DNA from: a virus
Direction: 5' to 3' (one strand)
Virus record (IMG/VR): IMGVR_UViG_3300018080_000142
Location: 29,680 to 93,679 of that record
Length of the DNA: 64,000 bases
The position numbers and the translations under genes were made by a program. Positions 1-64,000 of the stretch are shown here, in pieces. Under the pieces are notes generated by a model. It saw only the letters and a list, made by a program, of their open reading frames with translations. It was not told where the DNA came from and did not search any database. Within the stretch, counting starts at the first letter, position 1. Each line of letters begins with the position of its first letter.

Positions 1-203
1 TCACCTTTTTCCTCGTTGAAAACAGCCTTGAACTTCGGAAGCTCCCAGGTCAGGAAAATTCGGTGTACATGACCTTGCAGCTGACCTTGATAGATGTTCG
101 GAACAGTTCCAATATCGATGAGAGAGTAACATCTTGCAACAGTCGTACTTGGTTCAGGCAGTTTTACGGCTTTAAAGTTTCCAGATGATGTTGCTTTTAC
201 CAT
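1..203 (-). CDS. Phage protein of recombination-type operon, C-terminus cut off
   Basis: The frame opens at ATG (complement of 201-203) and runs off the window edge, giving about 67 residues. It begins MVKATSSGNFK, passes through VARCYSLIDIGT and reaches an LTWELP segment. This pattern resembles a widespread phage protein found beside RecT/Erf-type recombination genes, sometimes suspected to bind single-stranded DNA; that recollection is not tested here. It is the last gene visible in the leftward operon and follows the basic HU-like gene across an AT-rich gap (204-288). The function is unproven. Confidence 0.6.
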   Translation of the reverse strand, partial: MVKATSSGNFKAVKLPEPSTTVARCYSLIDIGTVPNIYQGQLQGHVHRIFLTWELPKFKAVFNEEKG

Positions 204-288
204 GATTAAAAATGTTTAAAAATTAATAATAGAGATTTATAAAAAATATAATTTCTGAATGACCGTAAAGTTAATGAAAAATCACGAC

Positions 289-654
289 TTAACCTTGAGA
301 TTCAATACGTTTACGCCATTCTTCATATCGTTTTGCCTCACGAATTTTCCGCAGTTCCTTCCTTCTTCGCCTTTTCCTGAAATTGTGACGCTTCTTAATA
401 ACTATGCGGTGGTTATAAGCTTTTTTTCGGACCTTGAGTGGAAGTCTGAAATAACCCACGCCTTTTACATAACAATTTATTCCTATCCTGAAGTACCAGC
501 CTATGCCATAGCTGGAAAAAAACAGCCTCACGACCTTTTCAATATGGTCGTGAGACATGCGGATATTCTGCTCGTTGAGATCCTTGCGGATCTGAGCGAT
601 AATCCCGTGGTGCGTTTTGGGACCTTTGTAGTCTTTTATCTTACCTGCTGACAT
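289..654 (-). CDS. Small very basic protein, possibly HU/IHF-like
   Basis: The 121-residue protein is extremely rich in Lys and Arg, with a C-terminal third containing runs such as KKRHNFRKRRRRKELRK. The middle has a GVGYFRLPLKVRKKA stretch resembling the beta-arm GFGTF(K/R) signature of HU/IHF proteins, preceded by a helix-rich segment. That would suit a nucleoid-like DNA-binding protein of a large phage. I chose the ATG at 654 over 675 because an AGGA sits just upstream and the overlap with the preceding gene shrinks. The HU assignment is a weak pattern match; any basic nucleic-acid-binding protein would fit. Confidence 0.5.
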   Translation of the reverse strand: MSAGKIKDYKGPKTHHGIIAQIRKDLNEQNIRMSHDHIEKVVRLFFSSYGIGWYFRIGINCYVKGVGYFRLPLKVRKKAYNHRIVIKKRHNFRKRRRRKELRKIREAKRYEEWRKRIESQG

Positions 655-1711
655 AGGAATCCTCGTAGAAAACATTCATGCCATCGATGATGACTTCTCC
701 ATCTTCCAGCTTCTGCTTAACTATTTCATCATTGGCTTTTATCCATTCCCTTACCGCTGTTTCATCAAGCGTCAGGAACTTTCGCGGAACTTTCGCGAAA
801 TCATACACATCGAACTTGATATTCTTCCTGATGCCTTTCCTAGCTTCCTTGATTTCTTTCTCACTACCCTTAATTTCCTTTTCAGTCTCAGCATCAATCT
901 TTTTCTTCATTTCCTCGCTTGTCTTGGCTGAATCTGATTCGGCTTTTGTTCTGGCAGTCATTATACCGGCCATTGCATCTTCACGGGATTCTTCAGACTC
1001 GCTCTCAGTAAGTAGAAGATTGGCTTTATGTTCGGCCAGGAGATTCTTTACATCCTGTACCATCTGCTCATAGGATTCTCTGTAATGAATGAACTCGTCA
1101 GGCTTTGGAATATTTTTGTCTATGATTGTGCTGAGAATTTCACAATCAGCTGATTTAAGGCATCCACGGGATGTTTTGGCCTGACCTGTCTTGTCATTCC
1201 AATTCCCACCATATATCCTGGCCGTAAGCTGACTGCGGATCCTGATTATCCTATCGGATTCTTCATTTTTTTCCTTGGCCTTCTTCTCTGCTTCTTTTGC
1301 CACCTTCTCAGCCTCGATCTTTGCGGCGGCAGCCTGGATCTTCTTGTAATTGGTGATGGCTGATCCGATAGCTGATTTCACTTCCTCGAGAGGTTTACTC
1401 AGAGTTTTTGCAAACTCATCGATCATCTTACTGGCTTTGTAATACGGATCTTTACGTAGCTTCCTGACCTTCTCAATGTTTCTCAGGATTTCGTTCAGCT
1501 CAGAGATATTATTCTCGGCTATAACGAGGGAATCATCGGTTTCAACAGCGATTTTGGCTGCATACTGTTCGAAATGTTTGATCTTGGTATCGATCTCAAT
1601 GAACAGTTTCTTTACCTGGATCGGTTTGAGCAATGACTCTCCTTCTTCCAGGATTTCTTGAGTTTGAACATCCTTTACGTCAGGATCCTCAGTTTTGTTA
1701 TTTGCTTTCAT
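641..1711 (-). CDS. Coiled-coil phage protein, DUF1351-like
   Basis: The product has 356 residues. The first two thirds are highly charged and alpha-helical, with heptad-like KxxEAEKVAKEAEKKAKEK runs. The C-terminus (about 300-356) reads like FDVYDFAKVPRKFLTLDE followed by WIKANDEIVK. That ending is typical of phage coiled-coil proteins encoded beside recombinases, including proteins annotated DUF1351. The role is unknown; it is probably an accessory to the recombination or replication genes in the same operon. It abuts the next upstream gene without a gap (stop 641, start 1711, neighbour ends 1712). Confidence 0.7.
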   Translation of the reverse strand: MKANNKTEDPDVKDVQTQEILEEGESLLKPIQVKKLFIEIDTKIKHFEQYAAKIAVETDDSLVIAENNISELNEILRNIEKVRKLRKDPYYKASKMIDEFAKTLSKPLEEVKSAIGSAITNYKKIQAAAAKIEAEKVAKEAEKKAKEKNEESDRIIRIRSQLTARIYGGNWNDKTGQAKTSRGCLKSADCEILSTIIDKNIPKPDEFIHYRESYEQMVQDVKNLLAEHKANLLLTESESEESREDAMAGIMTARTKAESDSAKTSEEMKKKIDAETEKEIKGSEKEIKEARKGIRKNIKFDVYDFAKVPRKFLTLDETAVREWIKANDEIVKQKLEDGEVIIDGMNVFYEDSYVSR

Positions 1712-1948
1712 TCAGTCCTCCACTATTTTAGAATTATCAAGTAATATTTTCATAACCCTGCGCCTGGCTGCCTTACTTGGATAAGTCAGCGTGGCAGAGT
1801 ATTTGTGCCACTCAGGTTGAACTCTTGTCTTGGCCCAGATTTCATAACCTGTCTTTTTATCTGCTCCGGACCCTATCGGATGCAGGTCACGCTCCCGGAT
1901 TATTACCCATCCGGCATCGGTAAGCTTTTTTTGATCAGTTGCATTCAT
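1712..1948 (-). CDS. Hypothetical protein, 78 aa
   Basis: I do not recognise this 78-residue protein. It starts MNATDQKKLTDAGWVIIRERD, contains aromatic-rich alternating segments (GYEIWAKTR, WHKYSATLTYPS) and ends in a basic helix with RRRVMKILLD. The start overlaps the upstream gene's stop by ATGA, indicating translational coupling in the leftward operon. Confidence 0.6.
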   Translation of the reverse strand: MNATDQKKLTDAGWVIIRERDLHPIGSGADKKTGYEIWAKTRVQPEWHKYSATLTYPSKAARRRVMKILLDNSKIVED

Positions 1949-2178
1949 GGTGATGTTTTTATTAATCGTTCAAGATAATCTTCTATATCATCAACAGATG
2001 TTGATTTTGTTTTTTCAACATAAACTTCAATATCACCGTCAGCATTTTTATCAAAACGATACCAGTTTATCCTATAATAGAACTGATCCGCCAGTTCTTT
2101 TGCCTTCTCTATGTCCTCAGCTTCAATTACTATGGACATTCTCTGGGTATACTTAACTTCTACGTCAAATGTTTTCAT
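1945..2178 (-). CDS. Small acidic protein, possibly DpnD/PcfM-like
   Basis: This 77-residue protein has an N-terminal pattern FDVEVKYTQRMSIVIEAEDIEKAKELA. It reads as a beta-strand pair followed by a helix in the style of the DpnD/PcfM small-protein family (strand with alternating hydrophobics, then an EAEDxEEA helix). The family match is by eye and weak. It overlaps its downstream neighbour by 4 nt. Confidence 0.6.
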   Translation of the reverse strand: MKTFDVEVKYTQRMSIVIEAEDIEKAKELADQFYYRINWYRFDKNADGDIEVYVEKTKSTSVDDIEDYLERLIKTSP

Positions 2179-2180
2179 AA

Positions 2181-2408
2181 TTAAAATGCATTCAAGTCTT
2201 GTTTTGGTAATTCTTCAAGTTTCTCCATTTCCCAATCCTCCCTTGTGCTATTTAGCTCATTGAGATTCATGTAATACAGGTTAGGACTGATCATCAATCC
2301 ACAATGGGCGCACTCATGACTAACGGTAGAAACCGGTTTGCTGTCGCTATACGAATTCATCGCTTGACCACAGTTCGGGCATTTTTCTGAATAACTATGT
2401 CCACTCAT
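2181..2408 (-). CDS. Zinc-ribbon protein, 75 aa
   Basis: Two CxxC knuckles, CPNCG near residue 10 and CAHCG near residue 33, predict one structural zinc ribbon; the rest is short and acidic. Such mini zinc ribbons are common in phage early operons and may bind nucleic acid or host proteins. The gene is preceded, 26 bp before its ATG, by the recurring AATTATTTTC motif, so it may start a transcription unit. Confidence 0.7.
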   Translation of the reverse strand: MSGHSYSEKCPNCGQAMNSYSDSKPVSTVSHECAHCGLMISPNLYYMNLNELNSTREDWEMEKLEELPKQDLNAF

Positions 2409-2433
2409 AATAAATAGTTTAATGATTTGGGAT

Positions 2434-2445
2434 GAAAATAATTTC
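2434..2445 (-). promoter_or_regulatory. Recurring AATTATTTTC intergenic motif
   Basis: On the minus strand this reads GAAATTATTTTC. It lies just after the primase-helicase stop and 26 bp before the ATG at 2408. Near-identical copies precede other leftward genes (7477, 11685, 13147, 13699, 20756), always on the same strand. A promoter element or conserved leader is the likely role. Confidence 0.45.
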
Positions 2446-2447
2446 AG

Positions 2448-4349
2448 TTAAAATCCTTCAAATATGGATCCCTGGTTACCGTCCATGTATGATACAAATG
2501 GAAACCTTGTGAACTTGGAATTCTCATCCTTGGGATCCTCACGTTCATAGATCCTCCTGGACAGCCGGTCATACCTGAATATAGGATAATTGGTCTCATT
2601 CGTTGTTTCCCCGCCACGCTGCTTATTACGCATCGCCTGAACATGAAATCCAACCTTGTCAGATAGCCATTCATTGCTTTTCTCCTGGTGAACACACACT
2701 ATAGCATTGGCTTTGGACCACCATCTCTGGCCACCGGTTAGCAGTGCATGTGACGGCGGTTTGTCAAGATCTCCGGAATCCTTTATCGTCTTAGGATGAT
2801 GGCAAATGAGATTTATGAGCTTATACTTCGTGTTGAGCCTCCCTTCAAAATTCAGCTGTTGCTCAATATAATGGTCAACATCGGTAAATCTATGGTTCAG
2901 TGCAGACCAGGGATCTGTCAGGAAACCTGTGATACCATGCTGTTTGATCATCTGTCTTTTAATTTCCCGCAGTTCTTCAGGAGTATACCCTTCTTCACGG
3001 TCAACAAAGAAAAAATACTTGTCAATAAAGCTTCTCCACGTTTCACGCATCTCATCATAAGTGGCTCTCTTGCTGTAACCAGGTTCAACAGGCTTGTTGA
3101 TAAGTATTGAAACCATTATTTCTATCAAATCTGCCGGCGGGTAGTTCTCCGGGCAGTAAATCCCCCATTTCCATTTATATTTTACGGCAGAAATAAGCAT
3201 CAACACCAGGGCAAACGATGTCTTACCCTGTTTTGGAAATCCGTTTATAACGATTGTCCATCCTCTTATCCATTTGAAAAACGGATCCAATGATGCAAAG
3301 CCTGTCTCTACTCCTGATGTTTTACCTTCGTGATAATTTTTATGGATCTCATCCTCATGATCCGAAGCGATAGTAACACCTTCGATCGGGAATACCTTTG
3401 CATTTTCAATGGTTCCTGCCAGCAATGCCTTGCCACGCTTTATCAAAAGTTCATTGGGATCATTTATAGGTTTACCATCATTATCCTTGTAGTCACCGAA
3501 TCTGATATACTTGCATCTTTCGAAGCCTAGCCTCCTGGCAAGTTCCTGCCTAAGTTTTACTCCTGGTGGATCATCATCCGTAGCAATGTAAAACATCTCA
3601 ATATCTTTAAGATCATCCAGAACAGGATCCAGGTAGTCCAGATTGATGCTGCTCATAATCCTTATCTTACCGGTCTCAATGTAATATTTCTTCTCATCAT
3701 CGGTTATGGACGCTCCATTCGGAACAGATATCACCGGTGTTATTCCTGCTTCATGATATGCCAGGACATCGTTCTCACCTTCGGTTATTACTGCCCATTT
3801 CGAACCTTTGATACTGTCGATATTGTACGGGATCAGGCTTGCACCCGGTATCATTTTGAAATTCTTAACAGGATCCCGGAACTTAATGTTCACAAGAACA
3901 TCATCCTTTTTGTACTTATAGTTGATGCATTTCTTGGTTACCCATTTACCTTGCAGGTGTTCTTCACCAGGGGAAATTCTGTTCAGCAGTATTGATTCAC
4001 TGTTCATTGAAATATCGAAATGACGCAATGTACTGACACTGATTTTTCTTTTTTCCCAGAACCACTTCACAACCGGGTCGCTTATCGGCAGGTAGTCATA
4101 ATTCTTCAGGACAGGTTTAATCTTTGCGCGGGACAGATATTCCTCAGTAAGAACATATCCGGATTCCTTACAATGATTACATCTCCACGGCATAGGATCC
4201 TTACCAAGATTTACTGCAAACTTTTTTTCCTTGTGATGTTCCGGCTTCCTGGTTGGAGTACAGATCGGGCAGGTGATATAATGCTCACCATTTCCGGACA
4301 AAGGGATATTAATCTCAAATATCCCCTTGCTGGTCGCTATCTTGCTCAT
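2448..4349 (-). CDS. Bifunctional primase-helicase (T7 gp4-like / DnaB-type)
   Basis: The protein has 633 residues, similar in size to T7 gp4-type primase-helicases. An N-terminal zinc-binding domain carries CPIC (27-30) and WRCNHC (57-60). A TOPRIM-like region follows, with VITEGENDVLAY and, further on, ATDDDPPGVKL (acidic metal-binding residues). The C-terminal RecA-like domain has Walker A GFPKQGKTS and a Walker B-like TGFLTDPWSAL. It should unwind the fork and make primers for lagging-strand synthesis. It overlaps the upstream O/DnaD-like gene and sits in one operon with the SF2 helicase and DnaA-like genes. Confidence 0.9.
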   Translation of the reverse strand: MSKIATSKGIFEINIPLSGNGEHYITCPICTPTRKPEHHKEKKFAVNLGKDPMPWRCNHCKESGYVLTEEYLSRAKIKPVLKNYDYLPISDPVVKWFWEKRKISVSTLRHFDISMNSESILLNRISPGEEHLQGKWVTKKCINYKYKKDDVLVNIKFRDPVKNFKMIPGASLIPYNIDSIKGSKWAVITEGENDVLAYHEAGITPVISVPNGASITDDEKKYYIETGKIRIMSSINLDYLDPVLDDLKDIEMFYIATDDDPPGVKLRQELARRLGFERCKYIRFGDYKDNDGKPINDPNELLIKRGKALLAGTIENAKVFPIEGVTIASDHEDEIHKNYHEGKTSGVETGFASLDPFFKWIRGWTIVINGFPKQGKTSFALVLMLISAVKYKWKWGIYCPENYPPADLIEIMVSILINKPVEPGYSKRATYDEMRETWRSFIDKYFFFVDREEGYTPEELREIKRQMIKQHGITGFLTDPWSALNHRFTDVDHYIEQQLNFEGRLNTKYKLINLICHHPKTIKDSGDLDKPPSHALLTGGQRWWSKANAIVCVHQEKSNEWLSDKVGFHVQAMRNKQRGGETTNETNYPIFRYDRLSRRIYEREDPKDENSKFTRFPFVSYMDGNQGSIFEGF

Positions 4350-5010
4350 ATTGCTTTTTCCGCTGTTCTTCAGTTATGGTTTCCTTTTTGGCTTTCTCAG
4401 CTGATTTAAACCCGGCTAAAAGCTTATTCGCCTCGGACCTCCAATCAATTTCATAATACGCATTCATTGGATTCAGCCATTTATCTGCCATCATGATCCT
4501 GCGATTGAATCCTCCCTTTCGTTCCAGCTCGAGATATTCGAGGTAAGCATTTCTTTGGCTTGTCAGGAATTCGCGGGAATATCCTTTTCTGACCTTGATA
4601 TAATTGCTTAATGCTCTTTTCTTGGATCCAGGCCAGATTACCTTCCTTTGCCCATCAATCAGCTTTGTCCAGAAAGCATTCTCAAATTCAACTTCGATAT
4701 CTGCAAATGCACTCTCCCACATAGTAGTGATCTTAGGTATCGGAGTATTTTCCGGGTATATGAAACCTTTATCGACCAGGTCATGCAATAATGCTTCTTG
4801 CTGATCCGGGGTGAAGCCGGTTTTCCGGTAGGTTTCGATAACATCGACCTCCTTTTTGTTTTGAACGCAACGATAGATATAATCCATCAGAACGTATGCA
4901 CTGCAGTTCAATCCCATATTGACCCTTGCAGAATGGTTGATGGTGGTAGAACCAACTATTGTCGGTTTGCCTACCTTGAATTCATTTACTTTTTTTGCCA
5001 TTTTCTTCAT
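4315..5010 (-). CDS. Replication initiation / helicase-loader-like protein
   Basis: The 231-residue protein has an N-terminal segment with winged-helix character (MGLNCSAYVLMDYIYRC, then a recognition-like helix TPDQQEALLHDLVDKGFIYP). The C-terminal half is basic and helical, ending in a charged tail. A wHTH plus tail lying directly before a primase-helicase is the layout of phage O-like or DnaD-like initiators that bring the helicase to the origin. The start is ambiguous: ATG at 5010 or 5001, both inside the 3' end of the upstream gene. An upstream extension to 5100 would overlap that gene much further and is unlikely. Confidence 0.65.
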   Translation of the reverse strand: MKKMAKKVNEFKVGKPTIVGSTTINHSARVNMGLNCSAYVLMDYIYRCVQNKKEVDVIETYRKTGFTPDQQEALLHDLVDKGFIYPENTPIPKITTMWESAFADIEVEFENAFWTKLIDGQRKVIWPGSKKRALSNYIKVRKGYSREFLTSQRNAYLEYLELERKGGFNRRIMMADKWLNPMNAYYEIDWRSEANKLLAGFKSAEKAKKETITEEQRKKQYEQDSDQQGDI

Positions 5011-5359
5011 TGTTGATTTCAGAAGAAGGTAATTTCCAGTTAACCATGTCAACAGTCTTTGTACTCTTACGGAATATCTCAACGTTGGTATTGACATCAA
5101 CGGCTATTATCCAGTTTTCGGAGTGATCGCCGTGATACTCATAGAATGGAAGAAATATTTCATCCTTCCTTGGTTCGACAAAATATAACTTATCACCAGC
5201 AATTGATGTGAATGAAGCTATTTCATTGCGCTGGTCAACATGGTTATGCCATGTCTTTAGTTCAATCTTCTCACCTTTTTTCAGGTGTTCATCGACACGT
5301 TTTCTTGCTGCTTGATTCTCAAGCTTCGCAACTTTCGGGTTCATTTTTCTAGTTGTCAT
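4982..5359 (-). CDS. Hypothetical protein, 125 aa
   Basis: Not recognised. It is charged, with a basic N-terminal helix (KVAKLENQAARKRVDEHLKK) followed by a beta-rich stretch containing SIAGDKLYFVEPRKDEIFLPF. It is encoded between the SF2 helicase and the initiator-like gene, overlapping both, so a replication accessory role is plausible but not shown. Confidence 0.6.
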   Translation of the reverse strand: MTTRKMNPKVAKLENQAARKRVDEHLKKGEKIELKTWHNHVDQRNEIASFTSIAGDKLYFVEPRKDEIFLPFYEYHGDHSENWIIAVDVNTNVEIFRKSTKTVDMVNWKLPSSEINNEENGKKSK

Positions 5360-6860
5360 CGCTTAACAGATTATTTTTGGTTTTATCGTCCATTGCATAT
5401 TTTTCACGGTTCTCAATAAGCCATTTGACTTTCTGGAACTGACCAAGCGTTACTTTACCGCTTACATCGTATTTCCTCTCAGCCAGCCAGCGGATCTGCC
5501 ATTCTCTTGCCGGCTGTGCAGATATCAGTTCAGAAGCCATAGCTTTCGTATATTCAATGCCTTCCTGGTACACTCCCATATCGATGATCCACTTAAGCTG
5601 TTTCTCGGTGGCCGGCTCAAGCATTTTCTCAGAATTCCACGGTCTCACTTCCGGAAGTTTCAGAAGGTTGATCTTCTTATCGGAACCGTAGCGGATCCTC
5701 ATACGCCTCTCACGCTTTTCGCGTTCCTCGAGTAATTTCTGCCGGTGTTTCTCCGGAATGAAAAGTCTTTCCTCGATCGGTTTATCTCTTTCCAGCTCCC
5801 AGGCATTTACCAGGGATAGATTACCAGAATTATCCACGAAATCAAGAACTATACAGTCCGAACTGCCTACCCTTTCCTGAAACATATCTGATTTCAGCCT
5901 TGTTCCCCGGCCGATACTCTGGATATATAGTGTCTCAGACTGCGTAGGACGCGCCATAATGATACATCCGACATCATCATGATCGAAACCCTCAGTGAGT
6001 ATGTTAACGTTTGTCAGGACGCTTATTTCACCTTTTCTAAAGCTTTCGACAATTTGTGTCCTGTTTGGGCAGCGAGTAGTATCACTAACGACAGTATCAG
6101 CATTAATCCCATTATCACGGAGAACACGACCCAGATTATACGCATGATCAATGTCCACACAGTAAGCAATAGTTTGTCTATTGTCCGCATATTCCTTGTA
6201 TTTTGCAGCGATTAAAGTATTTCTTAACTCGGAATCCACCTTCTCAGAAAGCTGTTTAAGATTAAAGTCACCACCGGTTCGTTTAACCCGGCTGATATCT
6301 GCCGGTGTGCGGATCTGGTATGCTGTCAGCGGTGCTAACCAACCGTCCCGGATCCCATCCTCGATAAGATATTGAAATGTTATCTCCTGAGCAATATTTG
6401 TCAGGCTGAGACCGTCAAGCCTTTTTGGTGTAGCTGTCCAGCCGGTAGTCAGTTTCGGTTCAAAATGCCTTACTGATTTCAGGTAAGATGGAGAGACATA
6501 ATGATGTGCCTCGTCTATGATGAGCAATTCAAATTCTCTCGGATCTATCTTGTCCAGCCGGTTATAAATGGTCTGAACAGATGCCACGACAATTTTCTTT
6601 TCGACTTCGAATACCGGTCCTTTTATTATGCCCACATTCATAGGCCAGTACTGCTCAATCTCATGGTAAGCCTGCATGATAAGTTCTTCCCGGTGTGCCA
6701 GGAACATAGTTCTCTTGAAATGCTTTGCGAGGTCAACGGCTTGCATGCGCTTACCGGTCCCGGTAGCCTGCACGATCAGCTGCTTATTGATCCCGTTATC
6801 GTATTTTTCCTTTATTGCCTGCTTGCATGCAATCTGGTAAGGTCGCCAGCGTATATTCAT
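5349..6860 (-). CDS. SF2 DEAD/DEAH-box helicase
   Basis: The protein has 503 residues. Motif I reads QATGTGKRM (about 30-38), motif II DEAH (about 115), motif III TATPKR (about 140). Motifs V and VI are ILTEGFDHDDVG and QSIGRGTR. This is the RecQ/RadD/UvsW-like superfamily 2 arrangement; phage members act in replication restart or remodelling of recombination intermediates. Lys is followed by Arg rather than the common Thr/Ser in motif I, a small deviation. A C-terminal extension of about 130 residues has no motif I recognise. It overlaps the downstream gene and is 3 nt from the upstream gene. Confidence 0.9.
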   Translation of the reverse strand: MNIRWRPYQIACKQAIKEKYDNGINKQLIVQATGTGKRMQAVDLAKHFKRTMFLAHREELIMQAYHEIEQYWPMNVGIIKGPVFEVEKKIVVASVQTIYNRLDKIDPREFELLIIDEAHHYVSPSYLKSVRHFEPKLTTGWTATPKRLDGLSLTNIAQEITFQYLIEDGIRDGWLAPLTAYQIRTPADISRVKRTGGDFNLKQLSEKVDSELRNTLIAAKYKEYADNRQTIAYCVDIDHAYNLGRVLRDNGINADTVVSDTTRCPNRTQIVESFRKGEISVLTNVNILTEGFDHDDVGCIIMARPTQSETLYIQSIGRGTRLKSDMFQERVGSSDCIVLDFVDNSGNLSLVNAWELERDKPIEERLFIPEKHRQKLLEEREKRERRMRIRYGSDKKINLLKLPEVRPWNSEKMLEPATEKQLKWIIDMGVYQEGIEYTKAMASELISAQPAREWQIRWLAERKYDVSGKVTLGQFQKVKWLIENREKYAMDDKTKNNLLSDDN

Positions 6861-6863
6861 AGA

Positions 6864-7451
6864 TCAGAAATTTGTAGGTAATTTTTCGCTTACCTGTTCG
6901 GCAGGTACTTCTTCGTATTCAGCATCGTCAGCCCTCATCTTATTAAACTCACTTTTTAGCATAAAGCGCGTATGAGCCTCACATTTATTGCACCAATTAT
7001 CATCAGAATCGCCTGTTTCGTAAAGTTCGATAACATTGTTGCTATTAGGATCCACCCATGCCTTAGTTTGGATGTTAATGCCTCCGCATTGCTCACAAAC
7101 CAAAAGAGTATCATCTATGTTTGTGATATAATTTTCCAGGGCAAGTTTCATTTCAAAGATATGCCCGCGAAACTTCCTGTCTACATCTATGTAACCTTGG
7201 GTTACCTTGTCTGCATGAAGAACGGTTGCATGATCTTTCATGCCGAAGGTCTCGCCGATCTTGGATGTACTGCAGTTCGTCATTAACCTTGCAAAGTACA
7301 TACATATCTGTCTTGCTTGTACAACTTCACGCCTTCTGGTTTTTATCATGATCATCCCTTCGGATACGCCAGTGAATTTACTCACTGTCTTAAGAATTCT
7401 GTCCAGAAATTCCGGACCTTGTAAGTCATTTCTCAAAATTACTTGTGCCAT
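6864..7451 (-). CDS. DnaA domain IV protein fused to a zinc ribbon
   Basis: The protein has 195 residues. Residues 40-82 read RREVVQARQICMYFARLMT followed by IGETFGMKDHATVLHA. This is the origin-binding signature of bacterial DnaA domain IV (helix-turn-helix plus the (G/K)DHxTVxHA loop). No AAA+ ATPase domain is present. The second half carries CEQC (119-122) and a WCNKC knuckle, a zinc ribbon. It may bind DnaA-box-like sequences in phage or host DNA, either as an initiator remnant or as a competitor of host DnaA. The recurring AATTATTTTC motif lies 26 bp before the ATG. Confidence 0.8.
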   Translation of the reverse strand: MAQVILRNDLQGPEFLDRILKTVSKFTGVSEGMIMIKTRRREVVQARQICMYFARLMTNCSTSKIGETFGMKDHATVLHADKVTQGYIDVDRKFRGHIFEMKLALENYITNIDDTLLVCEQCGGINIQTKAWVDPNSNNVIELYETGDSDDNWCNKCEAHTRFMLKSEFNKMRADDAEYEEVPAEQVSEKLPTNF

Positions 7452-7476
7452 AATTCTCTTTTATTTGGTTTAAGAA

Positions 7477-7486
7477 GAAAATAATT
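7477..7486 (-). promoter_or_regulatory. Recurring AATTATTTTC intergenic motif
   Basis: Minus-strand AATTATTTTC, 26 bp upstream of the DnaA-like gene start at 7451. It follows directly after the 7490-7553 hairpin, so a terminator tail and a promoter or leader element overlap here. Confidence 0.45.
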
Positions 7487-7489
7487 AAA

Positions 7490-7553
7490 GGGCAGGCATA
7501 TCAACGATCAAACAGTCCTCGGCTATTTTTTCATTAATTATCTATGCCTGCCC
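7490..7553 (-). terminator. Long-loop hairpin, probable terminator
   Basis: Perfect 11-bp arms GGGCAGGCATA and TATGCCTGCCC (7490-7500 and 7543-7553) enclose 42 nt. On the minus strand they are followed by a T-rich TTTAATTATTTTC. The 5' arm on that strand overlaps the last codons of the nuclease gene ending at 7534. The unusually long loop distinguishes it from a simple intrinsic terminator. Confidence 0.5.
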
Positions 7554-8154
7554 TCGTTAAAAGATATTCGTCAAGTGATTTGTACTTATAGCGAATCTTG
7601 CGTGGACCGCCACTTTTATCAGTTGTCTTGAATCTCTCTGGAAGGAATGTCGTTGGAAACAGTGCATTTGCAGGGATTATCTGCCCTTTCTTGTTAACCT
7701 GCGGATGCGTGATTATTTTTTGCACATAAATGTGGTGGATCTGGAATACCCACTTCTGATCGATGGCAAATCTTCGCCATGCATCGTTCTGATTGTAATT
7801 TCCCTTTACATCGATAACTGAATAATACAGATCACGCTCACTTGAGTAATTAGCTATTATTGGATAGCTTTTTACACTCTGGGTAAGTATATCGTTGTAA
7901 CCCACATATAGCTTCTTATGCAGTTCTTTCGACCAGTAGATCAGGAAATCTGCCTTGTATTCATGGCCGACCAGTAATTTAACGGTACGCTCCTTTGTTT
8001 TGGTCTTAAGCTGTTCTATAAAGCCTATTGTGGCTCCATCGAACAATTTAAATGATTTGGGCTGATATTTCAGGAGAGTTATGTAACCATGCTTTTTCAG
8101 TTCATCCAGCCACCAGGAAAAGTACATTTCCTCATTGCTTTCAAATTCATTCAT
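7534..8154 (-). CDS. PD-(D/E)XK-like phage endonuclease
   Basis: The protein has 206 residues. It begins MNEFESNEEMYFSWWLDELK, with an early acidic helix containing Glu8/Glu9. YKADFLIYW gives Asp69, and SVIDVKGNY gives Asp115-Val-Lys117. This is the E-D-DxK spacing of PD-(D/E)XK nucleases such as the phage DUF1064/VSR-like group. A Holliday-junction or branched-DNA nuclease in the replication operon is a reasonable role, but specificity is unknown. Its start overlaps the upstream exported-protein gene by 8 nt. Confidence 0.7.
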   Translation of the reverse strand: MNEFESNEEMYFSWWLDELKKHGYITLLKYQPKSFKLFDGATIGFIEQLKTKTKERTVKLLVGHEYKADFLIYWSKELHKKLYVGYNDILTQSVKSYPIIANYSSERDLYYSVIDVKGNYNQNDAWRRFAIDQKWVFQIHHIYVQKIITHPQVNKKGQIIPANALFPTTFLPERFKTTDKSGGPRKIRYKYKSLDEYLLTRAGIDN

Positions 8155-8437
8155 TCCCTAAAAGTTCATTGATTCGTTCATCCATATAATTCCTTGGTTT
8201 GATAGTAAACCTGCTCTGGAAACGCCTGGGAAAGCTATCCGGGAACCAGAGATCCTTGTTCGGTGATAGTTGATATATATGAATAAGTTCTGCCTGCTTC
8301 GTCATTGAGAAAGATTCCCAGTTCGGATACAAGCTTTTCCACTTCTTCTGAGCTTCCGCTACTGGACTGACCCCAACGGGAGCCGCGCAGTATAAACTCA
8401 TAGTAAGAAATGTAAGTAAAACCATCCATTTTCTCAT
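8147..8437 (-). CDS. Small exported protein or lipoprotein
   Basis: The 96-residue protein has an N-terminal basic MRK, a hydrophobic core (WMVLLTFLTMSLY) and a Cys at about residue 17 before AAPVG. This is a signal peptide with a poor lipobox (SLYC), so lipidation is uncertain. The mature part is short and charged. A phage-encoded envelope protein in an early operon could act in exclusion or envelope alteration, but nothing specific is visible. Confidence 0.6.
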   Translation of the reverse strand: MRKWMVLLTFLTMSLYCAAPVGVSPVAEAQKKWKSLYPNWESFSMTKQAELIHIYQLSPNKDLWFPDSFPRRFQSRFTIKPRNYMDERINELLGNE

Positions 8438-8485
8438 AGATTTTTTTTAGTTAGACATTACGATCCGGGAGTTTCCGGGAAAGAT

Positions 8486-8505
8486 AAAAAAAGAGCATTA
8501 CGCTC
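8486..8505 (-). terminator. Intrinsic terminator
   Basis: On the minus strand GAGC-GTAAT-GCTC is followed by seven T (8486-8492). It lies between the small gene ending at 8536 and the exported-protein gene starting at 8437, closing the transcription unit that comes from the right. Confidence 0.65.
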
Positions 8506-8535
8506 CCTTTTATACACTGCTAAGGTACAGAATTC

Positions 8536-8679
8536 CTACATATTATCATTGAGTTTCCCCTCTTTTTTTGCCCACTCCCAGAATTCCTGTTCATTTAGCT
8601 CGGCTTCTTTTGCCAGTTGTTCCAGAACTTCTGGATGATCTGACAAATATTCCAGGTAAAGTTCCTTAATTTTCCCCAT
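8536..8679 (-). CDS. Small acidic helical protein, 47 aa
   Basis: A short frame from ATG at 8679 to TAG at 8536-8538. The product is helical and rich in Glu and Leu (MGKIKELYLEYLSDHPEVLE, later NEQEFWEWAKKEG). It follows the J-domain gene by 4 nt and ends before the terminator at 8505, so position supports a real gene. Function unknown. Confidence 0.55.
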   Translation of the reverse strand: MGKIKELYLEYLSDHPEVLEQLAKEAELNEQEFWEWAKKEGKLNDNM

Positions 8680-8683
8680 GATA

Positions 8684-8980
8684 TTAACCTATTAATGAAT
8701 ATGCTGCATTTATTTTTTTCATCATCTTTTCACACCTTGCAATATCGTCCGGATTCCTGTCAGGATGCCATCTCATAGCAAGTTTGTAGTAAGCTTTCCT
8801 GATCTCATCTGTGGTTGCCTCTGTGGTAACCCCAAGTACAGTATACGGATCCTGTTCATGCAATACCTCCCAGGCTTCGTCAGGACTCATCCTCTTAAAG
8901 AAAGCCCTGTTCCATTGCTGTTGATCCCCGTAACCTTCCTTCTCGGGATTGTAAGTTTTATAGCCGTCTAGGAATCCCAT
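8684..8980 (-). CDS. J-domain (DnaJ-like) protein
   Basis: The 98-residue protein has a complete J-domain in its C-terminal half: DPYTVLGV (44-51), helix II RKAYYKLAMRWHPDR with the HPD tripeptide at 72-74, and a helix III ending INAAYSLIG. The HPD motif stimulates the ATPase of DnaK/Hsp70. There is no G/F region, zinc centre or substrate domain; the N-terminal 40 residues are unique. It probably recruits host DnaK to a phage target, as lambda P/DnaJ steps do in replication, though the target is not visible. Confidence 0.85.
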   Translation of the reverse strand: MGFLDGYKTYNPEKEGYGDQQQWNRAFFKRMSPDEAWEVLHEQDPYTVLGVTTEATTDEIRKAYYKLAMRWHPDRNPDDIARCEKMMKKINAAYSLIG

Positions 8981-9459
8981 AATGTATAATGACCATCAAC
9001 TATGCCTGGCTTCTCGGTACTGGCAGATTTTGTAGTCTCAGCTTCCTTCATCCTTTGTTTCAATATCTTTCTTCGCTTTTCATAGATGTGCTTACGCAAC
9101 GGTCCTAGCAGATAATTGATACTGTAATCATCCAGATCTTTCGGAGCCTTTATATCATCCCAATGATTCTCACCGAAATACTGCTCCAATACTTTGCAGG
9201 TTATATGAAAGTAAATATCTGCCCATTCACTGCTCATAGGTGCTTCAAGAGATCGTGTATAAATGAAAATAGCCACTTCAACATCTGTAGCAGTTTCTTT
9301 CTTTTGGACCATATTTGCAAGTCTTGCTACCGTTACCTGGGCAAGCAATCTCTGCGGTATGGTATCCGCCCACGCCTGAGAGTGAGTCAGAATCGGTGAT
9401 TCCAATGCATCCATCAGGTCAAACCAATGACTGTCAAATGTTTTCGATCTGGACTTCAT
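8968..9459 (-). CDS. Hypothetical protein, about 163 aa
   Basis: Not recognised. Mostly helical, with HWFDLMDALESPIL near the N-terminus and a basic C-terminal helix YEKRRKILKQRMKE. I chose ATG at 9459 rather than 9486 because it shortens the overlap with the SWIM-finger gene. The 3' end overlaps the J-domain gene by 13 nt, so the two are likely translated in tandem and could be partners. Confidence 0.6.
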   Translation of the reverse strand: MKSRSKTFDSHWFDLMDALESPILTHSQAWADTIPQRLLAQVTVARLANMVQKKETATDVEVAIFIYTRSLEAPMSSEWADIYFHITCKVLEQYFGENHWDDIKAPKDLDDYSINYLLGPLRKHIYEKRRKILKQRMKEAETTKSASTEKPGIVDGHYTLWDS

Positions 9460-9679
9460 GTGGTGTTTCGTTAGTTGGCAGACCAAGGGATCTCAGGTGT
9501 TTGCAGTATCGCCTTGTACGGTAAGCCGGGCAACTGCATCCCCAGTGTCGGTTCTTCTTATTCTGAGCAATTATATAAATGCGGTTGCTCGTTTCAGATC
9601 TGATTTCAAATCTGTTGGTCCATTGATCATTGTCAGGCAATGCAATGGATGGATCAATATACAATGTCGGTTTATCCAT
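9434..9679 (-). CDS. SWIM zinc-finger protein
   Basis: The 81-residue protein has a CxCx(8)CxH motif: WGCSCPAYRTRRYCKHLRSL with Cys48, Cys50, Cys59 and His61. That is the SWIM-type zinc finger, a DNA- or protein-binding module seen in recombination factors and transposase-related proteins. No other domain is present. It sits in an accessory operon with RadC-like and J-domain genes. Confidence 0.75.
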   Translation of the reverse strand: MDKPTLYIDPSIALPDNDQWTNRFEIRSETSNRIYIIAQNKKNRHWGCSCPAYRTRRYCKHLRSLGLPTNETPHEVQIENI

Positions 9680-9680
9680 G

Positions 9681-10136
9681 TTAAAATAGTGTTAATTGTT
9701 CCTGTTGTTTTTCTTCTCTTGGCATGAATATCAGCTCATCACACATAACATACTCTTGCTTACCCTTTTTAACCCTCATACCGTTATAAGTGAACCCGTG
9801 ATGATATTCACCATCATCTTTCAAATAATTCAATTTCGAGGCTTCCTGGTGTGTATGAGACTTCCCTTTGTAATATTCGATCGGAACCAACCGGTATGTG
9901 GTGACATTCGTTCTTACGCCACCATAACTACCTGTAAATTTCATTCCCGTTGATATTCTCAGACCGTCTTTCCACTTAAAAGGCTTTCTGAAAGTACTTT
10001 TCTGGCCTATCATATCTGCGCTGTAAGATTCTGCTATATCGCCTCCTGGGATAGATCTGCCTTTATCAGCATCCCAGGAACTACTCTTAAATCTTGCAGG
10101 ATCAGCATAGACTATGTTCTCAACATTTTCTTTCAT
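9681..10136 (-). CDS. Unknown protein with C-terminal sliding-clamp-binding-like motif
   Basis: The 151-residue protein is not recognised. The central part is rich in Gly, Lys and aromatics. The last residues read EEKQQEQLTLF. QLTLF at the extreme C-terminus matches the bacterial beta-clamp-binding consensus QL(S/D)LF, so the protein may dock on the host DNA polymerase sliding clamp. It overlaps the RadC-like gene by 4 nt. Confidence 0.6.
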   Translation of the reverse strand: MKENVENIVYADPARFKSSSWDADKGRSIPGGDIAESYSADMIGQKSTFRKPFKWKDGLRISTGMKFTGSYGGVRTNVTTYRLVPIEYYKGKSHTHQEASKLNYLKDDGEYHHGFTYNGMRVKKGKQEYVMCDELIFMPREEKQQEQLTLF

Positions 10137-10591
10137 AACATATTGGCATCGGCAAAACTGAAGTGTGATTCATTAGTTATGATAATATGATCGAGTACCT
10201 GAATAGACAATAATTTCCCGGCATCAATAATCATATCAGTCATATTTTTGTCTGAACCGCTAGGCTCAACATTGCCTGACGGATGGTTATGTGCTACAAT
10301 CAATGATGTTGCTTGAGCTTTCAGAGCCGTAGCAAACATGATTCGATTATCAACAGTAGTGCCTGCCATGCCTCCATTCGACAAATTCAGTACGCCGAGT
10401 ACTCGATTTGAATTATTCAGCAAGATTACTTTAAATGACTCCTGGATCCTGATACTGTCCGGATCCCATACCCTGCGTAGAATTTCTACGGCTGCATCTG
10501 AATTCTGTATCTGCGGACGATCCGAAGCTTTTATCTCTGGATTGTACTTCAGCTGGATCTCACATACCTTGGTTAACTGCTCATTATCCAT
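10133..10591 (-). CDS. radC: RadC-like JAB/MPN (JAMM) domain protein
   Basis: The protein has 152 residues, the size of a RadC C-terminal domain alone. Residues 101-114 read HNHPSGNVEPSGSD, the JAMM zinc-metalloprotease-like signature H-x-H-P-S-G-x(8)-D, with an upstream Glu52 in QESFKVILL. The helix-hairpin-helix N-terminus of full bacterial RadC is absent, as usual for phage and mobile-element versions. The biochemical role of these proteins is unsettled, and involvement in recombination has been disputed. Confidence 0.85.
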   Translation of the reverse strand: MDNEQLTKVCEIQLKYNPEIKASDRPQIQNSDAAVEILRRVWDPDSIRIQESFKVILLNNSNRVLGVLNLSNGGMAGTTVDNRIMFATALKAQATSLIVAHNHPSGNVEPSGSDKNMTDMIIDAGKLLSIQVLDHIIITNESHFSFADANML

Positions 10592-10603
10592 GTTCGATAT
10601 TTT

Positions 10604-10867
10604 TTAATCCCAACCTTCGCAACCGCAGTAATAATCGTCATGCTCACCATCCTTGTTGTGACCAAAGAATGCCAGTTCAATATCTGAATCAACCTCGTTA
10701 CTGCATGAACGGTAATATAAACATCTGGCTCTCCGGCCAGTTAGATCAGGAGCTTCTGTAACTGTTTCTGCTCCCTCTTTTAGACCAATACAGATTGCAC
10801 AGGTAGGTTTGCCTGTCCTGGCATCCGTAGCATTAGCGGTATGACCGCATTTCATCATTACTGTCAT
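10604..10867 (-). CDS. Cys-rich putative zinc-binding protein
   Basis: The 87-residue protein has a CGH motif near residue 7, CAIC near residue 24, and later single cysteines plus CGC near the C-terminus. These suggest one or two metal sites. ATG codons at 10867, 10858 and 10855 are all possible starts. Function unknown. Confidence 0.6.
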   Translation of the reverse strand: MTVMMKCGHTANATDARTGKPTCAICIGLKEGAETVTEAPDLTGRRARCLYYRSCSNEVDSDIELAFFGHNKDGEHDDYYCGCEGWD

Positions 10868-11105
10868 CGTATTTCAGTGTTTTTTGGATTGATTTAAGTC
10901 TCTTAATTACTCTTTTCAGGTCTTTACCGGGTATGACAATAGTACATCTGCCAAACTTATTCTTCGATGTAATAGGTTCTATAATAATTCTTTCTCTGTC
11001 AACACTTCTCCATATAACTACTCCAATACATTTGAATGTACCATTTCTACCAAGGAAAATCGTTTTTCTATTTTTCCTCCATTTAATCCATGATTCATGC
11101 ACCAT
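10833..11105 (-). CDS. Basic hypothetical protein, 90 aa
   Basis: A small basic protein with a beta-rich core (TFKCIGVVIWRSV, RCTIVIPG) and a basic C-terminal helix. Not recognised. It overlaps both neighbours by 11-35 nt, typical of the tightly packed left arm. Confidence 0.55.
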   Translation of the reverse strand: MVHESWIKWRKNRKTIFLGRNGTFKCIGVVIWRSVDRERIIIEPITSKNKFGRCTIVIPGKDLKRVIKRLKSIQKTLKYDDSNDEMRSYR

Positions 11106-11322
11106 AATCTGGTCCTCCTTTCATTGCATCCGGATCCGGACCATCATCCCATTTCTCGCCGCAATCGTTACATCCATTCTCGAACCAGTCTATTTTGTTT
11201 ACCACGTAATGTTCACTACTAACAGAGTGTGAACCGCAATTTGGACAGGTTAGACCATCTGGATACCTGGTATTCCAGGGCGCTCTTGGATCATTGTCTG
11301 ATCCTGCAGGTAAGTTGCTCAT
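11095..11322 (-). CDS. Zinc-ribbon protein, 75 aa
   Basis: CPNCG (about 26-30) and CNDCG (about 52-56) form a single zinc ribbon, with the spacing seen in phage transcription- or replication-associated mini ribbons. The termini are acidic and flexible. It is one of several zinc-ribbon or Cys-rich small proteins in the left arm. Confidence 0.65.
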   Translation of the reverse strand: MSNLPAGSDNDPRAPWNTRYPDGLTCPNCGSHSVSSEHYVVNKIDWFENGCNDCGEKWDDGPDPDAMKGGPDYGA

Positions 11323-11663
11323 TTTTTCTTCTTTTTGGGTTTTGTATAATAACCAATTCCGGTATGCTGACGCGGATTCTTGAAAATCTTATTCAGCTGT
11401 TTCGGATCAACAGCTTTGCGATACAACTGACCGCGACCTTTCTTGGGATGCTTGATATATGTGGTCACACTCATGGTAGTCAAATAAACATTTATCCTGC
11501 ATTCGAAACCTTGAATCTTCTTGAAAAATGATATCATCCCAATATTATCCTGTTCTATCATTTCATTCCAATCATGCTTTTCTGCAATACCGATTACACG
11601 AGCTTTTCTAACCTTTGTTAGAAATGAATAGCCTTTAACGAACTTAGTTTTTAATCCTTCCAT
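11319..11663 (-). CDS. Basic phage protein of a Bacteroidota-phage family
   Basis: The 114-residue protein begins with KTKFVKGYSFLTKVRKARVI, has a beta segment with VYLTTMSVTTYIKHPKKGRGQLYRK and ends in a poly-lysine tail after PRQHTGIGYY. From memory this pattern recurs in small proteins of Bacteroidota phages; no function is attached. The basic composition suggests nucleic-acid binding. Preceded by the AATTATTTTC motif at 11685. Confidence 0.6.
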   Translation of the reverse strand: MEGLKTKFVKGYSFLTKVRKARVIGIAEKHDWNEMIEQDNIGMISFFKKIQGFECRINVYLTTMSVTTYIKHPKKGRGQLYRKAVDPKQLNKIFKNPRQHTGIGYYTKPKKKKK

Positions 11664-11684
11664 GTTGTTAAGAATATTTTAGAA

Positions 11685-11697
11685 GAAAATAATTGCT
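11685..11697 (-). promoter_or_regulatory. Recurring AATTATTTTC intergenic motif
   Basis: Minus-strand AGCAATTATTTTC, 22 bp before the ATG at 11663 and directly after the stop at 11698. It shares the AGC prefix with the copies at 13147 and 20756. Confidence 0.45.
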
Positions 11698-11907
11698 TTA
11701 TTCTTTCCCGGTATCAGGAATTTCAGGCGGATTTGGCTTTTCTGCATCCTCACCACCGCGAATTTTCCGCTTACGGGAAAATTCAAGACGGTCATGAAAT
11801 CGCTGGATAGCGACCTGGTCAGGTATATTTACATCAACCTCGATCCAGGTCTTACTATCCACTTGGACCCGTTTTTTCTTGGTCTGGGTCTTTTCTGATT
11901 TCTTCAT
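11698..11907 (-). CDS. Hypothetical protein, 69 aa
   Basis: A short charged protein with a Lys/Thr-rich N-terminus and a central segment WIEVDVNIPDQVAIQRFHDRLEF. Not recognised. It lies 3 nt after the 311-residue gene, consistent with the same operon. Confidence 0.5.
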   Translation of the reverse strand: MKKSEKTQTKKKRVQVDSKTWIEVDVNIPDQVAIQRFHDRLEFSRKRKIRGGEDAEKPNPPEIPDTGKE

Positions 11908-11910
11908 TGA

Positions 11911-12846
11911 TCAGACATTTATCTCCTGAACATCCAGCTTGAACTTGTCGATGAGATGGTCAGCCCAAAGATTGCTGTTATTTGCGATTTCACCGATATC
12001 CATAGTTCCCGGACGCATGATACTGGTTCCCCAGTTGTACAGATCCCAGACAGTGCCAAGCTGATCCTGGTCACGCTTTTCCTTGACAATCTTCTGGGTG
12101 AACTCACTCAGCTCATGGGTATTGAACGGCGTAACAGATCCTTTGTAATATGCAGACTTGATCGCATCGATGTAAAGACCACCGACAACCTCTTGGATGA
12201 TTTTCTTTTCAGATGGCAGTTCATGGTCTTTCATCGTTTTCATGATGTCATTCTGCACTTTCCAGATCTGTCCGAGGTTCTTGATCCAATGCCTCAGTTT
12301 GAATTCCATATGCTCCCAGGGCATGCCGCGTTCCTCAGCATATGAGTATGTCCTCAGCAAAGTACCACCATAAACATTGAAATTAATACATTGCTTGACG
12401 TTCATGCCAAAAGCAACACTTATGCCATGATCATTCAGTGTAATACCGATCGCTGCATTTCTTGCATCAGCAGTACCTTCATCGTCACCTTCATAAACAC
12501 CCGGCAGCTGAATAAGGTTTATCACCTTATCAAACTTCCACTTCTCGATCGGTGCAAGGGTTCTGTTGTACCCTTTTTCGGTATCTGCATCACTCAGGAA
12601 GGTGTGGGAAGATTTCTTCTGTACACTGATCTTTTCCTGCACATAATTGAAATCTTCTTCCTCAAGCATACTCATGATTGATGTCATAAGCATCCAGATC
12701 TGGACAGGTTTTGTCTCAAGCACCCGGCCGTAACGACCTTCCTGCCTGATACTTTTACTCAGCATATCCATAGATATGTTCTGAACTTTGTCCTCAACGA
12801 ATTCATAAGTTTTTTCCATTTCTCTAAGATTTATTTGATTCGACAA
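11911..12846 (-). CDS. Phage protein, 311 aa, DUF932/DUF3871-like pattern
   Basis: The middle has the pattern NAAIGITLNDHGISVAFGMNVKQCINFNVYGG, reminiscent of DUF932/DUF3871-type proteins of phages and plasmids in Bacteroidota (a beta-rich core with a conserved G-N-C region). Helical segments flank it. The family is functionally unassigned and the match is by eye. It overlaps the next upstream gene by 23 nt. Confidence 0.6.
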   Translation of the reverse strand: MSNQINLREMEKTYEFVEDKVQNISMDMLSKSIRQEGRYGRVLETKPVQIWMLMTSIMSMLEEEDFNYVQEKISVQKKSSHTFLSDADTEKGYNRTLAPIEKWKFDKVINLIQLPGVYEGDDEGTADARNAAIGITLNDHGISVAFGMNVKQCINFNVYGGTLLRTYSYAEERGMPWEHMEFKLRHWIKNLGQIWKVQNDIMKTMKDHELPSEKKIIQEVVGGLYIDAIKSAYYKGSVTPFNTHELSEFTQKIVKEKRDQDQLGTVWDLYNWGTSIMRPGTMDIGEIANNSNLWADHLIDKFKLDVQEINV

Positions 12847-13120
12847 CTTCTTTCAATATTTTGCCTTGCTGGTTATACTTCTCGAGCTTTTTCTCAGCAT
12901 CAACATACCGGAATGCCTGCGGGAATTCCTTCTTACGTTCTTCTGTCAGTACTGCTCTGTAGAAATCCCGGTTGCTCCGATGCTTCTCGAGCAACAGTTC
13001 TGCTGTTTCAGCATCAAGCGATGATGCCCAGTTTCGAAACGAATCTTTGCTCATTACGAGTAGATCCTTGCCCAGTACCAGCATCGCTGACCGGAGCTTA
13101 TCTTCTGTTGATTCACTCAT
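12824..13120 (-). CDS. Helical hypothetical protein, 98 aa
   Basis: A small helical protein with a central WASSLDAETAELLLEKHRSN segment and a charged C-terminus. Not recognised. It is the first gene after the tmRNA-like RNA terminator and has the AATTATTTTC motif 26 bp before its ATG, suggesting it starts a transcription unit. Confidence 0.6.
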   Translation of the reverse strand: MSESTEDKLRSAMLVLGKDLLVMSKDSFRNWASSLDAETAELLLEKHRSNRDFYRAVLTEERKKEFPQAFRYVDAEKKLEKYNQQGKILKEVVESNKS

Positions 13121-13146
13121 TTCGTATCGTTATTAAGATTTTAAAG

Positions 13147-13159
13147 GAAAATAATTGCT
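13147..13159 (-). promoter_or_regulatory. Recurring AATTATTTTC intergenic motif
   Basis: Minus-strand AGCAATTATTTTC, 26 bp before the ATG at 13120. It follows directly on a GCTTGG-AA-CCAAGC hairpin (about 13157-13170). Confidence 0.45.
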
Positions 13160-13173
13160 TGGTTCCAAGCAAC

Positions 13174-13212
13174 AAAAAAGGGAAATAAGCTACTATACTT
13201 CACTTATTTCCC
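13174..13212 (-). terminator. Intrinsic terminator of the tmRNA-like gene
   Basis: On the minus strand GGGAAATAAG and CTTATTTCCC form a perfect 10-bp stem (13180-13189 and 13203-13212) with a 13-nt loop, followed by six T (13174-13179). It ends the RNA gene about 18 nt after the P5-like hairpin. Confidence 0.8.
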
Positions 13213-13229
13213 CCGAACACAGATAGCTG

Positions 13230-13271
13230 TCAAGCAGCTAACCGATGCTCTTGATCGAAACGACTTTCGCC
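13230..13271 (-). other. tmRNA tag reading frame, GESRFDQEHRLAA-stop
   Basis: Thirteen sense codons from the resume codon GGC (13271) to TGA (13230-13232) encode GESRFDQEHRLAA. The preceding UUUAAUC fits the pattern just before a tmRNA resume codon. The start GE is typical of Bacteroidota tags and the end LAA is the usual proteolysis signal. The stop lies in the loop of TAGCTG-CTTGA-CAGCTA (13224-13240), as in helix P5 of tmRNAs. At 13 residues it is longer than most bacterial tags. Confidence 0.75.
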
Positions 13272-13332
13272 GATTAAACCTGATTGCTACAATATTCCAG
13301 GCCGATTATACGCTGTCAAAACATTCAGCCCC

Positions 13333-13610
13333 AGGCATGAGGACTTCCGGATAAACGGTGTTAAAGCATCGCCCTCAAATGCGTCACCATGTAGCTGACA
13401 TCAGGTGTTGATGTCTGTAATACGACCGGCCAGTATTACGCTACACTCCGGCATTTTCTGAACAACTGGCAAATTACAAAGAGCGCCGATGGCGGGAGCG
13501 ACCGCTTTACCGGGGAGATCTCGAGTGTCGTGAGACACCCGTACCATCCGGCTATTCCCTATCCAATCATCACGACAACACCGCAATAATGGAAAACAGG
13601 AGCCATCTAT
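13333..13610 (-). ncRNA. Structured internal spacer of the permuted tmRNA gene
   Basis: About 278 nt between the acceptor 3' end and the mature 5' end, expected to be excised. By eye it is full of helices. A three-way junction is closed by TGTAGC/GCTACA, with arms GTAATAC/GTATTAC and GACATCA/TGATGTC. There is a GTGTC-TCAC-GACAC hairpin and a GCC(G)GATGG/CCATCGGC helix. I find no protein frame on the transcribed strand that explains it. Confidence 0.6.
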
Positions 13611-13650
13611 TTGTGGAGCTGGGCGGTAACGAGCCGCCGTCCAAACGTAC
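13611..13650 (-). ncRNA. tmRNA-like acceptor piece: P2 strand, T-arm and acceptor 3' strand
   Basis: Minus-strand order: GUACGUU (P2 3' strand), GGAC, the 5-bp/7-nt/5-bp T-arm, CAGCUCC, discriminator A, then CAA. The 5/7/5 geometry directly abutting a 7-nt acceptor strand is that of a tRNA 3' end. Maturation would have to trim after the discriminator and add CCA. Confidence 0.75.
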
Positions 13651-13698
13651 CGTTCCTGGTACAGCAATCAGTACAAAGTTAGTTAAAAGTTTAAAAAG

Positions 13699-13709
13699 GA
13701 AATAATTTC
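13699..13709 (-). promoter_or_regulatory. AATTATTTCC motif upstream of the tmRNA-like gene
   Basis: Minus-strand GAAATTATTTCC lies just after the stop of the 13719 gene and about 20-60 bp before the first tmRNA-like sequence. It is a near copy of the motif found before several protein genes, suggesting the RNA has its own promoter. Confidence 0.4.
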
Positions 13710-13718
13710 AAGACTTCA

Positions 13719-14648
13719 TCAGGATCTCGGATATCTTTCGTGATACAATACCCATAGATAATCCTTATCAAGCCTGTTAGCAGTACTTTCATTGTATTCA
13801 AAGTCCCGGTCGTTCATAATGGTAAAGGATCCGCTCCAACGGCCACCACGCTGAGACCGGTACTGTTCAACCTGTTCTTTTGTCACTTTCGCACCAAGCA
13901 AAAGACGCATTACATGATTCTGCCTGGGAGTTTCCAACAGAAGTAATTTCTTCATCAGGAACCGTCCAAACGATCTTGGCATACAGTCAAGCTGTTCTGC
14001 CCGGCCATACAAACCATATACCGGTGGAATGAGTTTTAACCACTTTTGCTTACGCCTGTTAACAGCAAGGAATTCATGCTTACGATTCATATATTCTTCC
14101 TGGGTAACTTCACGTCTGACTCCGAGGATCAGCTTCCATAGCTTAGACCAGAGAATTGTTACAATCATTTCAGGTATTGACCAGAGATAATAAAGGATTT
14201 CTGCCCATACCTTGCCACACAATGACAATGCCCATAGATGGAAATCAATAGTTTTCTTCCCTGCTCTTTTGCTGAAGGAAAACCTCCAAGGTATTTGATG
14301 ATAGAACAACCACACTGAGAATGTTGGTCTGGTCTTGCTGATCATTTGCAATGTTGTTGACAGGTGGTCACGACTCATATCCATTCTGTCATAATAGTGT
14401 GGATATCTCCAACCGAACAGGAAATGACCATGTGGACCACCTTCTTTTCTTTCCCAGCATGAACGGATCCCTTTTTCGAATCTTGGATCCTTATAGGTTC
14501 TCCTGGCCCTCTCAGTACGTGATATCGCATCGCCTCTGCCTTCATCACCATAGCGGTCATAATGGAGATTCTTGCAGAGCATCATATTGTCCTGAACAAA
14601 GAACATATGTTCCTGACTGTCCGGATCGTAAATCACTTCATAACTCAT
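13719..14648 (-). CDS. Hypothetical protein, 309 aa, with hydrophobic middle
   Basis: Not recognised. The N-terminal half is rich in Arg, His and aromatics. Residues about 148-175 form a hydrophobic, Trp-rich segment (AEILYYLWSIPEMIVTILW) that may be membrane-associated. The C-terminal half is basic. It overlaps the small upstream gene by ATGA and is the last protein gene before the tmRNA-like RNA. Confidence 0.6.
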   Translation of the reverse strand: MSYEVIYDPDSQEHMFFVQDNMMLCKNLHYDRYGDEGRGDAISRTERARRTYKDPRFEKGIRSCWERKEGGPHGHFLFGWRYPHYYDRMDMSRDHLSTTLQMISKTRPTFSVWLFYHQIPWRFSFSKRAGKKTIDFHLWALSLCGKVWAEILYYLWSIPEMIVTILWSKLWKLILGVRREVTQEEYMNRKHEFLAVNRRKQKWLKLIPPVYGLYGRAEQLDCMPRSFGRFLMKKLLLLETPRQNHVMRLLLGAKVTKEQVEQYRSQRGGRWSGSFTIMNDRDFEYNESTANRLDKDYLWVLYHERYPRS

Positions 14649-14806
14649 GATTCGCCTTCTTTACCTAAATATAAAGTATCTAATGTTCTAGCAATTTTTA
14701 AAACTATCTCTTGAAGTCTTTTGATCCTTTCGTGATCAAGAAGTTCATGATTGCCAGATAGCGGTTCTGACAATATTTTCGCTACTTCAGATTCCATTCT
14801 TTTCAT
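14645..14806 (-). CDS. Small helical protein, 53 aa
   Basis: A frame from ATG at 14806 to TGA at 14645-14647, overlapping the next ATG by 4 nt (ATGA), which supports coupled translation. The product (MKRMESEVAKILSEPLSG then LLDHERIKRLQEIVLKIART) is two helices with no known motif. Confidence 0.6.
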   Translation of the reverse strand: MKRMESEVAKILSEPLSGNHELLDHERIKRLQEIVLKIARTLDTLYLGKEGES

Positions 14807-14816
14807 TCTTGTTTAT

Positions 14817-14963
14817 TTAATATACTGCATATCTACTCGTTACCTCTTTTTGTCCGTTCTCAAATTCAATAAGGATACTATTCATTTTGCCACGTGCGAT
14901 TATTATACATTCCCTGCCCTTCATGGTTGCACGTTTTGAATTGTTTCCCCAACGGTATTTCAT
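14817..14963 (-). CDS. Small phage protein, 48 aa, KYRWGNNSKRA family
   Basis: ATG at 14963, TAA at 14817-14819. It begins MKYRWGNNSKRATMKGREC and continues with IIARGKMNSILIEFENGQ, a pattern I recognise from many short phage proteins of unknown function with a small beta-barrel look. It overlaps the end of the EHDD-family gene by 4 nt. Confidence 0.65.
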   Translation of the reverse strand: MKYRWGNNSKRATMKGRECIIIARGKMNSILIEFENGQKEVTSRYAVY

Positions 14964-15265
14964 TCTTGTTTATTTAATCTATTTAATCTATCAATTTCAG
15001 CAGCTATTAAGGCACCTGCAACTTTAAGTCTGTGAATCTTATTTTTATCACCTGATAATTTTTGTTCTAAGCCCCACACATCATCTCCTGATTCAAATTC
15101 TCCATCAAAAGATTTTACATAGGCATCAGTTCCATTTGCAGCCAATATTGCAGCTACCTTAATTAATGCTCCATCTGTATGCTGATCATCATGTTCTGAT
15201 GTCCATCCATGCTTTTCAATTTGTTCTGCCCTTTCTTCGGCAATTAATTCAATTCCTGTTTTCAT
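14960..15265 (-). CDS. Phage ERxxQIxxxGWTxEHDD family protein
   Basis: The 101-residue protein carries IAEERAEQIEKHGWTSEHDDQH at the N-terminus and HRLKVAGALIAAEIDRLNR at the C-terminus. These are the two conserved blocks of a widespread phage family of unknown function. The acidic EHDD block with flanking helices recalls MazG-like nucleotide pyrophosphohydrolases, but I would not assign that activity on this evidence. Confidence 0.7.
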   Translation of the reverse strand: MKTGIELIAEERAEQIEKHGWTSEHDDQHTDGALIKVAAILAANGTDAYVKSFDGEFESGDDVWGLEQKLSGDKNKIHRLKVAGALIAAEIDRLNRLNKQE

Positions 15266-15525
15266 GATTCTTGTTTATTTAATGAGTTCCAATAATCCTC
15301 AAAAAATTTAAATGCAATTGATTTGCTTCTTTTTCGTTGAGTTTGGATAATTGCATCTTCAGCCACTTCTTTAAAGGCTTGGAGAATAACATCAATACGC
15401 TCTTTTTTTAATTCCTTCGCTCGTAAAAAATCAGATGATTTAGTTGATGTACCTAAACGCCATGCGATTTCCTCAGATAATTTTTCTATCTTCTTTAATA
15501 ATTGCTCTGCCTTATCTTGTATCAT
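15262..15525 (-). CDS. Coiled-coil hypothetical protein, 87 aa
   Basis: Helical throughout, beginning IQDKAEQLLKKIEKLSEEIA, with a basic segment RKRSKSIAFKFFEDYW near the end. Not recognised. ATGA overlap with the downstream gene. Confidence 0.55.
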   Translation of the reverse strand: MIQDKAEQLLKKIEKLSEEIAWRLGTSTKSSDFLRAKELKKERIDVILQAFKEVAEDAIIQTQRKRSKSIAFKFFEDYWNSLNKQES

Positions 15526-15528
15526 TAC

Positions 15529-15720
15529 TTAATCTTTTATATCATAATGCCATGCCCATGATTTAGCAGTATCCCTAAATATTGTTTGTGCATCTGTTGT
15601 CCACCAGCCTTTACACCCAAGCCATTCTAACCAAATGTAATTAACGTGCCTCTGCAATAAGTAAACATCCTGACCAATTCCATCATGCCAAACCGTTTTG
15701 ATTCTTCTTTTATCTCTCAT
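15529..15720 (-). CDS. Trp-rich hypothetical protein, 63 aa
   Basis: A short protein with many tryptophans (WHDGIGQD, YIWLEWLGCKGWWTT, SWAWHYD). Not recognised. The ATG at 15720 overlaps the stop of the Cys-rich gene (TAATG). Confidence 0.5.
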   Translation of the reverse strand: MRDKRRIKTVWHDGIGQDVYLLQRHVNYIWLEWLGCKGWWTTDAQTIFRDTAKSWAWHYDIKD

Positions 15721-15875
15721 TACTTTGGGGTTTGGTTAAATTTTTTAATTTCCTTTATGGTTGCCATACATACAGGTTCGGATTTTCCTTGCTTTGCTTC
15801 GCATTTAATACCAGAATAACAGACATAAGCATAACAACATCCATCAATACATAAATCACATTTTTCGTATTTCAT
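15720..15875 (-). CDS. Cys-rich small protein, 51 aa
   Basis: ATG at 15875 (or 15878), TAA at 15720-15722. The N-terminal half has KCDLCIDGCCYAYVCYSGIKC, seven cysteines in 21 residues, and the C-terminal half is basic. Metal binding is likely. It is the first gene after the structured RNA at 15892-16071. Confidence 0.55.
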   Translation of the reverse strand: MKYEKCDLCIDGCCYAYVCYSGIKCEAKQGKSEPVCMATIKEIKKFNQTPK

Positions 15876-15891
15876 CATTCTCTATTTTAAA

Positions 15892-16071
15892 AGAACAGCA
15901 CACGACCCAGATTGAAGAAGGCTTTTATGGCGGGTAATTCCTGTCTCTTTATAATCGGGCAACACCCAAGATCACCAAAGGGACCTCCATTGCCGTCTTT
16001 TTCAACGGGTATTCAATGCGCCTTCATAACCTATGGTATTTCATTACTGTATTCTCCCGGTGTGCTGTTCT
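15892..16071 (-). ncRNA. Candidate structured RNA closed by a 12-bp perfect stem
   Basis: AGAACAGCACAC (15892-15903) and GTGTGCTGTTCT (16060-16071) are perfect inverted repeats enclosing 156 nt. One arm begins at the TAG stop of the 16070 gene. Inside, on the minus strand, are GAAGGC/GCCTTC, CATTG/CAATG around CCGT/ACGG, and a GGTC/GATC hairpin. The stretch fills the whole gap between two genes. The size and closing stem recall 6S-type RNAs, but I cannot identify a family. Confidence 0.5.
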
Positions 16072-16522
16072 ATAAGTTAAGGTATATCAATGTTAACAAC
16101 GTAAGCCAGAATAACCTCCAAACAAGCATTAGAAACCCTGACTGAAGGAATACAGCTCCGAAATATTGGCTGATCGGATCTGAACTGATATGTAGGGGTT
16201 TCTTAAGAATGAACCAGCCGGTAGTAAGATCATGAACTGTCCACCATAACAGCCACATTATCGGATACCACATGAACATATATGTCCATCTGCCAAGAAC
16301 TACCTGCACTGAGATGATTGCGAAAATGACGAATAACGCATAGATATTCCCCCAGGTTTTCCATGCATATGATGGTTTGATGGGATTCATAATAACAGTT
16401 TCATTTCTGAACCTGTATTTTTTTATTTCATCAGTTATGCATTTATCCTGCCATGAAGCTATAACAGTACCAAGAGTTACAGCTATGACTGTTAGTGTAA
16501 ACATTAAAATTTCAGTTTCCAT
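16070..16522 (-). CDS. Multi-span membrane protein, 150 aa
   Basis: Starting at ATG 16522 (METEILMF), the protein has a TM helix at once (LMFTLTVIAVTLGTVIA) and at least three more hydrophobic stretches (YALFVIFAIISVQVVLG, MWLLWWTVHDL, LVWRLFWLTLLTLIYL). The longer frame to 16648 would overlap the upstream lipoprotein gene and is rejected. Function unknown; superinfection exclusion or envelope modification is possible for such early membrane proteins. Confidence 0.65.
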   Translation of the reverse strand: METEILMFTLTVIAVTLGTVIASWQDKCITDEIKKYRFRNETVIMNPIKPSYAWKTWGNIYALFVIFAIISVQVVLGRWTYMFMWYPIMWLLWWTVHDLTTGWFILKKPLHISSDPISQYFGAVFLQSGFLMLVWRLFWLTLLTLIYLNL

Positions 16523-16526
16523 AATA

Positions 16527-16958
16527 TTAATCATTATAAGTCCAACTTGCTGTAGCAAAAACCGGGTAGAAATATCCATCAACATGGATCCGGTTATAAG
16601 ATTTTCTGTATCTACTCTCCGGGACTGTATCCCACCATACAGGAACACCTTTCTTTATATAATCATTCCAGCCACAAATAAATACTTCATAAAGGAATAC
16701 TTGCTCAGTATGAGGTCCAAATGGTTTTGTAATCCGAATCTTCGACCATTTCTCATTAGAGCATTTTCCTTCGGCCACTACATAGGAGCCTACTTCACCG
16801 GCCAGGAAATATTCAATGTCCTCGATGTAACCTATGAATTTTTCATTGCCCTGCAGTTTTCCTGCCTTTGGTGCGACAGTTCCGCAGCAGGTCACCAGGA
16901 TGACAGCAACAACTATCATCACAAACAGTATGAACAATCTCTTAGTTTCTTTTTTCAT
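16527..16958 (-). CDS. Putative lipoprotein, 143 aa
   Basis: ATG at 16958 gives MKKETKRLFILFVMIVVAVI then LVTCCGTVAPK: a basic start, a hydrophobic core and a Cys after a lipobox-like VTC, so lipidation is plausible. The mature domain has several Cys and Trp residues. It lies between two membrane-protein genes, forming a small envelope-directed cluster (16.07-17.39 kb). Confidence 0.65.
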   Translation of the reverse strand: MKKETKRLFILFVMIVVAVILVTCCGTVAPKAGKLQGNEKFIGYIEDIEYFLAGEVGSYVVAEGKCSNEKWSKIRITKPFGPHTEQVFLYEVFICGWNDYIKKGVPVWWDTVPESRYRKSYNRIHVDGYFYPVFATASWTYND

Positions 16959-16959
16959 T

Positions 16960-17394
16960 TTATTCAAAATTGATGTATTTAATCCATGAAAACGGCCGGC
17001 GTATCTTCCAATAGGCATAGATATTTGCATACTGATTGGCTTCGCGCTTGAAGCAAATACTCCTGTTGGCTCGCCGCCAGTAGTAACCGTTGATAATATT
17101 CATGACAAAGAACAATCCATACAGGATCCAGTAAAGGAACAGGGCTGGCAGGGCAATGAACCAATTAATCAAAAAACCCAGTATGATGAATAGAAGCAAA
17201 CCTGCCAGCCCACATTCCAATTGCTGTTGAATATGTATTGTCTCACGATTATAATTCATCTGATGCTGCATTGCCCACTTGTGACGATAGAATGAAAAAG
17301 GAAAGATTGTTACGGTATATATACCGAAAACACCTATCAGCGGGAATACCAGGTGTATTCCCTCGAAGTTGAAGTTAAAACGGGGCAGTTTCAT
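16960..17394 (-). CDS. Membrane protein, 144 aa
   Basis: Chosen start MKLPRFNFN at 17394, a shorter overlap with the upstream gene than 17448. Hydrophobic helices GIHLVFPLIGVFGIYTVTIF, GLAGLLLFIILGFLI and ALPALFLYWILYGLFFVM predict three TM spans, with a basic C-terminal tail. Not recognised. Confidence 0.6.
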   Translation of the reverse strand: MKLPRFNFNFEGIHLVFPLIGVFGIYTVTIFPFSFYRHKWAMQHQMNYNRETIHIQQQLECGLAGLLLFIILGFLINWFIALPALFLYWILYGLFFVMNIINGYYWRRANRSICFKREANQYANIYAYWKIRRPFSWIKYINFE

Positions 17395-17902
17395 TCGACC
17401 AGGATTGTTGTATATATTCATTCCATTTAATTTCTTCATCAGCATCATTGGACACGCCAGGGATCATGCTCACAACGGCATCTCTTAATGACTTGATAAA
17501 ATTGATATTCATTTCATAGCTGACCTCACGGCTGACTATAGCATGACGCAGATCCTTTGCCAGATCTTTCTTGGTATGTGCTTCCGGGTAGACCAAGGGT
17601 ATTTCCGAGTAGTCTAATTTACGAATTTCTTTAATTACATCAATAGCACCATATGGATACCTGATGCATACATCCTCGTACAAGTATAAATAATCCTCTG
17701 TAGTGAACAATATTTCATCGGCAGACCAATTAGATATATCTGGTGTCGGATGTCCCAGGAACATCCATATCGCCTGACACTGGGCCTCGAACGGACCATT
17801 TCTGAATGATCTCTCGTCAACGGCATATGTTTCTATCATCCATCCGAGGAAATGCCTTTTACTGACCGGATATGTGTTCAGGACCTGGATCACTTCTCTC
17901 AC
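17375..17902 (-). CDS. Hypothetical protein, 175 aa
   Basis: Soluble and acidic, with FLGWMIETYAVDERSFRNGP near the N-terminus and a helical C-terminal half. Not recognised. Coupled by overlap to both neighbours. Confidence 0.6.
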   Translation of the reverse strand: MREVIQVLNTYPVSKRHFLGWMIETYAVDERSFRNGPFEAQCQAIWMFLGHPTPDISNWSADEILFTTEDYLYLYEDVCIRYPYGAIDVIKEIRKLDYSEIPLVYPEAHTKKDLAKDLRHAIVSREVSYEMNINFIKSLRDAVVSMIPGVSNDADEEIKWNEYIQQSWSNETAPF

Positions 17903-18294
17903 CTATGGCCTTGGTTGTACCTTTGCATTGACTTTTTGGAAAACCTTATGCTGTCCCTCACACGCCTTGCTTTGCCTTTTGCACGCAATCGTTTTCTCCG
18001 GATATCTGAAATAATCTTATCGGATATCAGGCCACGCTTGCCAATGTCAGTAAATTCCTTTATAAACTGGTAGTATTTTTCTTCATCAATGCCAGGCTTT
18101 TCAATCCGAGCATCTTCATCTATCTTAAGATATTTAAGCAGATCATCGCAGAAACTTACCATAGAACAGTTAAAGTATACCCATATCAGATAGCTCGGAC
18201 CGGCTTGAACTTTCAATACCTCACCAACCTTCATTTCAGCATATTTACCGAAACCAAGTACGCTTTTTTCAGTAAGTGTTCTTAAATATTTCAT
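17899..18294 (-). CDS. Phage protein with FGKY motif, DUF3820-like N-terminus
   Basis: The 131-residue protein begins with LGFGKYAEMKVGEVLKVQAG then YLIWVYFNCS. The FGKYKG...YLxWL-type pattern occurs in DUF3820-like proteins and in short exonuclease-associated phage proteins. The C-terminus is a long basic helix (RRKRLRAKGKARRVRDSI). Nucleic-acid binding is plausible; function is unknown. ATGA overlap with the small TM gene. Confidence 0.55.
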   Translation of the reverse strand: MKYLRTLTEKSVLGFGKYAEMKVGEVLKVQAGPSYLIWVYFNCSMVSFCDDLLKYLKIDEDARIEKPGIDEEKYYQFIKEFTDIGKRGLISDKIISDIRRKRLRAKGKARRVRDSIRFSKKSMQRYNQGHR

Positions 18295-18446
18295 AATATA
18301 TGCCTAAGTATCAGTATTGAAACCGTAACAAGTATAACCATGACGATACCCAGGAAAATATACAGACACCATCCAGTAGGATTCTTGTGGCCGTAATGAG
18401 AATTTATATCGTCCTCAAAATTATCCAGATGTGATTGCTCTGTCAT
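18291..18446 (-). CDS. Single-span membrane protein, 51 aa
   Basis: ATG at 18446, TGA at 18291-18293. A soluble 26-residue N-terminus is followed by one TM helix (LYIFLGIVMVILVTVSILIL) ending at the C-terminus. It overlaps both neighbours, supporting a genuine gene. No family recognised. Confidence 0.55.
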   Translation of the reverse strand: MTEQSHLDNFEDDINSHYGHKNPTGWCLYIFLGIVMVILVTVSILILRHIL

Positions 18447-18780
18447 GTTTATCCTCAATTTTTAGATTTTTACGCAGATAGATCTCGTAACCGATGAAAT
18501 GTACATGATAGCGGCATTGCCTGATCACCTGCTCAACAACGCGGGTAATCATTGTATGCTCGCTTATCTCCCTGGCATACTGAACTGTCCTCATAAGCAT
18601 TCTATAAGTGTTCAGCAAATGGTTGTCATGAAATTCATGGATCGGTACAATCCTGTTGTCTCTGGTCACCCATTTATATTCTTCGAAACCGGAAGGTTTC
18701 TCCATACAGAAGTTCGGCAACTTAATGTTTTCGAAAATATTACTGACATTGAAATCACTGACTTTATTGGTTGCTTTCAT
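18421..18780 (-). CDS. Hypothetical protein, 119 aa
   Basis: Soluble, with many His and Arg residues in the second half (HEFHDNHLLNTYRMLMRT, QCRYHVHFIGYE). Not recognised. It overlaps the 364-residue gene by 4 nt. Confidence 0.55.
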   Translation of the reverse strand: MKATNKVSDFNVSNIFENIKLPNFCMEKPSGFEEYKWVTRDNRIVPIHEFHDNHLLNTYRMLMRTVQYAREISEHTMITRVVEQVIRQCRYHVHFIGYEIYLRKNLKIEDKHDRAITSG

Positions 18781-19871
18781 AATTTTGCCTTGTTTATTAT
18801 GGTTACAAGAAAGTCAATAACTGCTAGACCATTCGCCCTGCTATGTATAATTTCAACAGCAGAACCGGTTGGAGTATGTAGAATAACAGACATCTCGCCA
18901 TCGCCTTTATAATGAACAGTAAATGCATATTCCCTGCCATCAACTTTCAGAGAATATGTCTCTGTAAAAACAGACGACACGGTTTTAAGCTTGAATTTAA
19001 GTTTCAGCATTTTGGCTTGCTTGAGTAAGTTATCTGCAGCTTCCTCGATTACATCATCAAGTTTTTCAAGGGTATCTCCGTACTTATCTTTGGCCTCGTC
19101 ATAGATATTATCGATATCTTCCCGTAGATTCTTTTCAGCTCGTTCCATAGTTTCTTCTTCTTTTGTCGATTCGACTTTTTCGGGTTTAATATCCTCTGCA
19201 TTAACAGCACCATCAAGAATTTCAAGCTCACTCTCATCTGGTTCTGGCTCATCATCTGAATCCGGGATTTCATGGTCTGCATCAGCAGGATCTGCACCAG
19301 CAAGATCTACATCAGCAGGAATGGTTTCTTCTGAGGAATTTTCAGTCGGATCCTCCAAAACTTCTTCAACATTCTCGGCAGGTTTTTCAGCAGGTGTCTG
19401 TTCAACAGCATCCCTTAGTGTAGTTGTATGGCAGGGATCAGGTTCAGGTACGGGTGGATCCTCTGGAAGCTCAAGCTTTTTCTGAATAGCCTTGGGTGGA
19501 TCCAGTTTCTTACTCTCGAGCCCAGGTTTTTTCTTCCTACCACGCTTGGCCTGGCTTTCAACCTTTTTCTCAAAATCCTTAATCCTGCGCTCCCAACCCT
19601 GACGCAATGACTCATAGCGTTTCGGAGTCATGTCAGTAAAGATATTGTCGGTTTCGATACGCAGAATTGTCAGCAAAAGTTCCAAATGTACACGCGGGAT
19701 CTTTGTGGCTATGTAAACCGGATTCCTGGCCGCAGAGACATAGTTCGGTATGATACCTGCTTCACCAGCTATCACACCCGGTCTTTTACCTGACTTGGTG
19801 ATTTCTTCATCGATGATACCTGAAAGTATACCAAGCTGTTCATCATTCAGCTTATGGACAATTTCATTCAT
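18777..19871 (-). CDS. Acidic-linker protein with N-terminal HTH-like region
   Basis: The 364-residue protein has three parts. Residues 1-90 are helical with a possible HTH (GVIAGEAGIIPNYVSAARNP). Next comes a basic AT-hook-like KRGRKKKP (about 109-116). A long Pro/Glu/Asp-rich disordered linker (about 130-240) leads to a C-terminal helix plus beta domain (YSLKVDGREYAFTVHY). This suggests a DNA-binding or regulatory protein with a flexible tether. No family assignment. Confidence 0.6.
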   Translation of the reverse strand: MNEIVHKLNDEQLGILSGIIDEEITKSGKRPGVIAGEAGIIPNYVSAARNPVYIATKIPRVHLELLLTILRIETDNIFTDMTPKRYESLRQGWERRIKDFEKKVESQAKRGRKKKPGLESKKLDPPKAIQKKLELPEDPPVPEPDPCHTTTLRDAVEQTPAEKPAENVEEVLEDPTENSSEETIPADVDLAGADPADADHEIPDSDDEPEPDESELEILDGAVNAEDIKPEKVESTKEEETMERAEKNLREDIDNIYDEAKDKYGDTLEKLDDVIEEAADNLLKQAKMLKLKFKLKTVSSVFTETYSLKVDGREYAFTVHYKGDGEMSVILHTPTGSAVEIIHSRANGLAVIDFLVTIINKAKL

Positions 19872-20097
19872 AATCTATATTTTTCAACAACAGGATTTCA
19901 CCGTTTGGGAATTCAATAGGTTGTGGAGCAATTGAGCATTCCCTGCGAATCTTTGATGTTATGCTGTCAGAATACTCCTGCCAGGCATCATAGATCTCGA
20001 TCTTACCATTGGCGTAACCAATAGTGTAAGAAATAATACATACCGCTATCAAAATAGCCGTTGAAATTGCTATGAGTAGAATCACCATCGTTCTCAT
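19864..20097 (-). CDS. Single-span membrane protein, 77 aa
   Basis: The N-terminal TM helix MVILLIAISTAILIAVCIIS is followed by a soluble charged segment. Topology resembles small phage inner-membrane proteins; it is too far from the lysis genes to call a spanin. Overlaps both neighbours by 4-8 nt. Confidence 0.55.
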   Translation of the reverse strand: MRTMVILLIAISTAILIAVCIISYTIGYANGKIEIYDAWQEYSDSITSKIRRECSIAPQPIEFPNGEILLLKNIDYE

Positions 20098-20300
20098 AAC
20101 TCAACAAGTCTTAAAGCGTCATACTTGTCAGCAATAGCAAGAACCTGGTTACCATTACCGACATAATGACCGGCCGGATAATGACCAACAACCTTCAGTC
20201 GTTCGTCAGCACCAATAGCATTGTTTATACCAAGCGACTTCATAGCCTGTTGTGACAACCTTACGTTGACAATCGCGTTAACCGGAATTTTGTTTTCCAT
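20094..20300 (-). CDS. Hypothetical protein, 68 aa
   Basis: A small soluble protein (VNAIVNVRLSQQAMKSLGIN, then GHYPAGHYVGNGNQVLAI), possibly a mini beta-barrel. Not recognised. ATGA overlap downstream. Confidence 0.5.
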   Translation of the reverse strand: MENKIPVNAIVNVRLSQQAMKSLGINNAIGADERLKVVGHYPAGHYVGNGNQVLAIADKYDALRLVEL

Positions 20301-20336
20301 CTTTTCTGAGTTTTAAATGAATAAATAGTCTTTGCA

Positions 20337-20720
20337 TTAACGAGGTTCCTCCCAACGTCCGAAACTCCACACTTTTAATATCTTGGGCGGTTCACCACCA
20401 CCAACACGAAGTAGAAATTCACCATCAGATGCAACAGTATCAAGAGCCTCAGACATGGTATCAAAAGGACCATTCGTCATACCAAACCAATCCTTGAACT
20501 TAACACCTATGGCAAATGCAATTCTACCTCTACTATCCTGAGTTTCATCCCAAAATGCTTTAGGTGCATTTTGAAGATTTATGGCTTCATTTTCGAGTTC
20601 AAGCTTGTCAAACTCTGCAGCCAGGAGAAGAATACATTTCTCAATATTACTGTTCACACCAGTATATGAATAATCACCTGTAGTCAGGATCTTTTTAATC
20701 TTTGGAAGTATTGCCATCAT
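20337..20720 (-). CDS. Hypothetical protein, 127 aa
   Basis: Soluble alpha/beta protein with GRIAFAIGVKFKDWFGMTNG in the middle and GGGEPPKILKVWSFGRW near the end. Not recognised. Preceded by a leader with the AATTATTTTC motif 35 bp before its ATG. Confidence 0.55.
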   Translation of the reverse strand: MMAILPKIKKILTTGDYSYTGVNSNIEKCILLLAAEFDKLELENEAINLQNAPKAFWDETQDSRGRIAFAIGVKFKDWFGMTNGPFDTMSEALDTVASDGEFLLRVGGGEPPKILKVWSFGRWEEPR

Positions 20721-20755
20721 TACCAGGTTTTAAATGAATAAAAGAGAATTTGAAG

Positions 20756-20768
20756 GGAAAATAATTGC
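20756..20768 (-). promoter_or_regulatory. Recurring AATTATTTTC intergenic motif
   Basis: Minus-strand AGCAATTATTTTC, following a GCTTG...CAAGC hairpin that includes the end of the RepL-like gene, 35 bp before the ATG at 20720. Confidence 0.45.
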
Positions 20769-20771
20769 TTG

Positions 20772-21326
20772 CTACCGACCATCACCAAGCTGCAAATTAC
20801 CCGCCTTACGAACATAGTCATTAACCACCCTGATCCGATCACCGTTGAAAATATACAACGGATTGATGAAAAATAACCACTGATACTTCGTCCGGGCAAT
20901 GATCTCCGCATCCAGCAACTCAGCCAACGCACGGTAAATCGTTGCTCGAGAATACTCAGTCTTAACCTCACATTCATCTATGTCAAACAATATCTGTAAC
21001 TCATCCTTACCCAACATCGGAGCAATATAAACCATCAACACATTAATAGCCTTGTCACTCACATTAACAGTCTCCTTGATAGAATCATGAAATACCTTCG
21101 TGAACTGATCATCATCAACAACCTTCCTGGTAGCTACAAATAACGACTCACCCTCAACAACATCACCAGTCTCCTTGTCAACCAACTGACCAGTCTGAGT
21201 AATAACCTTATTAATCTTACTCTTACCCTTCTCAGCAATATGTACCGCCAACATCTTCTCAAAAGGATTCTCAAGATAAACCTTGTGATCCCTCATAGGT
21301 GTTAATTCCTTCTTGTTCTTCCCCAT
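20772..21326 (-). CDS. RepL-like winged-helix replication protein or regulator
   Basis: The 184-residue protein has a C-terminal winged helix: YIAPMLGKDELQILFDIDE, then TEYSRATIYRALAELLDAEI (recognition helix), then WLFFINPLYIFNGDRIRVVN. The INPxxxFxGDR ending is the hallmark of RepL-family plasmid initiators. The N-terminal half is beta-rich and charged. It faces a 0.8 kb gene-free region with TTGAGAC palindromes upstream of its start, so it probably binds there, either to initiate replication or to repress itself. Confidence 0.7.
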   Translation of the reverse strand: MGKNKKELTPMRDHKVYLENPFEKMLAVHIAEKGKSKINKVITQTGQLVDKETGDVVEGESLFVATRKVVDDDQFTKVFHDSIKETVNVSDKAINVLMVYIAPMLGKDELQILFDIDECEVKTEYSRATIYRALAELLDAEIIARTKYQWLFFINPLYIFNGDRIRVVNDYVRKAGNLQLGDGR

Positions 21327-21361
21327 CCCAATATGTAGTTTATCTCACAAATTTATAAATA

Positions 21362-21422
21362 TTGAGACAAATATTCTCAGAATCCTAGACAATCTGTCTC
21401 AAACTTATCAACAATTTGAGAC
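21362..21422. promoter_or_regulatory. TTGAGAC repeats, candidate operator or iterons
   Basis: GTCTCAAA (21396-21403) and TTTGAGAC (21415-21422) form a perfect 8-bp dyad with an 11-nt spacer. A third copy, TTGAGAC, starts at 21362. All lie 36-100 bp upstream of the RepL-like ATG, the expected place for its binding sites. Confidence 0.55.
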
Positions 21423-21873
21423 GCAAAGTTGCACCAGTGAGAAACTGCGTATCGATCCTGAGAATGACCCCCCATGAGTATCAGCAACTTAACCAGTTCC
21501 CCTTCTTATTCTTCAGGATCGCAGATCCAAAAATCTGCTCCTGAAAAAAAGATCCAATGCCATCATAAAAAAATCAACAGCTTTTCAACAACTGCCATCC
21601 ACCAAATCCGGCAACAGATACACTCATAACAACCATTCAATACACTTAAACAACCTATCACAAGACTTCAATACACTTGCATCCCTATACATCCCTTAAC
21701 AAAATTCACAAAATCCACCAACAAACCACACCACCACATATACCCCATATCCCCACAACCAACATTGAATTGCCTATGTCCAGGCACGTACAGAGTTGTA
21801 GGGGATGGAAAGATTTTGTAGGTTTGTAATGGCTTTTACAAGTTCATTCAGTTCATTCCCCATTACCCAGAGC

Positions 21874-21954
21874 TTTGTGGAAAGGATGGTAGGGTCATTG
21901 GTCCGATCACCTTCCACAAGGCTTTTGTAATTTTTTGTGGAAAGTATGGCGGGG
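21874..21954 (+). repeat. Direct repeat pair TTTGTGGAAAG(G/T)ATGG
   Basis: Copies at 21874-21894 and 21934-21954 differ at only a few positions, and an inverted partial copy CTTCCACAAG lies between them (about 21911-21920). They may be protein-binding iterons or a stem-loop. Confidence 0.5.
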
Positions 21955-21961
21955 CCTTTTC

Positions 21962-21989
21962 AAAAAAAAGCCAGGCTTTTTGCCTGGCT
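21962..21989 (-). terminator. Intrinsic terminator
   Basis: On the minus strand AGCCAGGC-AAAAA-GCCTGGCT is followed by eight T. It lies about 90 bp beyond the terminator of the SSB-like gene, so it is either a backup or the end of an unseen short transcript. Confidence 0.75.
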
Positions 21990-22078
21990 ACAATGAGACT
22001 ATCGCTGGTTACAACTTAATGTGTCCCTCCACCAGCATCACAAACATCTCATCAATCATAACAATAACTTTCTTAACA

Positions 22079-22112
22079 AAAAAAAGCCGTCAGGCTTTTA
22101 CACCCAACGGCT
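22079..22112 (-). terminator. Terminator of the SSB-like gene
   Basis: On the minus strand AGCCGT and ACGGCT enclose a 16-nt loop and are followed by a T tract. It is placed 10 bp after the stop at 22123. Confidence 0.75.
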
Positions 22113-22122
22113 AATTTACTCA

Positions 22123-22722
22123 TCAATCCTCGAAGTCTGCTTCGGCAGGAACCTGAGCGATCTGACGAAAGCGTGACAGTCTCAGCTGGTCACGACCGTC
22201 ATATGGCTCATTGACAACGGTGACACGGAATGTCACCTGCTCATCGCGAGCCATATCCAGGCCTTCGATCAGGTTTGTCCCTTCCGGGATACCGAGCGCC
22301 ATTGCAAACTGGTTTGCAATATTGGCGCAGGTCTTCGTCTTTTCCTCATCAACTGCCCGAACCAGATCATCACCTTTCTTGGTACAAGCGTAGCCCTCTA
22401 CGTTCTCATACTTTCCAGACTTGATCTGTGCCTCGGAGAGTTCTTCGTACTTGACATAACCCTCGAAGTTCAGCCTGTGAGTCAGACCGCCTGACTTCCC
22501 TTCCTCGGCATTGAGAACAGTTATCGCTAACTGTGGACAAGCGTTGGACCATGCAGGAAGCTCAGCTTTCGGCTCATGGCTGTACTGAGTAAATGAATCC
22601 AAAATTTCATAGCGAGACAAGCGAACAATGTGTTCGCCCTCACTCAGCAGATTGAATTCAGGTCTGCTGGTTTCGAATGATTGAATAATGTCATTCATGG
22701 CATAAAAGTTTAAGTTAGACAT
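22123..22722 (-). CDS. SSB-like protein with acidic C-terminal tail
   Basis: The 199-residue protein has a beta-rich core (EGEHIVRLSRYEIL, WSNACPQLAITVLN, LTHRLNFEGYVKY, VTFRVTVVNEPYDGRDQLRL) compatible with an OB fold. It ends EADFED, the acidic-plus-Phe tail of phage single-strand-binding proteins such as T7 gp2.5. As a monocistronic gene with its own terminator near the candidate origin it could be highly expressed. OB fold and function are inferred from composition and position only. Confidence 0.5.
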   Translation of the reverse strand: MSNLNFYAMNDIIQSFETSRPEFNLLSEGEHIVRLSRYEILDSFTQYSHEPKAELPAWSNACPQLAITVLNAEEGKSGGLTHRLNFEGYVKYEELSEAQIKSGKYENVEGYACTKKGDDLVRAVDEEKTKTCANIANQFAMALGIPEGTNLIEGLDMARDEQVTFRVTVVNEPYDGRDQLRLSRFRQIAQVPAEADFED

Positions 22723-22764
22723 CTACCGGACATGACCATGCCAAGATCATTATCCGGCGTTAAC

Positions 22765-22778
22765 AGGAAAATAAATAA
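22765..22778 (-). promoter_or_regulatory. Weak variant of the AATTATTTTC motif
   Basis: Minus-strand AGTTATTTATTTTCC about 42 bp upstream of the SSB-like ATG, a looser copy of the motif seen before other left-arm genes. Confidence 0.3.
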
Positions 22779-22807
22779 CTTTTGTTGTTAAAAATAACAG
22801 CACTCGA

Positions 22808-22981
22808 CTACTCGAGTACTGTTATTAATCTCATTCCTTCTTGCCTGTCTTTCTTCCAAACAGCTTTCGAATTATTAAGACAAGCAAGGATGATAGCAAC
22901 CTGGTCTGTTATACCAAGCCTCTCCTTAGCACGTTTGTACCCATGCTTTGTGAGCCTATAATTGATACCATCCACTGTCAT
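22808..22981 (-). CDS. Small basic protein, 57 aa
   Basis: ATG at 22981 overlaps the upstream TGA (ATGA), which decides the start. The protein (MTVDGINYRLTKHGYKRAKERLGI) resembles short phage proteins with a YRLT...RxKERxG pattern. Function unknown. Confidence 0.55.
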   Translation of the reverse strand: MTVDGINYRLTKHGYKRAKERLGITDQVAIILACLNNSKAVWKKDRQEGMRLITVLE

Positions 22982-23178
22982 GACCATCCAAGTATGTGTT
23001 GATGCAACATAGCACATAGCTGTCTACCATGATGTGTCTTACATATGTCCTTGTCACCCATGCGTAGCTCATTTAAAATGATCTTCACATTGACCACGTC
23101 ATTGACAGCCTGCACACTCATGTGTGCATCAAACTGATTGCTGATAATCTTTTCCATCATCATTGAGTATTGGTTCAT
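22978..23178 (-). CDS. Hypothetical protein, 66 aa; first leftward gene
   Basis: A helical, Met/His-rich small protein (MNQYSMMMEKIISNQFDAHM). It is the first gene of the leftward arm, starting 182 bp from the first rightward gene across the divergent promoter region. A leader with AT-rich GTTATTTTTTATT precedes it. Function unknown. Confidence 0.55.
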   Translation of the reverse strand: MNQYSMMMEKIISNQFDAHMSVQAVNDVVNVKIILNELRMGDKDICKTHHGRQLCAMLHQHILGWS

Positions 23179-23310
23179 AATAAAAAATAACTTTTTTCTT
23201 TTTGGGCCCCATTATCATATATATCAATGCCCCCCTACCCCAATTCCATTCTCGTTTTTGGAAATCCGGGCATATTACCTCGTCCACACATATTCACTAT
23301 GTTGATAAGT

Positions 23311-23348
23311 TGATATCACTTTTGGGGGGTATAGCAAAAGTGATATCA
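23311..23348. promoter_or_regulatory. Perfect 14-bp palindromic operator at the arm boundary
   Basis: TGATATCACTTTTG (23311-23324) and CAAAAGTGATATCA (23335-23348) are exact inverted repeats around a 10-bp spacer. The right arm abuts the -7-like box of the rightward promoter, so a bound dimer or tetramer would block it. The adjacent RHH-like gene is the obvious candidate regulator. Confidence 0.7.
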
Positions 23349-23356
23349 TATCTTTG
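23349..23356 (+). promoter_or_regulatory. Bacteroidota-type -7 box TATCTTTG
   Basis: TATCTTTG fits TAnnTTTG of Bacteroidota sigma-ABfr promoters. A TTTG lies at 23321-23324, somewhat farther than the usual -33 spacing. The box ends 4 bp before the ATG at 23361, so the transcript would be leaderless or nearly so. Confidence 0.45.
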
Positions 23357-23360
23357 TAAG

Positions 23361-23609
23361 ATGAGTACGAAGAAGGTCAGTTTAGGTGGGGTCAGGATAA
23401 GTCCTGACATATATGAGAAGTTAAAGGAGAGGCACAGGAAGGTAGCGAGGGTTCGGTTGCGTACTGGTAACAAGATTACATTTTCGAGTTGGGTTGAGGA
23501 ATTGTTTGGGGCTTATTTGCGAGGTCAGGATTCGAGGGATGCGTTATTTAAGAATGCTGGTCAGTTACGTGGGAAGGAATTGGATGATATTATTAAATTT
23601 GAAGATTAA
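23361..23609 (+). CDS. Ribbon-helix-helix-like regulator, 82 aa
   Basis: I take ATG at 23361 (MSTKKVSLGGVRISPDIYEK); the longer frame from 23202 runs through the promoter and operator. A short beta strand VSLGGVRIS followed by two helices (PDIYEKLKERHRKVARVRL, FSSWVEELFGAYLRG) is the CopG/Arc-type RHH pattern. Together with the perfect palindrome directly upstream this suggests an autoregulated repressor controlling the switch between the two arms. Confidence 0.6.
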   Translation: MSTKKVSLGGVRISPDIYEKLKERHRKVARVRLRTGNKITFSSWVEELFGAYLRGQDSRDALFKNAGQLRGKELDDIIKFED

Positions 23610-23655
23610 CTGAATAAAAGTTATCATCTTATTTAATCTATAATAAGGTGTAAAA

Positions 23656-23811
23656 ATGGAAGATAACTCAAAAGATAGAGAAATTTTCTTTGATCCCAGT
23701 TTAACTATGGGAGAGCGAATTATGAATCATAAGTTTGCCAGGATGGATATTTGGGAGTTTTTGGGTTGGCGTCCTGGGAAGAAACCTAAGAAGAAAAAAA
23801 AGGATAAATAA
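23656..23811 (+). CDS. Small protein with poly-Lys tail, 51 aa
   Basis: ATG at 23656, TAA at 23809-23811 overlapping the next ATG (TAATG). The product has FFDPSLTMGERIMNHKF and ends WRPGKKPKKKKKDK. Not recognised; coupling supports it. Confidence 0.55.
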   Translation: MEDNSKDREIFFDPSLTMGERIMNHKFARMDIWEFLGWRPGKKPKKKKKDK

Positions 23812-24143
23812 TGGTTACAGGTCGGGAATACAGGACAATTATGGCGCGTGGGTATATGTTCAGCAAGCGTGAGATGCACAAGTATCGTATCCGGGCTGTT
23901 TACAATGCTGTAGGTGATATTGCGGTGATGGGTGATGCATATGTAAATGATTTTGCCAGGAGGTGTACTCGGGTTGAGAATGGTGAGGTAGGTGTTATTG
24001 AGATGAATATGCGTGGTGATGGTTTGACCAAGGTTGTGAGTGTTATTGTTTTTGGTGATTTGGCAAGTTGGCATATGTTTGCGTTGCGGAACATGGATAT
24101 ATATGGTGGTAACAAGAAGGATCTGGCGAGTTTGTTAAACTGA
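23811..24143 (+). CDS. Hypothetical protein, 110 aa
   Basis: Soluble alpha/beta protein (YMFSKREMHKYRIRAVYNAV, GLTKVVSVIVFGDLASW). Not recognised. Codon use here favours G-ending codons, unlike the following genes. Confidence 0.5.
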   Translation: MVTGREYRTIMARGYMFSKREMHKYRIRAVYNAVGDIAVMGDAYVNDFARRCTRVENGEVGVIEMNMRGDGLTKVVSVIVFGDLASWHMFALRNMDIYGGNKKDLASLLN

Positions 24144-24166
24144 CAAGTTTATTAAATTGATATATT

Positions 24167-24526
24167 ATGTGGATAAGTGGATCTGAACACGACAAGGCGT
24201 TGGATAATAATTTGTATCCGATTACTAAGAGGTTTCAAGATGAGGCTAACCGGATGAAGGCTGTAGGTATTGAACCGGCGCTTGTGATGTGTGATCCTGA
24301 GCATTTTTACATGCTGAAGAAAGAATTGTACCAGTTTACGAGCGCTAGTGTTGTTTCCCGGCGGATGGGTGTTCCCAGGCAGAGTTTTTACCTGCTTGTG
24401 ATATTTGGGATTTCCTTACTTGTTCATGAGATGGCTGAGTACCGTGGTATAGATATTTTCGGTCGCATTCCGGATAAGGATTTTGACGGGAAGTTACCAA
24501 CCAGAATTAAGGAACATGAGTTATAA
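24167..24526 (+). CDS. Hypothetical protein, 119 aa
   Basis: Contains RFQDEANRMKAVGIEPALVM and a hydrophobic stretch SFYLLVIFGISLLVHEMAEY that might be a buried helix or weak membrane segment. Not recognised. Confidence 0.5.
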   Translation: MWISGSEHDKALDNNLYPITKRFQDEANRMKAVGIEPALVMCDPEHFYMLKKELYQFTSASVVSRRMGVPRQSFYLLVIFGISLLVHEMAEYRGIDIFGRIPDKDFDGKLPTRIKEHEL

Positions 24527-24719
24527 GAAAGAGAGGATAGGTTACAAGACCCGGCGTGAGATTGAGATTGAGAGGGTGATAAATTACCTGAGATTAAAGA
24601 ATCTGAATCCGCTCGAGGCGCTTGAATTCATCTGCAGTTTACCTGATTTGTTTGATGTTTCTGCTCCGGTTCAGGAAGGAGATAAGTTTATTTATACTGT
24701 AACAGTAAAGAAGTCATGA
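24516..24719 (+). CDS. Hypothetical protein, 67 aa
   Basis: Start chosen at ATG 24516 (MSYKKERIGYK) with an 11-nt overlap; the frame opening at 24483 lies deeper in the previous gene. It is a basic helical protein ending in a beta hairpin (DKFIYTVTVKKS). Function unknown. Confidence 0.5.
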   Translation: MSYKKERIGYKTRREIEIERVINYLRLKNLNPLEALEFICSLPDLFDVSAPVQEGDKFIYTVTVKKS

Positions 24720-25102
24720 AATACAAGGTTGGTGACAGGGTAGAGATAGTTGGATATAGTGCAGCCTTCTGGTGCTATGAAGGGAAGAAACGGGGTCGGT
24801 CGAGTGGTTTTGTAATGCATGATATGGAGCCGAAGCTTGTTGGTAAGAAGGCTACAATTATTGATTGTACTGAACCGCAACCGGGACATGAAAGTTACGC
24901 TTTGGATATTGACGGTTACGGTTACAGGGCATGGTTTGGTTTGAAACAATTAAAGAAACTGTCTATGGCAGGTTTAGTTAGACTAGCTCTTAAGAGGTTC
25001 TTCCGGACGATGGCAGACCGTCTGGAAGACCTTTTGGGAGTGATCATTATTGTACGAGGTCATAAGATGTTTGTTAAAACTGAAAAGTCCAGCAAGAGAT
25101 GA
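24716..25102 (+). CDS. SH3-like (KOW-type) small protein, 128 aa
   Basis: KYKVGDRVEIVGYSAAFWC followed by GKKATIIDC and YALDIDGYGYRAWFGLKQL gives the small-barrel pattern of KOW/SH3-like phage proteins. A basic C-terminal helix follows. Function unknown. Confidence 0.55.
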   Translation: MKYKVGDRVEIVGYSAAFWCYEGKKRGRSSGFVMHDMEPKLVGKKATIIDCTEPQPGHESYALDIDGYGYRAWFGLKQLKKLSMAGLVRLALKRFFRTMADRLEDLLGVIIIVRGHKMFVKTEKSSKR

Positions 25103-25287
25103 AAGCAATAATTGTATTATCGATCATTCTGCTGGTAGCAATTGTGATCATCTTTATACTGGTGAGGGAACTTATACAGATGACCAAAAGGATTGATAAG
25201 ATAACTGATATTGCTCAGAATGCAATCAAGAGGTATTATGATGAACTTGACAAAAAACTTGAGGAAAATAGAAAAAAACCTGTTTAA
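25099..25287 (+). CDS. Single-span membrane protein, 62 aa
   Basis: The N-terminal helix KAIIVLSIILLVAIVIIFIL is followed by a charged coiled-coil tail. ATGA overlap with the previous gene. Not recognised. Confidence 0.55.
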   Translation: MKAIIVLSIILLVAIVIIFILVRELIQMTKRIDKITDIAQNAIKRYYDELDKKLEENRKKPV

Positions 25288-25561
25288 GAAGCTACCGCCG
25301 TCAGTGACCAGATCATACTGGTGGAGGGAACAGACTCCGTGGTGGTACAAATTGATATACCGGTTCCTTCCGGGGCTTTATGTGAGGATTGAGATGTGGA
25401 GGATCTGTAGAAGCAGAAAATATTTTACAAGGAAATACCTGAGCGGCATGTGCGGAGATATTGATGGAGCCAAAAGGCATATTATTAAAGATAGGGAAGC
25501 TGGCAAGAATGACTTTGAAAATATGTCCTACGAATTTAAAATAATTGATTTCAGTAGATAA
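25238..25561 (+). CDS. Basic hypothetical protein, 107 aa
   Basis: Start chosen at 25238 (MMNLTKNLRK), preceded by AAGAGG; 25241 is equally possible. The protein is rich in Arg, Trp and Tyr (WWREQTPWWYKLIYRFLPG). It overlaps the 3' end of the previous gene by about 50 nt in another frame. Not recognised. Confidence 0.5.
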   Translation: MMNLTKNLRKIEKNLFKKLPPSVTRSYWWREQTPWWYKLIYRFLPGLYVRIEMWRICRSRKYFTRKYLSGMCGDIDGAKRHIIKDREAGKNDFENMSYEFKIIDFSR

Positions 25562-25584
25562 TTTTATACTTAATACTTATTATT

Positions 25585-26070
25585 ATGAAGAATCCACAGA
25601 GAGTTATTCAGTACATCGGCACGAAGATTATCGCTGCCATTCCAATGAACCGGGGGGAATACAACAAGTATCGCGGTTGGCAAATGCCGGAAGGTGAGGA
25701 TCCTGATGATGCAGGTTATCATGTGATGTATCTTGACGGTTACGAGTCCTGGTCACCAGCCGGGGTTTTTGAGGAAGCGTACCGGCCGACAAGCAATATG
25801 AACTTCGGTCTTGCCATCGAAGCCATGAAAAAGGGTAAGAAGGTTGCCCGGCATGGTTGGAACGGCGTGGATATGTTTTTGTTCCTTGTAACCTATAAGG
25901 AAGGAACTGTCCAGTTATTGCCAGGAACCTCACCAAAACCAGGTACTGCTGTAAAGACGGCTCCGTTACTGCCTCACATTAACATGAAAACAGCTGATGG
26001 GAGTGTTGCAGTAGGTTGGCTTGCTTCTCAGACTGACATGCTTAGTGATGACTGGTTTATAGTTGAGTGA
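25585..26070 (+). CDS. tad2: Tad2 (DUF2829) anti-Thoeris protein with extra N-terminal domain
   Basis: The protein has 161 residues. Residues 72-161 are a complete DUF2829 domain: MNFGLAIEAMKKGKKVARHGWNG, MFLFLV, then HINMKTADGSVAVGWLASQTDMLSDDW. Phage DUF2829 proteins were shown to be Tad2, which sequesters the cyclic-ADP-ribose-type signal of Thoeris defence. Residues 1-70 (MNRGEYNKYRGW, GYHVMYLDGYESWSPAGVFEEAYRP) form a second module that I have seen associated with DUF2829 in phages but whose role I do not know. It sits among early right-arm accessory genes, a normal place for counter-defence. Confidence 0.85.
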   Translation: MKNPQRVIQYIGTKIIAAIPMNRGEYNKYRGWQMPEGEDPDDAGYHVMYLDGYESWSPAGVFEEAYRPTSNMNFGLAIEAMKKGKKVARHGWNGVDMFLFLVTYKEGTVQLLPGTSPKPGTAVKTAPLLPHINMKTADGSVAVGWLASQTDMLSDDWFIVE

Positions 26071-26738
26071 TGGAAAAAGAAAAAAAGCCAACATATAAAG
26101 ATCTCTACCTTGAGGCATGGGATGCTTTCGAAAAATACTGGGAGGATGCGGGCATACCATGTTCAGTCAGTTGGGAATTAAATCGACCGGATAGCGGTTC
26201 ATTACTGAAAGTTTATGTAAGAATACGGATAAGCATCAACCAGTATGGACCACGACTTCTGGTCCATAGTATTCAGATAATTGATCCGCTAAAAGAGGAT
26301 ATCTGGCTTATTGCCTTGAGAGCAATGTTGAAGGCCGGTGCTTCAAAGATCTATGAATCCATCGTACTCATGCACCGGGAAGGAGACAGCGTAATTTCCG
26401 ATAGGGTATACGATAAATATCCTCTAACTCCTGATGAATGTTTTGAGAAGGAAGAACGACCGGAATTGACTGAAAGTGAAAAACCAGTTCTTCTTGAATT
26501 CTTCTCCGGTGATAAATCACTTGGCAGATATCCATGTCCTAGCAGATCATCCCATGAGGAAAGAATTCATATAGCAAATCTGCATAATGTCGGTCATTTC
26601 GACAGTTACACTTTGGACGGTGATCGGGTTAAAGTATGGAAAGTTGATAATTTGTATGTGGATGCTGAAGGCAATGTATGGAAACACAAGACGAAAAATG
26701 GAAGAAAAGGGAAAAAGGCTAAGGGATCTGGCAAGTGA
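26070..26738 (+). CDS. Hypothetical protein, 222 aa
   Basis: ATG at 26070 overlaps the Tad2 stop (TGATG). The protein has a helical N-terminus (YKDLYLEAWDAFEKYWEDAG), a beta middle and a lysine-rich tail (KTKNGRKGKKAKGSGK). Not recognised. Coupling to tad2 makes a counter-defence role worth testing. Confidence 0.55.
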   Translation: MEKEKKPTYKDLYLEAWDAFEKYWEDAGIPCSVSWELNRPDSGSLLKVYVRIRISINQYGPRLLVHSIQIIDPLKEDIWLIALRAMLKAGASKIYESIVLMHREGDSVISDRVYDKYPLTPDECFEKEERPELTESEKPVLLEFFSGDKSLGRYPCPSRSSHEERIHIANLHNVGHFDSYTLDGDRVKVWKVDNLYVDAEGNVWKHKTKNGRKGKKAKGSGK

Positions 26739-27048
26739 ACCGAAACCGGAGTTCGCTTATTCCAAGGGTGATCTGGTCAAGTACAACGGACAGTCCTATG
26801 TCGTTTACTCACAGTTCAGGAAGGTCAGGGTCGGTCTGGGCAACTGGGAATGCGAATACCAGCTCTGCCAGCTTAATAAGGAAGGAAAACCTGACAGGCG
26901 TATTTGGGGAGCAGGATGGAGCAGGAAAAGAATAAGAGTTGTCGAGAGTCAGCTGGAACTGATAAAAGAGAAATACTACCTTGAGGAGAACCTGGGTTAT
27001 CCCAGTGATGATCTACAGAAATTTCTTCCTAGAGAAAAATTTTTGTAA
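26698..27048 (+). CDS. Small-barrel phage protein, 116 aa
   Basis: Start at ATG 26698 (MEEKGKRLRD). AYSKGDLVKYNGQSYVVYSQF is an SH3/KOW-like strand pair, followed by ECEYQLCQLNKEG. The role is unknown. It overlaps the 3' end of the previous gene by 41 nt. Confidence 0.5.
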   Translation: MEEKGKRLRDLASEPKPEFAYSKGDLVKYNGQSYVVYSQFRKVRVGLGNWECEYQLCQLNKEGKPDRRIWGAGWSRKRIRVVESQLELIKEKYYLEENLGYPSDDLQKFLPREKFL

Positions 27049-27092
27049 ATTAGCCGTGTTGATCAACAATTTATAAATTAAAACTAGATGTC

Positions 27093-27314
27093 ATGACACC
27101 AGAACCAGCAGGAAATGCACCAAAGGCAGTGCCGGTAACCGAATCTCCGGAATATCAGGCTCTACTGCAGAAGAACAAGAAGCAATCGGAAACGATTGAA
27201 AAACTTCAGCAGAAGATCGAAAATCTCAAGAACAACCAGCAAGGACTTTACACGCAGATAAAGAACTTGAAGGAGAAAGCTGGCAAACCAGCACATCCGC
27301 ACATCCAGCATTGA
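27093..27314 (+). CDS. Coiled-coil protein, 73 aa
   Basis: The central segment KNKKQSETIEKLQQKIENLK is a clear heptad repeat, flanked by Pro/Ala-rich ends. It is followed at once by a strong terminator. Function unknown. Confidence 0.55.
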   Translation: MTPEPAGNAPKAVPVTESPEYQALLQKNKKQSETIEKLQQKIENLKNNQQGLYTQIKNLKEKAGKPAHPHIQH

Positions 27315-27320
27315 TTTCAT

Positions 27321-27358
27321 CCCGGTAGGTTTTTAACAGGATCTACCGGGATTTTTTT
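27321..27358 (+). terminator. Intrinsic terminator
   Basis: CCCGGTAG (27321-27328) pairs with CTACCGGG (27343-27350), followed by ATTTTTTTA. It separates the accessory block from the packaging genes. Confidence 0.85.
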
Positions 27359-27385
27359 ATTTGTTATATATAAAAATTTATTGTT

Positions 27386-28306
27386 ATGAGAATTAAGCAG
27401 TTTAAGCTCCTGTCAAGGGGTGAAGAAGGTATTCAGGTCCATGCAAAGGAATTCATTGCCGGAGAGAAATACCAGGTGATCGATGATGTGCAGAGAACGA
27501 GGAAACTCAGCGTTGATAAGCCATTGGTCGAAGAAGTTCAGAAGTTGAAATATTTCTTTCTTAATCTGACCGGACACTGGATCGAGCCTTACAGCAACCA
27601 CTACGACTCCGTAGAGAAAAAAGTACTTTACGTAAAAGGCGAAGCAAAATCCAGCCACGTCATTCTGAAGGATCTCTGGAACAGAACATTCGTTACCGGT
27701 GCAACAGCCGGTGATAATGGAAGCTTTGTCATCACCGGAGAAATCGAAATCACACCGGAAAAAAAGATCGGTCTTGCCACTCCGCTTATCCATCAGGAAG
27801 ATGATTTCGGTTTTCACGCGGATTGTTTGAAAACTCTCAATGATATATCCGTAAAGATATCTGAGTACTTCGCATCGGGTACGGCACTGGTTGAAAGAAA
27901 AATCAAGGAGCTTCCGAGCAAACCTGGTATGACTGAAGAAGAAGTTGCTGATGAAGAACTCAGCAGGATGGTGCGAAATAATATTATCGCTCCTATGGAG
28001 GGAATCTCTGCCGATGAAGGTGACGAACAATCAGATACCGGGCAACCAGCACTGAATGAAAGCACCAAGAACATTGATGGTAAGCATCTCAAGGAAGCAG
28101 GTATTGAGGAACCGGATTTCGAGCCGAAGAAACCGGATCCATACGGTCCGCCTGCAGCGACCATACCGGCAGATACCACCGGGGAAGTTCCTACACCGGC
28201 AGAACAGAAAGCAACTGATCCAGGAGATCTGAGCAGTATGGAACATTCCGAAAGCATGGGAATATCGGAACAGGATGAAAAGGAAGGTGACGAGGAAGAA
28301 TGGTAA
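27386..28306 (+). CDS. Hypothetical protein before the nuclease and terminase genes, 306 aa
   Basis: A folded N-terminal half (about 1-180) with beta-rich sequence such as SSHVILKDLWNRTFVTGATAGD is followed by an acidic, proline-rich disordered tail ending DEKEGDEEEW. Not recognised. Its stop overlaps the start of the PD-(D/E)XK nuclease gene, suggesting that the two act together. Confidence 0.6.
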   Translation: MRIKQFKLLSRGEEGIQVHAKEFIAGEKYQVIDDVQRTRKLSVDKPLVEEVQKLKYFFLNLTGHWIEPYSNHYDSVEKKVLYVKGEAKSSHVILKDLWNRTFVTGATAGDNGSFVITGEIEITPEKKIGLATPLIHQEDDFGFHADCLKTLNDISVKISEYFASGTALVERKIKELPSKPGMTEEEVADEELSRMVRNNIIAPMEGISADEGDEQSDTGQPALNESTKNIDGKHLKEAGIEEPDFEPKKPDPYGPPAATIPADTTGEVPTPAEQKATDPGDLSSMEHSESMGISEQDEKEGDEEEW

Positions 28307-29082
28307 GCATCCTGTTTAACAAAGACCGTAGGGTAGAATTCTCAAAGGATACACACACCTACACCATTGCGGGAAATCCTCTGCAGAGCGTAACCAGGTT
28401 ACTCAGCTCGGTAATGATTCCGTTTGAAAGCCAGAAGATTTCCTATGCAATGGCAAAAGGTGATCCGGGCAGGCAGAAAGAGATCCTGGAACAGTGGGAA
28501 GAAAAGCGTGTCAGCGCTGAGAACAGGGGCAACTGGATCCACGACAACATTGAATCGTTCGTTAAGTTCGGCAATTATGATGAGAAGCTGCAATCTGTGG
28601 TTAGCCAGATGAAACCAGTTCTCAAAGAAGGCTACCGGTTCTATTCCGAAGCAATGGTATACTCAACGGAGCATATGGTTGCCGGGCAGACAGACCTGGT
28701 CGTACAGAGGCAGAAATCGCTTAATTCGGTATTCGATTTCTATGATCTCAAGACTAACGAAGCGAAAGGGATCCAGTTCGACAGTATCTACCGGAAGAAG
28801 GATCCGCACCGGCACTACAATAAGTTCCTGCTTCCACCGCTTGACCACCTGGAAGATTGCAACTACAATATATATTCCCTGCAGCTCAGTATGTATGCAC
28901 ATCTGGCTCAGGAAACCTGGGGGATCAAGATAGGAAAGCTTGCAATACTTTTCATTGATAACGACCTGCAGCTGCATCAGTATCCCGTACCATACATGAA
29001 AATGGAGGTAAAGAAACTTCTCGACAGCAGGAAAAATCTCAAGAGCATTCCAGCAACCACTGATGATGATGATTGGGTATGA
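28300..29082 (+). CDS. RecB/Cas4-like PD-(D/E)XK nuclease
   Basis: The 260-residue protein has the RecB-family motifs: NWIHDNIE (His81), an EAMVYSTEHMVAGQTDLVV block (Glu117, Asp132), FYDLKTN (Asp149-x-Lys151) and YSLQLSMYAHL (QxxxY motif). These define a PD-(D/E)XK_1/Cas4-like exonuclease that could process DNA ends for recombination or packaging. It lies directly upstream of the small terminase candidate. Confidence 0.8.
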   Translation: MVSILFNKDRRVEFSKDTHTYTIAGNPLQSVTRLLSSVMIPFESQKISYAMAKGDPGRQKEILEQWEEKRVSAENRGNWIHDNIESFVKFGNYDEKLQSVVSQMKPVLKEGYRFYSEAMVYSTEHMVAGQTDLVVQRQKSLNSVFDFYDLKTNEAKGIQFDSIYRKKDPHRHYNKFLLPPLDHLEDCNYNIYSLQLSMYAHLAQETWGIKIGKLAILFIDNDLQLHQYPVPYMKMEVKKLLDSRKNLKSIPATTDDDDWV

Positions 29083-29609
29083 GCGTTTTTAAAGTAGATA
29101 GGAACTTCCAGATAATTCTTAACAAAGATGCCGTTAAGCTTGTCCCGGAACTGTCAACACTCAGCCAGGAAGAACTGAGGTATGTCATCCTGGTCGTTGA
29201 TTATGTTGACGGTCCCTTCCGTAAGAAACCTCTCGAGGAAAGGAAACTCATGGCAAGAAGGCAGATCTATAAGAACTCAGCCAGGGATCCGGAAAGTGAG
29301 AAGGTGAGAATTGCAATGGAAGCTTATAAAGGACTTGTCTTTGATATTCGCAGGGAAACCGTAGATGTTTTCAGCACAAAAATCACAGCACTACAGAAAG
29401 AGGCATTGGAGCCGAACATTACCTATACACGTATGATCGAGATCGACAAGACAATATCTTTCATGCAGGACCGGATCACATCGATCAACCACGAACTTGA
29501 TGTGGAGGAAGGGGAGGAAGTAGAATTGAAAGGACAGAAGAAACTTTCTTACATCGAGATATGGCAGGGCAGGCAGCGTAAATTCGCCGAGTATCAGAAA
29601 AATATGTAA
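29079..29609 (+). CDS. Putative small terminase subunit, 177 aa
   Basis: ATG at 29079 overlaps the nuclease stop (ATGA), and the gene ends overlapping the TerL ATG. Mainly helical with a C-terminal coiled coil (ITSINHELDVEEGEEVELKG). The position fits a TerS, but I see no clear HTH, so the name rests on gene order. Confidence 0.45.
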   Translation: MSVFKVDRNFQIILNKDAVKLVPELSTLSQEELRYVILVVDYVDGPFRKKPLEERKLMARRQIYKNSARDPESEKVRIAMEAYKGLVFDIRRETVDVFSTKITALQKEALEPNITYTRMIEIDKTISFMQDRITSINHELDVEEGEEVELKGQKKLSYIEIWQGRQRKFAEYQKNM

Positions 29610-31759
29610 TGGGTTGGCAGAAACCATATGTCCCGATAACAAAAAGAAAGAATTTCAATCCCTACCCGGTTGCAGGGAATATACCCTTATTCGCTGATGG
29701 CAAGACAAATCCGAAGGTAATCGGTACAAAGCCGTATGAAGAATTTTGGGATGAGCAGTTTGATCGCTGTATAAACGGATACAGCACCGGCGGTATCGAT
29801 ATCCCAGGAAGATATTACTTCTACCTGAATTTCCATATCCTTACCGGTCTTAAAGGTCCGATGTACCCGATGTTTGTTGACCTGGACCTTGAGTACTACC
29901 GTCTTGTGGATTATGTTAAGAAACACCAGAAACCCGGTATAGTATCTCCCAAGGCCCGTAGAAAGGGACTGAGTGAAAAAGCGCAGAACATACTGAGCCA
30001 CGGCATAAGGTTCATCCAGGACTACCGTGGAGCCATCGCTGCCGGTCTGGATACTTACCAGGTCGGGCTCAGGAAAAAGTTCGATGCTGCGCAGTCAAAG
30101 TATCACGATGAATTGCGACTGAATGTCCTAAAGGATAATGAGAAAATGTTCCATGTGGGATATGAACGCAAGGATCCCATCGGTGGTTTCGTAGTTGACG
30201 GTCATGGTGGCCGTCTTTCTTTTGAAACAATGTATGACGATGCCAAGAAACTTGAGGGTGAGTATTTCCATGATGTAGTCTTTGAGGAATCCGGTCAGTT
30301 TAAACTACTTGGTGAGGCATTCGAATCAATAAAGCCTGCCCTGGAATTCGGATCGCTGATGGCCGGAACATTCTATATCTACGGGACCGGTGGCAATATC
30401 CTGTCAACATCCAAGGACTTCAAGGAATTTTGGGATGCTGCAGAGACCTATGGACTGGAAAGATTTTGGGTTCCCGGAACACGGATGTATTATCCATTTT
30501 TCGGTAACAAACTCAGTGAGTATCACACAGATCCGGACAACGGAAAGAAAATTGACGCAATTCCGAACTTGAGGCATATGAAACCATATCAAAGACTTGG
30601 TTGTGAGGACATTGAAGCAGCCAGGGAATATATCCTCAAGAAAAGGGTAGAATATGCCAAACTGCCTAACAAGAAAAAACTGAAGGAACACAACCAGAAC
30701 TATCCTCTGACCATTGAAGAAGCATTTACATCAGGTGGATCCAATAACTTCAATGATGAGTTGATCTACTCGAGATTGTTTGATATAGAAGGCGATACCG
30801 GGATTTACAAGCCTATTGTACTCGAGTGGCTGTATGAGGTCAATGAGGATGGCGTGAAAAAGCGAAAGCTTCCTCTCGAGGTGAGGTGGAGGCCGGCAAA
30901 GAAAAATGACAAGGAAGGGTTGATCGTATGGGTATATCAGTTTCCGAGAAAGGATCTCATAGATCTCGATGTCGGAGGTATTGACGGCTACAACCAGGAC
31001 CAGACTCAGACAGGATCCTCTCTGGGTGCAATGACCGTTGTGAGGCAGGGAAATAAGGTGAACCTCGAGAAAGAAGGAATTCACCGGGCAGAATATCCGG
31101 TCTGCCTGTATTACCAGCGCCCTGCCAGGAAAGAGATCTTTTACGAGATCTGCCTGATGATATCTGTAATGTACGGACTCAGAAGGAATACTATGGCGAA
31201 TGCGGAGCAGGACTTTGTCATAGACTACTACGTAAAAAACGATGGCAGGATATATCTCTCACCGCGTCCGAAATCGTTCGAATCGCAGAAGTCGCAACAA
31301 CTTCACAAGTATGGTGCGAAAATGACCGGTTATTCAAAACCGATGATCCTGGGACTTGTCCAGAGCATGATCGAGGATTTCATCCAGTTCTATAATTTCC
31401 CACCTATGTTGCGTGACATGCTTGCTTATGATGAAGAATACATAGGTACTGACTGGGATTCTGTTGACGCGCTGGCCTATGCCAAGATGCGCATCGAGGA
31501 TATGAAAACCAGACCGCGCCAGGCTCCGGATGAATCGGATGATACTTATGACGAACCTGAATGGAAATATGACAAGGATGGGAATGCTATTTTAGTTGAG
31601 AGAGAACCGGCCGACAGAGGCTCCAAACCAAAGAAGGGAACACCGCTGGAAGGCCCCGGAGGATGGAGACACGGATTCAGTTATGATGAAATTGACAAGG
31701 AAGAAAAAAAGCACCGGGAGGATCTTGACAGCGAGACTGATTGGCAAAAAATACTCTAA
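29609..31759 (+). CDS. terL: Large terminase subunit
   Basis: The protein has 716 residues. The ATPase domain has a Walker A-like SPKARRKGLSEKAQN (about 112-126) and a Walker B HDVVFEESGQF (acidic pair at about 227). The nuclease domain starts at DLDVGGIDGYNQDQTQTGS with a metal-binding Asp, and a further acidic VDALAYAKM lies near residue 640. It would drive DNA packaging through the portal encoded next. The A-site lacks the classic GKS, as is frequent in divergent Bacteroidota-phage TerL. Confidence 0.85.
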   Translation: MGWQKPYVPITKRKNFNPYPVAGNIPLFADGKTNPKVIGTKPYEEFWDEQFDRCINGYSTGGIDIPGRYYFYLNFHILTGLKGPMYPMFVDLDLEYYRLVDYVKKHQKPGIVSPKARRKGLSEKAQNILSHGIRFIQDYRGAIAAGLDTYQVGLRKKFDAAQSKYHDELRLNVLKDNEKMFHVGYERKDPIGGFVVDGHGGRLSFETMYDDAKKLEGEYFHDVVFEESGQFKLLGEAFESIKPALEFGSLMAGTFYIYGTGGNILSTSKDFKEFWDAAETYGLERFWVPGTRMYYPFFGNKLSEYHTDPDNGKKIDAIPNLRHMKPYQRLGCEDIEAAREYILKKRVEYAKLPNKKKLKEHNQNYPLTIEEAFTSGGSNNFNDELIYSRLFDIEGDTGIYKPIVLEWLYEVNEDGVKKRKLPLEVRWRPAKKNDKEGLIVWVYQFPRKDLIDLDVGGIDGYNQDQTQTGSSLGAMTVVRQGNKVNLEKEGIHRAEYPVCLYYQRPARKEIFYEICLMISVMYGLRRNTMANAEQDFVIDYYVKNDGRIYLSPRPKSFESQKSQQLHKYGAKMTGYSKPMILGLVQSMIEDFIQFYNFPPMLRDMLAYDEEYIGTDWDSVDALAYAKMRIEDMKTRPRQAPDESDDTYDEPEWKYDKDGNAILVEREPADRGSKPKKGTPLEGPGGWRHGFSYDEIDKEEKKHREDLDSETDWQKIL

Positions 31760-31804
31760 TAATTTATTATTCTCACGATTTTTTTATATTTTTGGATTGG
31801 TGTA

Positions 31805-34021
31805 ATGTCAATTTTCCCTGATATAACTGATAAGGACTTCTCTTTACGCGGGAAAGAAAACCCCGATGTAAAGCAGATGCTTGATTATGCTGTCCTGCAA
31901 TGGGAGGCCCGCCACGACCGGCGGGAGAGAGTTGAAAAGCTCTACAATTCCTTCAACGGTATAGTTGACGAAGCCGAAATAAATTCCATAATCAAGACCA
32001 CAGGGAAGAAATCCAAAACAAAATATGTCAAATACCGGTTAGGCAGATCCAAGCTTAAGCAGCTCCACGGCGAATTTCTTGAGATACCCATCCAGCCAAT
32101 TGTCCGAAGTACCAATCGTGACGCTCAGAATGAAAGGATGCAGAAATACAAGAAAGCACTGGCATTGTCAGTAGCAAAACCTTTCATCGAACAGGCAAGA
32201 GCAATGGGATACGATGTCTATTCCGGTGTTGAAATACCCGACAAGAACGATAAAAGCTTCTGGAACATCAACAATTTTAAGCTTGCCAATGAGATCATAA
32301 TGAATCATATCATTGAGGACAAGCTCACAAACGAGAGGCTTAAATCAGAATTCCACGCTAACTTTGTTGATCTCACCATTGCGGCCGAGGTTCACGGCAA
32401 AAACGAACGTGATGCCGATGGAAAGGATACCTACCGATTTATTCCGGCAAAATTTGCCCTGTACGAAGAAACAGTATTCGATCCATTCCTTGACAGAACA
32501 CCATACAAGGGTGAGGTAAGATTCATGTATTATCATGAACTCCTATCAAACCCTGAATTTAATCTCGACCAGGATCAGCTTGGAAGGCTGAAAGAGATCA
32601 GGCAAGAATTCAATACCGAAGATAGGCAGGGTAACATTGAAATTATCAATGGTTATCCCGCCTTCCCGGTTTATACGATCCAATGGAAAGGACTGGAAAC
32701 GGTCTACGTAAAGATATCCCCGGCGAAAGATTCCGATGAACCTTACAAAAGGATCCTCAGCAGGGAATATTTCAATGCCAACAAAGGCAAACTCCGCAGG
32801 GATGTCCAGAACGGAAAGTATAAGATCATAAGGAAATACCGGGAAGTGATCTGGACAGCCTCACGCATTACAAAAGACATTTATACCCCGGCCAAAAAGG
32901 AAGAATACATAATCCAGAGACTCAATGAAAATGGCCGGCTTACCGCTGACTTTGACTATACCGGAATGCTTTTCTCAACAGTCAACGGAACCAGGGTATC
33001 GATCCAGGAGATCATATATGAACTCGAGAGGATCTATGATGATATCCGGTTCATGATCAATAAGGAGATCCGTAAGATCAGGGGCGACACGCTTGCCTAT
33101 GACGATGCATTCCTGCCGAAAGGTAAGCGGTTCATTGATATACTTCACAGTATAAGCGAGGACGGTGTTGTTCGATTCAACTCATCGGCTGAAGGTAATC
33201 TCAGCGCATCCGATGTTGATAGCAACAAAGTGGGAATACAATCCCTTAACTTGGGACAGAGCCAGACACTGCTCGTATTGATGAATCAGGCAATGGATAT
33301 CGAAAGGGTCATGGACCGGATTACCGGGATGAATGAATCGCGCCAGGGACTTGAAAAGGCAACTACCACGGCTACGACCAATATAAACAATGTCGAGGCT
33401 TCCAGATCAATGACATACGATATGTTCTATTTCATGTCGGATTACATCGAGAGGGTTCTTGAGAAACTTTGTGAAAAAACAAAACTGAACAAGACATATC
33501 ATGGACTCGATTCACGTCAGTTCATTTTCTCGGACGAGGAAATAAAATACCTGATATCAACGAAAAATCTTATCTACCACAACTACGCGGTTTCAATAGT
33601 TGATGGTAAAAAGGAAAGAGATACCATTCGGAAGATTGAACTTCTGTTCCCGCAGGAGATCAATGCAGGTATGCTCCGAACGAAAGACGTAGCCAAATTC
33701 TATATGGAGAGCAATTTTGCCAAGGCCATCAAGATACTTGACCAGGCTCATGAAGAACTTGCTACGATCCGTAAACAGGAAATCAAAGCTTCCCAGGAAG
33801 CGAAACAGCAGGAGGTTGAGGCCAAGCTTAAAATAGCTACCGATGACCGCGAGGACAACCAGCAGCATGACAAGGAAATGGAACTGCTTCGTACCGAGGG
33901 CAAGAAAGAAGTGGAGGTTCTCAAAGGTGCTATGAAGGCCACCCAGGATTTTCAAAATGATCTTGGGAAAGCCAACATCGAAAAACAGAAATCATCCCCT
34001 GAAAATCCATTCGAGACTTAA
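31805..34021 (+). CDS. Portal protein
   Basis: The 738-residue protein lies between TerL and the scaffold/capsid genes. The N-terminal region has RRERVEKLYNSFNGIVDEAE and GRSKLKQLHGEFLEIPIQP. A long helical region near 445-460 (IQEIIYELERIYDDIRFMIN) and a C-terminal coiled coil (LKIATDDREDNQQHDKEMEL) match large podovirus/crAss-type portals. It forms the dodecameric DNA channel of the capsid vertex. Confidence 0.8.
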   Translation: MSIFPDITDKDFSLRGKENPDVKQMLDYAVLQWEARHDRRERVEKLYNSFNGIVDEAEINSIIKTTGKKSKTKYVKYRLGRSKLKQLHGEFLEIPIQPIVRSTNRDAQNERMQKYKKALALSVAKPFIEQARAMGYDVYSGVEIPDKNDKSFWNINNFKLANEIIMNHIIEDKLTNERLKSEFHANFVDLTIAAEVHGKNERDADGKDTYRFIPAKFALYEETVFDPFLDRTPYKGEVRFMYYHELLSNPEFNLDQDQLGRLKEIRQEFNTEDRQGNIEIINGYPAFPVYTIQWKGLETVYVKISPAKDSDEPYKRILSREYFNANKGKLRRDVQNGKYKIIRKYREVIWTASRITKDIYTPAKKEEYIIQRLNENGRLTADFDYTGMLFSTVNGTRVSIQEIIYELERIYDDIRFMINKEIRKIRGDTLAYDDAFLPKGKRFIDILHSISEDGVVRFNSSAEGNLSASDVDSNKVGIQSLNLGQSQTLLVLMNQAMDIERVMDRITGMNESRQGLEKATTTATTNINNVEASRSMTYDMFYFMSDYIERVLEKLCEKTKLNKTYHGLDSRQFIFSDEEIKYLISTKNLIYHNYAVSIVDGKKERDTIRKIELLFPQEINAGMLRTKDVAKFYMESNFAKAIKILDQAHEELATIRKQEIKASQEAKQQEVEAKLKIATDDREDNQQHDKEMELLRTEGKKEVEVLKGAMKATQDFQNDLGKANIEKQKSSPENPFET

Positions 34022-34046
34022 TTTTTTTATTTAATACATTATTATT

Positions 34047-35318
34047 ATGACTGATGACACACAAACAAAAACAGGATTCCAGGAAGTCGATGAAGAAGAT
34101 GACTTCGAATTCGGGGGTACTGGGAAAGGAGAAGGTGGATCTGATGAAGGATCTGAAGGAGGATCCGCTGCTTCCAGAAGTTCCGGGGGCGATGATAGTG
34201 ACGATAGCGGGTCGAAAGGTGATGATGGGGCAGAGAGCAAGAAAGGATCTGAGTCAGGCGCTGCAGGAGATGGCAGCGGAGATATGGCTGGCTCGGCAGA
34301 AGAAACTGGCGATGATACCGGGGAGGGCGGTGATGAAGAAGGAGAAGGAAAAGGAGAAGAAGGATCGGCAGGCGAAGGTGGCGAAGGAGAGGATGATTTC
34401 TTCGGTTCAGTCGAGGAAGAAGGCGGAGAGGAAGGTAAAACTGAAGGTTTCGACTTCAAAGCATTCGCACCGGAATTCGGCATTGAACTCGAGGAAGGTA
34501 CTCAGCAGGAGTTCCGTGAGAAGATAACTGAAAAGATCGAAGCGGCAAAGCAGGATTTCAAGCTTGACGACTATTCCCCGGATGCTCAGATGATCATAAA
34601 GCATCTGAATCAAAATGAAGGTAAAGTTGAGGATTTCTTCAACAACGAAAATATTAACTCCCTGCAGGCCGTTATGGGTCTGGATCCCGAGCAGAAATTT
34701 CTGTATGTTCGTACAGGCGAACTTTCCAGGGCAGGTCTCGATGCTGAAAAAGCTTCCGAGCAGGCTGCCCAGGAAATAGAGCAGATGAGTGCAAGGGAGG
34801 TCAAGAACGTTGCCGATTCGATTGACGATGACGCAAGGAAATTGATCACTGAGGAAGTGAACAAGATAGTCACTGGCAGGGAGGAAGTTATTTCACAGCA
34901 AACTGAAAAACGGAAGTTAAGAGTTCAGCAAGAAATAGAGTCGTTGAAAGCTCATGTAAATTCCCAGGACGAGTTCATGGGAATCAAACTTACCCCAAAG
35001 GCCAAGCAAAACATTGTTTCGCAGATTGAGTCTGGTGAGTTTGACAAAGTGACAAATGCAACGCCTGCTGCATCAAAATTTGCAGCTTACATGCTTGCAA
35101 AGTATGGAACTAAGATTGCCAAGAACTATGCTGATAAAGCATCGATACAGAATCGAAAAGGTCACAACGCCGCTCTTGATGGTCAGTTAGGTGCATTGCA
35201 CAACATTCCTGACGAGGCCAAGGGCAAGAAAACAGGTCATCAACAGACAGCTCAAGGAGAGAAAGGTAAGTTTGATGACTTCAGCGATGACATTTTCGAG
35301 GACGAAGGCGAGGCTTAA
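34047..35318 (+). CDS. Acidic scaffold-like protein
   Basis: The 423-residue protein has a first ~135 residues that are low complexity (Gly, Ser, Glu, Asp). A helical domain follows (EFREKITEKIEAAKQDF, and later VISQQTEKRKLRVQQEIESL). An acidic helical protein directly between portal and major capsid protein is the usual position and composition of a scaffolding protein, present transiently in procapsids. The repetitive Gly/Glu/Ser codons also create a long antisense frame, which is not a gene. Confidence 0.7.
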   Translation: MTDDTQTKTGFQEVDEEDDFEFGGTGKGEGGSDEGSEGGSAASRSSGGDDSDDSGSKGDDGAESKKGSESGAAGDGSGDMAGSAEETGDDTGEGGDEEGEGKGEEGSAGEGGEGEDDFFGSVEEEGGEEGKTEGFDFKAFAPEFGIELEEGTQQEFREKITEKIEAAKQDFKLDDYSPDAQMIIKHLNQNEGKVEDFFNNENINSLQAVMGLDPEQKFLYVRTGELSRAGLDAEKASEQAAQEIEQMSAREVKNVADSIDDDARKLITEEVNKIVTGREEVISQQTEKRKLRVQQEIESLKAHVNSQDEFMGIKLTPKAKQNIVSQIESGEFDKVTNATPAASKFAAYMLAKYGTKIAKNYADKASIQNRKGHNAALDGQLGALHNIPDEAKGKKTGHQQTAQGEKGKFDDFSDDIFEDEGEA

Positions 35319-35375
35319 CAGGGGATTGGCTGAGTGACGCAGAAAATTACTATCAATTTCTAAATCATTCAGACA

Positions 35376-36884
35376 ATGAAAATTAAAATTGTTCATGGTA
35401 GTGTGAGCGAAGGTGATGCTCAAGAATTTCACTTGGTACAGAATCACCTTCTGGATCCTACCAAAAATATTGACAGGGTCATTATGTATGCCGAGCAAAG
35501 GCATCTCATGACTCTTTTGACATCCGGGGCCAGGGACGCACGTTACACGGCTCCCGGTGTAACTCCTAAAGGGGGCGATACTGTTACGACAAAGATCCAG
35601 CCGATACCGCAAGGTGAGATGGTATCTTCAAACGCATGGTCTTACAAGATCATGGGTCGTATTCAGAAAGCTTCTGAAGTCGTTGGAACTGCCGCCGTCG
35701 GGACAGTTACAACAGGAACTACCACAAAAGGCGGAACTTTTGCATTATACCTGAAGGATTCCTATATGACCATTGGCATGAACTGTGTGTTCCCGAATGG
35801 AGAGCATGCAAGAGTTATGTCACGCCCAACCGGTCATGACGGGAAATTCCTTTATCGTTTCGAATGTTTCCCCGGCAAAACCTTTTCCTGGGCAACGTGG
35901 ATAGGTACGCAGATCGGTCGTAAGACTGTATTCGGCGGATATACCACGTATGGCGAAAGGTCAAGACGGGGTTACGGCCATTTCCACTATCCGGATCGTT
36001 ACATTCAGCACACAACAAAGCAGAGAAAGTCAATCTCTCTGTCAGGTGATGTTAACGCAAATGAGGTTATCTGGTACTCAGTAAACGAATCGAGAGGTTT
36101 TGTTTATGAGGCAGAAGCTCAGATGCGGGCGCAATTCCTGCTGGAAGATGAGTACAGACTCTGGTGGGCTGAATCAACGATGAGGGATCAATACGGTAAC
36201 CTGCTTCCCCGTCCTTCCATGCAGGACGAGTACGGCCAGGACATTGTAGCTGGTGACGGTTGGGTGAAGCAGATCGAAGGTGCAAACGACCTCGAGGCCA
36301 GTGGCATCGATGGCTCTGCAACCTACGATGACTTTGCCGACATGATCCGGACCCTGAAGAAGAAGAAAAACCGGATTTCAGGGAATACCTGGATTGTTGT
36401 TACCGGTGCTGACGGTATGCAGAACGCACATGACGTTGCTGCCGGAAGATTCAACGCTGGTAACCCGCTTGTACAGCAAGTCAACCAAACGAGTGCAGCT
36501 GGTGGGGCAGAGCCCTACGTTGGCTACAACTTCAAGAGGCTGAACATCGCTGGCGAGCAGTTGATCTTTGTTGAGAACCCAATGCATGATGACGAGGAAA
36601 AGTTCCCGGCAAAACTCACCAACGGCAAGCCGAGGATGAGCATGACATATTACTTCATGGACCTGGACGTTGACTTCAAGGGAAGGAAGAACGTGGAGAT
36701 CCGCTCGCGCGGGCGTGCAGGCGTGAACAGGAATATTGTATATTACTGGGAAAATGGTATGACAGGTGAGGGTACGCCCATGAGTCCTGTCGATGCCAAG
36801 GCGTTCCATATGCTTAAAGAGACTCTGCTTGCAGTGTTCAACACCAAGTCATGTGGAATCATCACACCGTCACTGACAGCATAA
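35376..36884 (+). CDS. Major capsid protein
   Basis: The 502-residue protein begins with an N-arm and a helix PTKNIDRVIMYAEQRHLMTLL. Other stretches include YGERSRRGYGHFHYPDRYIQH and RISGNTWIVVTGADGMQNAHD. Length, position after the scaffold, and the following terminator fit an HK97-fold major capsid protein. The YGERSRRGYG...YPDRY pattern is, from memory, seen in crAss-like capsid proteins; this was not checked. Confidence 0.8.
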   Translation: MKIKIVHGSVSEGDAQEFHLVQNHLLDPTKNIDRVIMYAEQRHLMTLLTSGARDARYTAPGVTPKGGDTVTTKIQPIPQGEMVSSNAWSYKIMGRIQKASEVVGTAAVGTVTTGTTTKGGTFALYLKDSYMTIGMNCVFPNGEHARVMSRPTGHDGKFLYRFECFPGKTFSWATWIGTQIGRKTVFGGYTTYGERSRRGYGHFHYPDRYIQHTTKQRKSISLSGDVNANEVIWYSVNESRGFVYEAEAQMRAQFLLEDEYRLWWAESTMRDQYGNLLPRPSMQDEYGQDIVAGDGWVKQIEGANDLEASGIDGSATYDDFADMIRTLKKKKNRISGNTWIVVTGADGMQNAHDVAAGRFNAGNPLVQQVNQTSAAGGAEPYVGYNFKRLNIAGEQLIFVENPMHDDEEKFPAKLTNGKPRMSMTYYFMDLDVDFKGRKNVEIRSRGRAGVNRNIVYYWENGMTGEGTPMSPVDAKAFHMLKETLLAVFNTKSCGIITPSLTA

Positions 36885-36885
36885 A

Positions 36886-36921
36886 GGTCGGGGGATAACT
36901 TCCCCTTACCTTCTTTTTTTT
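36886..36921 (+). terminator. Intrinsic terminator after the capsid gene
   Basis: AAGGT-c-GGGG-ATAACTT-CCCC-TT-ACCTT followed by a long T tract. It lies directly after the major capsid stop and would limit read-through from this highly expressed gene. Confidence 0.75.
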
Positions 36922-36959
36922 TATATTTTTTTTTTAACATTTTTTTTATTTTATCAATT

Positions 36960-37865
36960 ATGGCAAGAGAATTAGTAACATATCATGAACGGTTATGGAT
37001 CAGAGATAATGCAGTTATCCAGATGGGATCCAAGATTAAGTATGATGTCATGGACGTTGACAAGGTGGCTGAACGGATCAGTAAGGAAAGAAAGAGCGAA
37101 GGGATGACACCTTGGGTTGAAATTCAGCCTATCAGCGAGGACATGCATAAATCTCCCAACAGGGTTGCTACCTTTCAGAAAGATCCAAAAACCGGTGTCC
37201 TGTATGGAATCGCAATCGACCAGGATGAATTCGGAAATATCAGATGGCAGAAAATCCAGCTGCATGATCATCTATCACTTAATCTGGACAAAAGGGATGA
37301 TTCGCGTATCTGGGCAGCTATCCGGTTCCATCCTGATATCCAGGGATCCCCCTGGCAGAAACAGGCTCCTTACTACAAGATCTATGATCCTGTCGAGGAA
37401 GCCAGGAAAGAAATTTCTGAAGTAGAACAGGTCCGTACAGCTTTTCTCAGGGTAGAAAAGCTCCTGGACAATCCCAAAAGTATGGTCCACTTTGCAAGGT
37501 TCCTCGGTGAAGACCTTATGGAAAATGCAAATCACAGGATCGTCAAGGGAAGACTTCTGGCTGCAGCAAGGAATCATCCATTTGATTTCAACCAGAAATG
37601 GGAAAGCAAGGCTAGAAGTCATGCCGAACACTACTTTTCTGCAAAGTCTCTGGGTATTATTGAAAGCTATGCTGATCGCGGACTTATCTTCAGGGGAATA
37701 GCACTTGGGTTCAGCGATCAGGAAGCAATAAAATTTCTCAGCAATGACAGTTCTGTAATGAACTCGGTTGTCAGCGAACTCGAGGAAAAAGACGTTGTTG
37801 TACAGTCGGTGGCAAAAACTGTCGGAGATGTTGAGAAAGTTGAAGCAGACGAAGAATTCAGTTAA
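36960..37865 (+). CDS. Hypothetical structural-region protein, 301 aa
   Basis: Soluble, with a beta-rich first half and a helical second half (EARKEISEVEQVRTAFLRVE, FNQKWESKARSHAEHYFSA). Not recognised. The location between capsid and connector genes suggests a virion or assembly protein. Confidence 0.55.
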   Translation: MARELVTYHERLWIRDNAVIQMGSKIKYDVMDVDKVAERISKERKSEGMTPWVEIQPISEDMHKSPNRVATFQKDPKTGVLYGIAIDQDEFGNIRWQKIQLHDHLSLNLDKRDDSRIWAAIRFHPDIQGSPWQKQAPYYKIYDPVEEARKEISEVEQVRTAFLRVEKLLDNPKSMVHFARFLGEDLMENANHRIVKGRLLAAARNHPFDFNQKWESKARSHAEHYFSAKSLGIIESYADRGLIFRGIALGFSDQEAIKFLSNDSSVMNSVVSELEEKDVVVQSVAKTVGDVEKVEADEEFS

Positions 37866-37870
37866 TAGTT

Positions 37871-38674
37871 ATGAACGTAGTACAGCTTCATGAAAGGGTT
37901 CGATTCTGGGTGGACATAGTCTCGTCCACCCGGTTCGAGTCTGAAGATATCGACAATGCTTTAAATGTCGCATCTGACAATAAGGTTCGTGAATCCTATG
38001 ACAAAGGGAGGTTTATGAACAAATCAGATGCTTTCCAGAAAGTTCAGAGGATCCGTGATGAACTGGGTCCGATCGTCAAGAAGCTTACAGAAGGTAGCGG
38101 TCTGGCAATAAGTTCCGATCTGATAACCATCGATAGCGATATCAGTTACAGATACATGCTCTCCATAAGGGCCAAATTCGGCCTTAGCGGTTGGCATCCA
38201 TGCTTTCCGCTGACCTACAACAGAAAGAATGTTGTTGAAAGAAACCCGTACCGCAGGGTCAGAACAACGCCTGTTTCAAAGGTCTACTACAATGAAGATA
38301 CCAACGGAATCAACATAAGCCATAATATACCTACTGCACTTGATGATGCAGAGATATATTACCTGGCGGATCCGGCAATAATAAATTATGGAATTGAATA
38401 TTCATCATCCAAGACTTTTACTGACGGTGACGTTGTCTATGCTGTCGAGGAAACAGTCTATGGTGGAGTTACATATAAGATCGGTGATGCAATAACTATT
38501 TCAGCACCGACACTTTCAATTACATCAGGGTTAGTCGTGTTTGACTATGTGGATTGTGATATACGTGCGTCCACGCATGAAGAAATCTCACGAAGGGGAG
38601 CATACAGTTGTCTTATAACAGCAGGGGAGATAGACAAGGCTAACCAGTTAATGCAAGAAATTATGGCCTCATAA
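37871..38674 (+). CDS. Putative head-tail connector/ring protein
   Basis: The 267-residue protein has an N-terminal helical part (LHERVRFWVDIVSSTRFESE) and an extended beta-rich C-terminal part. The layout is like the adaptor and ring proteins of podoviruses, and similar in style to the genes at 60498 and 61554. Assignment is by position and style only. Confidence 0.5.
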   Translation: MNVVQLHERVRFWVDIVSSTRFESEDIDNALNVASDNKVRESYDKGRFMNKSDAFQKVQRIRDELGPIVKKLTEGSGLAISSDLITIDSDISYRYMLSIRAKFGLSGWHPCFPLTYNRKNVVERNPYRRVRTTPVSKVYYNEDTNGINISHNIPTALDDAEIYYLADPAIINYGIEYSSSKTFTDGDVVYAVEETVYGGVTYKIGDAITISAPTLSITSGLVVFDYVDCDIRASTHEEISRRGAYSCLITAGEIDKANQLMQEIMAS

Positions 38675-38719
38675 GGCTTATTTATAACCAGGTGTCATAT
38701 CACCGCAAACTTTTTTAAA

Positions 38720-39838
38720 ATGAAAAAAAGACCATTAGTCGCAGTCCTCAACACAATTGAGGCTTCCGGCGCACAAGTAATCTCTGACACTAATGAGTGG
38801 GGGATCGTGAAAACTTCTGCCGGTAACGAACTTCTCTTGGGAATGTTCAGGACCGGTCACATCGTCCGGTCAGAATCTTTCGACCCGGTCGCTGAGACAA
38901 GTCAGATCGTGGTAATTGACGCAGTAGCCGTTCCGGAGGTTATTACGGCAAGTACCAGGTATCGGATCGAAATTGGTAATCCGGACGATAAGTATGAGAC
39001 ACACCGGAGGTTTCCAAGTGTCCATGCTTACACGACAGCTGCAAATCTGAGCGGTACAGCTTCGACCGACAGGGCGAATGTCTATAACGCTCTCGCCGAC
39101 AAGATCAACGGTTATGCAACGAATAATGCTACGGCTTATCCGCTGACAGTCGTTGACTTCACACTCGGTACATCAACAGGTGATGCTTTCACCAACTTTA
39201 TTGTAGGTGAAACCGTAACCCAGGAAACATCCAGTGAGACCGCGCGTGTAGCACGCTGCACCATCACTTCAGGGTCGATGGCAACCGATGACGCTGCCGG
39301 GAAGATCTGGCTGTTTGACCGCAGTGCTGATGCTCCGACCTGGCTTGAAACTCTCAAGACCCTTTCAGCTGGCGGTGGAACAGGAGAAAGTAACTGCGTA
39401 GTAAGTCAGACCAATGCAACCACGGTCTATGACCAGGGACTTGCTATTGAGGACTCAGCCGGATATTTCATCAGCACAATCGGCCGTGCCGGTGCAAACT
39501 GGGTAGGCGCCACTCAGGGATTCCAGACTGCAGTTGCAGAAGTTTCCCTGGCTCCCGTTTATTCAATGGGTATCGGTTCTGTCATGGCGCAGCTCGTCCC
39601 AAGGTATGACCATAGCATGCAGGACGTTGTTTCAGGCTTCCTGGAATACGAACTGCAGGATGGTGATGCCTTTGACGTTGCCAAAACATATCGCAAGTAT
39701 GTCATCACCGTCAGGGACGGCGATGAGGATGCGATGGCCGGAGAACCGCAAGCTGCCGACACCCAGGTAATTCTCTATGTGGATTACGCTGACGGCGATC
39801 TTGCAGACTTTAATACCGCAATCGGGAACTTGACTTAA
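38720..39838 (+). CDS. Probable capsid-associated or auxiliary structural protein
   Basis: The 372-residue beta-rich protein is rich in Thr, Ala and Gly, with no low-complexity tail. It is bracketed by its own terminator downstream (39848-39877). Strong isolation and composition suggest an abundant virion protein such as a head auxiliary or decoration protein. Confidence 0.5.
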   Translation: MKKRPLVAVLNTIEASGAQVISDTNEWGIVKTSAGNELLLGMFRTGHIVRSESFDPVAETSQIVVIDAVAVPEVITASTRYRIEIGNPDDKYETHRRFPSVHAYTTAANLSGTASTDRANVYNALADKINGYATNNATAYPLTVVDFTLGTSTGDAFTNFIVGETVTQETSSETARVARCTITSGSMATDDAAGKIWLFDRSADAPTWLETLKTLSAGGGTGESNCVVSQTNATTVYDQGLAIEDSAGYFISTIGRAGANWVGATQGFQTAVAEVSLAPVYSMGIGSVMAQLVPRYDHSMQDVVSGFLEYELQDGDAFDVAKTYRKYVITVRDGDEDAMAGEPQAADTQVILYVDYADGDLADFNTAIGNLT

Positions 39839-39847
39839 TAGATGATT

Positions 39848-39877
39848 GAGAGGGGGTAATTCCCCTCTCTTATCTTT
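39848..39877 (+). terminator. Intrinsic terminator
   Basis: GAGAGGGG-GTAATT-CCCCTCTC followed by TTATCTTTT, 10 bp after the stop of the 372-residue structural gene. Confidence 0.8.
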
Positions 39878-39890
39878 TACTTATTAAGTT

Positions 39891-40157
39891 ATGGATCCGA
39901 AGGACTACAGCGGTAGACCCATTCACTATTCCGGTAAGTGGGGCCAGGTAGCCTGGACAGATGGTAAATACGATCCGGGTCAGGTATTTCGTTTATACCT
40001 GGCTACACCAAAAGTTCTCGTCCTCAAGGGAACCAAAATGAATAACGGTGATGCCTTCGCCGTAACTCTTAATGAAGGATACCATAACTTTATGTGTGAC
40101 ATGATTATTGAAACAGGCTCGGATGCTGATGTATCCGATGTAATTGCATTATTCTGA
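39891..40157 (+). CDS. Small structural-region protein, 88 aa
   Basis: Beta-rich (VFRLYLATPKVLVLKGTKM, then FMCDMIIETGSDADVSD). Its stop overlaps the next ATG (TGATGAG). Probably a virion or assembly protein; not recognised. Confidence 0.5.
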   Translation: MDPKDYSGRPIHYSGKWGQVAWTDGKYDPGQVFRLYLATPKVLVLKGTKMNNGDAFAVTLNEGYHNFMCDMIIETGSDADVSDVIALF

Positions 40158-40708
40158 TGAGCAGGACCAGAGGCATAGGAATTGGAATACCGTTTTATAG
40201 CAGGACCGGGATACCATATCAGCAACATTTGTTGAGATTCCTGCGCCCTCGAGATGTTGACAGGATATATGATATTATAGGAGCTTATGACGGTGAGGAA
40301 ACAAGTGAAAATGTCTATGACATGAATCCTGACGATGATTCGGACTCAGGATTTATACTCCAATGCATGAATAAAAGCGATGTTACCATTTGGAGTGAAA
40401 CAGATAAGGATGGCAATACCATCAGAGATCTACCAGGATATAATCCGTTAGATCCTTACGAGTGGCTTGACGCTGAACTTGATGTTGATATCTTCAATAC
40501 TTACATAGCTGATTCTTATACAGCGAGACTGTTTACGAACTTCTTCGGCGAGAAAACCGACCTGGGAGTTTATGACAGGCAAATGACCTGCGAAGAAAGC
40601 AGGCTCATCCACGGCAGACTGAAAACCGGTGGATGGTGGATTTTCAACCGTGGTGTACTTAATGGCTGCGGTGTAGTAAAAACAGATGGAATAATCTGGG
40701 GATCATAA
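40157..40708 (+). CDS. Structural-region protein, 183 aa
   Basis: Starts with RGIGIGIPFYSRTGIPYQQH and contains a LamG-like tail (YDRQMTCEESRLIHGRLKTGG), resembling the last strand of concanavalin-like domains. It may be a small fibre-associated protein. Confidence 0.45.
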   Translation: MSRTRGIGIGIPFYSRTGIPYQQHLLRFLRPRDVDRIYDIIGAYDGEETSENVYDMNPDDDSDSGFILQCMNKSDVTIWSETDKDGNTIRDLPGYNPLDPYEWLDAELDVDIFNTYIADSYTARLFTNFFGEKTDLGVYDRQMTCEESRLIHGRLKTGGWWIFNRGVLNGCGVVKTDGIIWGS

Positions 40709-41076
40709 TGGCACAGCAAACAGTACAGATAGGAGATACTGGTCAACAGATGGTTGACAAACTTGACAATAACTTTGACGAGCTTTATGCAAGAACACTT
40801 GTTGAAAATAAACAACTGATCGAGTGGGCAGGCGGGAAAGATGTTGAATTGACAGACAGAACACTTGATGCTGATGGCAGGGTAACAAGTTCTGACCTAG
40901 TATGGCCTGACGGATCGATAGGGACTTTTACAGCAACAGATTGGAATGCAACGCATGAGGTTTACGATGGATGGACCAAATCGCATACTGATTCAGGAAA
41001 GACAGTTACACAGGCAGCCGTCACCAGGAGAGCTGATGGAGCAATAACAAACAAACCCGCTTTAACCGTAGCATGA
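40708..41076 (+). CDS. Small tail-fibre-like protein, 122 aa
   Basis: VQIGDTGQQMVDKLDNNFDELYAR is the G-x-T-x...L-N-x-N-F-D-E-L pattern that opens many phage fibre and tip proteins. The remainder is a short beta-rich segment. Inferred as a fibre or adaptor component. Confidence 0.5.
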   Translation: MAQQTVQIGDTGQQMVDKLDNNFDELYARTLVENKQLIEWAGGKDVELTDRTLDADGRVTSSDLVWPDGSIGTFTATDWNATHEVYDGWTKSHTDSGKTVTQAAVTRRADGAITNKPALTVA

Positions 41077-41288
41077 TAAGATTGATCAGATACCTACTGA
41101 GGTTAAGACGGGTCAGAACATATAAGGTTAATAATGACCACATAAGAATTTTCAAGCATAGAAAAAAAGCGGTAGTTTACAGGAATGGAAGAAAAATTTT
41201 CGACAATATCAAAACCAGCGACAATTACAAAGAGTGGTGGCGAACAACCGGCAAAAAATTATGCGGCAAGACCAAAACAGCGGTATAA
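41073..41288 (+). CDS. Small basic protein, 71 aa
   Basis: Arg/Lys-rich (RLIRYLLRLRRVRTYKVNNDH). ATGA overlap with the upstream gene. Its 3' half is overlapped by the Cys-rich gene in another frame for 104 nt. Confidence 0.5.
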   Translation: MIRLIRYLLRLRRVRTYKVNNDHIRIFKHRKKAVVYRNGRKIFDNIKTSDNYKEWWRTTGKKLCGKTKTAV

Positions 41289-41520
41289 GAGGCAAGGATC
41301 ATGTAAACATTGTGGTGCTTGTTGCCTGGCTGAAGATCCGGCCTGCAAGTATCTGTTGATGGAGAATGGAAAGTCTCACTGCATTGTATTTGGCAAGCCG
41401 GAGAGATATAAGAGATGCCTGCTGTTCCCTGAGAATCCGCCCATACCTTTTGAGGGTTGTGGATTTTTCTTCGTAGACAGGTGGGAAGGAAACAGAAAAG
41501 TAGAACCTAAAAAAACCTGA
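41185..41520 (+). CDS. Cys-rich protein with YkgJ-like cluster, 111 aa
   Basis: Contains CKHCGACCLAEDPACKYLL and a downstream RYKRCLLFP...GCGFF. The arrangement C-x2-C-x2-CC...C...C resembles YkgJ-type zinc/iron-chelating domains. Overlap of 104 nt with the previous gene is unusually long; no later ATG precedes the Cys cluster. Confidence 0.55.
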   Translation: MEEKFSTISKPATITKSGGEQPAKNYAARPKQRYKRQGSCKHCGACCLAEDPACKYLLMENGKSHCIVFGKPERYKRCLLFPENPPIPFEGCGFFFVDRWEGNRKVEPKKT

Positions 41521-41521
41521 A

Positions 41522-43603
41522 ATGGCTGTAACGGTATCAGGTAAGAATTTCACGCAATTTAGTACATGCGACTCAGGTAGTGCAGGAGGAACTTGGAGTG
41601 GATCTCCTACGCAGGATACTGATAATTACAAGGAAGGTTCTGCTTCTATATCTGATATCTTGAAAGGAAGTGGTAATAATGACTGGACTTTTACACCTAC
41701 ATCCTCTATAGATCTGTCAGGTACAAAACATCTGCGCCTTTGGGTTTTGCTTACGCAGGGTTCCTTGATCAATACCAAAGCATCCGGAGGAATTCAAATC
41801 GGCCTCACTGATGGTACAAATACAGGGTATTACTATGTCGATGGCCGGGATACTTATCCAGGTGGATGGCATTGTCTTGTCTTGGATGTATCAAGAGCTG
41901 TTGATGCAGGGACAAAACCGACCAGCATGAATGCAATTACTGTTGTTACCTTGAGGATAAATCTCACAGCAGGGGGTAAAAACGTAGATAATACATGGGT
42001 TGATAATTTGAGTGTTTCGGATGGTCTTGTAGCTTATGGCGATGACAGCGGATCGTATTTCGATCTTGAGGATATCTTCTCCGTAGAAGATACCCCTACT
42101 TCCGGTGGTTGGGGAGTTATGACAAAATATAAAGGTCAGTATTTCATGACGGGCGATCTTGACATAGGATTTGCCACTTCAGCAACAAAGTTCAATGCAA
42201 AAAATTCTGTTCTTATCTTCGAGGACAGAGGCACGAATATTAATTCAAATCTTCTCACTATCACAGCTATTGACAGTGGTAATGCTTCGTATACTACGGA
42301 ATTTATTCTTGGTGCAAAATCAGGTACTTCCGGAGTAGAGGGTTGTGCTATAAGGTCGGAATCTCTGACTCAAAACTCACTATTCAAACTTGACTTCTCT
42401 GATACTGACCTGGATAATGTAAAACTTTACGGAACATCTTTTTTCGGTAGCGGAACGGTAACATTGCCTGCGTATGCATCAGCAGCTAACGAAGTTCTTA
42501 ACTGCGAGTTCAATACTTGTGGTGTAGTAACAGTATCATCCTGCACTGTTACGAATTGTAATTTCATCAAACCAACTTCTTACGGAATTGTCCTGTCAAG
42601 TACCACGCACTATGTTACGAAATGCAACTTTATCAGTCCTACTAATGCAAGTATTGACATAACTGCTACGGGCTCATTTGCGATGAACCAGGTTGTATCA
42701 TCAGGAACAGATGGATCCGCGAACTATGATGTTAGGAATACAAATGCTTCATCGAATGAGGATTCGAATGCAAACGGAGGATCCACATATAATCTGAACA
42801 ATACAAATACCGGTTTCGGGCAATCATTTACAGGTGGCGGGAATGTATTGACAAATGTTGTTCTCAACCTGAAAAAATCAAATTCACCTACCGGAACTGC
42901 TTATGTAAAAATATACGCTCACAGTGGAACATTCGGTACATCATCAGTACCGACCGGTGCAGCTCTGGCCACGTCCGAGGGACTTGATGTTAGTACGCTT
43001 ACGGGATCTTTTGTCGCTACCAAGTTTGACTTCCTTGGAGCTGCAAACCAGATTACACTGACCAATGCAGTCAAATATGTTGTAACGATTGAATATTCAA
43101 ATGGTGATGCAACCAATACCGTAGATGTCGAATACGATGCCAGCAATAATCACGGTGGGAATTCATGTACTTACACAGGATCCTGGACGGCAAACTCCGG
43201 AACAGATCTTGAATTTTATGTCAGGGTAGGTGGTCTGGTAATCCTGAATCTGACAAACGGTGCTTCAATGAATTATGAGAATAATACGGGATCCCCGGCC
43301 GGTGTAACCGATTTTGTTGCTTCGGTAAATGTTACCATAACAAATGCCGTTACATCACCATCGACAAAAATATATATGTGGGCGACTGCAGCACCTCTAG
43401 GAAATGGGGTAGCTATCATTGGACCTGAACAGATAACTGCGGATCCCTATGTAAAATCAGTTCCATATACATCCAATCAGCCTTTTACAATGAATCTGAC
43501 AAATGCGAGCAGCACTCCAAAATATACTCCACTTCAGATCTCAGGGACAATTACGGGAGATGGTTATTCAAGGAGAGTATCACAAGTACAGGAAGGAACT
43601 TAA
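41522..43603 (+). CDS. Large fibre-like protein with choice-of-anchor-type module
   Basis: The 693-residue protein has an N-terminal jelly-roll-like domain (KHLRLWVLLTQGS, WHCLVLDVSRAVDAG), a central beta-helix-like part with repeated N-x-C-x-F motifs (about 300-400) and a module at about 410-590. The latter contains KIYAHSGTFGTSSVP, VVTIEYSNGD and HGGNSCTYTGSWTA, and recurs in the 782-residue protein. Likely a receptor-binding or decoration protein. Confidence 0.6.
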   Translation: MAVTVSGKNFTQFSTCDSGSAGGTWSGSPTQDTDNYKEGSASISDILKGSGNNDWTFTPTSSIDLSGTKHLRLWVLLTQGSLINTKASGGIQIGLTDGTNTGYYYVDGRDTYPGGWHCLVLDVSRAVDAGTKPTSMNAITVVTLRINLTAGGKNVDNTWVDNLSVSDGLVAYGDDSGSYFDLEDIFSVEDTPTSGGWGVMTKYKGQYFMTGDLDIGFATSATKFNAKNSVLIFEDRGTNINSNLLTITAIDSGNASYTTEFILGAKSGTSGVEGCAIRSESLTQNSLFKLDFSDTDLDNVKLYGTSFFGSGTVTLPAYASAANEVLNCEFNTCGVVTVSSCTVTNCNFIKPTSYGIVLSSTTHYVTKCNFISPTNASIDITATGSFAMNQVVSSGTDGSANYDVRNTNASSNEDSNANGGSTYNLNNTNTGFGQSFTGGGNVLTNVVLNLKKSNSPTGTAYVKIYAHSGTFGTSSVPTGAALATSEGLDVSTLTGSFVATKFDFLGAANQITLTNAVKYVVTIEYSNGDATNTVDVEYDASNNHGGNSCTYTGSWTANSGTDLEFYVRVGGLVILNLTNGASMNYENNTGSPAGVTDFVASVNVTITNAVTSPSTKIYMWATAAPLGNGVAIIGPEQITADPYVKSVPYTSNQPFTMNLTNASSTPKYTPLQISGTITGDGYSRRVSQVQEGT

Positions 43604-43614
43604 ATTATATAGTT

Positions 43615-43782
43615 ATGGCACTCAGAAGAAAACCAAAACCGACAGGTGGCAAGCCGAAGGAAATTCTTCCTTCTGAAAAAACAATTGACAGGGAACTTGC
43701 AAAAGCTCAGGAGGAATTTGCTGAAGCGAAGAAGAACCTTGTCAAATGGCAGAAATACAAGAATAAATCAACTAAATCATAA
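43615..43782 (+). CDS. Small coiled-coil protein, 55 aa
   Basis: ATG at 43615, TAA at 43780-43782. Basic N-terminus then EKTIDRELAKAQEEFAEAKK, a helix. It sits snugly between the two large fibre-like genes. Possibly a trimerisation or chaperone-like partner; not recognised. Confidence 0.55.
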   Translation: MALRRKPKPTGGKPKEILPSEKTIDRELAKAQEEFAEAKKNLVKWQKYKNKSTKS

Positions 43783-43785
43783 GCT

Positions 43786-46134
43786 ATGGCAGCGATAACA
43801 AAGGCAGACTTTTCGGTTGCAGCTAACGGTGATATCCGGCATGTAACCGGCACAAGTACTCATACGGTCCTCGAGGGGCATCGATGGCTGATGGATCTGC
43901 TTGATGATGATACAGCGACAGGTGATGACTATATCGATGTAACGAATGAAATTATTCCTTCTGCAAGATCAACAGATGAGATCATCACATTGAATGCTCC
44001 ATATAATATGGATGATCGATGCATCCAGAGGTTCTTCGGCGGTTCCATCACACAAGCTGGTGGTGATACAATTTACGGAGGACTCAGAATCATTGCTACA
44101 TTCAATGCAGGAACGACAATACCTGTTCTTATCCAGGATGACAAACTTCTGCCTAATTTCTGGGGTACATCCCTTAACCCGCTTGCAACAGAAGGTGTAA
44201 CACACAGATTCCTTGTAAAGATCAGAGATGGAGGTTCAGACATCGATGGTCGCAGGGTTCGCGGTCAGGTACGTGAATGGGGTGATACATGGGCTGAGTT
44301 TACTTCACTCATGGGAGAAGGAGAAGCTGTAATGTCATTTGGTAATACTCTGCAGGATGACTTTAACCAGACAGCCGTTGGTACTGTAGCCGGGTACACT
44401 GATGTTGTAAACAACCTGGAAGGATTCCAGCAGATTGACCTTGGAAACGGCAACGGAGATCGTAACTACCATTCTGAATGGGATAGGGCAAGCCGCACTC
44501 TTAATGGACTGTTCGAACGTGCGAAATGGCTGGCAATGCGATCCGGAGCTGAGGATACGAATAATGACACCGATGATGACTTTGTTGTGGATAATGCTAC
44601 GATTACAGGCGCGGCACAATCATTTGCTGTTGGAAGTAACGCCAAAATCGTGACAAGGGTAAGACTGCGACTGAAGAAAACAGGCTCACCAACAGGCAAT
44701 GTTACTGTTGCGATTTACTCGCATTCAGGAACCTATGGAACTTCATCCGTACCAAATGCCCTGGTTGCTACATCAGATGCAATAGATGCTACCCAGATAG
44801 ATTCAGCATACCGTGAAGTAGAATTTGTCTTTACCGGTGATGAACTCGTTGAATTAACAGCATCGACAAATTATTGTATTGTTATTGAACATCCCAACGG
44901 TGATGCTTCCAATTATGTACAGGTCAATGGCGATATCGGTGCTGGATCACACGGAGGTAACAGATCGCATAATACGGCAGGCTGGACGGCCGTAGCAGCA
45001 GATGATTTATGGTTTGAGGTTTACACTTCTTCCAAATTGTACGGATCAGCCGGGATCCTGTATCGTGGTATCACACACGACTGCGATTATGACGCAGAAG
45101 GTGGATCCGGTGTATCCCAGAATGAAATTCTTGATTGGACTACAGGTACGGGACGATTGCTTGCACTCGATGATCAGGGAACTTCCGGAACAGTTTGGTT
45201 ACAACTACTGACAGGTGTTGCTCCGGTGGAGGATGATGTACTTACGGGAGGATCCGGTAGCGTAACCGTCACTGCTGCCATCACTACAAGAAACCTTTCA
45301 CCAAATAATGTATTCCTGGGAACATTTACCGGGAACCTGACAGGCGCATATGGTGTAGGTGTAGAAGCAACGGATCTTACAAATCTTGACAAACTCAGGG
45401 ATCTCGAGAACGTTGTCCAGACACCCCCGAACAATGTTGATGTTATATACAATGCGGTAGCCGTAGGCGATATTCTCTTTGCTGCCCAAACATGGGAGGA
45501 TGCTCACACAGTTTCCGGATCCTACTCGATCGGTGATACTGCAATCACGCTGAATTCGGCAATTGATACCGATATGCCTCAGCCCGGCAGGATAAATATT
45601 AACGACACTGAATATAATTATATCAGTTATTCAGGTTCAGTAGTTACACTCTGCGCACCAGGTCTCGTTGAATCATTATCTGGTGGTGAGGATGCCGATC
45701 TATTTGCATTCAGGACAAATCAGTATACAAGTACCACAAATACCAGCGGTCAGGCTTACATCGAAGTAAATGAAGCAATCGAAACTTTTGACCGGACTGC
45801 AGGGTATATACGGATATGGAATGATGTCAACCTGGTTTGGGACAGATATCAGTATGATTCATACGATACTGCCACGAAGCGGTATACGTTGAATACTACT
45901 GCACATCCAACAGGTCTTGATCAGGGCTACACGGACAATGATCCTATTTTTGTACCTTTACTTGACGAGACTGTAACGACTTCGCCTGAGACAAGATCAC
46001 ATATCCATACAAGCGATGTCGATGCAAGATTGAGAGTATATGACAGCGCAGAGCCGATCGTACCGTTTGAAGTAACATATACAGTGACTACCAATGGAGC
46101 CACTGTTCAAGCAATACGTAATCCAGATGCCTAG
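43786..46134 (+). CDS. Large fibre-like protein, 782 aa
   Basis: Beta-rich throughout. At about residues 285-415 it carries the module shared with the 693-residue protein (AIYSHSGTYGTSSVP, YCIVIEHPNGDASN, HGGNRSHNTAGWTA). Other segments look like immunoglobulin-like or jelly-roll domains. A baseplate, appendage or fibre role is inferred. Confidence 0.6.
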   Translation: MAAITKADFSVAANGDIRHVTGTSTHTVLEGHRWLMDLLDDDTATGDDYIDVTNEIIPSARSTDEIITLNAPYNMDDRCIQRFFGGSITQAGGDTIYGGLRIIATFNAGTTIPVLIQDDKLLPNFWGTSLNPLATEGVTHRFLVKIRDGGSDIDGRRVRGQVREWGDTWAEFTSLMGEGEAVMSFGNTLQDDFNQTAVGTVAGYTDVVNNLEGFQQIDLGNGNGDRNYHSEWDRASRTLNGLFERAKWLAMRSGAEDTNNDTDDDFVVDNATITGAAQSFAVGSNAKIVTRVRLRLKKTGSPTGNVTVAIYSHSGTYGTSSVPNALVATSDAIDATQIDSAYREVEFVFTGDELVELTASTNYCIVIEHPNGDASNYVQVNGDIGAGSHGGNRSHNTAGWTAVAADDLWFEVYTSSKLYGSAGILYRGITHDCDYDAEGGSGVSQNEILDWTTGTGRLLALDDQGTSGTVWLQLLTGVAPVEDDVLTGGSGSVTVTAAITTRNLSPNNVFLGTFTGNLTGAYGVGVEATDLTNLDKLRDLENVVQTPPNNVDVIYNAVAVGDILFAAQTWEDAHTVSGSYSIGDTAITLNSAIDTDMPQPGRININDTEYNYISYSGSVVTLCAPGLVESLSGGEDADLFAFRTNQYTSTTNTSGQAYIEVNEAIETFDRTAGYIRIWNDVNLVWDRYQYDSYDTATKRYTLNTTAHPTGLDQGYTDNDPIFVPLLDETVTTSPETRSHIHTSDVDARLRVYDSAEPIVPFEVTYTVTTNGATVQAIRNPDA

Positions 46135-46408
46135 AATTGAACCGTTACCGGCCGATGTTAAGCAGCATGTAGATAAGTACATGGAGATCCGGTTTTCCCA
46201 TAAGACACCGACTGAGAAAGCTACGATCTACCAGGGACTTGTAAAACAGCTGAGAGCGGAACCTCATAGACAGCAGGAGTTTATGGAGAAAGTGCAAAAT
46301 CTCTATGAAACGAACAAAGATTTGGTTCAAGCATCGGAAAAGGCAAAGGAGAATTCTGAATATCGGGAACGATTAAAGGAAACAATGTCACGGAACAGAA
46401 CAAAATGA
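46127..46408 (+). CDS. Helical protein, 93 aa
   Basis: ATG at 46127 overlaps the stop of the fibre gene; earlier in-frame ATGs lie inside that gene. MPRIEPLPADVKQHVDKYME then a long charged helix. Possibly a fibre chaperone. Confidence 0.5.
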   Translation: MPRIEPLPADVKQHVDKYMEIRFSHKTPTEKATIYQGLVKQLRAEPHRQQEFMEKVQNLYETNKDLVQASEKAKENSEYRERLKETMSRNRTK

Positions 46409-46902
46409 GTGTAACAATAAATAACGTCAAGGTGGACTTTCACCTGGATCCCCCGGAGATCACATTCTTACAGGGATGCAATATGGCAATTGAAGGGCTC
46501 AGAGATACTTTCCGGCAGATTGAACAGTCTGTAGAGGGAAGAATGTTTGAGTCGTTTACGAGAGGGAGAGGAATGATAGTCAGGGCAGACGGTAACTACC
46601 CGTTCGGTGAGGAAACAGCGGCAATGGATATAACGGTCTTACCGCCCTTTGTGATGAAATTCCAGGCCGGAGCAACGGCATTTCAAACATCACTTGGAAG
46701 TTTACTTGGCACTTTTATAGAATCATCAGGAGCGATCGTACAAATTAATAATGCAAAGGGCGCTTTAAAGGTTGAAGGTGGATCCGGGGCATCTGCACAG
46801 GAAGTTTGGGAATATCTCATTACCGGAGGTGGTGGTCTTGAAGCCCAGGAGATATTACTTGATGCGATGAAAAAAGCTAAATTAGCAGCATTTAACGTAT
46901 AA
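46405..46902 (+). CDS. Structural-region protein, 165 aa
   Basis: Contains DPPEITFLQGCNMAIEGLRD and a Gly/Ala-rich C-terminal portion. ATGA overlap upstream. Not recognised; probably virion-associated. Confidence 0.5.
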   Translation: MSVTINNVKVDFHLDPPEITFLQGCNMAIEGLRDTFRQIEQSVEGRMFESFTRGRGMIVRADGNYPFGEETAAMDITVLPPFVMKFQAGATAFQTSLGSLLGTFIESSGAIVQINNAKGALKVEGGSGASAQEVWEYLITGGGGLEAQEILLDAMKKAKLAAFNV

Positions 46903-46906
46903 AGTC

Positions 46907-47215
46907 ATGGCTGAACCTACACAAAAAGAGATGCTTGCAACCTTGGTTAAGGATGTCAAGTATATTATGGCAAAGCAGGGTGAGATGAAGCAGAAACAGG
47001 ATAATATGGATCTTAAGATCAATAATATCGAGATTGAACTTAGTGGTACGAGCATGGAACCAGGCAGAGGTGTTGTACATAGATTGATAAAAGCTGAAGA
47101 ATGTATTTCTAGTATCAAAAAAAAGCAGTACAAGATATTCACCTGGGGAGTGGTTATCATAACATTGTTGAACATCATTTTCTTGAGCGTTAAAACGTTT
47201 ATCAAAGGACAGTGA
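46907..47215 (+). CDS. XhlA-like membrane protein with coiled coil, 102 aa
   Basis: The N-terminal coiled coil (VKYIMAKQGEMKQKQDNMDL) is followed by a C-terminal TM helix (IFTWGVVIITLLNIIFLSV). This is the layout of haemolysin XhlA-type proteins adjacent to endolysins; the amidase gene follows 4 nt later. Likely part of the lysis set. Confidence 0.55.
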   Translation: MAEPTQKEMLATLVKDVKYIMAKQGEMKQKQDNMDLKINNIEIELSGTSMEPGRGVVHRLIKAEECISSIKKKQYKIFTWGVVIITLLNIIFLSVKTFIKGQ

Positions 47216-47219
47216 ATAA

Positions 47220-47885
47220 ATGGACCTTAAGTATCTCATAAATCCAACGTTAGCATTATCAATCGAGAATGCTTTCAAGAAATGGGTCGTTATCATCGAT
47301 GATGGGCATGGTTGGCTTACTTCCGGGAAAAGGAGCCTTGATGAATCCCTGCGCGAGAACGAGTTCAATTCATCGGTTGAGGATAAATTGACATTTTTGC
47401 TTGATAAATGCAGTGTTGAGTATTATTCACTCGCATCAGGATGGGCAGACGAAAAACTGGAAGTAAGGTCTGGTATTGAGAATAGTCTACATGAGGATGC
47501 TGTCAACAGGGGAAAGAAGGTTTTGGGAGTTTCCATCCATGCAGATGCCTATCCGCCAGATACGTCTGCACATGGATTTTGCGTTTATTATTATGAAAAG
47601 GGACCGAATTACTCACAGGAAGGAAAGATTCTGGCAAGGTATATTGCTGAGTCAATCATCGAAAGCGACAAAAGGAATAATCATGTCATTTCACCAAGGC
47701 ATGATCTGGGAATTTCCGGTGAGAATTTTCATATGCTGAGGGAAACTGATGGCATCTGGTGTCTCATTGAAAATGCCTTTATGACCAATGACAGGGATCT
47801 TATGTATCTGAAACGAGATAAATTCAGGAACAACCGCACACTTGCTATCCTATCAGGATTGTATGAATATGTGCTTAAGGAATAA
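47220..47885 (+). CDS. N-acetylmuramoyl-L-alanine amidase endolysin (Amidase_3)
   Basis: The 221-residue protein has Amidase_3 zinc-site motifs: IIDDGHGW with His30, an early Glu in LRENEFN, VSIHADAY with the second His, and IENAFMTN with the catalytic Glu. There is no signal peptide and no wall-binding domain. It would cut the amide bond between MurNAc and the stem peptide after the membrane is opened. Confidence 0.85.
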   Translation: MDLKYLINPTLALSIENAFKKWVVIIDDGHGWLTSGKRSLDESLRENEFNSSVEDKLTFLLDKCSVEYYSLASGWADEKLEVRSGIENSLHEDAVNRGKKVLGVSIHADAYPPDTSAHGFCVYYYEKGPNYSQEGKILARYIAESIIESDKRNNHVISPRHDLGISGENFHMLRETDGIWCLIENAFMTNDRDLMYLKRDKFRNNRTLAILSGLYEYVLKE

Positions 47886-47898
47886 CAATAATTCAAAA

Positions 47899-48735
47899 AT
47901 GAGAATCATGAAAAAGTTAATCATCTTATTCTTAGTACTTACAGGTCTGGTCATCACATCACAGGTAAACGCACAACCGAAACGGGTTATCCCGGTAGAT
48001 GAACAGGGAAATATAATTGGTACTTCGGGTGTAGCTACAACCGGTGGTGGCGGAGCATTGACCGGAGTATCAACATACTCGAACGTTTCAGGAAACTTCG
48101 AGGTCGAGGCAATCGATTATACGAATACCATCTGGATCATGAACGCACCCTTTACGGTTGGTGCTGAAAACCTTGCTGCAGGATCCGGGAAGGTATGGGA
48201 TACATCAACCGGCGAAATAACTGATCTGGATATGACGAAAATTGGTGCGATATCGGGTGATACGGTAACTCTGCCAAATCAAACCAATTTCACTCCGGAT
48301 GACTCTGTATTTCTGTTCCTGATCGCTCCGACAAAAGGGTTTGACATCGGTCAAAATGCCAGTAGGTCTACCTTACTGAATCCAGATTATGCACATTATA
48401 CTGATATCGATCATATCGTAAACTTCACGAACCTTGACACTGACTCGGTTTACGCTGTTTTTACTATGGAAAGCTATCAGTACATCAACCTGCATATAAA
48501 TGTTTCAGGAGGTGTCACAGTACGGGTTTACGTGACTAACAATTCTGCTGCAGCTGATGATAATCACTTGTCTGACTGGCTGAACTATGGAACTGAGATA
48601 CTTGGAGCAGGAAGTATAACTGATACGGAGGTATTTGAACCATACGGTCCCTTCCAGCCATTAAAGGTGATGATAAACGTTGAAACATCTGATGCTACAA
48701 ATGCTGCCGATGTTTGGCTTAGACGATGGTACTGA
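47899..48735 (+). CDS. Secreted structural-like protein with Sec signal peptide, 278 aa
   Basis: Start at ATG 47899 (MRIMKKLIILFLVLTGLVIT) with a predicted cleavage after SQVNA before Q. The mature part starts with a Gly/Thr-rich linker and has a beta-sandwich look. It is the first of six genes with such signal peptides. A frame to 47842 would run into the amidase gene. Confidence 0.6.
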   Translation: MRIMKKLIILFLVLTGLVITSQVNAQPKRVIPVDEQGNIIGTSGVATTGGGGALTGVSTYSNVSGNFEVEAIDYTNTIWIMNAPFTVGAENLAAGSGKVWDTSTGEITDLDMTKIGAISGDTVTLPNQTNFTPDDSVFLFLIAPTKGFDIGQNASRSTLLNPDYAHYTDIDHIVNFTNLDTDSVYAVFTMESYQYINLHINVSGGVTVRVYVTNNSAAADDNHLSDWLNYGTEILGAGSITDTEVFEPYGPFQPLKVMINVETSDATNAADVWLRRWY

Positions 48736-48757
48736 CATAATTTAAATACATAGAAAA

Positions 48758-49216
48758 ATGAAAAAGACAATAGGATTAATCATTCTGATGCTTGCCATTT
48801 CATTGATTGGTAAGTCACAATTCACCTATTTTGGTGCAACTGTCGGACAGATCATAGCTGATCTCACGAACCCTCAGAAAATCGGAGCTTTGAACAGTTA
48901 TGCCGAGGGTAAATCAATAACATATATTAAGCATGTATATCTGATCCCTACATCTCAAGGCGAGGAATTATATTCCTTATTTGACGATGTAAATATGTCA
49001 ACTGACACAACTCTTTACAATAATCAGTCTGTAACAAGCTACTCGAGAACACTGGACTCACTTGAATCCTGGTTCGCTGATGATGATATCTTAAGGGTAT
49101 GGCTTGATAGTATTCTGCACAAGAAAGTTGAATATTGTACACATCCGGATACGTTGTCCGGATTAAATGATGCTGAAAAATGGTCAAAATACCTCGAGTT
49201 ATTGCGTTCACAATAG
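48758..49216 (+). CDS. Secreted small protein, 152 aa
   Basis: N-terminus MKKTIGLIILMLAISLIGKS then QFTYFGATVG: a Sec signal peptide with cleavage before Q. The mature part is soluble and charged. Not recognised; second in the secreted series. Confidence 0.6.
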   Translation: MKKTIGLIILMLAISLIGKSQFTYFGATVGQIIADLTNPQKIGALNSYAEGKSITYIKHVYLIPTSQGEELYSLFDDVNMSTDTTLYNNQSVTSYSRTLDSLESWFADDDILRVWLDSILHKKVEYCTHPDTLSGLNDAEKWSKYLELLRSQ

Positions 49217-50811
49217 GTTTGTTCTTATGCCTTGTTCTTTCAGGGCAGTCCGCTGAAAATAACAAACTTATCTTTCAGGAGACATTTGATAATGAATTCT
49301 CGGTCCGAAGGAATGGTGGTACACCATATGTAACAACGTTTGTTAATGGTGTGGCCGTAATGAACGGTTCATCATCAGGTATTCAGACAAATAAAATTTT
49401 TAAGGGGAGTGGTTCAATTAGGGCTGTTTTTAAATCATTAAATATAACATCAGGTGATTATATTGTTGATTTCAGAACAAATGGAGGTACTGGATATTTA
49501 TATTTTAATTCGACCACAACTGTTTCGGGATCTGGTGGAGGAACAATGTATGTTGATGGAGTTCAAACCAATACAGTTTCAAATAATACAAAAGAAATAA
49601 TCTATACAGGGATATCCGTGGATAATAACTCTGGCTGGATTGGGCGCTGGAATGGTGGCGGTGGATATCTTGAGGCTGAATTTGATTTACTTGAATTATA
49701 TAATTACACCCTCTCAGCAGAGGAAGTTTTTAATCTATACAGCAATAGAAGATTTCAACCTGCAAGCACTCATGAGGAACAATTAGGTTATGAGCTTGGC
49801 TTGGATCCGGGTATGTCAGATTTGTCTGAATGGACAGAAACATCAACTGCGACTACCAAGCTTGTTACTGAGGGATTGCCCCCAGGATATTCTTCGGCCA
49901 TACAGATAAATATAACTGCCGGTGGTGGTATCACTATGGCTAACCCGCCGACAATGATTGTAGGTCAGAGATATAAACACAGTCTGCTTTACAGGGTTTT
50001 TAATGCTGCATGGAGGGTAAGAGGTTACCAGGGTAAAATCACTGGTGATTTCAGTACTGACAATCTTACAAATATAACCGGCAAGTGGAGCTGGTTACAT
50101 TCATATGGTGTCGGTTCTGGTGGTGGAGGCGCAGAGGGTCTACTGCTTGATAGAACAGGTGCGGATTCGATACAGGTAGCTTACTGGGCTTTTGTACCGA
50201 TCTATGCTGACAAAACTTCGAAGATTTTTGAATTGTCAGCACAATCAAAGGTTATTGAAGATAAACTTGGAAGTTCATTAACTATTTCCAATGTAACTAT
50301 ATCAAAACAAGGTGATGCCAATACAATGCTCTTTGTTGACGGTACGGATCCACGCATAGATTGTGGTGACCTTGGTGACTTTATTGGTGATCAAACGGTG
50401 ATATGGTGGATGAAACCATTTTCTGATGGGCAATCTGATGCCGGACGAGTTATGTCCAACGGTGAATTTGACGTGAGAATGGGCAGTTCGTTCAGGATCT
50501 ACTATACAAATGATCAGACAGATTGGAGATATTCACCAACAAATGCCTGGAATTACAATACATGGATTCATTATACAATTACAAGACAAAGAGATGGAAC
50601 TACGATGTTATATCTTAACGGAGAATTACAAGCATCAACCGGTACGGACGGTGAGCCTGATGCATCGTTAACAAATATGTACATCGGTAATAACAGTGGA
50701 AACGGCGTTGACTTTGATGGCTTGTTCGGCGATGTAAAGATCTATGAAGGAATATTATCAGCTGAAGAAGTGTCTCAATCATATACATCTGAAAAACACT
50801 TGTACAAATGA
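49180..50811 (+). CDS. Secreted LamG-domain protein, 543 aa
   Basis: Signal peptide IPRVIAFTIGLFLCLVLSGQ then SAENNKLIF. The C-terminal ~170 residues are a LamG/concanavalin A-like domain: DQTVIWWMKPFSDG, TWIHYTITRQRDGTTMLYLN, and the closing VKIYEGILSAEEV. A second LamG-like half (about 20-190) ends LELYNYTLSAEEVFNLY. Such domains bind glycans or proteins. Starts inside the preceding gene by 37 nt. Confidence 0.7.
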   Translation: MVKIPRVIAFTIGLFLCLVLSGQSAENNKLIFQETFDNEFSVRRNGGTPYVTTFVNGVAVMNGSSSGIQTNKIFKGSGSIRAVFKSLNITSGDYIVDFRTNGGTGYLYFNSTTTVSGSGGGTMYVDGVQTNTVSNNTKEIIYTGISVDNNSGWIGRWNGGGGYLEAEFDLLELYNYTLSAEEVFNLYSNRRFQPASTHEEQLGYELGLDPGMSDLSEWTETSTATTKLVTEGLPPGYSSAIQINITAGGGITMANPPTMIVGQRYKHSLLYRVFNAAWRVRGYQGKITGDFSTDNLTNITGKWSWLHSYGVGSGGGGAEGLLLDRTGADSIQVAYWAFVPIYADKTSKIFELSAQSKVIEDKLGSSLTISNVTISKQGDANTMLFVDGTDPRIDCGDLGDFIGDQTVIWWMKPFSDGQSDAGRVMSNGEFDVRMGSSFRIYYTNDQTDWRYSPTNAWNYNTWIHYTITRQRDGTTMLYLNGELQASTGTDGEPDASLTNMYIGNNSGNGVDFDGLFGDVKIYEGILSAEEVSQSYTSEKHLYK

Positions 50812-52760
50812 AATATTTACTGACAATATCAATACTGTTTCTTTCGTTATGCTCGAGTTCTCAGATATTTGAGACTCAGTTTGACAAGGGCAGTTACATA
50901 GATAAGCATACTCAGTCAGTTCATTCTACGGAGTCAAACAATACATTTGTCCGAAGTGAAAAAGGAATTGCTCTTTACTGTGGGAAAACAGGTTATATAT
51001 CATATAATAACACTACCGATGTTTTTGACAAGCTAGATGATGTAATGACTCTCGGATCTGCTTTCAGCGGCGAGGTTTGGTTTAAGATTGATGAAGAAGA
51101 TGTTGTTCAGCACATAATTGGATTTACCAACAGAGGTGGTGACAGGTATGTATTGGGGATTCACTCCAATGACAATCTAAGATTTTCTGAGCTTGGCGGG
51201 GATGCGGTATCAGGTTTTTCTTTGAAAGGTGATACATGGTATCATATAGTTTTTGCACAGTCTGCCAGTAATGTTCTCAGTCTTTACCTTAATAATGTTG
51301 AGCTTACTGATAACAATGCAAATACCCTTCACTATGCAAATGAGTTCCTGTCAATATGCTCCGGCACATCCGGCGGATCTCCCTTGCAGGGAATTATTGC
51401 GAAAGTTGCTATCTATGATTATGTTCTCACCTCAACAGATCGAAGCAGACTATACGAATCGTTTGTAGGCGCACAATTGCCAGCTGCAGAAAAGTATCCC
51501 AGGTATGGTAATTGGAGTAAACCGACTTTAATAAATGAAGATGGCCTGGTAGCTGCATATAATATGATTCCCAGTCCTGATGGATATTTGGTAGATATTT
51601 CAGGCAATGGACACACTAATGCAATCGCCTTTACCGGATCCGGAATCTCGGGGAATCAAAGTGGAATGTATTTCGTAAATGGAACCGGACTTGCGCTTCA
51701 GGGAATAAATTTTGGGGCGAATTGGGTGGATGATATTGATACGATCTATACAATTTGTATCAGAGCCAAGACAACTGAAGATGATGTTATTATCGGTGAT
51801 GGGTCAAGTTCTGATTATGTATATCCGGCAAGTGTTTCTTCAATGCGACATCGTTATGGTGGTGGCACGTTAGTAACTTATACGCTGCCTGTAAATACAA
51901 TTAATTTCAGCGAATTTTTCGATGTTGTTATTTCTCGAAATGGTACGACAAGTTACGCATGGGTTAACGGTATAGCTGCAACAGATAATCCGAAAATAAC
52001 TGCAGGAAGTGAATCATTTGTATTTAGCTGGATAGGCGGATATGGTGGACTTCCCTTGATTGGAGTGATAGATGATATAAAAATCTATGATTATCCATTT
52101 ACAGAACAGCAAGCAATTAATTATCACAACGAGTTTGCCAAACGTCCAGTACTTGTAGAGACTTTCGAGTATGATCCCGTTGGTGACAATGTTCCGCAGG
52201 GATGGCAGGAAGGGACAGGAACTTATATAATAAAAGAACTGACTTCAGATGATGCTGTACTTTCTGATCTAACGACAGGTACAAAATACCTTGAATGCAC
52301 TTCTGCTGGAACAATAGGATTTCCGATACAAAGGACAGTTTACGGAACAGTTGAATTCTATTGGAACAAATCAGAGGATGGACTTCCTTTGACTCATTTC
52401 TACAATACCAGAGTTGATGGATCTGGTGATGGAATCTTATTTCGTGCAAATAATAGTGAAATACTCGGCCTTTACTATGTTGATGATGGATCATTAACTG
52501 CAAAATTCTACTCCGGTTCTTTTTATGCAGATACCGAAACATGGCATAAAATCAAAATAACCAGTACGGCAGATGGAGAAAGATATGCTTACATAAAAGG
52601 CGGCTCCTTTGGTAATAGTTATGTCTTGATGGATGATAGCGGTAGTGGATCAAATCCTTTTACTGACAACACAAATGCAACAGGAGGGTATTTTGTGCTT
52701 GATTACGATATAGGTGATAAAATTGGTCCGATAGTAACAACTGAAGGTGTAAAACAATAA
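50808..52760 (+). CDS. Secreted protein with two or more LamG domains, 650 aa
   Basis: Signal peptide MKYLLTISILFLSLCSSS then QIFET. LamG units end in VAIYDYVLTSTDRSRLYES (about 205) and IKIYDYPFTEQQAINYHNEF (about 430). A jelly-roll-like C-terminus follows (VEFYWNKSEDG, WHKIKITSTADGERYAYI). Very similar in style to the preceding gene, with ATGA overlap. Carbohydrate or cell-surface adhesion is likely. Confidence 0.7.
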   Translation: MKYLLTISILFLSLCSSSQIFETQFDKGSYIDKHTQSVHSTESNNTFVRSEKGIALYCGKTGYISYNNTTDVFDKLDDVMTLGSAFSGEVWFKIDEEDVVQHIIGFTNRGGDRYVLGIHSNDNLRFSELGGDAVSGFSLKGDTWYHIVFAQSASNVLSLYLNNVELTDNNANTLHYANEFLSICSGTSGGSPLQGIIAKVAIYDYVLTSTDRSRLYESFVGAQLPAAEKYPRYGNWSKPTLINEDGLVAAYNMIPSPDGYLVDISGNGHTNAIAFTGSGISGNQSGMYFVNGTGLALQGINFGANWVDDIDTIYTICIRAKTTEDDVIIGDGSSSDYVYPASVSSMRHRYGGGTLVTYTLPVNTINFSEFFDVVISRNGTTSYAWVNGIAATDNPKITAGSESFVFSWIGGYGGLPLIGVIDDIKIYDYPFTEQQAINYHNEFAKRPVLVETFEYDPVGDNVPQGWQEGTGTYIIKELTSDDAVLSDLTTGTKYLECTSAGTIGFPIQRTVYGTVEFYWNKSEDGLPLTHFYNTRVDGSGDGILFRANNSEILGLYYVDDGSLTAKFYSGSFYADTETWHKIKITSTADGERYAYIKGGSFGNSYVLMDDSGSGSNPFTDNTNATGGYFVLDYDIGDKIGPIVTTEGVKQ

Positions 52761-52763
52761 ATC

Positions 52764-53039
52764 ATGGAAAAACCATTTTTCGGATCCACGCTGATCCAGT
52801 CATACATAGAGTTTGATACCGAACGTGGGTTTATGCGGTTTGGTGTTGAGAATGAAAGGTTCTACATCGAAATCGATGAAGTAAGGACATTTCTTACCGA
52901 TGGTGGTGCAAATTGGGTTATAAGCAAGGGAGATATATTCTACAGGTTTAATATAGAAGAATCTACCGGTGATTTTCTTGTTGAACAATACGTAAGTGGA
53001 TCCTGGGTAGAAGCATTCAGGGTTGGTAATCAAGCATAA
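52764..53039 (+). CDS. Small beta-rich protein, 91 aa
   Basis: No signal peptide. SYIEFDTERGFMRFGVENER and DIFYRFNIEESTGDFLVEQY read as alternating beta strands. Located inside the secreted cluster, just before the fibre. Not recognised. Confidence 0.5.
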   Translation: MEKPFFGSTLIQSYIEFDTERGFMRFGVENERFYIEIDEVRTFLTDGGANWVISKGDIFYRFNIEESTGDFLVEQYVSGSWVEAFRVGNQA

Positions 53040-53043
53040 AGCC

Positions 53044-55890
53044 ATGAAAAAAATTATCGTAATAACAATTCTACTGGTAACAGCATTAACTGTCAAGGCG
53101 CAGTTCTGGGCTGCAACCGGTTTCGGAGGAATGAACCGAACAAGTCCGACAGCACTTTTTGTTGATTCCATAGGAAGGGCAGGTGCTGATACCGTTATAT
53201 ATATAGGTGGGAAAGCTGTATTCCGGTCAACTGTTGGTGGTGGCGCACACGGATCCACTCACGTATCAGGTCAGTCAGACCCCGTCCCAGTATTTACTTC
53301 TACCGTGACAGGGCTTGTACCCTCAAGTGGTGGAGGATCTGTAAACTATCTTAGAGCTGATGGTACGTGGGATGCACCCCCTGGTGGTGCAAGTGCCTTT
53401 CTTGATCTGACAGATGTACCTGCTTCATATGCAGGTGCAGCGGGTTACATGACGATGGTGAACGGGACTCCGGATGGCCTTGTATTCACAGATCCATCTG
53501 GTTATGACCTTTCTAACTTCAATGATAATCTCAGTTATGAAAATCCGTTAACTTTCAGCAATGGTCTGACCAGGACAGTAGATGCAATAGCTTGGGGTGG
53601 ATCCTTGTCGAGTGCTACAACAATAACGGGTGACCAGGCGAACACATGGAAACTTAGAGGGGCGCAGTCATCAACAATGTCCTCACAGATATTTCTAAAT
53701 ACAAATGCAGGTCTAGGGTTTGAATCTTATACAGGTGACACATACTCAGGAACTACCTTCTCAGAGTTCCTTATGGAAGAAGATAGTATTATATTACAGG
53801 CATCTACGGCAAATCTAACCAGAGGACTTGCAATCGGAGTGTGGACAGACATGACCATATTTGATAATGCAAATTCAACAGGTCTTGTTTATGCTCTTGA
53901 TTACAGTTCCCTCGGGACAGGAGATCCAAGATGGCTTCCTGATTGGGAGGCGGTGTCAAATCATATTGCAGGAGTTGACGTATATACAGGCACAGGTGGT
54001 CCTAAAAGTCCAAGCGCACCACAGGACGGTTATGTTATTGCCTGGGATAATCCGAATAATAGATACGATCTTGTGGCTGATCAAACAGGAGCAACTGTTT
54101 TTACGGACCTGACAGATGTACCTTCTTCTTATGCAGGTTCAGCTGATTACTTCCTTATGGTGAATTCCACGCCTAACGCAGTCATATTTGCGGATCCATC
54201 AAGTTATAATCTGAGCAACTTCAATGATAACCTGTCAGGGAATAAGCATCTGGACCATTCAACGGTATCGATATCTACACAGTATAGTTTGACGGGTGGT
54301 GGTGATATATCATCTACAAGGACACTTAATCTGGTGAATGATGCTGCGAGCCCTGGAAATAATAAACTATATGGCACAGATGGGGGAGGTGTAAAAGGTT
54401 GGTTTGATATTCCTGCAGGTCTGGGTACTCATGATATCCTGAGCGCTGATCATGGAGATGCCGAAACTCATACTGTACTCAGAGGTGATCTTATGACCGG
54501 GCAGACAGCTACACCGGAATGGAGAGCTTTGCCGATATCAGCTACAACCACTCACTTGCTGAGAACAGATGGAACGGATATCTATTGGGGAGCATTTAAC
54601 TTCGCTGACCTGGGGACGACACCAACTACTTTCTCCGGTTACGGGTTATCAGATACCGAAGCAAATTTTGATAATGCTATCAGCGATGGTAATGTAGCCT
54701 GGGACGGTGGCAATCATCATGATCTTTTCGGTGATTTTGTCGCAGACGAGCATGTGGATCACACATCTGTTTCAATAGCAACCGCTGCCACGTCCGGATT
54801 GTCCGGAGGCGGTGATCTGACAGCTACCAGGAACTTGGCACTTGATTTCACTGCACTGACCGGAGTTACAACACTTGCCGATAATGACACGCTTTCGGCC
54901 TTCATTACCGGGACCGGTCAAAGGGCAATACCATACTCGAGCTTCCTGACTGAACTGGAAACGGATCTCAGCCTCGAAGATCCACTTACCTTTGATAATG
55001 GATTGACTAGGACGGTAAATGAAGTAGATCTCGGTGGAACGCTTTCCGAATCATTCGCAATTGAAGGTGTTTATACGAACCGATGGGAATTTAAGAATTA
55101 CAGAGGATCGCCATCCGCTTCCGGTAGGATCTATGGTGATGTAGATGGAGGGATTAGTATGGTTGGTTATGACGGAGCTACTTATAATGGTGATTCATCA
55201 ACGGTGAAAGTTGATCAGACCGGTGCTTATTTCCAATCGTGGGCTTCTGGAACAATAATTAAAGAGCTTGCTATCCATCCGGATTATATCAGGTTTACAG
55301 ATAACCAGGATACGAAAGGTGCTATTTACGGTGCTGATTATTCCCTTCTCGGCCGTAAGGACGATCGCTGGATTCCAGACTGGGAGGCCGCAGGCGATAC
55401 CGCAGGGAATCAGCTTGGAGGCCAGGGAGTAGATGCAACAATAACAAGCCCTGGGGCAGCTCAGGACGGTGATGTAATAACATGGAACCAAACGAACAGT
55501 GAGTATGAGATGACTGATGTTGTCGATCCTGGTGAAGCTTCAGGGATAGTATATTGCGACATTGATACGATCTTGTATACCAATACATCGCAGACAACTA
55601 CCGTGACACTACCGACAGGATCCGTTATCCATGAAATCGATGTATATGTAGCTACCGCATTTACAGGTACGGGAACGGATCTGATTGATATCGGTATATC
55701 AACGTCAGGCAACAGGTATGAGGATGATCTCGATGTTTCCACAGGCACGGGTAGCTTTGCCACATTGACCTTGACAAATGTAAAAGATCGGATGGCAACA
55801 TCGACAAGCGTTGTATTTCAATATTTTGACCAGAACTCTGACGCAGGAGCTGGTGAGGCTTATGTTTATGTACAATACTCAAGACCATAA
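53044..55890 (+). CDS. Tail-fibre-like protein with signal peptide, 948 aa
   Basis: Start at ATG 53044 (MKKIIVITILLVTALTVKA then QFWAATGFGG), a canonical Bacteroidota signal peptide. The body has tail-fibre motifs: SLTGGGDISSTRTLNL and GLSGGGDLTATRNLAL, repeated LTDVP-(A/S)-SYAG blocks, (P)LTF-NGLTRTV blocks, and Y-(S)LG...RW(L/I)PDWEA blocks. The C-terminus is a compact beta domain ending in YVQYSRP. The internal repeats indicate tandem duplication. A fibre normally assembles in the cytoplasm, so the signal peptide is odd. Confidence 0.75.
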   Translation: MKKIIVITILLVTALTVKAQFWAATGFGGMNRTSPTALFVDSIGRAGADTVIYIGGKAVFRSTVGGGAHGSTHVSGQSDPVPVFTSTVTGLVPSSGGGSVNYLRADGTWDAPPGGASAFLDLTDVPASYAGAAGYMTMVNGTPDGLVFTDPSGYDLSNFNDNLSYENPLTFSNGLTRTVDAIAWGGSLSSATTITGDQANTWKLRGAQSSTMSSQIFLNTNAGLGFESYTGDTYSGTTFSEFLMEEDSIILQASTANLTRGLAIGVWTDMTIFDNANSTGLVYALDYSSLGTGDPRWLPDWEAVSNHIAGVDVYTGTGGPKSPSAPQDGYVIAWDNPNNRYDLVADQTGATVFTDLTDVPSSYAGSADYFLMVNSTPNAVIFADPSSYNLSNFNDNLSGNKHLDHSTVSISTQYSLTGGGDISSTRTLNLVNDAASPGNNKLYGTDGGGVKGWFDIPAGLGTHDILSADHGDAETHTVLRGDLMTGQTATPEWRALPISATTTHLLRTDGTDIYWGAFNFADLGTTPTTFSGYGLSDTEANFDNAISDGNVAWDGGNHHDLFGDFVADEHVDHTSVSIATAATSGLSGGGDLTATRNLALDFTALTGVTTLADNDTLSAFITGTGQRAIPYSSFLTELETDLSLEDPLTFDNGLTRTVNEVDLGGTLSESFAIEGVYTNRWEFKNYRGSPSASGRIYGDVDGGISMVGYDGATYNGDSSTVKVDQTGAYFQSWASGTIIKELAIHPDYIRFTDNQDTKGAIYGADYSLLGRKDDRWIPDWEAAGDTAGNQLGGQGVDATITSPGAAQDGDVITWNQTNSEYEMTDVVDPGEASGIVYCDIDTILYTNTSQTTTVTLPTGSVIHEIDVYVATAFTGTGTDLIDIGISTSGNRYEDDLDVSTGTGSFATLTLTNVKDRMATSTSVVFQYFDQNSDAGAGEAYVYVQYSRP

Positions 55891-58800
55891 TGAACGGTAG
55901 GAAATTAATATTAACATTATCTGCCATATTCATTCTTGGTAGCTTATTTTCGCAAAGATATGCTGTCAAGGATTCTCAAGGAAGGATTCTTCGTGGTCCA
56001 TCAGGCTTTATCTTAGCAGATACCTCTGCCATAGGTATTGGTGAAGGTCCGCCAATTTTGCTCTCAGCAGAAATAGGTTTATTGGATGATTCCATTATAG
56101 TTGCATTGTTCAATGAATTACTCGATGAGACTTCAGTTCCACCAGCATCAGCTTTTTATGTAACAGAAGAAACTGGTGGTTCGCCAACAATCGTTGGAGA
56201 TGACTTTTCAACATCATACAATCCCTTACATAATGATCCTGATTGGAATCAAAGCAGCGGTAGTGGAACTTTTGCATCTACAAGTGGCTATGCATATTGT
56301 ATTACCAGCAATGGAGATAATTACGTATATCACTCAGGTACTTTTGATGATGATCAATATGCATGGGTAATATTGAATGATGTTACTAACTATTTTGGAC
56401 CGGCGGTAAGAGCCGATGCTGACTCAGCAATACTATTTTACGCAAACGCAGCCGGCTGGTATGTTGGAAGGGTGATGAGCGGTAGTTGGGAAACTATAGG
56501 TAGTGGAAGCAGATCATTTAGTGATGATGATACTTTATATACTGCAGCAAGTAATGATTCAATTAGGTGTATACATAACAGTACGCAAATCTTTTATGAT
56601 GAAATGGGCTCATATTATGTTGGTAATGGATCACCGGCAATGGGATCTTATCTTGCAGTTGATGGTGCAAAGGAATTTGAAGGTGGTGAACTGGGTGCAT
56701 CCGGTTCAATATCTGAAATAGGGACCAATGCTATCAGCATTAATGATGACAGTTTATTTGTAGCACTTGATTCAACCGCAGAAATTGGGGCCAATTATCT
56801 CATTGATTTTACAAATACATCAAATCCGAAACTTAAAGATCTTGCAGGTTATGAAGTAGCTGATTTCGTTGATACCATTGTAGCAAATAATATCGGAATA
56901 TCTCCCCCGCCTGATACTGCATATCAGTTTGATATCTCTGGTCAATTAAGAGATTCTATAGATGCAACACAGATTCTTGGTTTTGACCCGACAACAACAG
57001 CTGTCATGCTACGCGGATCATATACGACCTTTCCAACAACCACTTCGGAAGGCACTTTGATACATCTCGGAGATACATCATCTGTAAAAGCCAAGCATAA
57101 ATTCAGTGCAGCGGATGATAATTCTTTAGCCTATCTATCCATGTTCGTGTCAAATGGTACTTACAACACAGAATACAACAGGGATACAACATTTGTCGAT
57201 AGTGTAGGACAACAGGAAATGATTCCGGAAGGTGACTGGTGGGTGGATTCCGAGGATGGTAGTAACAGCAATGATGGTACTACACCTGCAACTTCGGTCA
57301 GGGATCTACAAAAAGTATTTTCACTGAACATACAACCAAATGATACTGTTCGTATAAAACGTGGAAGTGTAGTTTCAGGTCAGATAACTCTTGCAGATGC
57401 AGGACTATTCATTGATGGTGAAGAATGGGGATTGCCAGCCGATCCAAAAGCAATATGGATAGGTGGCGATACTATGTCAGGCACATGGAATGAATCGCAT
57501 GCTGATATTTGGGGAATACCATTTGATGATGCAACCAGGGCAATGTCATTCGTGGTTGATGGAATAAGTAAGCCTGTCGCAACAGGTCCGTGGCGCGATA
57601 TTACAGGTGGTGCTTCCACAACGCAGTTTCAAGATAATACCATAGGTGAGTCTAGTGGCTACTGGGATGGAGCCTGGGTGCAGTCTCAGATGAGTTCAGA
57701 ATGGGCGTTTCAATCAAGAGAAGTAACTGACCAGACAACAATAACAATCACGACAGGTACAGTTGCTTATGGATATTCAGCCTCGAGACAATATAGATTC
57801 ATGCATCACAATGACACAAATGTAATGTATGGTAATAAAGGTCTTGCTCATTTCAATGATTCAGTATTTATGTACTCACTATCAAATCCCTCGAGTAGAG
57901 TTGTAATTGCATCACAAGATGACCACGCTATTATTATGAATAGTATGAATGGTACTGTTGTTCAGGGAATAGATTTTCTTGGTTTCATTGAAGAAGTGTT
58001 TGACATAAATACGTCTGACAATGTGAAGATCCTTAACTGCGGTGGTGGTGGTGCAAGAATGTTTTTCAATGCTTATCAAAGTGATAATCTTGAGGTGGAT
58101 GGAGGAAATGATACAGCAGAATTCAGAAATATGTATGAAGATGCATTCATATACGATGGTTCTGATGGTGGTCTGATTGAGAATATGATATTCAGTAATG
58201 TGGGATATCCTTACGGTTTTGTCGGTATGACTACTGACTTAAGTGAGCATGGTGGTGCACAGTTCGATAACCAAATCGATGGTGTGACACTTCAATATTG
58301 TACATTTGATTCTGTAGCTGGAAGGGCGATGAATACTGATGAACAAAATGATCAGCAAAAAAATATAAGATGGTACAAAAACTATGTTCATATTGCCTGT
58401 CAATTAACCAGTGATTGCGGTTGTATTTATGCAGTCTATGACAAGGATAATTCACCGTCAACAAGAAATGAAATCATAGGTAATATCATCGTTAATGACG
58501 GTACTGACAATGGAATATATCTGGATAATGGAACGGATTATTGGTTGCTGGATAGTAATTTCGCATATAATCTTAAAATACCATTCTACGTACACACATA
58601 TGATAATACTAACGATATAATTTTGAGAAGAAACTCAGGAATAAGAAATCTTCAAACAACGAACTCGGAAAACTATGTTATGTTGATAGGAACATACATT
58701 GGTTCAGGCCATGTTGGAGATAGTATCGAAGTCAAGCAAAATGAGCTTGTATCGACATATCTAGGATCACCCGGTTTAAGAAGTTTTGCATTAACAATAA

Positions 58801-59201
58801 ATGATGATGGAGGCAATCAAACGTTTACTAACTGGGATTCTGACTCAAATCACCTGTTCGTTCCACATGGAAATGGAGGTGGACCAAGTTACGATGATGC
58901 AGTCAATGATGATGATAATACTCCAACTTACAGAACTGTTGCAGAATATACTTCTGTCGGTAATGGAGGTTCAAACGAGGTTGCTACTATGGACTTCTTT
59001 ACCACAACCGGTAAGGCATGGATAAGTGAAGCACCCTGGAATGATTCAGAGGATGATTTTATAGTTGTATATAATCCAACTGGCGGGTCAATGAGTGTTT
59101 CATTTACCGGTAATTTCAAAGACAAGAATGGAAATGCCGAATCATCACCATTTACTGTAAAACCTTGGAGCCATAGAATATTATATAAGGATCCACCATA
59201 A
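55890..59201 (+). CDS. Secreted beta-helix protein, possible depolymerase, 1103 aa
   Basis: Signal peptide MNGRKLILTLSAIFILGSLF then SQRYAV. An Ig/SwmB-like region (LSAEIGLLDDSIIVALFNEL) is followed by a linker. WWVDSEDGSNSNDGTTPATS then opens a right-handed parallel beta-helix (about 450-950) with recurring NxIxGxxIxN-type strands. Such helices occur in polysaccharide lyases and adhesins; no catalytic signature is evident. It ends with a small beta domain. Confidence 0.7.
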   Translation: MNGRKLILTLSAIFILGSLFSQRYAVKDSQGRILRGPSGFILADTSAIGIGEGPPILLSAEIGLLDDSIIVALFNELLDETSVPPASAFYVTEETGGSPTIVGDDFSTSYNPLHNDPDWNQSSGSGTFASTSGYAYCITSNGDNYVYHSGTFDDDQYAWVILNDVTNYFGPAVRADADSAILFYANAAGWYVGRVMSGSWETIGSGSRSFSDDDTLYTAASNDSIRCIHNSTQIFYDEMGSYYVGNGSPAMGSYLAVDGAKEFEGGELGASGSISEIGTNAISINDDSLFVALDSTAEIGANYLIDFTNTSNPKLKDLAGYEVADFVDTIVANNIGISPPPDTAYQFDISGQLRDSIDATQILGFDPTTTAVMLRGSYTTFPTTTSEGTLIHLGDTSSVKAKHKFSAADDNSLAYLSMFVSNGTYNTEYNRDTTFVDSVGQQEMIPEGDWWVDSEDGSNSNDGTTPATSVRDLQKVFSLNIQPNDTVRIKRGSVVSGQITLADAGLFIDGEEWGLPADPKAIWIGGDTMSGTWNESHADIWGIPFDDATRAMSFVVDGISKPVATGPWRDITGGASTTQFQDNTIGESSGYWDGAWVQSQMSSEWAFQSREVTDQTTITITTGTVAYGYSASRQYRFMHHNDTNVMYGNKGLAHFNDSVFMYSLSNPSSRVVIASQDDHAIIMNSMNGTVVQGIDFLGFIEEVFDINTSDNVKILNCGGGGARMFFNAYQSDNLEVDGGNDTAEFRNMYEDAFIYDGSDGGLIENMIFSNVGYPYGFVGMTTDLSEHGGAQFDNQIDGVTLQYCTFDSVAGRAMNTDEQNDQQKNIRWYKNYVHIACQLTSDCGCIYAVYDKDNSPSTRNEIIGNIIVNDGTDNGIYLDNGTDYWLLDSNFAYNLKIPFYVHTYDNTNDIILRRNSGIRNLQTTNSENYVMLIGTYIGSGHVGDSIEVKQNELVSTYLGSPGLRSFALTINDDGGNQTFTNWDSDSNHLFVPHGNGGGPSYDDAVNDDDNTPTYRTVAEYTSVGNGGSNEVATMDFFTTTGKAWISEAPWNDSEDDFIVVYNPTGGSMSVSFTGNFKDKNGNAESSPFTVKPWSHRILYKDPP

Positions 59202-59213
59202 AAACATATAGTT

Positions 59214-59516
59214 ATGGAATTTTTAATGTATTTTGGGTTAGCGATTGCTGGTGTGATACTTCACATAGGCATGAAATTTCGTGATGAGATCACGAAGAAC
59301 CCTGATAAGTCTTTCATTGAAATCAAAGAACTGTTCCAATGGAGGAAACATTTGTTCAGAGCTGCCGTAAGTGTTGTTATAGCAGGAATATTAGTTGGTA
59401 TACGTGATGAGATAGCTGATATTTATCCAATCACAAAGATAACAGCTGTTTTTCTCGGCTATGCTGCTGACAGCGTGTTCAAGAATATCGTGCCTGAAAA
59501 TCTGAGGGATGCCTGA
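59214..59516 (+). CDS. Membrane protein, holin candidate, 100 aa
   Basis: At least two TM helices (FLMYFGLAIAGVILHIGM, LFRAAVSVVIAGILVG) and a third hydrophobic stretch (ITAVFLGYAADSVF). Small size, two to three spans and location next to spanin-like genes suggest a holin. Confidence 0.55.
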   Translation: MEFLMYFGLAIAGVILHIGMKFRDEITKNPDKSFIEIKELFQWRKHLFRAAVSVVIAGILVGIRDEIADIYPITKITAVFLGYAADSVFKNIVPENLRDA

Positions 59517-59772
59517 ACAAACTTTCATAGAGAAGGTCAAATCTTATGCAACTCTGGTAGTTGCTTTCATAGCAATTATTGGATGGATTTCCACCTTTGT
59601 AGCTAACAGGGTAGGTCTCAGAAAGGATGTCGAGAATATACAGACTGATGTAACAGAGTTGAAGGAGGATGTTGAGTCATTAAATGCCACTCAGATTCAA
59701 GGTGGCAATGAGGATATTAGAATGCAGACTTTCATCGAACAACATATGAAATTGCATGAGCAGATGGATTAA
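59509..59772 (+). CDS. Membrane-anchored coiled-coil protein, 87 aa
   Basis: TM helix YATLVVAFIAIIGWISTFVA then a coiled coil (VTELKEDVESLNATQI). It overlaps the holin candidate by 8 nt. A lysis accessory of the XhlA type is likely. Confidence 0.5.
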   Translation: MPEQTFIEKVKSYATLVVAFIAIIGWISTFVANRVGLRKDVENIQTDVTELKEDVESLNATQIQGGNEDIRMQTFIEQHMKLHEQMD

Positions 59773-59986
59773 ATATGTATTAATAGCAATAATTACGGCA
59801 ATTATTGTTGATATATCTTTGGGCGATGATCCCCCAAGAGATACTATTAAGGCTGAGGCTGAGATCGAAGTTCCGAGCAGGTCGTTGCAGATCGAGCAGA
59901 AAGTCCTGAACGATCAGATAAAAGAACGTCTGACTAAGTGGGATTCATTGATTATGAAACAGGATTCATTAATAAAGAAAGAATGA
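59756..59986 (+). CDS. Rz-like inner-membrane spanin candidate, 76 aa
   Basis: N-terminal TM helix (YVLIAIITAIIVDISLG) and a periplasmic coiled coil (LQIEQKVLNDQIKERLTKW), the layout of an i-spanin. It overlaps both neighbours. Confidence 0.5.
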   Translation: MSRWIKYVLIAIITAIIVDISLGDDPPRDTIKAEAEIEVPSRSLQIEQKVLNDQIKERLTKWDSLIMKQDSLIKKE

Positions 59987-60501
59987 GATATTCACTGATT
60001 ATACTGATTTTACTGCTGTCAGGATGTTCTGCCCAAAAAAGAATTGCCAGAGGCCACAAGCTGATCGAAAAGTACCCGGTAATACTTGATAGTTACATTA
60101 CTGTTAAGGATTCTGTCAGCTACAAAGACACTACGATCTATCGTGATACAACCATTTATGATACACTTCCGGGAGAATATATCATCAAATCCGTTCAGAT
60201 ACCATGTCCGGATATCAAAATCGATCCGATAGAGAGCATTATAAGGGGCGTGAAGGTCCGATCTTGGATTGACAATGGTAGACTATACCAAGAGGTAGAT
60301 ATCCCGGATATGGTCTACAGATGGCGTTTAGATTCGGCAATTGTTGAGAAGAACAGATATGAAAAAAGGCTTGTCTCTGAAATAATGCGGCCACCGCCAG
60401 ATATTGTGATACCAAAATTGTTTCATTTCTATAGATCAGGATTCTTTATTTTGGCTGTACTATTTATTATTACCATATTCATGTTAATACTGAGAAAATG
60501 A
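59983..60501 (+). CDS. Unimolecular-spanin-like lipoprotein with C-terminal TM, 172 aa
   Basis: Start at ATG 59983 (MRYSLIILILLLSGC then SAQKR) gives a strong lipobox LSGC. The mature domain carries beta-like KDTTIYRDTTIYDTLPGEYI. The protein ends in a TM helix (FFILAVLFIITIFMLIL). An outer-membrane lipid anchor plus an inner-membrane TM is the u-spanin layout, which would fuse the two membranes during lysis. Confidence 0.6.
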   Translation: MRYSLIILILLLSGCSAQKRIARGHKLIEKYPVILDSYITVKDSVSYKDTTIYRDTTIYDTLPGEYIIKSVQIPCPDIKIDPIESIIRGVKVRSWIDNGRLYQEVDIPDMVYRWRLDSAIVEKNRYEKRLVSEIMRPPPDIVIPKLFHFYRSGFFILAVLFIITIFMLILRK

Positions 60502-61208
60502 AAATCGAGGATCTTGTATATGACGTTTTCGAGATAAAGGGAGCTACTGAGGATGACTCGGATCTTGACGAACTGTGGGTGCTTCACAAGATCAACAACT
60601 ATCGTTCGGCACTCATTAAAAGAGATTTTGATCTTTCAAATGAGATTAACCCGACCTGGCTGCAGAGAGTCCATAAGTTCAGCTGGGAAAAAACCAATGC
60701 CGCCGATGATCCTGCAATCACGTATAACAGCGTCAGATTAGGTAAGTACACCCTCCCGGCAGTAATATCCCTTCCGGATGATATGGGTACTTATAGAGTG
60801 ACTGGATCCTCGGCAATTCTTCAGCTCGAGGTGATTGACTTTGCCTTGCTGATGATGAAAGCCGAGATCGGTGAGCAGATCCCAGGAGAGTACGGATATT
60901 ACTCCAAGGTAGGGAATGTCATCTATTGCTATCCTTACATTATGGAAGGTTCGGCTATGATCGTAGCTGATAATCCTCTCGATGTACAGATCCACGATCC
61001 ATCGACCGGCGCTTTGAGAGATATGGTATTCACCGATGAATACCCGCTTGACAGAACTCTCGCCCAGGAAGCATTGCTCATGTTCCTTAAAAATGACATG
61101 GCCATTGCTGAAGGAGCAATAACAGATATTATCAACGATGCACAAGATCAGCTTAAAATATTAAAGGATGTTCGGACAACGCAACAAATACCGAGAAATA
61201 CGCAATAG
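60498..61208 (+). CDS. Ring/adaptor-like structural protein, 236 aa
   Basis: MKIEDLVYDVFEIKGATEDD and VLHKINNYRSALIKRDF are a helical N-terminus. A beta-rich middle and a C-terminal helix (AQEALLMFLKNDMAIAEGAI) follow. This layout resembles podoviral head-tail connector rings, including crAss-like neck proteins. Assignment by style and position. Confidence 0.5.
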   Translation: MKIEDLVYDVFEIKGATEDDSDLDELWVLHKINNYRSALIKRDFDLSNEINPTWLQRVHKFSWEKTNAADDPAITYNSVRLGKYTLPAVISLPDDMGTYRVTGSSAILQLEVIDFALLMMKAEIGEQIPGEYGYYSKVGNVIYCYPYIMEGSAMIVADNPLDVQIHDPSTGALRDMVFTDEYPLDRTLAQEALLMFLKNDMAIAEGAITDIINDAQDQLKILKDVRTTQQIPRNTQ

Positions 61209-61557
61209 GATTATTAAGAAAATTTACAGAGGGCATAATACGAATGGATCATTGCGGGTAACTACAATTATAAAGAAATACCTACAGTATGCCATACCTG
61301 CCCTGGCACATGGGCATCCGATGAAGATAGTCCGGACGGTGCGAATAGAACTGGTTGATGAAAAACCTGCTGAATATGACAAAGACGACCATCTACGCTG
61401 TTTCCAAAGTGACAAATTATATGGGCATATGTTCTCAATTAAATTTACGTTTGCCAAATTCCATCATGAACATAAGTTCTATCCTGATGAAGAATTTCGG
61501 GAGATCTTACGTGCATCGATAGAATCTGACAATGTTTTTGAACTGGCAAAATCATGA
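61168..61557 (+). CDS. Hypothetical neck-region protein, 129 aa
   Basis: Basic N-terminus (YREIRNRIIKKIYRG) and an alpha/beta remainder. It overlaps the ring-like gene by 41 nt and the next by 4 nt. Not recognised. Confidence 0.5.
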   Translation: MFGQRNKYREIRNRIIKKIYRGHNTNGSLRVTTIIKKYLQYAIPALAHGHPMKIVRTVRIELVDEKPAEYDKDDHLRCFQSDKLYGHMFSIKFTFAKFHHEHKFYPDEEFREILRASIESDNVFELAKS

Positions 61558-62237
61558 AAAGAGTAACCATAAGACAGGCGATGATTGATGCGGTAGAAGA
61601 AACTGATGCAAATCTTGCAAGGTATCCGAATCAAGCATTGAAATGGGCAAAGTATATTGAAAGAGAGATCGGTTCATATCTTGGTTACAAGGTAAAAGCC
61701 AAGACAATAACATTGAACGGTTGCTACCTAGACCTACCAACCGACTGTTACAGAGTTGAAGGTGTAGTCCTGGGAGATTACGAGGATGAATGCAACATCC
61801 AGTACCGGGATATCACATATCCAATAATCCGGGAAGAAACGATCGAGGGCGCAGATGTATATGACAGGGATCTGACTAAGCTATGGATCCCCGCCGAGAC
61901 AACATGGGTGAGCAGGTTATTCTGGGAAGAAATTGGCGATCAACTGCACATGATCAATGAATATGAGGATCAGGATGTCACTTTAATCTATAATTACACT
62001 GAAACCGATGATAAAGGATACTGGCTGGTAAATGAATCGCACATCGATGCCATCAAAAAGTACATCAAGTATAAGTACTCAGAGAAATACCGATGGAAAA
62101 TGCTGAAAAGCGATAAGTTGCTGCGCCAGGGACATCTTGTCGTGATTGAGGATCTGAAAAGAGATTACAACCTTGCCGTGAGGAATGCTAGGGCAGAGGA
62201 TGGCCGTGAATCACCATTTGAAACAGAACAATATTAA
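61554..62237 (+). CDS. Tail stopper/ring-like protein, 227 aa
   Basis: TIRQAMIDAVEETDANLARYP then ALKWAKYIEREIG is a helical start followed by a beta-barrel-like middle. The form resembles the second connector-ring or stopper proteins of short-tailed phages. It overlaps the large tail gene (TAATG). Confidence 0.5.
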   Translation: MKRVTIRQAMIDAVEETDANLARYPNQALKWAKYIEREIGSYLGYKVKAKTITLNGCYLDLPTDCYRVEGVVLGDYEDECNIQYRDITYPIIREETIEGADVYDRDLTKLWIPAETTWVSRLFWEEIGDQLHMINEYEDQDVTLIYNYTETDDKGYWLVNESHIDAIKKYIKYKYSEKYRWKMLKSDKLLRQGHLVVIEDLKRDYNLAVRNARAEDGRESPFETEQY

Positions 62238-64000
62238 TGGATCCTATCGTAAATAGAATACATGACGGCATGCATCTTGATCATAACGAGTATGATCAGC
62301 CTGAAAATACCATGCGTAATAACCGGAATGGATTCATCATGGATCTTGAAAACGGCAATTTCCAATGGACAAATATCAAAGGCACGACCTATACCTTCAG
62401 GTTGAGTGCATATGACAAGGTCATGGCATGGACCTGGATCCGGGAGAGATTCTTCATACTTACCCTTAATGACAATGAGGATTTTGTCAGAATATCCGAG
62501 CTTTACTTTGATGAGCAGGGAGAGATCACCGATTACAGTGTTCGATGGCAGGGATCCAATACGGAGCTTAACTTAAGCCACGATCATCCTATCAGATCTA
62601 TCTGGGGATTCTATGAGAATGACGATATTCAAAGAATATACTGGAATGATTTTAATAATCAGCCGAGAACTCTTAACCTGCGCGGAACCGGAGTTCTGGA
62701 TCTCGAGGAAAAGTTTGCAAATTTCTTTCCAATCATTGAGGGCAGTTATGGAACATTCAGGCTCGGAGGGATTGTTTCAGGTGGTTCATGCCTGGCCGGT
62801 ACTTACTTCTTCGCATGGAGATTCTTCAAGGAAGGTTACTATACCGACTGGTCATATCTTACAACACCTGTCCATGTCACCGGAACACCGCTCGTAGATA
62901 CTTATGACGGCTACCAGGATAACCAGGGACAGGCTCCTGATGAAAATACCAATAAGAGGATCCGCATTACCTTGCAGGATCTTGACGTTGACTATGATTC
63001 CATCCAGATATGCTCCTTTTATTCCAATGACTATAATTCAGCTCAACCCGGTGTAATATTCTATGATGGTGACATCACCGGTGCTAACATGACCGTTGAC
63101 TTCATCGGTAGTGAAAACCTGGGAACAGTAACGATTGACGAACTTATTGAGACTTCCATCCTTATAGAACGCTGTAAGGATATGCGTCACATTAAGAAAT
63201 GGAATGTGATGTCGAATATCGAAGAAAGGGAGGAATTGGATGTGAGTACAATCCATCCGGAGGACAAGAATAACCAGATGAACGTCAATATAGAACCGTT
63301 CATCTACAGCATACCGCTTGATACAACAGCTTATCCGAGCGGAGGTTCGTGGACTCCCGGAAACAAAGCCTTGTACGGCATAAGATCCGGCTATACTGAG
63401 GCCGGCAATAAGATCATGCATAACGTATGGTACAGAGCATACGGTGGTGGAGTTCAATGGACAGATGATAACGGTATCCAGACTGTTGCCGATGGTGAAC
63501 TTTTCAAGCCAGTTGCAATTACCGGAACAGCAACGCTTGACTCAGGAACGGTCTACCAGGCAATCGTACTGCGGAAATACAAGAAAGCTACTGCAGGACC
63601 GGTCCCGGATATCAATGACGACTACGAAACGACTGTCTACGATATCTACAATGATTATTATAATTACAAGCATCCGGCCGTAAATGCCTTCTTAAAAGGA
63701 TATCCATCCAATGAACTTGTACGACTCGGAGTGTTGTTTTTCGACTTGACCGGCCGGCCATTTTTTGTTAGGTGGCTTAACAACCAGGATGCCACTTATG
63801 GCCAGCCTGACAACGGTGATACCAGGATCCCCAGACGTACTCAGGGTGGAAACTGGGACCTGGTTTTCTATGGCGATGATCAGGGATCAAGCGTCTGGGG
63901 TAGAGTCTCGGGAGGTATAATCGGACTTCGTGTGAGTAGTCTCGACATAACTCCGATCAAAGACAGGATAGGTGGTTTCATGATCGTAAGAGCGCCGATA
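62237..64000 (+). CDS. Large tail protein, 3' end beyond the window
   Basis: ATG at 62237 overlaps the previous stop; the frame stays open to the window edge (588 codons). VNRIHDGMHLDHNEYDQPEN then RNNRNGFIMDLENGNFQWTN resembles the F-x-GG-x-x-x-D...N...GNxxxxNxxGT opening of tail hub or stabilisation proteins of crAss-like phages. Beta-propeller-like WxxN repeats follow. Probably the tail hub or nozzle. Confidence 0.55.
   Translation, partial: MDPIVNRIHDGMHLDHNEYDQPENTMRNNRNGFIMDLENGNFQWTNIKGTTYTFRLSAYDKVMAWTWIRERFFILTLNDNEDFVRISELYFDEQGEITDYSVRWQGSNTELNLSHDHPIRSIWGFYENDDIQRIYWNDFNNQPRTLNLRGTGVLDLEEKFANFFPIIEGSYGTFRLGGIVSGGSCLAGTYFFAWRFFKEGYYTDWSYLTTPVHVTGTPLVDTYDGYQDNQGQAPDENTNKRIRITLQDLDVDYDSIQICSFYSNDYNSAQPGVIFYDGDITGANMTVDFIGSENLGTVTIDELIETSILIERCKDMRHIKKWNVMSNIEEREELDVSTIHPEDKNNQMNVNIEPFIYSIPLDTTAYPSGGSWTPGNKALYGIRSGYTEAGNKIMHNVWYRAYGGGVQWTDDNGIQTVADGELFKPVAITGTATLDSGTVYQAIVLRKYKKATAGPVPDINDDYETTVYDIYNDYYNYKHPAVNAFLKGYPSNELVRLGVLFFDLTGRPFFVRWLNNQDATYGQPDNGDTRIPRRTQGGNWDLVFYGDDQGSSVWGRVSGGIIGLRVSSLDITPIKDRIGGFMIVRAPI

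Follow-up and report, generated by a model that had tools for sequence, protein, structure and literature searches.

A probable circularly permuted tmRNA gene in a phage of the crAss-like group

Positions 13671-13174, on the minus strand, of the window (the whole stretch of DNA that was analysed, 64,000 nucleotides, corresponding to positions 29680-93679 of a 93,679-bp IMG/VR record) are best explained, with the evidence taken as a whole, as a phage-borne, circularly permuted (two-piece) ssrA/tmRNA gene, a reading to which we assign a probability of about 0.85. Two-piece tmRNAs have usually been described from alphaproteobacteria, betaproteobacteria, cyanobacteria and marine phages. Along this strand, from ~13671 to 13174, the tmRNA 3' half is followed by a 281-nt spacer, the tmRNA 5' half, the tag, P5 and a terminator; since a one-piece gene starts with the GGGG end, this order is a permuted one. 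The 3' half stands upstream of the 5' half in the sequence, in the alignment to the permuted model RF04321, in half-profiles and in the covariance model R2, and the one-piece model RF00023 (5' half upstream, single piece) matches the 3' half only. An earlier note on this DNA had proposed a gene of this kind, and the RF04321 match, the half-profiles, R2 and the covariation described below bear it out.

Layout of the gene

The features recognised are the following, with the evidence for each in brackets.

13674..13681 (-): match TAACTTTG to a -7 promoter box, fitting the Bacteroidota TAnnTTTG (sequence; weak)
13614..13671 (-): acceptor piece (tmRNA 3' half), comprising P2 3' strand, GGAC, T-arm, acceptor 3' strand and discriminator A (RF04321 alignment, R2, cofold)
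13663..13670 (-): P2 distal block, 3' strand TGATTGCT, an 8-bp complement of 13288-13281 (cofold)
13655..13659 (-): P2 middle block, 3' strand CCAGG (complement of CCTGG, 13301-13297)
13644..13649 (-): P2 proximal block, 3' strand TACGTT (6/6 pairs with AGCGTA; covaries in homologues)
13622..13638 (-): T-arm GGCGG CTCGTTA CCGCC (stem intact; loop without T54 and A58)
13614..13621 (-): acceptor 3' strand CAGCTCC and discriminator A (7/7 pairs with GGGGCTG, including G3-U70)
13333..13613 (-): spacer of 281 nt whose removal is expected (fold z -0.87)
13326..13332 (-): acceptor 5' strand GGGGCTG, where RNase P is expected to create the 5' end of the coding piece (RF04321, half-profiles, R2)
13315..13325 (-): D-loop region AATGTTTTGAC, lacking one G that the ten compared homologues all have (alignment)
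13309..13314 (-): P2 proximal block, 5' strand AGCGTA (pairing, covariation)
13297..13301 (-): P2 middle block, 5' strand CCTGG (cofold)
13281..13288 (-): P2 distal block, 5' strand AGCAATCA (cofold)
13272..13276 (-): TAATC immediately 5' of the resume codon (sequence)
13230..13271 (-): tag reading frame GGC...TGA, encoding GESRFDQEHRLAA and a stop (RF04321 aligns the tag end TAGCTGCTTGA)
13224..13240 (-): P5 hairpin TAGCTG CTTGA CAGCTA, enclosing the tag stop codon (sequence, cofold)
13174..13212 (-): intrinsic terminator, 10-bp stem GGGAAATAAG...CTTATTTCCC and TTTTTT (sequence, fold)

Read in order, the acceptor piece (13670-13614) runs TGATTGCT..CCAGG..TACGTTTGGAC, GGCGG-CTCGTTA-CCGCC, CAGCTCC-A; CCA is not encoded, and CAA comes after the discriminator A. 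As had been noticed earlier, the T-arm, acceptor 3' strand and discriminator (13638-13614) precede the GGGGCUG 5' end (13332-13326, minus strand). The 5' half (13332-13272) runs GGGGCTG, AATGTTTTGAC, AGCGTA..CCTGG..AGCAATCA..TAATC, the last motif being comparable to the UAGUC of E. coli tmRNA. The tag codons are GGC GAA AGT CGT TTC GAT CAA GAG CAT CGG TTA GCT GCT TGA, that is, GESRFDQEHRLAA and a stop, and the tag finishes Leu-Ala-Ala-stop within P5. The description of a tag frame (13271-13230) ending in a P5-like hairpin (13240-13224) ahead of an intrinsic terminator (13212-13174) holds as well, the latter being missing from the list of the terminator scan because its 13-nt loop exceeds the length allowed there.

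The spacer folds no better than shuffles (z -0.87) and has no Rfam match of its own, so a structured element or known RNA within it was rejected. At the other end of the gene, the TAACTTTG box weakly suggests a transcription start near the acceptor piece's 5' end; the phage's own ORFs in general show no clear enrichment of TAnnTTTG in their upstream regions, and the motif is therefore just suggestive as host evidence.

Pairing, covariation and profile matches

The acceptor strands CAGCTCC/GGGGCTG pair in 7/7 positions, with the alanine G-U wobble at the third pair and the discriminator A following, and P2 can pair through three nested blocks (AGCGTA/TACGTT, CCTGG/CCAGG and AGCAATCA/TGATTGCT), both as the earlier note had described. 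An unconstrained cofold of the two pieces recovers acceptor, T-arm and P2, and the P2 duplex energy was reached by 2/2000 shuffles and by 3/2000 random genomic pairs; cofold, shuffles and the covariation of the proximal block all support P2 as the link between both pieces.

Eleven distinct phage sequences were compared over 18 pairs (acceptor, T-arm and proximal P2), in an alignment hand-trimmed to the conserved halves in which the spacer is a stub ending in an artificial AAA (unpaired columns, uncounted). In this set 94.9% of the cells are paired and 12/18 pairs show changes on both sides, with strong covariation across all three helices; not one of 500 shuffles equals the alignment on any measure, and sliding the partner lowers pairing to 43-58%. 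The G-U at acceptor pair 3 (G3-U70) is kept in 11/11, and the other acceptor pairs change together (GGGGCTG/CAGCTCC, GGGCGTG/CACGTCC, GGGGCAT/ATGCTCC). Homologues conserving the acceptor and proximal P2 pairing thus exist, and the window RNA has all 18 scored pairs intact.

When all 4227 Rfam families were searched, RF04321 (tmRNA_permuted) matched 13668-13230 (-) over its full model with 37.5 bits and E 6e-6 (1.9e-7 for the 93.7-kb genome). The Rfam covariance check suggested earlier is thereby answered in part: the match is there, but its score falls under the gathering cut-off (37.5 vs 47 bits), and neither ARAGORN nor Rfam at gathering score reports anything in the window. The gathering score marks where detection is accepted and is not a trait that defines the RNA biologically, and crAss-like permuted tmRNAs score similarly against the same model (35.3, 37.4, 43.6 and 46.2 bits).

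Covariance model R2, trained on ten other phage sequences with that of the window left out, places the window RNA at 46.2 bits (E 4.9e-10) in the 93.7-kb phage, the next best match having 14.6 bits; because ordinary tmRNAs of host genomes also reach 37-46 bits with R2 through their 3' halves, this score supports tmRNA identity, and it is the order together with the matching 5' half that carries the case for permutation. For the same reason R2 was rejected as a means of counting permuted tmRNAs across Bacteroidota genomes. With half-profiles from whose training the window was left out, 13649-13613 (E 0.23) and 13332-13312 (E 0.0033) come first in 64 kb, in the correct order. The match to a permuted tmRNA is confirmed as exceeding chance.

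The phage and its probable host

The terminase, portal and major capsid proteins match crAss-type PHROGs (phrog_6681, phrog_6547 and phrog_11589) and the muzzle protein matches crAss_MUZ, the four proteins by which the phage is assigned here to Crassvirales. By tblastn to cr phages, the terminase is ~21-28% identical to those of named crAss-like genomes, and a distant relative of it was found in a Cytophagales bin. Judged by these proteins the phage is crAss-like and, given the known host range of Crassvirales, its host is likely a Bacteroidota bacterium, in agreement with the setting that the earlier note had named. No SmpB gene was found in the phage, so host SmpB would be needed.

Two further proteins were observed on the minus strand: a stand-alone RadC-like JAB domain protein in the left arm of the phage (10133-10591; PF04002, E 7e-36), and a small protein with a DnaA C-terminal DNA-binding domain (6864-7451; PF08299, E 4e-23) that adjoins a helicase and is possibly a phage origin-binding protein.

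Permuted tmRNAs in other phages

The earlier note knew of no such gene in a phage of this host group, a claim of novelty that falls because crAss-like genomes with permuted tmRNAs are already annotated. Five RefSeq genomes (cr7_1, cr124_1, cr130_1, cr131_1 and cr273_1) carry permuted tmRNAs annotated merely as "SsrA", Bohxovirus and Dulem virus 42 contain unannotated ones, and others are found in a chromosomal element (genome G274, below) and in IMG/VR contigs. The window gene is not the first, permuted tmRNAs being present in many other crAss-like or related phages; what is unusual in this copy is that ARAGORN misses it, that its spacer is the longest of eleven and that its elbow is altered. 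No open paper discussing permuted tmRNAs in Bacteroidota phages was found. RefSeq viruses up to October 2023 were screened in the paper on the tmRNA database (PMC11915505), so the crAss-like records may already be in that database.

An RF04321 survey of Bacteroidota found a permuted tmRNA over the cut-off in 1/396 genomes (G274:C1:986035-986308). Its surroundings include rIIA/rIIB-, primase-, helicase-, polymerase- and integrase-like genes, with a crAss-like terminase 75 kb away on the same 1.6-Mb contig, and the locus looks like a crAss-like element integrated in a Bacteroidota chromosome (boundaries unmapped). Within the apparent element (C1:910091-997000; L084, L085, L086, L106) the permuted tmRNA, with tag GKVIQMNNAPVRLAA, stands beside tRNA genes; the genome also encodes a one-piece tmRNA of its own, whose tag is GEDNYALAA. 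The 5'-half motif of the element, GGGGCTGACTGGTTTTGAC, matched 14 viral contigs, eight of which have a permuted tmRNA by Rfam and/or ARAGORN (L089, L090, L093, L094, L095, L098, L099 and L100), one a permuted tmRNA below cut-off (L096) and five one-piece tmRNAs; crAss-like terminases are also found in L095 and L096. Contigs L087, L091 and L097 have a one-piece tmRNA with the tag ATVKLAMAA or AKVKLAMAA and, since L097 has a crAss-like terminase, both tmRNA forms occur in crAss-like phages. In the gut phages L101, L102, L105, L130, L131 and L134, most of them crAss-like, the tags share a DYT motif and end in -VA (DNVNNIVDYTNVA, GNYNVVDYTHVA, GNTSYVTDYTRLVA) instead of the usual -AA. One of these, contig MT835863 (L105), also carries at 691-865 (+) a RAGATH-9 RNA (RF03146, 147 bits), ~1.6 kb from its permuted tmRNA.

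The copies of Suoliviridae/Oafivirinae (cr7_1, NC_055895; cr124_1, NC_055899; cr130_1, cr131_1, cr273_1 and Bohxovirus) resemble that of the window in the order of the halves, the G3-U70 acceptor, the T-arm, the TTTTGAC D-loop end, the tag frame after P2 and the order Crassvirales. In contrast, the spacer has 70 nt in cr7_1 (the one measured) against 281 nt in the window, ARAGORN detects most of these copies and misses that of the window, their tags mostly end in -VA and that of the window in -LAA, and the T-loop, canonical in cr7_1 (the one aligned), is altered here. The G274 element and L089/L094, L093, L095, L096, L098, L099 and L100/L090 have nearly the same 5' half as the window (GGGGCTGACTGGTTTTGAC) and tags of variable length, mostly ending in -AA, some of them sharing a final RLAA or KLAA; they differ from it in a canonical TTCGA T-loop, a full D-loop and scores that in most cases exceed the Rfam cut-off (52-74 bits; 38.6 for L096), under which the window lies.

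Permutation, a tRNA-like domain and a tag frame are common to the window RNA, the families RF04321, RF01849 (alpha), RF01850 (beta) and RF01851 (cyano), and the two-piece tmRNAs of marine phages such as Melnitz (PMC9004378), from all of which the window differs in its host group, its long P2, which comes close to the resume codon, and its sub-threshold score. The one-piece tmRNA of Bacteroidota hosts (RF00023) shares the GGGGCTG-type acceptor and the tag start GE (GEDNYALAA in G274), but has a different gene order and tags of the GENNYALAA type.

Closer relatives were not found: the exact DNA patterns of the window halves had no match in viral contigs, blastn to phage records gave none, and a final pattern scan for the D-loop variants of the family was negative. 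The nearest phages, picked by terminase or helicase (36 records, most of them rescanned with R2), had no tmRNA at a meaningful score, and the neighbouring ORF 13719-14648 gave no relative by which syntenic loci could be traced. Weak matches in L014, L015, L064 and L066 were discarded, as on inspection they lacked tmRNA-like architecture, and those in G035 were short, T-arm-like and probably tRNAs.

Proposed mechanism and alternative explanations

From this arrangement we infer a single transcript running from ~13671 to the terminator at 13174, which host RNase P would cut at the GGGG end, with 3' trimming after the discriminator A and addition of CCA. Removal of the 281-nt spacer would leave an acceptor piece of ~58 nt and a coding piece of ~120-160 nt, expected to stay joined via the 7-bp acceptor stem and the long P2. 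G3-U70 could then allow charging of the RNA with alanine, and its delivery would depend on the SmpB and EF-Tu of the host. Rescue of stalled ribosomes during infection, which might possibly protect late translation as the earlier note supposed, would append the tag (A)GESRFDQEHRLAA, whose Leu-Ala-Ala end should send the product to ClpXP-type proteases.

Another, unlikely, use of the RNA would be as a decoy or modifier of host trans-translation, either by competing with the host for SmpB, AlaRS or stalled ribosomes or by replacing the host tag with one that leads to another fate. The phage tags are unlike host tags and unlike one another, the element-carrying genome G274 has a one-piece tmRNA of its own (GEDNYALAA), and there is a precedent in the tag-less phage tmRNA of DS6A, reported to inhibit E. 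coli tmRNA (PMC11915505); however, a full LAA-ending tag should feed ordinary proteolysis, and inhibition has no support here.

The tRNA-like elbow raises the question of whether the gene still works. The T-arm has its 5-bp stem, but the loop CTCGTTA departs from the TTCGA type at T54 and A58, both of which are kept in the ten compared homologues, and the D-loop is one G short in the window copy only; because T54, A58 and a D-loop G are lost, the contact at the elbow must differ. The elbow may fold less well or the copy may be decaying, and the change could mark a gene on its way to becoming a relic or one in which it has been compensated. We consider it quite unlikely that the gene is a decaying or inactive relic, its architecture visible and its elbow no longer competent: this copy alone of eleven has the three changes and the longest spacer, and no tmRNA was found in the nearest relatives, yet all 18/18 scored pairs, the open LAA-ending tag frame, P5, the terminator and the long P2 are intact, and a relic should shed pairs and frame as readily as loop bases. 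The intact pairs, tag frame, P5 and terminator favour a working RNA.

Finally, ssrA genes often serve as integration sites (PMC11915505), but host ssrA fragments left by integration (attP or attL), in permuted order by chance, are a highly improbable source and were rejected, given that both halves, tag frame, P5 and the long distal P2 complementarity are present, that the 5' half resembles those of phage permuted tmRNAs (GGGGCTGAATG-TTTTGACAGC vs GGGGCTGACTGGTTTTGACAGC), that the ORF next to it, 13719-14648, has no match to an integrase or to any other family, and that the same order recurs in other phages.

Significance

The probable permuted tmRNA gene of the window belongs to a set of two-piece tmRNAs, carried by phages and varied in their tags, which deserves attention because the sampled genomes of the phylum are otherwise without permuted tmRNA over the cut-off (1/396, that one among phage genes). 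The more divergent copies escape standard finders. Quite tentatively, the permuted tmRNA could be seen as a recurrent, exchangeable accessory of Bacteroidota phages, forming a lineage separate from their hosts' one-piece tmRNA and bearing tags specific to phages, with the D-loop/T-loop elbow rewired in this copy; it may override or re-tag host trans-translation beyond supplementing it. It is now testable whether a ribosome-rescue RNA is supplied by the phages themselves, and whether proteins given an altered tag meet a different fate.
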